Shown: in pieces, positions 1-30,410 of the stretch | How the letters are laid out: each line of letters begins with the position of its first letter | Numbering within the stretch: the first letter of the stretch is position 1 | Notes under the pieces: generated by a model | The model's input: only the letters and a program-made list of their open reading frames with translations | The model's database searches: none | Told to the model about the DNA's origin: nothing | From: a virus | Direction: 5' to 3' (one strand) | Length of the DNA stretch: 30,410 nt | IMG/VR virus record: IMGVR_UViG_3300025120_000321 | Span: 1-30,410 of that record | Made by a program: the position numbers and the translations under genes

Positions 1-145
1 CAATCAGTTCAGCTTGGCGCATTGTGTTGAGTCCAGGGTGGGCGGCTTCCACCGCGTCCCGAATCTTTTGCCAGCGGGCTAGGCCTGAACCGAGGTCAGG
101 GCTTGTTAAGGTAGGGTTGGCTTCTAAAATTTCCTTGGGTGTCAT
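1..145 (-). CDS. Hypothetical protein, N-terminal part (cut by window edge)
   Basis: This frame starts at ATG 145 and stays open for 48 codons to the window edge, so only the N-terminus is present (MTPKEILEANPTLTSP...). Its start codon overlaps the stop of the upstream gene as ATGA, and an AGAGGAA ribosome binding site sits just upstream. It is therefore the next member of the leftward operon. No family is recognised and no function is proposed. Confidence 0.7.
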   Translation of the reverse strand, partial: MTPKEILEANPTLTSPDLGSGLARWQKIRDAVEAAHPGLNTMRQAELI

Positions 146-537
146 GACCCGTTCCTCTCTTTGATTTCAACCTCTAAGGCTTGCACTATATCTCCCAGCT
201 CACCATCAATCGTTTCCCATAAGGTTTTAGCGTGAAGGGTTTTGGCCGTGGTAATCGCGTGCTCTTCATCCTCGAAGAAGTCGCCTTGACCAAAAGTATC
301 CAGAATAGTTTTACCGTCAATTTTCACGCGGTATTCAGTCCAGCCGTGGTGACCCGAACAATCGTTCCAGCTTGGTGGAACTTCCCTTGTTTCGACCCGA
401 ACACCTGACAAGCCGTAACGCCAATCGTCGGACAGGTCCAGGTGATTTACAATCCAGTGATAACAGTCCTCAGAGGACCCGAACGAGCGCCGGTATTCCC
501 GCCCTGTTTTTGTGCTGCGAATTAAATAAGTTTCCAT
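142..537 (-). CDS. Hypothetical phage protein, 131 aa
   Basis: The 131-residue, net acidic protein starts METYLIRSTKTGREYRRSF. It is rich in W, D and E and has no visible signal peptide or membrane segment. The start is supported by AAGGA about 9 bases upstream, inside a leader (AACAAGGACAA...CCAATG) that recurs before the gene starting at 1217. Its stop overlaps the next start as ATGA, so the two are probably translationally coupled. I do not recognise the family. Small early genes in this position often encode host-takeover or regulatory proteins, but nothing in the sequence shows that here. Confidence 0.75.
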   Translation of the reverse strand: METYLIRSTKTGREYRRSFGSSEDCYHWIVNHLDLSDDWRYGLSGVRVETREVPPSWNDCSGHHGWTEYRVKIDGKTILDTFGQGDFFEDEEHAITTAKTLHAKTLWETIDGELGDIVQALEVEIKERNGS

Positions 538-571
538 TGGTGTTGTCCTTGTTTGAGTTAACCCGATAATG

Positions 572-605
572 GTCCGGCCCGGGCGAGCTACTACCCGAGC
601 CGGAC
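572..605 (-). other. Intercistronic hairpin in leftward operon
   Basis: GTCCGGC (572-578) pairs with GCCGGAC (599-605). After one mismatch, CGGG (580-583) pairs with CCCG (594-597) around a 10-base loop. On the leftward transcript no U-tract follows, so this does not look like a standard intrinsic terminator. It could be an RNase processing site, an mRNA stabiliser or a weak attenuator. It lies in the 77-base gap between two co-directional genes. Confidence 0.6.
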
Positions 606-614
606 TTTATGGGG

Positions 615-776
615 TCAACCCTCTTGAGCGTCTAAGGCATTGTGAACCGCAAGGACACGGTACAACTCCTCTAGGCGCTTCAATGAGTATGAATCGGGCT
701 GACCCTCGCCAGCAAATTCGGCGACAAGTGATTGGAGGCGGGAGTGGATAAAGCTAATCAAGGTGCTGCGTGTCAT
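615..776 (-). CDS. Small hypothetical protein, 53 aa
   Basis: I place the start at ATG 776 (MTRSTLISFIHSRLQSLV...). A GAGGTA ribosome binding site precedes it and the start overlaps the stop of the upstream gene as ATGA. A longer in-frame start at 809 exists but would lie inside the upstream gene. The protein looks mostly helical and has no recognisable motif. It sits between two other small unknown genes of the leftward operon, and an intercistronic hairpin follows its stop. Confidence 0.65.
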   Translation of the reverse strand: MTRSTLISFIHSRLQSLVAEFAGEGQPDSYSLKRLEELYRVLAVHNALDAQEG

Positions 777-970
777 GATTTTACCTCGCTTTCGTACCCG
801 TCGAACCATTCGACGTGCTCGGTTGTTGACCCGTCAGGGTGTACTTTGGTTACAGCTTGCCGCGTGTCCGGTCGCTGGCAATGGGCTTGGGCTTCCTCAA
901 GTGTCAACCCGCGCTTTATGACGCGGTTCATACCCTTAAACTTGAACCGGATAATTTTGTAAGTTTCCAT
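773..970 (-). CDS. Hypothetical phage protein, 65 aa (ETYKIIRF type)
   Basis: The protein is 65 residues: METYKIIRFKFKG..., then RVIKRGLTLEEAQAHC (about 16-31), ending in a WFDGYESE-like tail. This arrangement, with a short beta-hairpin start and then LTLEEAQAHC, resembles small conserved proteins I recall from many phages of aerobic and marine bacteria. Their function is unknown to me. A strong AGGAGG lies 7 bases before the ATG. The stop overlaps the next gene as ATGA. Confidence 0.75.
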   Translation of the reverse strand: METYKIIRFKFKGMNRVIKRGLTLEEAQAHCQRPDTRQAVTKVHPDGSTTEHVEWFDGYESEVKS

Positions 971-971
971 G

Positions 972-1217
972 CTATTTCCTCCTCTTAGGCATTGCTCTAA
1001 ACATCATTTCTGAACTAGTCGCACGCCGCGAAAACATCGCACGCATTCGAATTTGGTGGCTGTATTCCGCATCCATTCGGTGCTGAATTTTCGCGGGGTC
1101 GAATAGTAGCTCCAGCAAAAGTTGATTTTTTGCGTCGTCTGGGGTCACTCGCCACAATTGGCGAAACATAACGCACCAGGCCCTCCATTTTTGAATAAAC
1201 ATTCTCGTTCTGTTCAT
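972..1217 (-). CDS. Hypothetical protein, 81 aa, basic
   Basis: The chosen start is ATG 1217 (MNRTRMFIQKWRAWCVMFRQ...), preceded by AAGGACAAACCA. A GTG at 1295 would extend the frame but has no ribosome binding site and would run through a hairpin. The protein is strongly basic, with many R, K and M residues. Its N-terminal 30 residues could form an amphipathic helix with W and F on one face. The C-terminus is MPKRRK. No family is recognised. The next gene starts one base downstream of its stop. Confidence 0.65.
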   Translation of the reverse strand: MNRTRMFIQKWRAWCVMFRQLWRVTPDDAKNQLLLELLFDPAKIQHRMDAEYSHQIRMRAMFSRRATSSEMMFRAMPKRRK

Positions 1218-1256
1218 TGGTTTGTCCTTGTTAATGGGAGTGTTATAGGCTCCATT

Positions 1257-1286
1257 GGCTACCCTGGGCACGACTCCAAGGTAGCC
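1257..1286 (-). other. Intercistronic hairpin before the 81-aa gene
   Basis: GGCTACC (1257-1263) is the perfect inverted repeat of GGTAGCC (1280-1286), with a 16-base loop. It lies in the gap between two leftward genes and has no U-tract on the leftward transcript. This is the second such element in the operon. It suggests an RNA processing or stability function rather than termination; that reading is inference. Confidence 0.5.
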
Positions 1287-1310
1287 TAGCAACACACAAC
1301 ACAGGAAAAC

Positions 1311-2003
1311 TTAGTAAGGTAGGTTGGAGTAAGGATACAGCTTAACCAGCCCACCGCACTTAAGCACACCCACAAAACATTGGAGCTTAGGTGAATATTC
1401 CGGAGAATCCTTCAAGAGGTCGTCAACAATACCGGCGGGATAGTGGGTATACCCGGGCGAAGCTTGCTCGTTTATTTCCTCGACTGAATCCAGAGACGAC
1501 TCAAAAAACAGCTCGAATTTAATGTTAACCCGGGTCGAGTTCCATTCGGTAAAGCTTCGCAAGGGCTCACAGTGCCAGCCCACCACTTGGTCATAGAAAC
1601 CAGACTCGCCTAGGTTATCAACCTTATAGAGTCGCCAAGCCCCATAGTTGCCCCGAGGGTCGCCACCTAAGTGGGGCTCGACTGCCACGTAGATATCATC
1701 CGCCCAAGTATAATCCGCGCAATCGTATGGTGCGAAAACTTGCCACGCAAAACCGTCACTCAATTGCTGCTCGTGGTTGTACGTGTTCCCCAGTTGCCCT
1801 TGCGCTTGGTAGGGTTGACCCTCTAGACACCCGATAAGCTTGGCAAGCCCGTCCTCGCAATTAGAAAGCCAGTCGCCTGGTTCTAGTTCAAAGGTTTCCA
1901 TAAGGGGCGAGTCCAGCTCGATAGGGTCGCCTAGTGTCGCCTCTAAGAATTTCTCAGTGTCCAGAGAGGTGCAATCAAAGTAGTTCAAATCAACGTTAAT
2001 CAT
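1311..2003 (-). CDS. Hypothetical acidic protein, 230 aa; first gene of leftward operon
   Basis: The 230-residue protein starts MINVDLNYFDCTSLDTEKF. It is acidic and rich in aromatic residues, with many D, E, Y and W but no glycine-rich or membrane segment. AAGGAACC upstream of ATG 2003 supplies the ribosome binding site. As the first gene after the repeat-rich regulatory region it is probably the most strongly expressed early gene of this operon. Large acidic early phage proteins sometimes mimic DNA or bind host enzymes, but no motif here supports a specific role. Confidence 0.75.
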   Translation of the reverse strand: MINVDLNYFDCTSLDTEKFLEATLGDPIELDSPLMETFELEPGDWLSNCEDGLAKLIGCLEGQPYQAQGQLGNTYNHEQQLSDGFAWQVFAPYDCADYTWADDIYVAVEPHLGGDPRGNYGAWRLYKVDNLGESGFYDQVVGWHCEPLRSFTEWNSTRVNIKFELFFESSLDSVEEINEQASPGYTHYPAGIVDDLLKDSPEYSPKLQCFVGVLKCGGLVKLYPYSNLPY

Positions 2004-2054
2004 AGGGAAGGTTCCTTGTGTGAAAATTAGCTCTAGACCGTTGGTATCAATATC

Positions 2055-2070
2055 TTGACGCCAGGGTCAA
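2055..2070. repeat. TTGAC/GTCAA inverted repeat
   Basis: TTGAC (2055-2059) and GTCAA (2066-2070) form a 5-bp inverted repeat separated by 6 bases. It lies in the leader between the candidate promoter and the first gene of the leftward operon, so it could be a small operator. The evidence is weak because of its short arms. Confidence 0.3.
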
Positions 2071-2078
2071 TTATATAA

Positions 2079-2146
2079 TGAAGATAGGTGTAGATAATAT
2101 TCCCGAAAAAATGAACTAGTGAAGATAATGACTTGAGGTGAAGATA
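2079..2146 (+). repeat. Three TGAAGATA direct repeats
   Basis: TGAAGATA occurs at 2079-2086, 2120-2127 and 2139-2146. The first and last extend to TGAAGATAGG. An inverted copy, TATCTTCA, is at 2319-2326. The start-to-start distances of 41 and 19 bases are close to whole numbers of helical turns. The copies overlap or flank the candidate leftward promoter, as expected for binding sites of a regulator or initiator. Confidence 0.55.
2094..2123 (-). promoter_or_regulatory. Candidate sigma70-type promoter for leftward operon
   Basis: Reading leftward, TTCACT (2123-2118) and TATTAT (2099-2094) are separated by 18 bases. They match the -35 and -10 consensus at 4 and 5 of 6 positions. The transcript would start near 2087, with a leader of about 85 bases before ATG 2003. 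The sites overlap the TGAAGATA repeats. This is a pattern match only. Confidence 0.35.
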
Positions 2147-2169
2147 GGTTTTAAGGCACTTTTTAAACG

Positions 2170-2253
2170 ATATCAGGCACTTATGAGTATGGGTGTTCTA
2201 TATTCTTACTCTAAACGTTTGAAATTCTTATAGGACACAATATCAGGCACTTA
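2170..2253 (+). repeat. Two 14-bp direct repeats plus a partial copy
   Basis: ATATCAGGCACTTA occurs exactly at 2170-2183 and 2240-2253, 70 bases apart. A degenerate copy sharing GGCACTT is at 2155-2161, 21 bases before the first. Exact 14-mers are very unlikely by chance in about 560 bases. They look like iterons or regulator sites. Confidence 0.6.
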
Positions 2254-2376
2254 GAGCGCTAGCGCGTATACGTAAAAGATAGTTTGGCGAGGTGGATCAT
2301 TAGGTTCATAGGTTCATTTATCTTCATTCGCTTGACGAATGGTGTCTTATGGGGTGAAAGTGGGGTAACGTTATCG

Positions 2377-2431
2377 GGTCACTTGGGAGTATACATATAA
2401 AACGAGTGACCGTTTATGCTCTCAAGTGGCC
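2377..2431. promoter_or_regulatory. Overlapping, mutually exclusive inverted repeats
   Basis: The left arm starts at 2377. Its first 7 bases, GGTCACT, are the perfect inverse of AGTGACC (2405-2411). Its first 13 bases (to 2389) also match the inverse of 2419-2431 at 11 of 13 positions, and both mismatches become G-U pairs in rightward RNA. The AT-rich stretch TATACATATAAAA lies between the arms. The same arm can therefore pair with either partner. Confidence 0.5.
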
Positions 2432-2446
2432 TTTATCGACCTGACC

Positions 2447-2500
2447 TGACCCTATTTGACCCTATTAGGTCCCGAATACCCGAAAACGCGAACCCGAATA
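2447..2500 (+). repeat. TGACCCTATT tandem pair and CCCGAATA repeats
   Basis: TGACCCTATT is repeated in tandem at 2447-2456 and 2457-2466, preceded by CTGAC twice (2441-2450). CCCGAATA follows at 2471-2478 and 2493-2500, with a variant CCCGAAAA at 2479-2486. These form the right edge of the repeat-rich region. Confidence 0.5.
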
Positions 2501-2555
2501 GAGCAGGCCGGTGGGATATGTCCTGAATGAATCGCTGAAACTGTGGATTTTTAGG

Positions 2556-2584
2556 CAAAAAAAGCCCCGGACATTGCCGGGGCT
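2556..2584 (-). terminator. Rho-independent terminator of the second leftward operon
   Basis: AGCCCCGG (2563-2570) and CCGGGGCT (2577-2584) form a perfect 8-bp GC-rich stem with a 6-base loop. On the leftward strand it is followed by a run of seven Ts (2562-2556). It lies 22 bases beyond the stop of the last gene at 2606, where a terminator of that operon would be expected. Confidence 0.9.
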
Positions 2585-2605
2585 CGATAGGGTGGGTGGG
2601 TTAGA

Positions 2606-2839
2606 CTATTTCAGCTTGCCGTATCCCGGCGTTCCCTCTCGTGAAGATATGTCTCCTCTAATTACTTGCAGGCGAGTCATAACGCTTCGCACGTAGTCAT
2701 GAGGAAAGACCTCGCTGAAATGGTGCGCGGCGCGGTCGTTTGACAGGTCTTGGATTAATTCGGTTAACTGCTTGTCGGCAAACTTGCACGCGTTCTTGTG
2801 AATTTCTGCTTCTGTCGGTCGTTTTACTGTCTTTGTCAT
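2606..2839 (-). CDS. Hypothetical protein, 77 aa
   Basis: The 77-residue protein starts MTKTVKRPTEAEIHKNACKF. It is predicted mostly helical, with a long amphipathic middle (about 20-60) and a disordered SREGTPGYGKLK tail. Its ATG overlaps the previous stop as ATGA, which implies coupled translation. It is the last gene before the terminator. I do not recognise a family. Confidence 0.75.
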   Translation of the reverse strand: MTKTVKRPTEAEIHKNACKFADKQLTELIQDLSNDRAAHHFSEVFPHDYVRSVMTRLQVIRGDISSREGTPGYGKLK

Positions 2840-3231
2840 TTCATAACTCCATTGGTTGTTTCTACAATTGCGTACAGGGCTCCGTCAGAATCGGCGGTCG
2901 CCCAAGCTTTTGAAAGGTGGTCTACAATGATTTTTTCGCCATTGCGGATTACGTGAAAGTGCGTATCGCCCTTGGTGGGGTCAAACTGGATACGCTCCGC
3001 ACTGGCTGGGATTGCTGTCATGGTTTCAGGTTGAACGGTAGCAGCTTTGAACCACGCAAACACCTTGCGGCTGCCGGTACCAGCATTGCACTTTGCAAAG
3101 TGCTTGTTGGTGAATGACGGGTGACGAACCACGACGTCAATAAGTACAGCTTGCGAGCAGTGCAGGGTCTTACTTGGAACGTAGGACCAACAACCTTTGT
3201 TTAAGTTGCGGTGAAATTGTATGCGTTTCAT
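2836..3231 (-). CDS. Hypothetical protein, 131 aa
   Basis: The protein starts MKRIQFHRNLNKGCWSYVPS. The first half contains scattered C and H residues (C14, C24 and others) without a clear zinc-finger spacing. The C-terminal part (about 75-130) looks like a compact alpha/beta unit with HFHVIRNGEKI and ADSDGALYAIVE. Both its start and stop overlap neighbours as ATGA, so it is the middle gene of a coupled three-gene operon. No function can be assigned. Confidence 0.75.
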   Translation of the reverse strand: MKRIQFHRNLNKGCWSYVPSKTLHCSQAVLIDVVVRHPSFTNKHFAKCNAGTGSRKVFAWFKAATVQPETMTAIPASAERIQFDPTKGDTHFHVIRNGEKIIVDHLSKAWATADSDGALYAIVETTNGVMK

Positions 3232-3512
3232 GCGTAAACCCTCACAACGCTTCCGGATACATAGGGGCTTCCGTTCATGTCCATACCATGCATTGGGCGG
3301 TCACTTGTGGGGCACGCCTTGTAGATGCATACAAGACCGATATCGAGCAAAGTAAACGTTCGGTGGTAGATGTAGCCAGACAAATTCATATGCCACTGGC
3401 GGAGAACCTTCAAAAACATAACGGCGTATGTCCTGCCGTTTGCGGACCAAAATAAACAACTCACAGTAGCTCCAATGAGTAGGGGTTGAATTAGTATTGA
3501 TGCAAGCGTCAT
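3228..3512 (-). CDS. Small protein with N-terminal membrane segment, 94 aa
   Basis: I choose ATG 3512, giving MTLASILIQPLLIGATVSCLF, a hydrophobic N-terminus of about 20 residues that could be a signal anchor. An upstream TTG at 3572 would lengthen the frame but is a poor start. No strong Shine-Dalgarno is visible, so the start is uncertain. The rest is mixed, with many Y, H and C residues. The stop overlaps the next gene as ATGA. As first gene of the operon its promoter should lie in the divergent region, but I see no clear sigma70 match. Confidence 0.5.
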   Translation of the reverse strand: MTLASILIQPLLIGATVSCLFWSANGRTYAVMFLKVLRQWHMNLSGYIYHRTFTLLDIGLVCIYKACPTSDRPMHGMDMNGSPYVSGSVVRVYA

Positions 3513-3580
3513 GCCACGAACGGGGTACAATATTACTAGGCTTTTCTGGCTACTGTGGACGACCTGACACAACCCGGTGC

Positions 3581-3592
3581 GTCAATATTGAC
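3581..3592. repeat. Perfect 12-bp palindrome GTCAATATTGAC
   Basis: GTCAATATTGAC is identical to its own reverse complement. An extra half-site, GTCAATTG, follows at 3599-3606. The position, about 70 bases upstream of the first leftward gene, fits an operator for a dimeric regulator. No repressor gene is recognised in the window. Confidence 0.45.
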
Positions 3593-3614
3593 ACACCCGT
3601 CAATTGCCCTATGT

Positions 3615-3724
3615 TGCACTACACTGCGATACATATAGTGTAACGTATGGCAACTGCACTACATGTATGGCAACTGCACTGCCCTACATTGCCATGCACT
3701 ACATGTATGGCAACTGCCCTACCA
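3615..3724 (+). repeat. Array of 20-bp phased repeats
   Basis: GTATGGCAACTGC occurs exactly at 3645, 3665 and 3705. TGCACTACA occurs exactly at 3615, 3655 and 3695. All starts fall on one 20-base register, with degenerate units at 3675 and 3715. One unit is GTATGGCAACTGCACTACAT (3645-3664). A partial inverted copy, TGCCAT...ATGGCA, spans 3690-3712. The register is about two helical turns, so a protein would bind on one face. The array suits an origin, an activator array or a terminase recognition site. Confidence 0.7.
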
Positions 3725-3880
3725 TACACTACCCTACCCTACCCCCGATCCGGCTTCCCCCCTTTTCATTAAATACCCTCACACTCACTCACCCCAGATT
3801 CACTTTTGACGCATTACGTCACAGCCTTTTCCTTGAACAGGTCTTCGGTGTATTCTACTGTAGTCTTGCGGTGTTGGGAT

Positions 3881-3973
3881 GTAGCGCCTGCAAGCTACCC
3901 CCAAACTGACCTAGTCAGCTCCCAGCATCGCACCACCTTTTGGTGCCCTTTCGAGGGACGAGCACAGGAGTGC
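3881..3973 (+). promoter_or_regulatory. Hairpin leader of the late operon with looped Shine-Dalgarno
   Basis: Short hairpins follow one another: GTAGC/GCTAC (3881-3898), CTGAC/GTCAG with a CTA loop (3906-3918), GCACCA/TGGTGC (3930-3946), CCCT-TTCG-AGGG (3946-3957, sharing base 3946) and GCAC-AGGA-GTGC (3962-3973). The last one presents the AGGAG Shine-Dalgarno (3966-3970) in and next to its loop, 7 bases before ATG 3978. The leader may protect the mRNA or control translation of the first late gene. Confidence 0.5.
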
Positions 3974-3977
3974 ATAA

Positions 3978-4424
3978 ATGAGCAGGAAAATATACAACGC
4001 CGGGAAACTCCAAGTCCGGTACGAAAAAGCCGCCTCTCAGGGTGCCGCTGGAAAACAAGACCGAGAAGAGCTTCTGGCGCAGGCCGACCAAGACATCGAA
4101 GACGAAGGTGCCTTTGTAGAAATCAATCGAGACGCCAACGAGCTAATCGATGTCCATGTTCTCCCCAGCCTGCACTCTATGATGGAAAATATGTACACCA
4201 TCATCGATGCGGAGACCCGCAGACTAATGCGACAAACTGTGTCGGGTGGCGGCATGGATAAGGTCGATTCTCAGCACTTCGGTCAGCTGACTCGTAGCAT
4301 CTGCCAACTGGCAAATCTTGAGCACGGGATTCGAGAGCAAAACCAGCTCGACCAAATCTCTGATGACGAACTTAAACGCTTGGCCGACATTGCCTACAAG
4401 AAATTAAAAGGGAAATCCAAATGA
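3978..4424 (+). CDS. Putative terminase small subunit (by position)
   Basis: The 148-residue, largely helical protein starts MSRKIYNAGKLQVRYEKAAS. It has coiled-coil-like stretches at about 15-45 and 105-145 and a basic KKLKGKSK tail. It is the first late gene. It lies upstream of the large terminase with two small genes between, which is where a small terminase that recognises phage DNA would sit. I see no clear helix-turn-helix signature, so the call rests on context, size and charge. Its stop overlaps the next start as ATGA. A packaging or head accessory protein is the alternative. Confidence 0.45.
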   Translation: MSRKIYNAGKLQVRYEKAASQGAAGKQDREELLAQADQDIEDEGAFVEINRDANELIDVHVLPSLHSMMENMYTIIDAETRRLMRQTVSGGGMDKVDSQHFGQLTRSICQLANLEHGIREQNQLDQISDDELKRLADIAYKKLKGKSK

Positions 4425-4930
4425 GCACACCTTATGCGACCCTTGCATACAATCCGATTAAAGATAACGACAAGCTCCCCGTGCTAGTTCGGCTGGCAAG
4501 CACCGCCGACTCGTCTCTGGTCTACAGCACTTGGCTTCGCAGTTACGCCGACCAAAACAAAGACCAGCACCGGGGCATTCTGTATAAAAGCCACCGAAAA
4601 ATCATAAGAAATCTTATGGAAAAGTCGGTTACCGTTATGGCGGTGATGGATGACGACCCCAATCAGATTTTTGCGTGGATGTGCGGAATCAGGACCAAAA
4701 CAGGGCCTCTTTTAGTGCATTACTGCTATGTTAAGGATGCTTTTCGGCGTTTAGGGCTCGCAAGCCTGCTGCTTAGGTACTTTGAACACCGTCAGGGGGA
4801 GCCGATTGTCTGTAGCCATAAGGGTTATGTGTATAAATCTCTCCGTGATAGGTATAATCTTTTCTATGTCCCACAGGTGCAAGAAACCCACGGGGTAGAT
4901 AAGTTTGAGGATGGAAAATGGAAATTGTAG
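4421..4930 (+). CDS. GNAT-fold N-acetyltransferase-like protein
   Basis: The 169-residue protein ends its core with VHYCYVKDAFRRLGLASLLLRYF (about 107-129). This is the typical GNAT motif A: a beta strand, the R/Q-x-x-G-x-A acetyl-CoA pyrophosphate loop (RRLGLA) and a helix. Known GNAT enzymes move an acetyl group from acetyl-CoA to an amine. The substrate here is unknown. It lies between the putative small and the large terminase, start-coupled by ATGA. In that position it might modify a capsid, packaging or host protein, or simply be a fold used for binding. Phage GNAT-like genes beside terminases are known to me, but their role is not. Confidence 0.65.
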   Translation: MSTPYATLAYNPIKDNDKLPVLVRLASTADSSLVYSTWLRSYADQNKDQHRGILYKSHRKIIRNLMEKSVTVMAVMDDDPNQIFAWMCGIRTKTGPLLVHYCYVKDAFRRLGLASLLLRYFEHRQGEPIVCSHKGYVYKSLRDRYNLFYVPQVQETHGVDKFEDGKWKL

Positions 4931-5193
4931 GATTTACGCTAAAACATGACTGCCGCCCAGTGTTTGACAAGATTGCAATCAATCTAAAGGCACCAAACCA
5001 CAAAGGGTTTACCCTAAAATGGGGGCCAAACAAAAACGGCGTCATTGTAATCCATGAAAGGCACGGGACTATGTATTTGCCCATGTCGTCTATCTCTCAT
5101 GTTGAAATTACTGAAGAAGAGAAGAAAAAGACTACCCGGAAACCCAGAAGCGTGAAGGCAAAGAGTAATGGGGAAATCACCGCCCAAGCATGA
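4918..5193 (+). CDS. Hypothetical protein, 91 aa
   Basis: The protein starts MEIVGFTLKHDCRPVF. Its first 65 residues look like a small beta-rich domain (GFTLKWGPNKNGVIVIH, then YLPMSSISHVEI), followed by a charged, lysine-rich disordered tail. It overlaps the gene before by 13 bases and the large terminase by 26 bases. Such packing implies an old, stable gene cluster. No family is recognised. A packaging accessory role is possible from position only. Confidence 0.7.
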   Translation: MEIVGFTLKHDCRPVFDKIAINLKAPNHKGFTLKWGPNKNGVIVIHERHGTMYLPMSSISHVEITEEEKKKTTRKPRSVKAKSNGEITAQA

Positions 5194-6631
5194 CGCTCGG
5201 GCGCTTGTCCGAGAGTACATAAAAAGATTTGGTGATCCTGAAGCCTTGCAAGAGGACAAAGGAGTTGCCAAGGACCGGACTTATCGGTGGCAGGAAGATT
5301 TGTTTGAACAGCAGATTGCGTTCATCAATGACCCTGCCTCGTTTAAGACCGCGCTGTGCTCTCGTCGTGCAGGCAAAACTTACGCGGCCTGTTACTACCT
5401 CATTGAAACAGCATCTCGAAATCCAGACAGCATTTCGGCCTATATTGCCCTAACGCGAAACAGTGCCAAGCGTCTTATGTGGCTGGAGCTTAAACGGGCC
5501 AACCGTAAGTACCATATCGGGATGCACTTTAATAACTCCGAACTTATTGCTACGCTCCCCAACCGAAGCCAACTTGTGCTGACGGGAGCAAACGATGAAG
5601 CTGATATTGATAAGTTGCGGGGTTCTGCTTACCACCTGGTTATTCTTGACGAAGCCGCAAGTTTCGGACGCCACCTTGAAGAGCTGGTGGAAGAAGTTCT
5701 TGAGCCTGCGCTAATTGACCACAACGGCACAATGGCTATGATTGGAACACCCAACGCTGCTTGCTCGGGGATGTTTCATAGGGCATCGACCGATAAGGCC
5801 CAAGGTTACAGCAACCACCATTGGACCATCATGGAGAATCCGCACATTCCTCATGCTGAGCAATGGCTTGAGCGCCGGATGAAGCAAAAGCACTGGGACA
5901 AAACCCACCCTGTCTATATGCGGGAGTGGCAAGGAAAGTGGATACGCTCAAACGACTCTTTGATTTACAAGTACACCGAAGAGAAGAATTTTTACGTAGA
6001 CATCCCTCACCACGAGCATGACTTTGATTTTATTCTCGGGGTGGATTTAGGTTATGAGGATGCCACAGCTTTCGTTATCGGTGCTTATTGCCCGGAGCTG
6101 CCTGATTTCTATATTGTTGACTGCTACAAAGAAACCAAGATGATACCGGCCCAAATTGCTCAAAAAATCAAAGAGCTTGATTCACAGTATGATTTCACTA
6201 TCATGGTCGCCGACACGGGGGGTCTTGGTAAGTCTATTGTGGAAGAATTTCGACATCGTTACGAGTTACCAATACGCGCAGCAGAAAAGCGTAACAAGGC
6301 GTCCTATATTGAACTGATGAACTCAGACCTACACTGCGGTTTTATAAAGGTCTTTGAAGGGTGCGAGTTACTAGATGAGTGGGATTTACTCCAGTGGGAC
6401 GAAGACAGAAAAAAAGAAGATTCGCGTTTTGAGAATCACCTCTCGGATGCGTGTTTATATGCGTGGCGTGAGAGCAAGCATTACACGTACAAGCAAAAGG
6501 CTATTGCGCCAAAGCATGGAACTCCTGAGTATTATGATGCTCTAGAAGAACAGATTTGGTCAGACAAGGCCGAAGCAATCGATAAAGAAGACGGACAAGC
6601 ATGGTGGGAAAATGAATGGACGCTGAACTAG
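5168..6631 (+). CDS. terL: Terminase large subunit (packaging ATPase and nuclease)
   Basis: The 487-residue protein carries both terminase domains. The ATPase part has a Walker A-like SRRAGKT (65-71), Walker B VILDEA (158-163) with the catalytic glutamate, and the coupling motif IGTP (192-195). The RNase H-like nuclease part has GVDLGYED (291-298, metal ligand D293), VADTGG (347-352, D349) and HLSDACLYAW (424-433, D427). The enzyme drives DNA into the prohead through the portal and cuts the concatemer. Length and motif order are normal. The start overlaps the preceding gene; GGAAATC within it could serve as ribosome binding site. The packaging strategy (pac, cos or direct repeats) cannot be told from the sequence. 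Confidence 0.95.
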   Translation: MGKSPPKHDARALVREYIKRFGDPEALQEDKGVAKDRTYRWQEDLFEQQIAFINDPASFKTALCSRRAGKTYAACYYLIETASRNPDSISAYIALTRNSAKRLMWLELKRANRKYHIGMHFNNSELIATLPNRSQLVLTGANDEADIDKLRGSAYHLVILDEAASFGRHLEELVEEVLEPALIDHNGTMAMIGTPNAACSGMFHRASTDKAQGYSNHHWTIMENPHIPHAEQWLERRMKQKHWDKTHPVYMREWQGKWIRSNDSLIYKYTEEKNFYVDIPHHEHDFDFILGVDLGYEDATAFVIGAYCPELPDFYIVDCYKETKMIPAQIAQKIKELDSQYDFTIMVADTGGLGKSIVEEFRHRYELPIRAAEKRNKASYIELMNSDLHCGFIKVFEGCELLDEWDLLQWDEDRKKEDSRFENHLSDACLYAWRESKHYTYKQKAIAPKHGTPEYYDALEEQIWSDKAEAIDKEDGQAWWENEWTLN

Positions 6632-6822
6632 AAGAAATAATTGAAGCCGCTAAGAAGCATGGTCTTAAGCGGTTGCGGGTTGGTGATATCGAAGTAGAGC
6701 TATGGGACAAGCCCCAGATTCGACGCGCTCAGGTACAAGCAGTTCCTGAAACGTCGAGCACAAAGGGTCTTTCCGAAGATGAGCAATACTTTGAAGACTT
6801 ATTTTATTCAGCAGGTGGTTAA
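6616..6822 (+). CDS. Small hypothetical protein, 68 aa
   Basis: The protein starts MDAELEEIIEAAKKHGLKRL and has an acidic helical start, a short beta stretch (RVGDIEVELWDKP) and an acidic C-terminus. It begins inside the last 16 bases of the terminase gene and ends 18 bases before the portal gene. Small proteins in this slot are common in phages. I cannot assign a role; a portal or terminase accessory is possible. Confidence 0.65.
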   Translation: MDAELEEIIEAAKKHGLKRLRVGDIEVELWDKPQIRRAQVQAVPETSSTKGLSEDEQYFEDLFYSAGG

Positions 6823-6840
6823 CTTGCGGGGAGTCTCAAA

Positions 6841-8688
6841 ATGAAAAAGCTAGGGTATTGGTGGAACGAGCAAACAGAACCTCACGATCTTGTATTTGAG
6901 GTAGTTGAGCACTTAACGAACAATCAGGGTTACCACTCAACAAACAACATCAACCACGCACGCCTTTACGGCAACATTAGTTATCGCGATTTGGGAAGCG
7001 GTAATTTAGTCCAGCGAGCCAAGACAAGCGCAAAGAACCGCGTAACGCTAAACATCATTCAATCTATGTGTGATACCGTTACAGCGCGAGTTGCTAAAGC
7101 TAAACCTATGGCCACCTACTTAACAACTGGCGGCGACTGGGCAATGCAGCGAAAAGCTAAAAGCTTAACCAAGTTTACCGCAGGCCAGTTCTATGGTTCC
7201 GACATCTACAAGGTTGCCCCGAAGGTATTTTTAGACGCTTGCGTTTTTGGTACGGGCGTCATGAAAATACATGAGTATGACGGTGAAATTATATGCGAGC
7301 GCGTTTTTCCTGACGAAATTATTGTCGATGACCTAGAGGCTCGCAACGGCAACCCACGCCAGATGTTTCAGCGAAAGATTGTAGACAAACAAGTCCTAGC
7401 TTCGCTTTTCCCTGAGTTTGCAAAGCAAATTGAAGAAGCTTCTCCGTTAGAGGACGACGATTCCTTATACAGAGCCAGTGAGCAAATTGAATGCCTTGAA
7501 GCTTGGCACTTACCTAGCTCAAAAGGCGCGAAAGACGGTCGCCACGTTATTACGATTGAAAACGCAACCTTGCTTGATGATTCTTGGGAGCGCGATGGCT
7601 TTCCGTTTGCATTTATTCACTGGACGAGCCGATTGCTTGGTTTTTGGGGGCAAGGGCTCGCAGAACAGCTTACTGGCATCCAGGTAGAGATAAACCGCTT
7701 GCTGCGGAACATCCAACAGCAAATGCACCTCGCAACACCGAAGGTTTTTGTTGAAAGTGGCTCTAAAATCTCAAAAGCTCACATAAACAACGAAATTTGG
7801 GGCGTAATTGAGTATGCAGGCACTCCGCCGCAGTTTTTTGTCCCTAAAACCGTTTCCGGTGAGATATTTAGTCACTTAGACCGTCTATTCAACCGTGCAT
7901 ACGAAATTGCGGGTGTAAGTCAGCTTGCAGCGGGTGCAAAGAAGCCAGCGGGCCTGGAATCGGGCGTTGCGCTTCGAGAGTTTCAAGATATTGAGTCCGA
8001 GCGGTTTTTAATGGTCGCAAAAGCTTACGAGCAGCTATTTCTAGACGCAGCAGCTCAAATGATTGATATTGCGCGTGAAGTGTCCGAAAGAGGCGATGAG
8101 CTTGAGGTTATTAGTCACGGCGACGATGATATCGAAAAGATTAAGTGGTCAGACATCGATTTAGACCGAGATGAGTATGTGATGAAGGTTTACCCAACCT
8201 CACTTCTGCCTACAACGCCTGCGGCAAAGCTCCAGAAGGTTATCGAAATGCTGCAAGCTGGAATGATTTCACAGCAAGAGGCCAAATCCTTGCTTGATTA
8301 CCCTGATTTAGAGTCTGTAAACAGCATGGCAACGGCGTCACAAGAGCTGTTCAATATGATTATTGAGCGTATTCTTGAAAAGGGTATTTACCAGTCTCCG
8401 GAACCGTACATGAACTTGTCTATGGGTATCGGGATGATGCAATCTGCTTACTTGCGGGCCAAGATTAACCAAGTTCCCGAAGCTCGGTTGGACTTGTTTA
8501 GACGATTTATCGAAGACTCCATTGGTATGCTTGCGAAGATGCAAGCAGCGGCGCAACCACAAGCACCGATGCCTATGGGGCCTATGGGGCCGGGACCAGA
8601 CGCTCCCCAACAAGGAGCACCCCCGGCAGGAATGCCGGATGGAGTAGCGGCGGCTGAAATGGCTGCTGCGCCCATCCCAACAGCGTAA
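6841..8688 (+). CDS. Portal protein
   Basis: The 615-residue protein follows the terminase and precedes the scaffold, the standard place for the portal. This is a dodecameric ring at one vertex through which DNA passes. Portal-like features are an N-terminal alpha/beta part (about 1-250, with NRVTLNIIQSMCDTVTARVAK), then the helical stem and wing region with GQGLAEQLTGIQVEINRLLR (about 278-297). A helical crown region follows, and a P/M/G/A-rich tail of about 47 residues ends the chain. The length fits podoviral portals. The ribosome binding site is GGGGAG. No protease or Mu gpF-like fusion is visible. Confidence 0.85.
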   Translation: MKKLGYWWNEQTEPHDLVFEVVEHLTNNQGYHSTNNINHARLYGNISYRDLGSGNLVQRAKTSAKNRVTLNIIQSMCDTVTARVAKAKPMATYLTTGGDWAMQRKAKSLTKFTAGQFYGSDIYKVAPKVFLDACVFGTGVMKIHEYDGEIICERVFPDEIIVDDLEARNGNPRQMFQRKIVDKQVLASLFPEFAKQIEEASPLEDDDSLYRASEQIECLEAWHLPSSKGAKDGRHVITIENATLLDDSWERDGFPFAFIHWTSRLLGFWGQGLAEQLTGIQVEINRLLRNIQQQMHLATPKVFVESGSKISKAHINNEIWGVIEYAGTPPQFFVPKTVSGEIFSHLDRLFNRAYEIAGVSQLAAGAKKPAGLESGVALREFQDIESERFLMVAKAYEQLFLDAAAQMIDIAREVSERGDELEVISHGDDDIEKIKWSDIDLDRDEYVMKVYPTSLLPTTPAAKLQKVIEMLQAGMISQQEAKSLLDYPDLESVNSMATASQELFNMIIERILEKGIYQSPEPYMNLSMGIGMMQSAYLRAKINQVPEARLDLFRRFIEDSIGMLAKMQAAAQPQAPMPMGPMGPGPDAPQQGAPPAGMPDGVAAAEMAAAPIPTA

Positions 8689-8705
8689 CAACGCAAGAGG
8701 TTAAT

Positions 8706-9596
8706 ATGTCAGAAGAAGTTGTGCAGGAAGCGGCTGCTGAAGAAGCACCAAGTCAAGAATTAATGGAAGATGTAGCTGACGAGGCTGTTGAATCCGCCGA
8801 AGCTCCCGAGGCCCCCGAAGCCCCGCCGGAGCCCGAGCGCCCGGATTTTTCTCGGCAGTTTGCAGCCTTAGCCCGGAAAGAACGGGCCTTAAGGCAAAAA
8901 GAGCAAGAAATAGCCAGTTTCTCAAAGCAGCGCGAGCAGTTTGAGGGAAACTCTACGCGCTTGGCTGATTTGCAAAAACTGGCAAAAGAAAACCCTGCCA
9001 AACTTCTTGGCGAGCTTGGAATTAACTACGAAGAGTTAACAAACCAAGTCATTAATGAGGGTAACCCTACAGAAGAGCAGAAGCTTCGTCGGCAAAACGA
9101 GGTGCTTCAAGAGCGTATTCAAAAGATAGAGGACATTTATACGAAGCAGCGCGAAGAGACTGAGCAGTACCAGATAAAAGCTGCCCACACTCAGTTGGTT
9201 GACAATATTAAGAATTTCGTAGACGATAGTAATACCTTCGAGATGGTGCAGCACCACAACGCCTATTCTCTTGTCGGTGAGGTAATGCAGCAGCATTACA
9301 ATACAACGCAAGAGGTGATGGAATATGGACATGCGGCAAAGCTCGTCGAGGACCACTTTATGGCGGAAGCCGAGCGTTACTTAGGCAGCAGCAAGCTGCA
9401 AGCAAGATTTCGTGAGTTAGATAAACCACGCGAGTCAGAGACTCCAGAAGCCGCCGAGCAAGCAGTGAAACGGGTGAAAACACTTAGCAACAGTGACGTT
9501 GCTAAAAAAACGGAAACATCCGGCAGCACGTTAGAGAGCAAGGAAAAATCGCTCGAACGTGTCGCTGCTATGATCAAATGGGGCGCTACGCCCTAA
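8706..9596 (+). CDS. Scaffolding protein
   Basis: The 296-residue, very polar protein has an acidic E/A/P-rich N-terminus (1-48). Coiled-coil stretches follow (about 55-85, KERALRQKEQEIASFSKQ; and 120-165, LRRQNEVLQERIQKI), and a charged C-terminal part ends in IKWGATP. Low complexity, high helix content and the place between portal and coat are hallmarks of scaffolds. These guide coat assembly and then leave the prohead. The start has AAGAGG upstream. No protease is encoded nearby, so scaffold exit rather than proteolysis is likely; that is inference. Confidence 0.85.
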   Translation: MSEEVVQEAAAEEAPSQELMEDVADEAVESAEAPEAPEAPPEPERPDFSRQFAALARKERALRQKEQEIASFSKQREQFEGNSTRLADLQKLAKENPAKLLGELGINYEELTNQVINEGNPTEEQKLRRQNEVLQERIQKIEDIYTKQREETEQYQIKAAHTQLVDNIKNFVDDSNTFEMVQHHNAYSLVGEVMQQHYNTTQEVMEYGHAAKLVEDHFMAEAERYLGSSKLQARFRELDKPRESETPEAAEQAVKRVKTLSNSDVAKKTETSGSTLESKEKSLERVAAMIKWGATP

Positions 9597-9611
9597 TTTT
9601 GGAGTTATAAA

Positions 9612-10829
9612 ATGGCAAGTCCACTCGACGTAGGTACAGTAACCGAAGCTCTTAAAGAGCACTATAAACCACTCCGTGTTCAGAACATGGTTTACAAAGA
9701 CAATCCGCTTTTCGCGATGATGCCGAAATACACAAAGTTTGGCGGCGAGAATATGCCGATTCCTTTGCTTTACGCCAATCCGCAGCGCCGAAGTGCAACT
9801 TTTGCGACTGGTCAAGCTAACACGTCTACTTCAGCGTTAAAGCAATTTTTGCTGACACGGGTAAAAGATTATTCTTTCGCAAGTATTACCGGAGAGTCCA
9901 TCAAGGCGACCGAGCGAGACAGCGATGCTTTCTTGCGATATGCCACAATGGAAATCGATGGTGCTCTTCACTCACTGACTCGCTCTCTTGCGGTTGCGAT
10001 GTATCGTGACGGAAGCGGTAGCATTGGTCAGTCGGAAGACAACCCTGACGGCAATTATGCAAACCTTACGCTTATCAACGCAGATGACGTAACCAACTTT
10101 GAAGTGGGTATGGAAATCGCTTTTTACGCTGACTCTAGCGGTAAGCCTGGAGCAGATAGAGGCCAAAACCGGATTATCCAGTCAATTGACCGTAATGCGG
10201 CTACCAAGCAAATTACTTTTACTGCAAACATTCACGTTGATGTTGCTTACACTGACCACTTGGTTATTGCTGGCGATAAAGATGCGAAAGTGACTGGCCT
10301 TGATGGTTGGGTTCCTTCAGCAGCTCCAGCCGCAACTGCATTCTTTGGCGTTGACCGAACGGCAGACGTGACTCGCTTGGGTGGTAATCGCTTCGATGGT
10401 TCAGCTCTTCCGATTGAAGAGGCATTGATTGGCGGCGCATCTCAAGTAGCTCGCGAAGGTGGTCGTCCAGACCATTGCTTTGTTGATTTTGCTACTTTTG
10501 CAAATCTTGAAAAAGCTCTTGGCTCAAAAGTTGTTTACAGTGAGTCAAAAGCGCGTGACGTAGATATCGGCTTTGCTGGCATCGATGTTCGTGGACCACG
10601 CGGAACAATCAAGGTTATTCCTGATCAAAACTGTCAGCCAAACGTTGCTTGGATGCTTCAGATGGATACCTGGAGCCTCAACACTTTGGGTGAAGCTCCG
10701 ATGTTCTTGGACCTTGATAACAACCGTATGCTCCGCGAAAGTGCGGCAGATGCTTACGAAGTGCGCCTTGGCTACTACGGTCAAATCGCTTGCAACGCTC
10801 CGGGTTACAACTGCCGCGTAGCACTATAA
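9612..10829 (+). CDS. Major capsid protein
   Basis: The 405-residue protein starts MASPLDVGTVTEALKEHYKP and directly follows the scaffold. It has the usual coat layout. An N-terminal helical arm is followed by a flexible loop (VKDYSFASITGESIKATERDSDAFLRY), then the helix ALHSLTRSLAVAMYRDGSG typical of the coat spine. The C-terminal part ends in NNRMLRESAADAYEVRLGYYGQIACNAP. An HK97-type fold is expected for tailed phages. The strong GGAG ribosome binding site and the terminator two genes downstream agree with very high expression. No cleaved pro-region is evident. Confidence 0.9.
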   Translation: MASPLDVGTVTEALKEHYKPLRVQNMVYKDNPLFAMMPKYTKFGGENMPIPLLYANPQRRSATFATGQANTSTSALKQFLLTRVKDYSFASITGESIKATERDSDAFLRYATMEIDGALHSLTRSLAVAMYRDGSGSIGQSEDNPDGNYANLTLINADDVTNFEVGMEIAFYADSSGKPGADRGQNRIIQSIDRNAATKQITFTANIHVDVAYTDHLVIAGDKDAKVTGLDGWVPSAAPAATAFFGVDRTADVTRLGGNRFDGSALPIEEALIGGASQVAREGGRPDHCFVDFATFANLEKALGSKVVYSESKARDVDIGFAGIDVRGPRGTIKVIPDQNCQPNVAWMLQMDTWSLNTLGEAPMFLDLDNNRMLRESAADAYEVRLGYYGQIACNAPGYNCRVAL

Positions 10830-10857
10830 TTCGGACTCACTGAAGGGAGATTGAGTT

Positions 10858-11253
10858 ATGGCGAGTAGAGATTTTAAAAATGTTCAATCGTCCGAGCGAG
10901 CGGTGAAAATCGTTTACGGTCGTGCGACAATTGGCGGATCAGGGGCACCGACCCTTGACGCCAGCTCTAGCATCGGGGTGAGAAGTATTACCCGAACCGC
11001 TGCCGGAGATTACACCATTGTACTGGGGTCATCGACTCCAGCGGCTACAGACAAGTACAGCAAACTCCTTTGGGGTGATGCGACTATTGTTGAGGCTGAC
11101 GATACAGACTTACATTCTTATTTGGCGGCGGATACAGTTTCAACGGACGGTACTTTTAAGATTATTTGTACCGCTGGGGCAACAGCTACTGACCCGCCAG
11201 AAAACGCGGTTCTTTTGTTCAAAGCAGAGCTAAAGAATACCAGCGTTAAGTAA
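10858..11253 (+). CDS. Putative head decoration or head fiber protein, 131 aa
   Basis: The protein starts MASRDFKNVQSSERAVKIVYGRATIGG. It is poor in charged residues and rich in T, S, A, G and V, with alternating beta-strand patterns (SIGVRSITRTAAGDYTIVLGS). The composition fits a small surface protein that binds the capsid. It follows the coat gene with its own AAGGGAG ribosome binding site and shares the coat transcription unit up to the terminator at 11451. The role is inferred from composition and place; no specific family is recognised. Confidence 0.55.
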   Translation: MASRDFKNVQSSERAVKIVYGRATIGGSGAPTLDASSSIGVRSITRTAAGDYTIVLGSSTPAATDKYSKLLWGDATIVEADDTDLHSYLAADTVSTDGTFKIICTAGATATDPPENAVLLFKAELKNTSVK

Positions 11254-11263
11254 GGAGCTTGCC

Positions 11264-11446
11264 ATGAAAGGCAAAGGTAATCTTGCCCTTATGATTCTTA
11301 AAAAGGCCAAAGAAGAAGGCCCGGAAGAGGATGATAGCGGCTTGATGAAGAAGGAGGCAGGGGAGAAATTCCTCAAGGCCATCCAAGAGAATGATGCCGA
11401 TGCGGTCGTCAGTGCGATGTCCGACTTGGCAACCATGATGGATTAA
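11264..11446 (+). CDS. Small hypothetical protein, 60 aa
   Basis: The protein starts MKGKGNLALMILKKAKEEG. It has a basic hydrophobic start, an acidic middle and a helical C-terminus (FLKAIQENDADAVVSAMSDL). AAGGAG precedes the ATG, so it is a real gene despite its size. It is the last gene before the internal terminator. Its position in the capsid block suggests a virion or assembly role, but none can be named. Confidence 0.65.
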   Translation: MKGKGNLALMILKKAKEEGPEEDDSGLMKKEAGEKFLKAIQENDADAVVSAMSDLATMMD

Positions 11447-11450
11447 TTGA

Positions 11451-11480
11451 GTGGGGGCTACGTGCCCCCACTTTTCCTTT
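11451..11480 (+). terminator. Intrinsic terminator after the capsid block
   Basis: GTGGGGGC (11451-11458) pairs perfectly with GCCCCCAC (11464-11471) around a 5-base loop and is followed by TTTTCCTTT. It lies 5 bases after the stop of the 60-aa gene and 12 bases before the next ATG. With no room for a promoter in between, it probably lets part of the transcripts through and sets the ratio of capsid to tail proteins. Confidence 0.85.
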
Positions 11481-11491
11481 AGGGGATAGGT

Positions 11492-12208
11492 ATGCCGAAG
11501 AATCTAACAACGCTTCAAAACCTTGTTGATCGTGTGCGGCAGCGAGCCGATATGATTGGCTCGGCTTTTGTCTCCGACGCCGAAGTAATCAGCTATATCA
11601 ATGTAGCAATGGCTGAGATTCACGATGTTCTCGTAACCAAGTTTGAAGACTATTATATTAGCTCGGAAGAATACGTTTTACCTGGAGCTAACGGCGCTGC
11701 TTTGCCTGATACATTTTACAAGGCCCTCGGTGTTGATTTTGACGTTGGTGGGATTACCTATCGGTTAAAGCCTTACTCGTTTCAAGAGAGGGCAACGTAT
11801 AACTCTCCTGGAATGATTGCTTCGACGATAACAAATACGCTTTATCATATTCAGGGCAATGTCATTAAATTTATCCCAAGCCCCACCGTGTCAGGGACAG
11901 CAACGCTTCATTATGTTCCGGAGCCCTTGCAGTTTTCCACAAGCGAGTCAGGGTACATGGATAAAACAGTCCACGACAAGGCCCCTGCCGTGGCTTACGG
12001 CTACGAAGAGTATGTTGTTATAGATGCAGCCATTAAATGCCTTCAGAAGGAAGAATCAGACGTTCAGGTGCTACTTGTGCAGAAGCAGCAGCAACTAGAG
12101 CGAATTGAGCAAGCCGCAGGTAAGCGAGATGCTGGGGAGTCCTATTCGATTAGCGACGTAAACGTCGGGACTACCTCTTATTTAGACGACGCAATTAACT
12201 TGGTGTAG
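11492..12208 (+). CDS. Putative head-tail adaptor protein
   Basis: The 238-residue protein starts MPKNLTTLQNLVDRVRQRAD, with helices (VSDAEVISYINVAMAEIHDVL, about 28-48). A beta-rich middle follows (ALPDTFYKALGVDFDVGG; GNVIKFIPSPTVSGTATLHYVP), and a long C-terminal helix ends in a disordered tail. This order, with helices, a small beta barrel that reads a length scale and then helices, is typical of connector or adaptor proteins that dock below the portal. The next genes are tail proteins, which agrees. The ribosome binding site is AGGGGAT. A gatekeeper role is the alternative. Confidence 0.65.
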   Translation: MPKNLTTLQNLVDRVRQRADMIGSAFVSDAEVISYINVAMAEIHDVLVTKFEDYYISSEEYVLPGANGAALPDTFYKALGVDFDVGGITYRLKPYSFQERATYNSPGMIASTITNTLYHIQGNVIKFIPSPTVSGTATLHYVPEPLQFSTSESGYMDKTVHDKAPAVAYGYEEYVVIDAAIKCLQKEESDVQVLLVQKQQQLERIEQAAGKRDAGESYSISDVNVGTTSYLDDAINLV

Positions 12209-12210
12209 TT

Positions 12211-12525
12211 ATGATTCAATTTGAGCGCTACAGAACATCCGATCATCCCCTAACTCGGGTGCAGGATAAAATTGAGCAACTTGCAAACGACCTACAGGGA
12301 TCCGGCTTGCTTAGTGGACGCTTGATTGAAAACATTGAATTTGCATCAAGTACGACACGCAACATTCAACACGGGCTGGGCAGGGTCTACCGTGGGTATA
12401 TTGTTGTTTCCATTAATGCTAATGTAAACATTAAGGTAGATGACACTAAAAACAATAACAAAGCACAGTTCCTTGCACTACAAAGCCAAGGCACTGCCTG
12501 CACTGCTTCTTTGTGGGTGTTTTAA
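12211..12525 (+). CDS. Small beta-rich phage protein, 104 aa
   Basis: The first 45 residues are polar and helical (TRVQDKIEQLANDLQGSG). The rest is a compact beta unit, NIQHGLGRVYRGYIVVSINA...FLALQSQGTACTASLWVF. The HGLGR...RGYIVV...SLWVF pattern recalls small domains common in podoviral neck/tail regions, sometimes at the end of tail proteins. Its function is unknown to me. It starts two bases after the adaptor gene and its stop overlaps the nozzle start as TAATG. A neck or tail accessory role is likely from context. Confidence 0.6.
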   Translation: MIQFERYRTSDHPLTRVQDKIEQLANDLQGSGLLSGRLIENIEFASSTTRNIQHGLGRVYRGYIVVSINANVNIKVDDTKNNNKAQFLALQSQGTACTASLWVF

Positions 12526-15500
12526 TGGCGCTAGAAAAGAAAACGCTTTCATTTGCGATGCTTAAAGGCATTGATGAGAAGTCGTCAGATTCTACACGGG
12601 CACCTGACGGCTTAACGTCTTTAAGAAACATGGACTTTGGAAAAAAGGGCCAGCTAGTCAAGCGGGGCGGTTTTGTGCATGACACCAATGCCACCATTAC
12701 AAAGTTTGGCGGGGGTGATATTTCTTCAGGCGTAGCCATCTCTCAATACGGCGACGAGACGTTAATTTTAGATGGTAAGAATCTATACTCTTGGATCAAA
12801 GAAGGTGACAACGGGCAAGGCTTGCTCAATCGTGGCACTTACGTCCCTTGCACGGTTAAAAACGAATTTAAAAATGTCCAAACAGATAAGCGTCAAAGCA
12901 ATTGTCAGATTGCTGAAAAAAACGGCGTCCGTGTTTATGTTTGGGAAGAGTACGAGTTTCAGGGAAGCGACTACAAGACGTTTGTAGACGTTGAGCACAT
13001 TGCCAGCGGTGCTCGCCTTATCGAGACAACTGAAATAAGCAGCACTGCGATTGTTATTGACGGGCCAGGTGGGGGCGGAACCGCTGCCGATACAACTACG
13101 CTTTACAAGCAAGCCCAGCCGCAATGTGCTGTTATCGGAAACTATGTTTTTATTGTTTACCAGGAACGCGATGGTTCAGCAAACCACTTAAGATATCGTT
13201 CGGTAAACTGCACAAGCATTACGACCGCCGCCGCTGTTTCTTCAGAAGCCAATTTATACAAAACGGGAACAACTGTACAAATTGAAATCGGGACAAGTTA
13301 CCCTGTTTTTCAAATAGACAAATTTCTAGGCGTAACGCATTCAGATGCTATTGTTATTGCTCACACAACACCTGGAGCTAACTCAATAACAGTGGCGTAC
13401 TTGACAGCAAGCGGGGCCACGCTTTCCCGGCCAGCAACTACTTTAGTAACAACGACAAACGTTTATTTTGCGCCATTCAACAAGGTTACAACCGGTGTGC
13501 CTAACGGCATAATTTTAAAATGCTTAAACGACGTAAACGCTGCATCAGAATACTCGATTGTGTTGGGGTACACTGCCGACACTGGCGGGACATACAAAGT
13601 CGTTTTAGTTCAAATAAAAGACGACTTAAGCGCTAAGATAGACCACGCCAGTCAAAACGTATTGGCTGATGGAAGCAGTACAGGAGCATTGCATCTCTTA
13701 AGAGGGACTGCTGGCTCTGTTACCGATGAGGGCGCAATAGGCGTTTTTGTAGAAGTATATTCGCCTGCCACTGACGTAGGTGTTCAGGGCAAGATTGTGC
13801 CGGAGCATTTTGTGCGGCTTTACTTGTTAGCACGGGGCGCGTCCACGATTGCAACTGAGTCAAACGTTGTAGCATTTAACACTTCTGTTACTTCTGATTT
13901 TTTTAGATACAACGGGAATATTTACTGCGTACTGTCTCAAGTAAACGACAACGCGCTGCACATTGATTTTGACGCCATTGAGCCTTCTGGAAACAGCCGG
14001 GGGCTTAACAATAACTCCGCTTTAGTAAATTTGCAGGGCGAGATAATTGGGGCGCTAAAGACAGGCAGCGCTCCGCTGTGTCTTACGTCTGACTACATAA
14101 CAAACAACCCTGCTGACTTTGATGGGGGTCGAGAAAACCGGCGGTTACTTTACGGCGTGCAGCGCGTTACTTCTCGCGACAGTGCAACCGAGTTTGTGTT
14201 TGGTGCCTCTCGTCACTACGCTTACGCCTTTCACGACCCAGGGGCTTACGGCCCCGGTGATTACCCAGACAACATTTTTGGTGTAAGCCTGTTTGAGATT
14301 GATTTTGACCCTGCTCGAAAACTAGCCTCAGTAGACATTGAGAACGTTTGGCTAGGCAGCGGCGGGTTTATCCATAGTTACGATGGCAACTCGGTGGTTG
14401 AAAACAACTTTCTAAACTACCCGGCAATCAAAAAGATTGAGGAAAGCTTTAACAGCGCTACGGCTACCGGCGGGTTTAGTGACAGTAAAGTTATAAAATA
14501 CTGCTGCATTTATTCGTGGACAGATGCCAAGGGGAACCTTCACCAGTCAACGCCTTCTGAAATGGTTGAGCAGACGATTACGCCCGGTAAAGCCTCAGGG
14601 GTTAGATCTATTACAGCTCCGGGCACTGGTTATGCAACAGTTATAGGTTTAGACACTACCGGGGGGTCAGGAACCGGGTGCAAGGTAAACGTAACCGCGA
14701 ACGGCGCTGGTCAGATTACGGCCGTGTCGATAGCCGGTGTGACTTTTACAGGTTCGGGGTACACTGATAACGATGAATTAACGGTTGTTTACCCTGACGG
14801 CCCAGGCTCAGGTGGCACGTTCAGGATATCTTGCTCGGGTAAATCCGTTATTCAGGTTTCAGCTTACGTTCCAAGCCTTACAAGAAAAAAAGATGTAACC
14901 CTCAAGCTTTATCGTACTGACCATGCAGGGGCCACGTTTTACTTTGTTGCTGATATACCGATTCCAGAAAGAACTGCGCTAACGTCTTCAATTGTCACGT
15001 ATGTTGATTTACCTATAGACGAGACAGCAATTACTTCAAGGCAGATTCTTTATACAACCGACTTACCTGCTACGGGTTTTGCGGGGTGCAGTACCGATTT
15101 AGTACGACATCAAAACAAGCTTATTTCTGCGGGAACAGATGACTCTGCGTATGCGTCAAGCGTTATTAGGGAAGGCGTGGCTCCAGGGTTTCCTCTTTTT
15201 AATCACTCTATTAATTTAACGGGTGACCCTGGAAAAATTACCGCTATTGAAAGTAACTTGGATACGCTGCTCCTTTTTACAAATAACGACGGTTATTACG
15301 TGGCAGGTTCCGGTCCTGACGTTTTAGGCCAGGGTCGGTATGGTGAGCCTCGATTATTTGCGCGAGGCCATGGAGCGTTAGAGGGTGCAGCCCACACGGA
15401 TACGCCTCTCGGTGTTTTTTACCAGACTCCTCAAGGCATTCACGTAATTGGCAGGGATTTATCAATTGCCTATATTGGGGCGCAGGTTGAAGATACCGTT

Positions 15501-16163
15501 GGAACGCAGACTGCTGTATCTATGACACGGCGAGATTCGGACCAATGCGTTCGCATAATGCTACAAGAGGCAAGCCCTAGCGGTAAAGACATCTACTGCA
15601 TTTTTAATTACTATTACAAGCAATGGACCACTTACGAAATTGTTTTTACAAGCAATGCTCATCAGGTTGGCGAGGTTTTTGACGGAACAAGCTTTCAGCG
15701 CTTAATTGCAAGCGGCTATGTTCAAACGCAGTCTAAAACAGTTTTTCGCGACACCAACACAGTGGTTTCAGGGCTAGGCACAGCCTCCGTAACAACTCAG
15801 TATACAGCCGACATAGTGACTGGGTTTATTTCTCCCACGGGGCTAATGAAAAAAGACCGCATCTACCGCTACATGGTTTTAGGCGAGTTCTTAAGCGCTC
15901 ACAACCTTACGATTGAAGTCTACAACGACTACGATGGCGAAGAAGGAAGCCCTAACCAATCGGACACAGTAACTGTTTCAAGTGATCCTGCGGGCTTGTA
16001 TCTGTTTCGTTCTCATATTGCGAATCAAAAATCTCGTGGCATTCAGTTAGTTTTAAAACTAGACGGTGTGGGTCAATGCGCAAACATTGAAGGGTTTGCG
16101 CTAGAGGTTGGAATGCGGCTAGATAAAACAACGTTTAAAACTATAGAGAGTAGGACATTGTAA
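12525..16163 (+). CDS. Large tail nozzle-like protein
   Basis: I place the start at ATG 12525, overlapping the previous stop as TAATG, giving 1212 residues. The opening (FAMLKGIDEKSSDSTRAP..., then LRNMDFGKKGQLVKRGGF) is the type seen in podoviral nozzle or stabilisation proteins of the T7 gp12 and P22 gp10 kind. The long beta-rich body, with DTLLLFTNNDGYYVAGSGP and GVFYQTPQGIHVIG motifs, suggests a beta-propeller. Such proteins form the tube below the adaptor and hold or release DNA. Residues about 685-775 (GTGYATV...GSGTGCKV...GSGYTDNDEL) look like an inserted glycine-rich beta domain resembling repeats of tail fibers. The exact family is uncertain. Confidence 0.65.
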   Translation: MALEKKTLSFAMLKGIDEKSSDSTRAPDGLTSLRNMDFGKKGQLVKRGGFVHDTNATITKFGGGDISSGVAISQYGDETLILDGKNLYSWIKEGDNGQGLLNRGTYVPCTVKNEFKNVQTDKRQSNCQIAEKNGVRVYVWEEYEFQGSDYKTFVDVEHIASGARLIETTEISSTAIVIDGPGGGGTAADTTTLYKQAQPQCAVIGNYVFIVYQERDGSANHLRYRSVNCTSITTAAAVSSEANLYKTGTTVQIEIGTSYPVFQIDKFLGVTHSDAIVIAHTTPGANSITVAYLTASGATLSRPATTLVTTTNVYFAPFNKVTTGVPNGIILKCLNDVNAASEYSIVLGYTADTGGTYKVVLVQIKDDLSAKIDHASQNVLADGSSTGALHLLRGTAGSVTDEGAIGVFVEVYSPATDVGVQGKIVPEHFVRLYLLARGASTIATESNVVAFNTSVTSDFFRYNGNIYCVLSQVNDNALHIDFDAIEPSGNSRGLNNNSALVNLQGEIIGALKTGSAPLCLTSDYITNNPADFDGGRENRRLLYGVQRVTSRDSATEFVFGASRHYAYAFHDPGAYGPGDYPDNIFGVSLFEIDFDPARKLASVDIENVWLGSGGFIHSYDGNSVVENNFLNYPAIKKIEESFNSATATGGFSDSKVIKYCCIYSWTDAKGNLHQSTPSEMVEQTITPGKASGVRSITAPGTGYATVIGLDTTGGSGTGCKVNVTANGAGQITAVSIAGVTFTGSGYTDNDELTVVYPDGPGSGGTFRISCSGKSVIQVSAYVPSLTRKKDVTLKLYRTDHAGATFYFVADIPIPERTALTSSIVTYVDLPIDETAITSRQILYTTDLPATGFAGCSTDLVRHQNKLISAGTDDSAYASSVIREGVAPGFPLFNHSINLTGDPGKITAIESNLDTLLLFTNNDGYYVAGSGPDVLGQGRYGEPRLFARGHGALEGAAHTDTPLGVFYQTPQGIHVIGRDLSIAYIGAQVEDTVGTQTAVSMTRRDSDQCVRIMLQEASPSGKDIYCIFNYYYKQWTTYEIVFTSNAHQVGEVFDGTSFQRLIASGYVQTQSKTVFRDTNTVVSGLGTASVTTQYTADIVTGFISPTGLMKKDRIYRYMVLGEFLSAHNLTIEVYNDYDGEEGSPNQSDTVTVSSDPAGLYLFRSHIANQKSRGIQLVLKLDGVGQCANIEGFALEVGMRLDKTTFKTIESRTL

Positions 16164-16744
16164 TGGCAGGTGCATTTTTAGCAGATACGTTGCAAGAACA
16201 GGCCCGAGCTGAACTGCAAGGGAAAATGATGCAAGACCAAATTGCTCGGCAAGTAGCTCGACAGATTGTTGGGCAAATTGCGCAACAAGAGATAGGTCAA
16301 AGCATTAACAGGATGCGCAGCAAGGGCAGCGCCATTGACCGCGCTGCTAATCAAACATCTCGCAGGGAAGTTGGCATGACCCAACTGGAAATGCAAAAAG
16401 ACCAAGCACGAAAAGAAAAACAAATGGGGCTTATTACTGCTGCCGCTGCCGCCACCGGTGCCCTTGGTGCTCATTTTGCAACGCGAAAGCAAGAGTTGCC
16501 TGACGCACCGACAGACGCAGATGTAAGGGCCACGCACAGTCCTATAGGGCAACAAGAAGTGTCACCTGGCATGACTGTTCAGGACGTACTAGAAAAGCAA
16601 AGGCTGTATAGCTCTGTAGCCGATTTAAACCTTGAAAATGAGCTAGGGCTTCAGTCAACACTTATGGCCCCGCAGGCTTCCCCACCTGACCCCTACGCGG
16701 AATTAGATGATGAGGAATACTTGCAAAGCATTTCCAATTTTTAG
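16163..16744 (+). CDS. Putative ejection protein 1 (193 aa)
   Basis: The protein starts MAGAFLADTLQEQARAELQG, followed by a Q-rich helical part (20-85). One alanine/glycine-rich hydrophobic stretch follows (about 88-106, GLITAAAAATGALGAHF), then a disordered C-terminal half. It starts as TAATG on the nozzle gene and is first in a row of four such genes. Podoviruses carry internal proteins that are ejected and build a channel across the host envelope. The membrane-seeking stretch and position fit this. No enzyme domain is visible. Confidence 0.55.
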   Translation: MAGAFLADTLQEQARAELQGKMMQDQIARQVARQIVGQIAQQEIGQSINRMRSKGSAIDRAANQTSRREVGMTQLEMQKDQARKEKQMGLITAAAAATGALGAHFATRKQELPDAPTDADVRATHSPIGQQEVSPGMTVQDVLEKQRLYSSVADLNLENELGLQSTLMAPQASPPDPYAELDDEEYLQSISNF

Positions 16745-16753
16745 GAGGCAGCT

Positions 16754-17476
16754 ATGGCCGATGAAAACGACTACAGCATTTATGATGATATTGATGTTGA
16801 AGGTGCGACACCCACTCAAGAAGAGTACGAAGACGCCTACGGAGACGAGTCTTATGGGCACTTAGCGTTACGCACCCCAGAAGATTACGCAGACTACCTA
16901 GAAGATGAACCCACGGGCTTCGGGGTTGAAAAAGACCTAGAAGCGCGAAAGGCGGCTGCTAGGCGAGCATCAGGGCTGACGGGCGACAGGGCCTTTGAGT
17001 ACGCGCAAAGACTCAAAGACATTAGCGAAGGCAAAAGAAAGACTGAAGGTCAAATTTCAGCCGAAAAAGAACTTGCTATTTTATCTAAGGCGCAACGCGG
17101 TAAGGCAATGGGGTATGGCGGGTTTAATTCCGCAGAGTTGCTTCAAAAAGCAGGTCGGTCAGCGCAGCAAGCAGAGCTTGGCGGTGAGTCAGCCATCAAT
17201 AAAGCCGCCGAGCAAGCGGCAACGGCGGCAGATGACCAGTTAGAGCAGCTTCTTATTTCAGGTGAGCAACGAGCAGAAGACAAGGCTTTTGCCTTGCAGC
17301 AGCTTGCATTTCAACAAGAACAGGCGAGCAGCTCTCTTTGGTCTAATGTTCTTGGCGGCGTGTTGGGCGCTATTGGCGCAGTTGTCGGGGCCTCGTATGG
17401 CGGTCCGGGCGGTGCTATAGCTGGGGCTACAGCCGGAAAAGCGATGGGTAGCGGCGCTGGCCGCTACATGAGCTAA
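16754..17476 (+). CDS. Putative ejection protein 2 with glycine-zipper end (240 aa)
   Basis: The protein has a very acidic, tyrosine-rich N-terminus (1-55) and a helical Q/A/E-rich middle. Its hydrophobic C-terminus (about 196-230) is built of GxxxG-like steps (LGGVLGAIGAVVGAS, GPGGAIAGATAGKAMG). Glycine-zipper stretches form tight helix pairs in membranes and are known from internal virion proteins and channel formers. AGGAGG lies ahead of the start. The gene stands in the ejection-protein series. A membrane-inserting role during DNA entry is inferred. A holin is unlikely because of the place and the acidic N-domain. Confidence 0.55.
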   Translation: MADENDYSIYDDIDVEGATPTQEEYEDAYGDESYGHLALRTPEDYADYLEDEPTGFGVEKDLEARKAAARRASGLTGDRAFEYAQRLKDISEGKRKTEGQISAEKELAILSKAQRGKAMGYGGFNSAELLQKAGRSAQQAELGGESAINKAAEQAATAADDQLEQLLISGEQRAEDKAFALQQLAFQQEQASSSLWSNVLGGVLGAIGAVVGASYGGPGGAIAGATAGKAMGSGAGRYMS

Positions 17477-17488
17477 GGAGATACGAAG

Positions 17489-19081
17489 ATGAGTGATGGT
17501 ATGTTTCCGCCTCGCGAGCTTTATGAAGCCGAACAAGCAAGGCAGAGGGTTGCAAAAGACCCTTTTAGTGGTGGTCCCGACCACATGCGTCTTACGCCTG
17601 AAGACCTTAAGCGCCGCCAGGAAAGTGCGGCAGCTCTCGCGGCTGATGCTGCTAGGCGCGATGAAGCTCGCACTCTTTATCGTGAGCGCCCAGAAGAGTT
17701 TGTTAGAAAAACTCCCGGTATGTCAGAGGCCGCGCAAGCCGAGTATCTTCGCAGTACAGCGGGGGAAAGAGCGGATATAGCGGAGCAGGATGAAGCTTTT
17801 GTTGCCGAGCAAAAACTCCGAGCAGAGCAAGCTGTGCGCGACAAATTTGAACTTGAGGCTTTACGGGCAGGGTTGCCTGAAGATCAGTGGCCTGCTTATG
17901 TTGAAAAAAAATTAGCCGAGTCTCGTTTAGCAACGGCAGAACCAGCCATCAACACAGCAGCAGGAGCCGCGACGGAAGCAGAAACCGCAGCCGAAGAAGA
18001 CCCAATATCGAAATCTATTCGAGAGCAATACGAGTTTGGCTTGGTTGAAGCCGACAGAGCGCAAAAAGCTTTTGATGCAATGCAGGAACGACAACGGCTT
18101 GCGTCAGAGCAGGTTGAACGTGAGATTGCCGCAGCAGAAAACGAGCTTAAGAATTACTCGATTGACCCTAAAAGAGCTTATGGCTCTACCGGAAACCAGG
18201 TTATGGCTGCGTTTGCCATTGCTATCGGTGCTTTTGCCGAAGGCTTGTCTGGGGGCAAGGTTCCTAACACTGCTTTTAAGATTATCGACAATGCAATCAA
18301 GCGGGACGTAGACGCTCAAAAAGCCGAGATGGGCAAGTATACCGATGTCTTAAAAAACAAAAACAACGTTTATGCTCGAATGCTTCAAAAGTTTGGCAAT
18401 GAAGAAGCTGCAATGAAGGCTTCAATTACGCTTGGCCTTTCCGCTGCCGAGGCAAGCATCGACGAGCTTGCTGCTAAATACGGCCCTGATTCAAAGCAGG
18501 CGCAGGTTGCGGCAGGGTTCAAGGCTCGACTTGCAGGCGACAAAGCTAAGTTGATGTTAGATTTGGCTAAGACCAATGCTCGTATTCTTGGTAAAGGTAA
18601 AAACACTGGGCAGGCTGCGCAGCTGTTTGAAAACGCTCTGGGTGAAATTGGCTCATTGCGTACCTTGTTTAAGGAACTTGGAGAAGGTGAAGCTGCATTA
18701 TCTCAACTTATTGGCGTGTTTGGGGAAGAAGCTCAGGTTTCTTACTCTCCTGGCACTGCTGCGGAATACGCGGCAGCAAGATTTGCGGTGGCGCAGTTTG
18801 TAAACAAGGCGTTTAGCGGTGCGCGTGGCTCGGATAGAGATTTAGCGGCAGTTATGGCTCGAATACCTAACCCAATAATTGCAACTCTTGACAGGAAAAA
18901 AGGTCTTCAGCTTATTAAGAATCTTGAAGAGAGTCTGACAAGAGCGGCAGGCGATAAGGGCTACCTTGTTGCTGGTGATGTTGCTCGTCAGTTTGACATT
19001 GATTACGGCACCAAAGGCACAGACGACGCGCTTAAATCGTTCAAGCCGCAGATTGATTCTATCCGAGGAACGGATCAGTAA
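17489..19081 (+). CDS. Putative ejection protein 3, coiled-coil rich (530 aa)
   Basis: The first 230 residues are charged, alanine-rich and helical, with several coiled-coil candidates (about 35-65, 95-128 and 180-222). A short hydrophobic stretch follows (VMAAFAIAIGAFAEG, about 238-252), then more helix (AQKAEMGKYTDVLKNKNNVYARML). No lytic transglycosylase or peptidase motif is visible. Composition and position match large internal core proteins of podoviruses. The stop overlaps the next start as TAATG, suggesting near-equal production of the two large core proteins. Confidence 0.6.
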   Translation: MSDGMFPPRELYEAEQARQRVAKDPFSGGPDHMRLTPEDLKRRQESAAALAADAARRDEARTLYRERPEEFVRKTPGMSEAAQAEYLRSTAGERADIAEQDEAFVAEQKLRAEQAVRDKFELEALRAGLPEDQWPAYVEKKLAESRLATAEPAINTAAGAATEAETAAEEDPISKSIREQYEFGLVEADRAQKAFDAMQERQRLASEQVEREIAAAENELKNYSIDPKRAYGSTGNQVMAAFAIAIGAFAEGLSGGKVPNTAFKIIDNAIKRDVDAQKAEMGKYTDVLKNKNNVYARMLQKFGNEEAAMKASITLGLSAAEASIDELAAKYGPDSKQAQVAAGFKARLAGDKAKLMLDLAKTNARILGKGKNTGQAAQLFENALGEIGSLRTLFKELGEGEAALSQLIGVFGEEAQVSYSPGTAAEYAAARFAVAQFVNKAFSGARGSDRDLAAVMARIPNPIIATLDRKKGLQLIKNLEESLTRAAGDKGYLVAGDVARQFDIDYGTKGTDDALKSFKPQIDSIRGTDQ

Positions 19082-21978
19082 TGCCAAAGATGTTTAACAT
19101 AGCTCTTAGCGAGTGGCGGGACATCCCGGAAAACGAGGTCCAGGGGGCTTACGAGTCGGGTCAGTACGTATTCGCAAAAGGGGAATTAGTCCCAGTGTCT
19201 TTGGCTGATGGGCGCTATGGAACAATTAAGGGCGAAGAGTTTAAAGATGTAATCCGCGCTGGTGGTAGTTATGACTTACCGTCTGAGCGACAGTATCGAG
19301 CTGACGAAGAGAAGTACGATTCTCGAAATGCGGAAGCCCTCCTTTTGGCCGCTGGCCGTGGTCTTACTTTCGGATTGTCTGATGTAGCGCTCGAAAAAAT
19401 GGGTGCTTACACAGACGAAGAGATTCAAGGTCTCGAAGAGCATAACTCTATTCTTAGCGGCGTAGGTGAAATCGGCGGTGCCTTGGCTCCTGCGTTGCTG
19501 ACTGGCGGCGGTTCTGCTTTGGGTGCAGCAGGCGTTAAGGGCTTGCTTAAACAAGGTGTGCATTACAGCCCTGCCGGATTCGCCATGCGTTCGGCGGCAG
19601 CAGCAGAAGCAGCAATAGGCAAAAAGCTCGGGGTGGAAGCGTTAGAGGGGGGCTCTAAAATGCTGCGTGCTGTGCCGGGGTTTGGCGCAGCGGGTGCAGT
19701 TGAGGGGGCTTTGTTCGGTGCGGGCGAGACTTTTTCAGAAGAGCTTCTTGGCCGTACCGACAAAACCGCAGAACAAATAGTAGGCGACATTGGCTTTGCT
19801 GCTTTGCTGGGCGGCGGTCTTTCATCTGCGTTTTCGATGGCCCCCGCAGCAGTTGCCAAAGCATTCCAGTCTCAAGCTAAAACAGAGTACCCCAAAGGCA
19901 TAGCCAAGGTTGTCGGCGAGTTTAAAGACAAATACACGGCAGCAATGACAGGGATGGACGAGGAGCTTTTAGCAAAAACTCGCGACCCTAAGTTTTTGGA
20001 TGATTTACTTGAGTTTGAAGACGTTGAGAAAAAGGTAAACGTTAGCGCAAGAGAATACATTGGTGACCTTTTTGGCGTTGTAGAAGGAACAACCAAAGGT
20101 GTTACCGAGGCAAAAAACAGGCTAATTCTTCCCAAAGTCAAGCCAGCCGTAGAAACTGACACCATTAACGGTTCAATGAACGCTGTTAGCGCTTACATTA
20201 AATCTCTTGGCGAGTCGTTGGATACACTCGGAGATAAGACGCAAAGAACAGCTGCTAGGCGTCTGATGAAAGACGCGGTTAAACTTCAGGACGGTATAGC
20301 AAAATCGATTGAAGATAGACTGCACGCAGCAGGCTATAAAAACCTTACCGTTAAAGTTAAGCGCGGAAAGAAGGGCAGCCCTGACTACGGCACGATAGAA
20401 GTAGTATCAAAACAAAAACCCAAGAAGCCCGGACCAATGATACTGGATGCTACGGGGGCACCAATACGACCCAAGGTTCAACCAAAAGTTAAGTACAACC
20501 TAGGGCAGGTAGAGGGACTTCTTAACAAAGGTGCAAAACCGGGAACGCTTGAAGGAACAGCGCAGCTTATTTTTAAAGAAGTAGACCGCCTAAAAATGGG
20601 CCAGAGTCGGCTTGATAGCGGGATGGCTGGATACGGCGCTTTAAGGGATTTGCTTGAAAACGAGAAGCTTTTTGGTGAAGCTGCAACAATCCAGACAAAG
20701 CTTAACAGCGCATGGAAGCCGTTGATTGAGCAGCAAAAAGAGTTTGCTTCGCAGTTTATGAAACGACACAAAGGGACCAAAAGACTTGAAGCTGATGGTC
20801 GAAAAATTAAATCGTTTCTTAGGAATTTACGCAACGAGGAAACCTCTGAACACGCACGCTCAACCGTGTTCAACGCATACGCAGACGCGTTTGATGTTTA
20901 CTCGAAGGTGGCAAAAGAGGTTGGTCTTGATTTAACCGAGTCGGTACCAAGTGTTTTGAAGGGTGCTCAATCGCTTCGTAACGATTGGACAGATTTCAAG
21001 TATCTCCAAGCAGCTAAAAAAGAGCTAAGCGAATTAACGCGAAACCCCGGTTTAATTTCAGAGACTTTTGCAACGGTTGGCGGTTTTGCCTTTGGTGGCC
21101 TCCCCGGTGCTCTTGCTGCTAGGTACATCCGAAACATCGCAACACCAGGCGATGCAGTACGCCGCCGAGTTACAGCCCACGGGATTAAGTCTCGAACATC
21201 TCAAATGATTAACACTTGGGCAGAAAAATCGACCAAGCGGTTAATGGGCAATATCAAAGGAGCCCCCACGGTTAAGCCATTTGACGCCCTAACGGGCTCA
21301 AAACGAGTGTCGCTCCTCGGGTTAATTGGTGCAAAAGCAACAGGCAACGAAGAAGAAGACACGCGAAAAGAAATCGAGGCTTTTGCAACAATTGCTTCTC
21401 CAGAGGTAATGGCGCAGAAAATTAAAGACAACATGGAGCCTCTTCGCGATGCCCCGCAGATTACGGAAGCAGCCGTAGACAAGGGCGTAACCGCAGCTAT
21501 GATGTACGGCGATGTTATTCGAGAAAACACTGAAACCGCCACAAACATAATAACGGGTGAGACGAGAATATCGGTCTCGGACTCAGGAGCGGCTAAAATT
21601 GCAAAGGCCCGGAACGCTTGCTTTGGAAGAGCGTGCGAGCAAGTAGCCCTTGAGTTTTCACAGGGCAGCGTAACCCCGGAAACGTTAAAAATAACAGACG
21701 CCTTATACCCTTTAAATATGACGCAATACCGAGAAGATGTCAGGACGGTGCTAGCTAAAGTTTACGAAAACTCAAGCGAGCCACCTAGTTTACAAGTCCT
21801 CCAGAGTTACGCTAGTCTTAACTATACGTCGGTTATACCTGTTCAAAGTGGACTGGCGAATCAGGCGGTGTATGAGGCACTAAAGGGACAACAGAAGCCG
21901 CAAGGCAACCGGTCTGCTGCAAGCCTTAAGGGGACAGCGAATAGGGCGAGGTCTGTAACAGACAACGCTTTGACATAA
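19081..21978 (+). CDS. Large putative ejection/internal virion protein 4 (965 aa)
   Basis: The N-terminal 110 residues form a distinct mixed domain (MPKMFNIALSEWRDIPENEV...). Several glycine/alanine-rich hydrophobic stretches follow: about 126-150 (GVGEIGGALAPALLTGGGSA), 198-214, 234-258, and again near 661-683 (TVGGFAFGGLPGALAARYI). Long charged helices lie between and after. The C-terminus is disordered and basic. This alternation of soluble helix and membrane-seeking stretches is what a protein ejected into the host envelope would need. I see no SLT-type wall-degrading motif. GAGGAA lies before the start, which is TAATG-coupled to the gene before. Confidence 0.6.
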   Translation: MPKMFNIALSEWRDIPENEVQGAYESGQYVFAKGELVPVSLADGRYGTIKGEEFKDVIRAGGSYDLPSERQYRADEEKYDSRNAEALLLAAGRGLTFGLSDVALEKMGAYTDEEIQGLEEHNSILSGVGEIGGALAPALLTGGGSALGAAGVKGLLKQGVHYSPAGFAMRSAAAAEAAIGKKLGVEALEGGSKMLRAVPGFGAAGAVEGALFGAGETFSEELLGRTDKTAEQIVGDIGFAALLGGGLSSAFSMAPAAVAKAFQSQAKTEYPKGIAKVVGEFKDKYTAAMTGMDEELLAKTRDPKFLDDLLEFEDVEKKVNVSAREYIGDLFGVVEGTTKGVTEAKNRLILPKVKPAVETDTINGSMNAVSAYIKSLGESLDTLGDKTQRTAARRLMKDAVKLQDGIAKSIEDRLHAAGYKNLTVKVKRGKKGSPDYGTIEVVSKQKPKKPGPMILDATGAPIRPKVQPKVKYNLGQVEGLLNKGAKPGTLEGTAQLIFKEVDRLKMGQSRLDSGMAGYGALRDLLENEKLFGEAATIQTKLNSAWKPLIEQQKEFASQFMKRHKGTKRLEADGRKIKSFLRNLRNEETSEHARSTVFNAYADAFDVYSKVAKEVGLDLTESVPSVLKGAQSLRNDWTDFKYLQAAKKELSELTRNPGLISETFATVGGFAFGGLPGALAARYIRNIATPGDAVRRRVTAHGIKSRTSQMINTWAEKSTKRLMGNIKGAPTVKPFDALTGSKRVSLLGLIGAKATGNEEEDTRKEIEAFATIASPEVMAQKIKDNMEPLRDAPQITEAAVDKGVTAAMMYGDVIRENTETATNIITGETRISVSDSGAAKIAKARNACFGRACEQVALEFSQGSVTPETLKITDALYPLNMTQYREDVRTVLAKVYENSSEPPSLQVLQSYASLNYTSVIPVQSGLANQAVYEALKGQQKPQGNRSAASLKGTANRARSVTDNALT

Positions 21979-22015
21979 CCACTTAGGCTGAAGATATGGC
22001 CTTGAGGAGATTGAT

Positions 22016-22378
22016 ATGAGAACTATTACCAAATTTGTATACGGCCTTTCCGGGACCTCTGAAGCGCACGCTATGGACCTAAAGGTTCAAGAGCATGGTC
22101 GGCAAACGTGGGAGTTCTTGGCGACAGGGACAACGACACGAGTGACCTTAAAGTCTGTTTTTAGCCATCCGACAACAGGGAGCGAAGAAACGGGCGGGCC
22201 TTTTGGTACGGGCGACACTGCCGGGGCAGACATTCAAGTAATCGACCTTACGCAAAATGAGCTTACTATTGTTAACTTTAACATGAAGCTTGAGCACGTT
22301 CGTTGCACTTATGAGAGTGACGGCGGCGGTGCTATGACAGGTAATCTTTTCATCAAAGCAACAACGGCAAAGGGGTAA
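22016..22378 (+). CDS. Hypothetical virion-region protein, 120 aa
   Basis: The protein starts MRTITKFVYGLSGTSEAHAM. It looks like a small beta-rich domain (QTWEFLATGTTTRVTLKSVF; ELTIVNFNMKLEHVRCTYES) with glycine and threonine loops. GAGGAG lies 7 bases before the ATG. It sits 3 bases ahead of the fiber gene, so a fiber adaptor or tail accessory is plausible by position only. Confidence 0.65.
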   Translation: MRTITKFVYGLSGTSEAHAMDLKVQEHGRQTWEFLATGTTTRVTLKSVFSHPTTGSEETGGPFGTGDTAGADIQVIDLTQNELTIVNFNMKLEHVRCTYESDGGGAMTGNLFIKATTAKG

Positions 22379-22381
22379 GTC

Positions 22382-24562
22382 ATGGCTAACGCAAAAATTA
22401 TAAACTACGGCCAGCAAATCAGCGCAGGCTCTACGGCAATCCCAGACAACAACGCTACGGCGCTTGATATCGAATCGACGGATGCGAAAGATTATATAAC
22501 GCTCGATACGACCGACGGAAACGAGATTATCACTCTCGGCCAAAAAACTTACGTTTACGGCGAGGGCGGTTCTCTCGGTGATGCTGTGTTCGATGCGGAG
22601 GACGTTGTTCTTTATGTCGAAAATGGGACAGCAAACAGCGCAGCGGCCAGCATTATCGAGGTAAACTCAAGCGGCTCTAACGGTTCACAGCTCATCATGA
22701 GCGTTGACGATGCGCACAAAGGCGTTATTAAAATCGAGGGCAGTGGTGATAACGACATGCTTCTCGGCACGTATTCCGGCGCAGGGGATACCAAGATTCA
22801 GGCGGGTGGTGTTGAGCGTGCGCGTCTATATGACAAGGGCGTAACAATTACCGGGTACGGTGGAACAACCGGTGGCTCTCCAAACGAGGCCGAAGACGTG
22901 GCGCTCTACGTTGAGAACGGTACAGCAAACAGCACGAATGCCTGCGTTGTCGAGATAAACGCTGATGGTTCAAGCGGTTCACAGGTTTGGTTTTCGGCGT
23001 CAGACGCCCTTAAGGGCTATGTCGGGTACAGCAGTAATAAAATGCTTCTGCATACCAATAATTCAGCAACTGATATCTCACTAGCGGCAAATTACATTGA
23101 GCGTCTAAATATTGATGCGGGCACAGGAGCAACAAAAATAACCGGTCCCCTATCAACGGTCGGCCTAGTGGCAACAGCATTGACCGACAGCGGCGGCACC
23201 GCATCGGTAAGCACTAGCGGCTCAAGCACTACGTTGGCGGGTGTTAATACTACGTTCCTTACTGATTTTCACGTAGGCGCAGCGATTAAGGTTGGGACTG
23301 TAACTACAACCGTTACAGCTATCGCAAGCGCAACATCGCTTACACTTGAAGATGCAATCAACACCAGCTCAACCGGTGTAACTTGTACTCGTGACGGCGG
23401 CGAACTCTTCGCGGTTAAGACTGGTGATAGTAAATCACTATTTAGCGTGAATGAAACCGGCGCAATTGGTTGCGGTAGTGCAGCGGGCACAGCTCACGCA
23501 TCAAATAATATTGCAATCGGTGACGATGATGCGCTTGATGCAATCACAACAGGTGTAAGCAACGTAATCGTGGGCGGTTCCAATGCTACGCATCAGCTCA
23601 CAACAGGCAGCCGCAATGTAATCGCGGGCTATCGGGCGGGTGAGGATTGCACTAGCACCAGCGACTCGGTAATTATAGGCGAGATTGCTGGCGCTGTTGG
23701 TAATATGGGGAGTCAGCAAGTTCTTATCGGAAGGGGTGCGGGCACGTCTTCAACTGATATCAACAACGTAGCAGTGGGTTATCAGGCTATGTACGATTGC
23801 AGCGGACGCAATAATGTTGCAATGGGTCACTCAGCACTTAAGGCCACCGGTTCACAAGATTCTTGCGTTGCGCTTGGGATGCAGGCGCTTGTTGCCGCGA
23901 CTGGAGGCGAAAATATAGGAATCGGACAAGACGCGGGAGCCGCGATTGAGGGCGGGTCTTCAAATATCTGTATCGGCCATCAATCAAACACTGGCGCTGC
24001 ACAAACTAAATCAATCGCCATAGGTCATCAAGTGGCTGCATCGGTAAACCAGAAAGCCTACATCGGTGATGGCTCAAGTTCTACGTCAATTGTTTTTAGT
24101 GGATCCGGTAACAGTTGGTCAACGGCGTCTGACAGCAGAATTAAAGAAAACGTTGAAGACAATGCCTTGGGCTTAGATTTTATTAATGCGCTTAGGCCCG
24201 TTAAATACACTGAGATAAACCCACAAGACTGGCCAGAAGAAATTAGGCCTCATATCTTTTTTGATAAAACAGCAACGCGAATTAATGAGGAAACAGGCGA
24301 AGAAGAAACCTACGTAATTCCAGCAAATGAGCGCAACCCTACTTGTACCGATGTTTTTGACGGCTTAATTGCTCAAGAAGTTAAGGCGGCAGCAGATGCA
24401 GCAGGAACAACGTTTTCAGGATTTGAAGACAGCGAGCCTAATGGCCTTGTACGTCTACAGTATGAAAAATTTGTGGTGCCTTTGATTGCAGCCTGCCAAG
24501 ACTTAAGCGCTCAGGTCACGGCGTTAACTGCCAGAGTATCAGAGCTTGAGGCAGGCGACTGA
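22382..24562 (+). CDS. Tail fiber/spike with YadA-like repeats and S74 chaperone
   Basis: The 726-residue receptor-binding type protein has four visible parts. Near the N-terminus is a tandem repeat of 98-residue period: E73-DVVLYVENGTANS and E171-DVALYVENGTANS. Residues about 262-330 are a beta region (TTLAGVNTTFLTDFHVGAAIKVG). Residues about 375-560 carry repeated NxxIG/VGxxAG-like units that resemble the left-handed beta-roll of trimeric YadA-type heads. The C-terminus is a Peptidase_S74 intramolecular chaperone, TASDSRIKEN, ending in a coiled coil. In this family the chaperone helps trimer folding and then cuts itself off with a Ser-Lys dyad. By analogy with endosialidase, the cut would fall between A582 and S583, with K588 as partner, freeing 144 residues. 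Confidence 0.85.
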   Translation: MANAKIINYGQQISAGSTAIPDNNATALDIESTDAKDYITLDTTDGNEIITLGQKTYVYGEGGSLGDAVFDAEDVVLYVENGTANSAAASIIEVNSSGSNGSQLIMSVDDAHKGVIKIEGSGDNDMLLGTYSGAGDTKIQAGGVERARLYDKGVTITGYGGTTGGSPNEAEDVALYVENGTANSTNACVVEINADGSSGSQVWFSASDALKGYVGYSSNKMLLHTNNSATDISLAANYIERLNIDAGTGATKITGPLSTVGLVATALTDSGGTASVSTSGSSTTLAGVNTTFLTDFHVGAAIKVGTVTTTVTAIASATSLTLEDAINTSSTGVTCTRDGGELFAVKTGDSKSLFSVNETGAIGCGSAAGTAHASNNIAIGDDDALDAITTGVSNVIVGGSNATHQLTTGSRNVIAGYRAGEDCTSTSDSVIIGEIAGAVGNMGSQQVLIGRGAGTSSTDINNVAVGYQAMYDCSGRNNVAMGHSALKATGSQDSCVALGMQALVAATGGENIGIGQDAGAAIEGGSSNICIGHQSNTGAAQTKSIAIGHQVAASVNQKAYIGDGSSSTSIVFSGSGNSWSTASDSRIKENVEDNALGLDFINALRPVKYTEINPQDWPEEIRPHIFFDKTATRINEETGEEETYVIPANERNPTCTDVFDGLIAQEVKAAADAAGTTFSGFEDSEPNGLVRLQYEKFVVPLIAACQDLSAQVTALTARVSELEAGD

Positions 24563-24563
24563 C

Positions 24564-24851
24564 ATGGAAGATGCACTGCTACAATCTGGCGGAACAGCAG
24601 GTCTTATCGCTGCAATCTGGGGCGTGGCGGCTGCTATCAAACAACACAAAGAAAAAAATAATGGGGGTTCAACTTACACCCGAATAACGATTTTAGAAAA
24701 CAAGGTGGGTGAGCTTCAAGAAGAGCTGACGCAGGCCAATGACAAGCTTGTTAAATGCCACCGTGATTTATGTGAGTTCCGGGAAGAATTTAGGATTTTT
24801 CTTACCCGATCTGAGACACGAGAAGAAATGCGACGGGAGATGTTGAAATGA
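24564..24851 (+). CDS. Single-span membrane protein with coiled coil, lysis region (95 aa)
   Basis: I choose ATG 24564, one base after the fiber stop; an upstream start at 24546 would lie inside the fiber gene. A hydrophobic helix (about 8-25, SGGTAGLIAAIWGVAAAI) is followed by a basic KQHKEK stretch, then a coiled coil (38-85, ILENKVGELQEELTQ). The positive charges after the helix suggest that the C-terminal part is cytoplasmic. It overlaps the holin as ATGA. It could be a lysis regulator, an antiholin or a spanin-like protein. The predicted topology argues against a classical inner-membrane spanin. Confidence 0.55.
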   Translation: MEDALLQSGGTAGLIAAIWGVAAAIKQHKEKNNGGSTYTRITILENKVGELQEELTQANDKLVKCHRDLCEFREEFRIFLTRSETREEMRREMLK

Positions 24852-25111
24852 TTAAAGGTGTTACAAAAGGCGTTAAGTCTACAGAGTTTTGGATTTCTAT
24901 TTTGGGAATGCTTGCAGGGACACTCTGCGCACTTTTCTCAGATAGCCAATGGGCGCAAGTGGCTGGACCAATCGCAGCCGTAATTTGCGGCGCTGCGTAC
25001 ACAAACGCTCGCAAAACTGTCAAAGCCGCAATTGCCCTCGGCGGTGCTAAGGTCGATGCTGCAAGGATTGCTGCGGAGGCAACCGAGGCAGTGGGAAAGT
25101 CCAAGGAGTAG
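24848..25111 (+). CDS. Putative holin with two membrane helices (87 aa)
   Basis: The 87-residue protein has two hydrophobic helices (about 13-30, EFWISILGMLAGTLCALF; about 36-52, AQVAGPIAAVICGAAYT) joined by a short polar turn. A basic N-terminus and a charged helical C-terminus flank them. That is the size and layout of class II holins, which open the inner membrane at a set time for wall enzymes. It overlaps the previous gene as ATGA and is followed by lysis enzyme genes about 0.7 kb downstream. The second helix starts late and is alanine-rich, similar to many marine phage holins. Confidence 0.7.
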   Translation: MIKGVTKGVKSTEFWISILGMLAGTLCALFSDSQWAQVAGPIAAVICGAAYTNARKTVKAAIALGGAKVDAARIAAEATEAVGKSKE

Positions 25112-25114
25112 TTG

Positions 25115-25309
25115 ATGCTGTGGCGGGAGGCTTGGCGCAAGCGGAGAGTCTTCCGGAGGATACGGTTGACTTACTACTCGGTGCTGTTGTTGACAATGCT
25201 GGCCCCAGGGGGATTGCTAATCTTGATGTGCGCCTTGGTAAAGATGTCGTCGCATTCGCAAGCGGAGAGTTCGCAAATCAAGACGACTGGCAAGCGATGG
25301 CCGGTTTGA
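25115..25309 (+). CDS. Alternative frame: basic single-span protein, 64 aa (uncertain)
   Basis: This frame starts at ATG 25115, 6 bases after AAGGAG, the best-spaced ribosome binding site in this gap. It encodes a strongly basic N-terminus (MLWREAWRKRRVFRRIR), a hydrophobic stretch (about 18-43, SVLLLTMLAPGGLLILMC) and a polar tail. Basic ends before a helix mean N-in, C-out, as for an inner-membrane spanin or small lysis protein. It overlaps almost entirely a second open frame (25120-25323), whose protein looks at least as natural. Either one or both may be translated. Confidence 0.3.
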   Translation: MLWREAWRKRRVFRRIRLTYYSVLLLTMLAPGGLLILMCALVKMSSHSQAESSQIKTTGKRWPV

Positions 25310-25323
25310 AGATGAGGTGGTAG
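25120..25323 (+). CDS. Small hypothetical protein, 67 aa, ending in AGLKMRW
   Basis: The frame opens at GTG 25120, about 11 bases after AAGGAG, which is a looser spacing than usual. The protein starts MAGGLAQAESLPEDTVDLLL and ends FANQDDWQAMAGLKMRW. The alternating hydrophobic end with a terminal aromatic residue recalls last strands of outer membrane barrels and tails of other small phage proteins. Its stop lies one base before the next gene, which supports it as the true gene of the gap. The frame also continues openly upstream into the holin gene. It competes with the frame at 25115. Confidence 0.5.
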   Translation: MAGGLAQAESLPEDTVDLLLGAVVDNAGPRGIANLDVRLGKDVVAFASGEFANQDDWQAMAGLKMRW

Positions 25324-25324
25324 C

Positions 25325-25591
25325 ATGCCGGTAAAAAAAGACTCACGACTAAAGCGGGCCGGTGTTAGCGGGTACAATAAACCAAAGCGAACACCGAGCC
25401 ATAAGACTAAGTCCCACGTTGTTGTTGCTAAATCTGGAAGCCAGGTTAAGACGATTCGATTTGGTCAGCAAGGTGTTACCGGTGACCGCAAGATGACAGC
25501 GCGGGCGAAGTCCTTTAAGGCTCGTCACGGCAAGAACATAGCCAAGGGCAAGATGTCTGCGGCGTACTGGGCAAATAAGGTGAAGTGGTAA
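25325..25591 (+). CDS. Conserved basic phage protein, 88 aa (DUF6321-like)
   Basis: The protein is extremely basic and starts MPVKKDSRLKRAGVSGYNKP. It holds KRTPSHKTKSHVVVAK, TIRFGQQGVTGDRKMTARAK and FKARHGKNIAKGKMSAAYWA. From memory these blocks resemble a family of small conserved phage proteins (DUF6321), whose function I do not know. The charge suggests DNA or RNA binding, perhaps DNA condensation in the head. GAGGTGG precedes the start. The stop overlaps the next gene as TAATG, making it the first of three consecutive basic mini-proteins. Confidence 0.75.
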   Translation: MPVKKDSRLKRAGVSGYNKPKRTPSHKTKSHVVVAKSGSQVKTIRFGQQGVTGDRKMTARAKSFKARHGKNIAKGKMSAAYWANKVKW

Positions 25592-25740
25592 TGGCAGCAA
25601 AACGAAAAGGCCTGTACGCGAACATTCATGCAAAGCGAAAACGGGGCGAGACAATGCGAAAGCCTGGGGCCAAGGGTGCGCCTACGGCTAAAGCATTTAA
25701 AAAAGCTGCTAAGACAGCTAAGAAAAAGCGGAGAAAGTAA
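25591..25740 (+). CDS. Basic mini-protein, 49 aa (LYANIHAKR type)
   Basis: This short frame runs ATG 25591 to TAA 25740 and encodes MAAKRKGLYANIHAKRKRG, then MRKPGAKGAPTAKAFKK, and ends in KKKRRK. About 45 percent of residues are K or R. The YANIHAKRKR...MRKPGAKGAPTA pattern recurs, as far as I recall, in many phages. Both its start and stop overlap neighbours as TAATG. Its role is unknown. DNA binding or packaging with the genome is a reasonable guess from the charge. Confidence 0.75.
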   Translation: MAAKRKGLYANIHAKRKRGETMRKPGAKGAPTAKAFKKAAKTAKKKRRK

Positions 25741-25841
25741 TGCCACAGGGTAAGGGTACATACGGAAGCAAGGTTGGACGACCTAAAAAAGTTCAGCCTA
25801 AAAAAGCAAAACCTAAAAAATCAAAAAAGAAGAGCAAGTAA
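25740..25841 (+). CDS. Basic mini-protein, 33 aa (MPQGKGTYGSKVGRP type)
   Basis: The frame runs ATG 25740 to TAA 25841 and encodes MPQGKGTYGSKVGRPKKVQP followed by PKK/AKPKK lysine repeats. The opening GKGTYGSKxGRP is, from memory, shared by tiny proteins of many phages. GRP followed by basic residues resembles AT-hook DNA-binding cores. Its start overlaps the previous stop as TAATG. It is the shortest of the three basic proteins. Confidence 0.7.
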   Translation: MPQGKGTYGSKVGRPKKVQPKKAKPKKSKKKSK

Positions 25842-25842
25842 A

Positions 25843-27132
25843 ATGGCGATGTTTCCTGGTCGAGAGATGACAGATGAAGAGCTTCTTGAAGCCAGGAGCC
25901 AATCGTCAGGTATGCAGCGAGCGTCCACGCTAGACGCCTTAAACGCTATGGCCGCGGCTGCTCCACAAGCAGAGCCTGCCCCGCCGCCGGAACCTATCAA
26001 CGTTCCGCCAATGCTTGAGCGTCCTATGGGTACTATCCCAGAAGCTCTCGGTCGGCCAAGCGGCGAGGTTGTCCATCCAAGAGATAGGGCCCTTATTGAT
26101 AGGTTTAAGCAATTTCAGCAAACAACACTACCGGCTCAAAAGCAGGCAAGGATGGTTGTTCCTGAAATGCTTCAGAGGATGCCCGAAGTACAGGCCCCAA
26201 GAACTGCCGAGGGCATGGTGCTCGATAAGTTTGGCGGCAGCATGGCCGCGTACAACAAGTGGTGGAACTCTTTGCCACAGGGCATGAAGCCACGAAGCTG
26301 GGACCAAGCACTTGGAATGGTGAGCAGCCCGGAAGCTCTAGGTGTTCCGAAGCCTGCACCTGAAATTAAGGCACAGGCTAAGGTCGGGACTGACTCCGAG
26401 ATAGAGCCTCAACCGCAAGCTTACTACGAGCCTGCGGGGTTTGTAGGCCCTCCGTCTGAAGGGGCAGAACCTTTTGTTGGGCCTTCTGCGCCAGATAAAA
26501 AAGAAATGGCCCCTGACGATGGGGTTCGTCTTTTTGATGGGGGGGTGGATGACGGAAAAAGTTTGTTGCACCCCGTTTCGGGGGCTACGTTTCGGTCGTC
26601 TACTGCGGGGAGGCGAGGGGGGCGCACGCATGCCGGGGACGACTACGCACCTAAAAGGCTTGGGGATAAACCGCCTCTTGTGGCAATGACTGACGGAAAA
26701 GTCTTAAGGGTTAGGGACATGAAAAAATACCCGAATGCTGGAGGCAACAGGATTGAAATAGAATACGGGACCGGAAAAAATCGTTTTATGGTGCGTTACT
26801 TCCATATGGATAAACCTGCCGCTTTCAAGGTTAACGGCAAGCTACTTACTGGAGACGCCCTTGACGGGAAGCGGATTAAACGAGGAACACCTCTTGGGAT
26901 AATGGGCAACACGGGCAAAGGCTCAGGGGTTCATCTGCACACAGAGCTTTACCGCCCTGACCCTAAAACGGGCGAATACGAAAAAACAAAAAAAGGCAAC
27001 TACGCAAAACCCCATGATTTTGAGGCGTTTTTAAAAGGCGGTGGGAAACTTAACTACGCGCAAACGTTGCTGGCTAAGTCCACGGTGAGCAAAAAAACAA
27101 CCCGAGATAAACACTACGGACACAACCACTAA
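25843..27132 (+). CDS. M23-family peptidase with long disordered N-terminus
   Basis: I choose ATG 25843, one base after the previous stop. An earlier in-frame start at 25774 would lie inside the basic mini-protein gene. The result is 429 residues. About 1-245 are P/A/E-rich with little fold, containing one conserved-looking block (VLDKFGGSMAAYNKWWNSLP, about 125-144). From about 246 a LytM/M23 domain follows: H263-AGD-D267 (HxxxD) and H364-L-H366 (HxH) supply the zinc and catalytic residues. Such enzymes cut peptide cross-links of peptidoglycan. The N-terminal region may tie it to the virion or regulate it. It could be the endolysin or a virion-borne lysin; there is no signal peptide, so a holin would be needed for release. 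Confidence 0.8.
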   Translation: MAMFPGREMTDEELLEARSQSSGMQRASTLDALNAMAAAAPQAEPAPPPEPINVPPMLERPMGTIPEALGRPSGEVVHPRDRALIDRFKQFQQTTLPAQKQARMVVPEMLQRMPEVQAPRTAEGMVLDKFGGSMAAYNKWWNSLPQGMKPRSWDQALGMVSSPEALGVPKPAPEIKAQAKVGTDSEIEPQPQAYYEPAGFVGPPSEGAEPFVGPSAPDKKEMAPDDGVRLFDGGVDDGKSLLHPVSGATFRSSTAGRRGGRTHAGDDYAPKRLGDKPPLVAMTDGKVLRVRDMKKYPNAGGNRIEIEYGTGKNRFMVRYFHMDKPAAFKVNGKLLTGDALDGKRIKRGTPLGIMGNTGKGSGVHLHTELYRPDPKTGEYEKTKKGNYAKPHDFEAFLKGGGKLNYAQTLLAKSTVSKKTTRDKHYGHNH

Positions 27133-27704
27133 TGCTCCCACCAGTCTTAGCCCACATGAAACAACTAGGGCACAAAATATTCGATAATCCGAAATACGAT
27201 TACGATTTAAATATCTATGGAATCAGAAATAGAACGGGCACGCCGAACACTTTCGACGACACTCTGGGTGTCCTATATCTCTGGGATGGTAACTGGCGCG
27301 GTCATTACTGGAACGGTACTGTCGATCCTGGGGCTTATTATTTAGAGCACCCAATGAACGTAAAAGGCACAGCAGTGATGGCGTGTGGCCAGTATCGAGG
27401 TGCGTATGAAATTGGGACACACCGAGGGAAGAGGGCGCTGGTTCAAACAGGCCCAGTGTCAGTGTTCCGTGACTACAACAGAGATAAAACTATCGACCGC
27501 CAAGGCCAGCCAGAGTCGGGTCTATTTGCCTGCAACTTACATCGAGCAGGTAAAGCATCTAAGTTTGTAAACCGTTGGTCGGCTGGATGCCAAGTGTGGG
27601 CAGAGGAAAAAGACTTCGAGGAGTTTCTTGATATCTGCTACAAGCAAGTGAAGCTCACAGGGTTCAAAACGTTTACGTATACGCTAATGGACCAGTGGTG
27701 GTGA
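27132..27704 (+). CDS. L,D-transpeptidase-like (YkuD) domain protein
   Basis: The 190-residue protein contains H137-RAG, then W-S150-AG152-C153-QVW. This is the histidine plus SxGC signature of YkuD L,D-transpeptidases, here with HX12SxGC spacing against the usual HX14-17. GIRNRTGTPNTFDDTLGVLYLW lies near the N-terminus. These cysteine enzymes act on peptidoglycan stems, either cross-linking or, in some phage proteins, apparently cutting. It directly follows the M23 gene as TAATG and has no ribosome binding site of its own, so it relies on coupled translation. No signal peptide is present. A second lytic enzyme or a wall-modifying partner is likely. Confidence 0.7.
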   Translation: MLPPVLAHMKQLGHKIFDNPKYDYDLNIYGIRNRTGTPNTFDDTLGVLYLWDGNWRGHYWNGTVDPGAYYLEHPMNVKGTAVMACGQYRGAYEIGTHRGKRALVQTGPVSVFRDYNRDKTIDRQGQPESGLFACNLHRAGKASKFVNRWSAGCQVWAEEKDFEEFLDICYKQVKLTGFKTFTYTLMDQWW

Positions 27705-27809
27705 TGGTGCCCCACTCTAGGTAAAGTAAGTTAATCTGTTTGAGGGATTCACTAACGTCACGCTGTATCGAGTGAGGCAGTTTCTTTTACCAGCTAATCG
27801 AGGTTGAGT
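27705..27809. other. Gap between converging operons
   Basis: The late operon ends at 27704 and the leftward PP-loop operon ends at 27810. GGTAAA near 27720 and TTTACC near 27787 could pair over a long distance, but no compact GC-rich hairpin with a U-tract is visible for either direction. How transcription stops here is unclear. Confidence 0.4.
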
Positions 27810-28754
27810 CTAGGCGCTAAACTCGCCATCTTTGTCAGGCATATCGCAGAGCCCCCAGCTCTGACACCCGCGCTCACTCTCATCGGCAGGCAGAAAAAGC
27901 TCTAGGCCGTATTGATGCCCCCCGCGCTCAGTCTTTGACCACTCGGCAACTTTGTCTATTGGCCAGCACTCGCCCGTTCCGCCAGTCTTGGCTTGAAAGA
28001 AGGCAGGCTTGCCAATGCCACGACTCTCAAAAGTCTCACCTGTTTGTGCCAACCGCGCTGCTGCTTTCTCCGCAACCTTTTCTTCTAGTGTCCTGATTTG
28101 AACAATTCTATCAGGGTCAGTTTCAACCATTGCCCTGATCTCACTTTTTTTTGACATGATACAGGGCCAGCACCCCACCCTCTCAGACGGGTACTTGTCT
28201 TTGAGGTACAAGGGGCAAGGGCGCAGATTGTTTCGGTTGTGGATATCTATTACGTCTTGCACTACCCAAGTAATTAGAGGCCGCCAAGTGTCGCAAAGAT
28301 TTTTTCCCAAAATAGAACCGGGTTCCCACCTATCCATTTTACTACGGGCCTTACTTTCGGCTGCTCGAATCCCTACCGCGTTAATTGGTAAGGGGCTGTT
28401 GCCAAGCTCCCGGATATGGTCCCGGATAGGGAGCTTTTTTAATTGCTCAGTGCAGAATCGACCCATGCGCGAGGGCATTGCGCCCTTGGAGACCACCAAG
28501 TCTGGCATCCCTCCAGGATATTTTTTGCTAACAACGCGGTAAAACCTGTCACCAAGAAGCGGCTTCACGATGCTTTCAATGTACTCGTACAACACTGGGT
28601 GCTCCCACCCCGTGTCAGCCCAGACATAATGGATGTCATTGCTTTCCTCGAACCCGTTCTCTCGAAGCCAAAGCGCCATAGCAATCGAGTCTTTGCCGCC
28701 GCTCACAGAGCAAACAATAGGTCTTCCAGAATCCTTAATCTCTTGATCGTCCAT
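27810..28754 (-). CDS. PP-loop (PAPS reductase/DndC-like) protein
   Basis: The 314-residue protein has the PP-loop SGGKDS (18-23), which binds the adenylated substrate. A following VWADTGWEHP resembles the strand and loop after the PP-loop in PAPS reductases. Cysteines C101 (RFCTEQLK), C180 (RPCPLY), C195 and C198 (GCWPC) form a set that could hold an iron-sulfur cluster, as in DndC and related sulfurtransferases. The plain PAPS reductase active-site ECGLH tail is not present. Possible reactions are sulfate-derived reduction or sulfur transfer to DNA or tRNA. AGGAA lies before ATG 28754. It faces the late operon and is last in a three-gene leftward unit. Confidence 0.75.
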   Translation of the reverse strand: MDDQEIKDSGRPIVCSVSGGKDSIAMALWLRENGFEESNDIHYVWADTGWEHPVLYEYIESIVKPLLGDRFYRVVSKKYPGGMPDLVVSKGAMPSRMGRFCTEQLKKLPIRDHIRELGNSPLPINAVGIRAAESKARSKMDRWEPGSILGKNLCDTWRPLITWVVQDVIDIHNRNNLRPCPLYLKDKYPSERVGCWPCIMSKKSEIRAMVETDPDRIVQIRTLEEKVAEKAAARLAQTGETFESRGIGKPAFFQAKTGGTGECWPIDKVAEWSKTERGGHQYGLELFLPADESERGCQSWGLCDMPDKDGEFSA

Positions 28755-28792
28755 CCCAAATTCCTGCTCGATTTAGTTCTGACGCAATGCGT

Positions 28793-28999
28793 CTAGATAA
28801 CTCTTTTTTCTTGGCCCTTGCTCTTATCTTCAATCCTATTAACAGGGTCAGTGTAAGAGCCAGCACAACTGCCGCTATCTTCATGGTGCCCCCTGATAAA
28901 CTCTAGCACGCTGCTATCTTGTTTCGTAGGCCCCGCTTGCGCCCACCCCAGGAGGAAGGCGAGCGCAAGACTAGCGATAGCAAGAAACCCTGCAATCAC
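28793..28999 (-). CDS. Small membrane or secreted protein, 68 aa
   Basis: The start is GTG 28999, overlapping the previous stop as GTGA. The N-terminus MIAGFLAIASLALAFLLGWA is hydrophobic, then AQAG gives a possible signal peptidase site. A polar tail of about 45 residues follows with one cysteine (SGSCAGS). It might anchor in the inner membrane or be exported. Placed between a hypothetical and the PP-loop gene, it could be a superinfection or envelope factor, but nothing shows that directly. The start depends on coupling, since no own ribosome binding site is clear. Confidence 0.5.
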   Translation of the reverse strand: MIAGFLAIASLALAFLLGWAQAGPTKQDSSVLEFIRGHHEDSGSCAGSYTDPVNRIEDKSKGQEKRVI

Positions 29000-29232
29000 C
29001 AGTTGTTAGAACCGCTGGAGCCACCGGAGCCTTGCCCCTGCTCGTCATCACTTGGCGCAAGACTGATAATATAGTCAGGGTGCGCGTCGCTTTCTTTTCT
29101 ATCGTTCTCTTGCAGGACAAGGCGGCGTCCGCCGAGCATGACGCCAAGAACGCCTTCGGCTTGGCCTGTCATAGTCCCGGGCTTCTTGCCCTTCCACATT
29201 GCTGCAATCTTTTCCCATCTCTGCTTTGCCAT
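28996..29232 (-). CDS. Hypothetical early protein, 78 aa (KExDxHPDYxxxLAP type)
   Basis: I choose ATG 29232 (MAKQRWEKIAAMWKGKKPGT), with AAGGAAG upstream. A longer start at 29292 would run through the divergent promoter region. The middle, VMLGGRRLVLQENDRKESDAHPDYIISLAP (about 31-60), looks like a small beta barrel. It resembles short conserved phage proteins whose role I do not know. The C-terminus DDEQGQGSGGSSGSNNW is an acidic glycine/serine tail, a layout also seen in single-strand DNA-binding proteins, though the core is too short to claim that. It is the first gene of the leftward cassette. Confidence 0.65.
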   Translation of the reverse strand: MAKQRWEKIAAMWKGKKPGTMTGQAEGVLGVMLGGRRLVLQENDRKESDAHPDYIISLAPSDDEQGQGSGGSSGSNNW

Positions 29233-29260
29233 AGTATCTTCCTTAAAAAGTGAAATAAAG

Positions 29261-29297
29261 TTGACGCTAGCATTGTTTGAGCTTAGTATCAAGCACA
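29261..29297 (+). promoter_or_regulatory. Promoter and operator-like dyad for the recombination genes
   Basis: TTGACG (29261-29266) and TAGTAT (29284-29289) are 17 bases apart and fit a sigma70 promoter. The transcript would begin near 29296, just ahead of the TAGGAG ribosome binding site. The inverted repeat TGAGCTT (29278-29284) / AAGCACA (29291-29297), 6 of 7 matching, covers the -10 element. A dimeric repressor bound there would block transcription. The leftward cassette must also start in this 86-base gap; TTGATA on the minus strand is a possible -35. Confidence 0.5.
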
Positions 29298-29318
29298 GCT
29301 AACTTTTAGGAGATTTTT

Positions 29319-30212
29319 ATGACAGGTTCATTACCAGGGTTACCTCGCAAGGTTTGCATAGGTAGCTCCGAAATTAAAAGCCTTTTGGGTACTTGTACCC
29401 ACAGGGGGCCGTACGACGTGTGGGGCTCAAAGGTAACCGACGAGGAAGAGGTTTTTGTTAACGGCGAATATATGGAAGTTGCGACGGTGCTGGAGTCTTC
29501 ATTCTTGAAGCTTACCGAGATGAAGTTGCAGCGCCAAGGCTTCGATATCATCATCAAGCCGGGGAAGACTGTGTATAAGGAAGTTGACGGCGTGAATCTT
29601 CGAGACACTGCCGATGGCTTTGCAGTGCCTTCTACGCGCCACCACAAGCCGCTTTACACCATTGAAACAAAGGCAGGCTACAGGGCCGACCGTGACTACT
29701 ACGGTGAAGAGTGGACTGACGACGTTCACGAAGGTTACAAGGACCAGTGCATCTGGCATTGTGGGATGACAGGCGCTCCTGCCTGCGTCCTCAGCGTACA
29801 GTTTTTTCCCACTGAGTTTCCAAAAATCTACGTGATTAAGGAAGACCCTGAGCGCTTTGCGTTGCAGGTCAACACGGCTGTCTCATTCTGGAAAGACCAT
29901 GTTGAAACAAATATTGCTCCGCCAACAGATGCGTCTGCTGCTTGTGCTCGACATCTTGCGAAGCTTGCTATGAATAGCGAGAACTTGAGAGATGCGTCAC
30001 TTGATGAGCGCGCCTATGCCGAGGAGCTGGCCCAGCTTAAGAAGATTGAGAAAGCAAACAAGACGCGTATTTCGCTGCTTCAAAATCAATTGCGTGAAGC
30101 AACCGGCGAGTATCGCGGCATTGACTTTGGCGACGGTGCCAAGATTACGTTCTCCCCAGACAAAAACGGCAAGCGGCGTATGTCGTCATCCTTGAAAGCA
30201 TTGGAGATATAA
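29319..30212 (+). CDS. YqaJ/RecE-type viral exonuclease
   Basis: The 297-residue protein has the YqaJ nuclease series: VLESSF with E59, RDTADGFAV with D99, IETKAG with E116 and K118, then YKDQCIWHCGMTG with Q143. These correspond to the metal-binding E, D, ExK and the Q helix of lambda exonuclease-like enzymes. Such nucleases chew one strand of a DNA end and leave single strands for an annealing protein. The C-terminal 90 residues are helical (LAQLKKIEKANKTRISLLQNQ) with a beta end, as often seen in phage YqaJ proteins. TAGGAG precedes the ATG. The next gene looks like the annealing partner. Confidence 0.8.
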   Translation: MTGSLPGLPRKVCIGSSEIKSLLGTCTHRGPYDVWGSKVTDEEEVFVNGEYMEVATVLESSFLKLTEMKLQRQGFDIIIKPGKTVYKEVDGVNLRDTADGFAVPSTRHHKPLYTIETKAGYRADRDYYGEEWTDDVHEGYKDQCIWHCGMTGAPACVLSVQFFPTEFPKIYVIKEDPERFALQVNTAVSFWKDHVETNIAPPTDASAACARHLAKLAMNSENLRDASLDERAYAEELAQLKKIEKANKTRISLLQNQLREATGEYRGIDFGDGAKITFSPDKNGKRRMSSSLKALEI

Positions 30213-30213
30213 A

Positions 30214-30410
30214 ATGACAGATATGGTAAAGGCAGCAGAGCTTGCCCTTGTGAACAATGACCTTGGTGCTCTTGACCCTGAAGCGCGGTTGGCTTTCCTT
30301 AGAAAGCTTTGCGAAAACATGGGGTTGAATCCCATGACGCAGCCGTTCCAGTACATTCGCCTGAACGGGCAACTTAAGCTCTATGCAACGAAAGGTTGCG
30401 CTGACCAGCT
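30214..30410 (+). CDS. Probable single-strand annealing protein (RecT-like), N-terminal part
   Basis: Only 65 codons are present before the window ends. The frame starts MTDMVKAAELALVNNDLGAL. The block KLCENMGLNPMTQPFQYIRL, followed by GQLKLYATKGCADQ, has the pattern GLNPxTxPFxYI...LYAxxxxxxQL that I recall from phage annealing or recombination proteins encoded beside YqaJ exonucleases. A GGAGAT ribosome binding site lies 7 bases before the ATG. Context and pattern agree, but the missing C-terminus prevents a firm family call. Confidence 0.55.
   Translation, partial: MTDMVKAAELALVNNDLGALDPEARLAFLRKLCENMGLNPMTQPFQYIRLNGQLKLYATKGCADQ

What the first reader, a model, noticed from the sequence alone, without database searches (positions are those of the whole stretch)
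27810..28754. Antisense PP-loop enzyme with a possible iron-sulfur cysteine set
SGGKDS plus C101, C180, C195 and C198 point to a sulfur-handling enzyme closer to DndC-like or tRNA-thiolating proteins than to plain PAPS reductase. If it modifies DNA, the phage might protect its genome with sulfur or use another base or backbone change. No DndB, D or E partner is visible in the window.
Basis: partly seen in the sequence, partly recalled or inferred. Interest (0 to 1): 0.55.

Follow-up and report, generated by a model that had tools for sequence, protein, structure and literature searches.

The report
Phage DndC/SspD-like sulfurtransferase, labelled PAPS reductase
A viral gene usually labelled as a sulfate-metabolism enzyme has the active-site layout of bacterial enzymes that put sulfur into DNA, and its relatives tend to sit next to DNA methyltransferase genes, so it is more likely a nucleic-acid modification gene than a metabolic one.

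Summary
The ORF is real (314 aa, 27810-28754, minus) and belongs to a widespread phage family (phrog_424, Pfam PAPS_reduct) that includes phage 186 orf84. The cysteine list needs correction: C101, C195 and C198 are invariant in 133 of 133 non-redundant relatives, but C180 is Cys in only 9; a conserved C-terminal pair was missed, C297 (130/133) and C303 (129/133). This layout plus an intact SGGKDS loop matches SspD; DndC shares the first three cysteines. It does not match APS reductase: the second cluster cysteine is Thr/Ser in 133/133 and the ECGLH motif is in 0/133 (7/8 APS reductases). Among defence models the protein scores nearest SspD, but far below SspD references and the DndC cut-off, and the phage family forms its own clade on a quick tree. 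No Dnd/Ssp partner was found. Across 133 loci, DNA methyltransferase genes cluster next to the gene (55 within 2.5 kb, 3 further out), though none was found in this window. Most likely: a stand-alone, ATP-dependent, three-Cys iron-sulfur sulfurtransferase acting on nucleic acid, DNA first. Cluster, substrate and chemistry are inferred, not shown.

The parts
27810..28754 (-). PP-loop sulfurtransferase-like protein, 314 aa (phrog_424 / PF01507)
   Evidence: protein-level constraint
28686..28703 (-). codons 18-23, SGGKDS pyrophosphatase loop
   Evidence: K21 is Lys in 123 of 133 relatives, gapped in 9, Thr in 1
28452..28454 (-). C101, inferred Fe-S ligand in motif RFCTxxLKxxP; followed by T102 where APS reductases have the second Cys
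   Evidence: 133/133; position 102 T/S in 133/133 against C in 8/8 APS reductase references
28161..28172 (-). C195-x2-C198, inferred Fe-S ligands in RVGCxPC
   Evidence: 133/133, 57/57 in the set not chosen by this motif
27846..27866 (-). C297 and C303, conserved C-terminal cysteine pair (C-x5-C, ending GLC)
   Evidence: 130/133 and 129/133; low model confidence there, pLDDT about 56
28735..28884 (-). 49-aa small ORF with hydrophobic start and RRIASELNRAG tail, overlapping the gene's start
   Evidence: tail motif found upstream of the gene in 10 of 178 relatives, all among the 12 nearest viral loci
28996..29292 (-). 98-aa upstream ORF, same strand, no family above a curated cut-off

Best explanation
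A phage-encoded, ATP-dependent sulfurtransferase of the DndC/SspD mechanistic type that acts on nucleic acid, most likely phage DNA, as an anti-restriction modification. Proposed steps: (1) the SGGKDS loop binds ATP and adenylates the acceptor [inferred from motif and fold]; (2) C101, C195 and C198 hold a [4Fe-4S] cluster with one open iron site, because the fourth ligand of APS reductase is replaced by Thr/Ser [inferred from alignment]; (3) the C-terminal pair C297/C303 receives sulfur from a host cysteine desulfurase and delivers it [inferred by analogy with the DndC cysteine dyad]; (4) the target is DNA, acting with or beside DNA methyltransferases [inferred from neighbourhood]. Shown here: family, motif and cysteine conservation, predicted fold, differences from CysH, DndC and SspD, and the methyltransferase clustering. 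My estimate is about 0.7 for the sulfurtransferase class and 0.45 for the class together with a DNA target.
For: Cysteines C101...C195xxC198...C297, C303 in nearly all of 133 relatives. All eight SspD references have the first three, and 7 of 8 have Cys at each C-terminal position; all five DndC references have the first three. The second cluster Cys of APS reductase is T/S in 133/133; ECG[IL]H 0/133 and CC..[RK]K 0/133 against 7/8 and 8/8 APS reductase references. PADLOC: SspD 78.1 bits, DndC 40.9, BrxP 36.6; CysH-type NCBIfam models 34.9, 20.7 and 17.3 bits. Confident PP-loop model, pLDDT 89.4, near PAPS/APS reductases (Z about 17) and, lower, the [4Fe-4S] tRNA thiolase NcsA (Z 13.8, rmsd 2.7, 162 residues). 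DNA methyltransferase genes in 51 of 133 loci, 55 within 2.5 kb against 3 at 2.5-5 kb, while all called neighbours split 1057 to 735 (Fisher p 6e-10); without P2-like loci 46 to 3, in 42 of 117 loci (p 1e-7). L006, 87% identical, has a C5-cytosine methyltransferase 374 nt downstream. PMC10853773 (passages seen) describes DndC as a 4Fe-4S protein with three cysteine ligands and a cysteine dyad thought to carry sulfur.
Against: No direct evidence for a cluster, sulfur transfer or modified DNA. DndD 0 of 48 records, SspC 0 of 44, no Dnd/Ssp family in 40 proteins. Of the seven closest non-redundant relatives only L006 and L022 have a methyltransferase within 5 kb (some of these loci are short), and none was found in the window. 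The best fold and profile matches among solved structures are true PAPS/APS reductases. In NCBIfam, reductase models match more of the 103 members (PRK02090 103, APS_reductase 99, cysH 95) than DndC does (73), and for the window the uncharacterised models PRK08576 (53.6 bits) and PRK08557 (42.9) score above DndC. SspD references, themselves picked by score without a look at their operons, give 307-455 bits with the model that gives this protein 77-78, so the kinship is distant. The C-terminal pair lies in a low-confidence part of the model.
Confidence: 0.45

Rival explanations
1. A tRNA or other RNA thiolase: same three-Cys cluster and PP-loop chemistry, but on RNA, to adjust translation or repair host tRNA during infection.
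For: The fold is near the [4Fe-4S] tRNA thiolases NcsA (Z 13.8) and TtuA (12.5) and the sulfur transferase LarE (12.0); no DNA-scanning Dnd/Ssp partner was found. LarE-type model TIGR00268 matches 12 and a TtuA model 2 of 103 members.
Against: No tRNA-thiolase model is among the 14 NCBIfam families that match the window protein at E 1 (TilS, a lysidine synthetase, is, at 0.081). Neighbours are often DNA methyltransferases. From recall, TtcA and TtuA have CxxC first and the single Cys later; here the order is the reverse, as in SspD, DndC and APS reductase.
Confidence: 0.2
2. An assimilatory PAPS/APS reductase, i.e. a genuine cysH auxiliary metabolic gene that helps the host make sulfite.
For: Standard annotation; best solved matches by fold and by profile are PAPS/APS reductases; PRK02090 matches 103, APS_reductase 99 and cysH 95 of 103 members.
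Against: ECG[IL]H catalytic motif 0/133; intact SGGKDS-type loop where all 8 APS reductase references have A and E at positions 20 and 21; window scores far below cut-offs (34.9 of 154, 17.3 of 165.1, 20.7 of 235.3 bits).
Confidence: 0.12
3. A non-transferase PP-loop protein: a regulator, or a decoy that interferes with host phosphorothioation or sulfur supply.
For: Gene without a recognised partner; phage 186 orf84 is annotated 'unknown function; not essential'.
Against: Loop and cluster residues are kept almost throughout, also in the diverged allele of L010-L012, which would be unusual for a pure decoy.
Confidence: 0.15

Closest known systems
SspD of the SspABCD ssDNA phosphorothioation system
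   Same: PP-loop, WCTxxLKxxP cysteine, GCxxC pair and a C-terminal cysteine pair; best PADLOC score
   Different: 78 bits against 307-455 for SspD references; outside the SspD-holding clade; C-terminal pair spaced C-x5-C, not CxxC; no SspC found, no Ssp family nearby
DndC of the Dnd phosphorothioation system
   Same: PP-loop, C-T and GCxxC motifs; three-Cys cluster plus dyad reported for DndC (PMC10853773, passages)
   Different: 29.4 bits against a cut-off of 290.4; in the DndC references the extra cysteines lie mostly just before the CxxC, not at the C-terminus; no DndD found
Phage 'PAPS reductase' family phrog_424, e.g. Escherichia phage 186 orf84
   Same: Same family, 6.6e-54; the seven named-phage copies examined have all five cysteines
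   Different: 186 copy only about 30% identical and with Asn at position 180
Assimilatory APS reductase (CysH class)
   Same: Fold and the C...CxxC positions
   Different: Second cluster Cys replaced by T/S, no ECGLH, intact PP-loop
PptA, solved structure 21fy chain C
   Same: PAPS-reductase-like chain matching the family profile over positions 6-236 (E 3.3e-5) and an SspD reference (E 1.4e-4)
   Different: Function not known to me; two literature searches found nothing on it

Membership tests
PF01507 / phrog_424 phage PAPS-reductase-like family | Profile match (above curated cut-off for Pfam) | tested here: met
   PF01507 63.5 bits, cut-off 22.5; phrog_424 E 6.6e-54
Assimilatory PAPS/APS reductase (CysH) | Curated NCBIfam score | tested here: not met
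   34.9 of 154, 17.3 of 165.1 and 20.7 of 235.3 bits
Assimilatory PAPS/APS reductase (CysH) | C-terminal catalytic ECG[IL]H | tested here: not met
   0 of 133 relatives (L001, identical to the window protein, among them), 7 of 8 APS reductase references
DndC | TIGR03183 score above 290.4 bits | tested here: not met
   29.4 bits
DndC | DndD ATPase partner | tested here: inconclusive
   0 of 48 records including the window, but virus records may be fragments
SspD | Five-cysteine layout with C-terminal pair | tested here: met
   spacing of the pair differs
SspD | Score and position inside the SspD clade | tested here: not met
   77 bits against 307-455 for references; on a quick tree 51 phage-family rows form one clade (SH-aLRT 88), SspD lies in another (100) with seven other rows
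SspD | SspC ATPase partner | tested here: inconclusive
   0 of 44 records, but virus records may be fragments
tRNA thiolases (TtcA, TtuA, NcsA) | Fold with three-Cys [4Fe-4S] site | tested here: inconclusive
   NcsA Z 13.8, TtuA 12.5; no tRNA-thiolase model at E 1
DndC/SspD-type sulfurtransferase (mechanism) | [4Fe-4S] cluster and sulfur transfer to DNA | not testable with these tools
   Needs protein and DNA chemistry

The most novel reading that the evidence does not exclude
The common viral 'cysH' of this family is a third lineage of nucleic-acid sulfur-modifying enzyme, stand-alone in phages, that works in DNA-modification islands with methyltransferases, possibly placing sulfur on DNA or on a methyltransferase's target base, so that a core 'sulfur metabolism' gene is really an anti-restriction gene.
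Probability: 0.25. Interest if true: 0.85.

Novelty: new variant of a known kind. Interest (0 to 1): 0.5.

Why it matters
Viral cysH is counted among globally conserved auxiliary metabolic genes and read as viral involvement in sulfate reduction (PMC9301287, passages), while a 2025 review lists viral cysH from soil as not validated (PMC12713726, passages). PMC11437467 (passages) has already remarked that phage PAPS-reductase homologues may do more than sulfur metabolism and noted their kin in phosphorothioation systems; what is added here is the cysteine pattern, the missing reductase motifs and the methyltransferase clustering. If members of this family are sulfurtransferases for nucleic acid, ecological readings that rest on them need revision, and a new DNA or RNA modification becomes testable in ordinary coliphages such as 186. 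Whether the cysH genes counted in those surveys belong to this family was not tested.

Tried and rejected
C180 as a family cluster ligand: rejected, 9 of 133. Membership in DndC, SspD or CysH: rejected on scores, motifs or tree. ParB as the recurrent partner: an annotated ParB gene lies about 2 kb upstream of phage Riah's copy and a ParB_N domain matches the L022 methyltransferase below its cut-off; I recognised no separate ParB cluster among the neighbour clusters that I looked at, but ran no ParB model over the neighbours. ASCH-like genes as partner: 10 loci, 6 near and 4 far; the ASCH name is my reading, the one exemplar scanned matched no Pfam family. PDB search by single sequence gave only chance matches. 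Cysteine geometry could not be measured, since model coordinates are not returned. No DndC or SspD structure is among the fold matches shown, which says nothing about fold difference. Ten literature searches: in the listings, and in passages of the eight papers I opened, I saw no test of a phage PAPS-reductase-like protein and no link to methyltransferases; only openly licensed PMC papers are held.

Controls on the neighbourhood test (26 clusters with at least four loci, no correction for many tests): the four methyltransferase clusters split 13/1, 11/0, 8/0 and 6/1 near/far (p 0.011, 0.0038, 0.024, 0.25). Other clusters with a near excess under 0.05 are two made almost only of P2-like phages (15/1, p 0.0037; 7/0, p 0.046); three P2-type clusters have a far excess. 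No broad non-methyltransferase cluster reached 0.05, though two lean near (6/1 and 5/0, p 0.25 and 0.083). So fixed gene order in related phages does produce such splits, and the case rests on the pooled test without P2-like loci.

Limits: of 179 loci that matched, L013 is the window's own copy; 178 were cut to 159 (240-370 aa, locus numbers under 165, no X) and then to 133 by shared four-residue words. The methyltransferase profiles were built from the recurrent neighbour clusters themselves, chosen by recurrence and not by distance. The tree holds 51 family rows and SH-aLRT values only. Neighbour genes were called by a simple ORF rule. Reference enzymes were chosen by model score; two of eight APS reductases and one of five DndC are below their cut-offs.

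Full report
Observation. The ORF at 27810-28754 (minus) encodes 314 aa with SGGKDS at 18-23. It is a constrained protein: against L003, differences at codon positions 1, 2 and 3 number 29, 14 and 111. The window is a 30,410-base IMG/VR virus record with terminase and portal genes, an M23 peptidase gene and a capsid gene with a weak, below-cut-off SU10_MCP match. By the ORF list the gene is the last of a minus-strand group and faces the plus-strand late genes.

Family. Pfam PAPS_reduct (3.4e-17) and phrog_424 (6.6e-54). Of 50,697 phage records 72 have a match, all under 60% identity, including phage 186 orf84, annotated 'unknown function; not essential'. Twelve IMG/VR loci share 53-100% identity; wider scans kept 80 viral loci (one already held) and 80 genome loci.

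Cysteines. In 133 non-redundant relatives C101, C195 and C198 are invariant, C297 is Cys in 130 and C303 in 129; C180 is Cys in 9 and Asn in 122. Because the viral scan used a pattern with C195 and C198, I counted the 57 genome-contig relatives separately: 57, 57, 57, 56 and 54 of 57.

Comparison with reference enzymes. By model score I took five DndC (four above the curated cut-off), eight SspD and eight APS reductases (six above the cut-off). In a joint alignment all of these have Cys at positions 101, 195 and 198. Position 102 is Cys in 8/8 APS reductases but Thr in 8/8 SspD and 5/5 DndC, and Thr/Ser in 133/133 phage-family members. At 297 and 303, 7 of 8 SspD have Cys at each; the eighth is a short ORF. 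ECG[IL]H and CC..[RK]K occur in 0/133 of the family against 7/8 and 8/8 APS reductases; literal SGGKDS in 121/133 against 0/8. I infer a cluster with three protein ligands and an open iron, plus a sulfur-carrying thiol pair. PMC10853773 (passages) describes DndC in these terms, and PMC12707154 (passage) equates SspD with DndC as the sulfur-transfer component.

Scores and tree. PADLOC ranks SspD first (78.1 bits), then DndC (40.9) and BrxP (36.6); SspD and BrxP match 103 of 103 family members, DndC models up to 96. Against this, NCBIfam reductase models match more members than DndC does: PRK02090 103, APS_reductase 99, cysH 95, DndC 73 of 103, and for the window the uncharacterised models PRK08576 (53.6 bits) and PRK08557 (42.9) lead, all far below their cut-offs. 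On a quick tree of 80 rows the 51 phage-family rows are one clade (SH-aLRT 88); SspD lies in another clade (100) with seven other bacterial rows, DndC (99) and APS reductase (100) are apart. So it works like DndC/SspD but is filed as a member of neither.

Structure. AlphaFold model, pLDDT 89.4, pTM 0.86; residues from about 281 on are weak. Best solved folds: PAPS/APS reductases (Z 16.3-17.4), then FAD synthase 14.3, the ATP sulfurylase subunit 14.2, NcsA 13.8, TtuA 12.5, LarE 12.0. The fold alone does not separate reductase from thiolase.

Neighbourhood. Genes within 5 kb of the 133 relatives were clustered. Exemplars of two recurrent clusters match C5-cytosine methyltransferases and of two more N6/N4 or D12 methyltransferases. 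Profiles built from these clusters match 58 genes in 51 loci; 55 lie within 2.5 kb and 3 beyond, against 1057 and 735 for all called neighbours (p 6e-10); without P2-like loci 46 and 3, in 42 of 117 loci (p 1e-7). In 18 loci the methyltransferase is within 100 nt, and 56 of 58 genes share the strand. Broad non-methyltransferase clusters show no significant excess, while some P2-type clusters do, in either direction (see Tried and rejected). Against: of the seven closest relatives only L006 and L022 have one, and none was found in the window.

Partners. DndD 0 of 48 records, SspC 0 of 44, no Dnd/Ssp family in 40 proteins. Virus records may be fragments.

Allele exchange. Window and L010-L012 are 78-95% identical in DNA on both flanks but 42-59% in the 150-base bins inside the gene (three loci compared with one another's like result), with the loop and all five cysteines kept. 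The gene body has been swapped for a diverged allele.

Verdict. A widespread phage family labelled PAPS reductase or cysH is better read as a DndC/SspD-type sulfurtransferase, with DNA the leading substrate. This is inference from sequence and context and needs chemistry.

Noticed in passing
27857-28690, compared with L010-L012: Flanks are 78-95% identical while the gene body is 42-59% identical: an allele swap bounded by the gene's ends.
   Followed up: partly
28735-28884 (-): A 49-aa hydrophobic small ORF overlaps the gene's start; its RRIASELNRAG-like tail is found in 10 of the 12 nearest viral loci while its membrane part varies.
   Followed up: partly
22382-24562 (+): Large protein, by position probably the tail spike (a phrog_4636 tail-spike match occurs in the scanned set, row not assigned); its C-terminus looks like an S74 chaperone (recalled).
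   Followed up: no
29319-30212 (+): RecE-like recombination exonuclease (phrog_434, 1.7e-29).
   Followed up: no
L169, L170, L172-L174, L176-L178: Bacterial PAPS-reductase-like proteins with a CxxC tail; the six of these placed on the tree group with SspD. Their operons were not examined.
   Followed up: no
PDB 21fy chain C: PptA, a solved PAPS-reductase-like chain related to SspD and to this family; its function could be a useful lead.
   Followed up: partly
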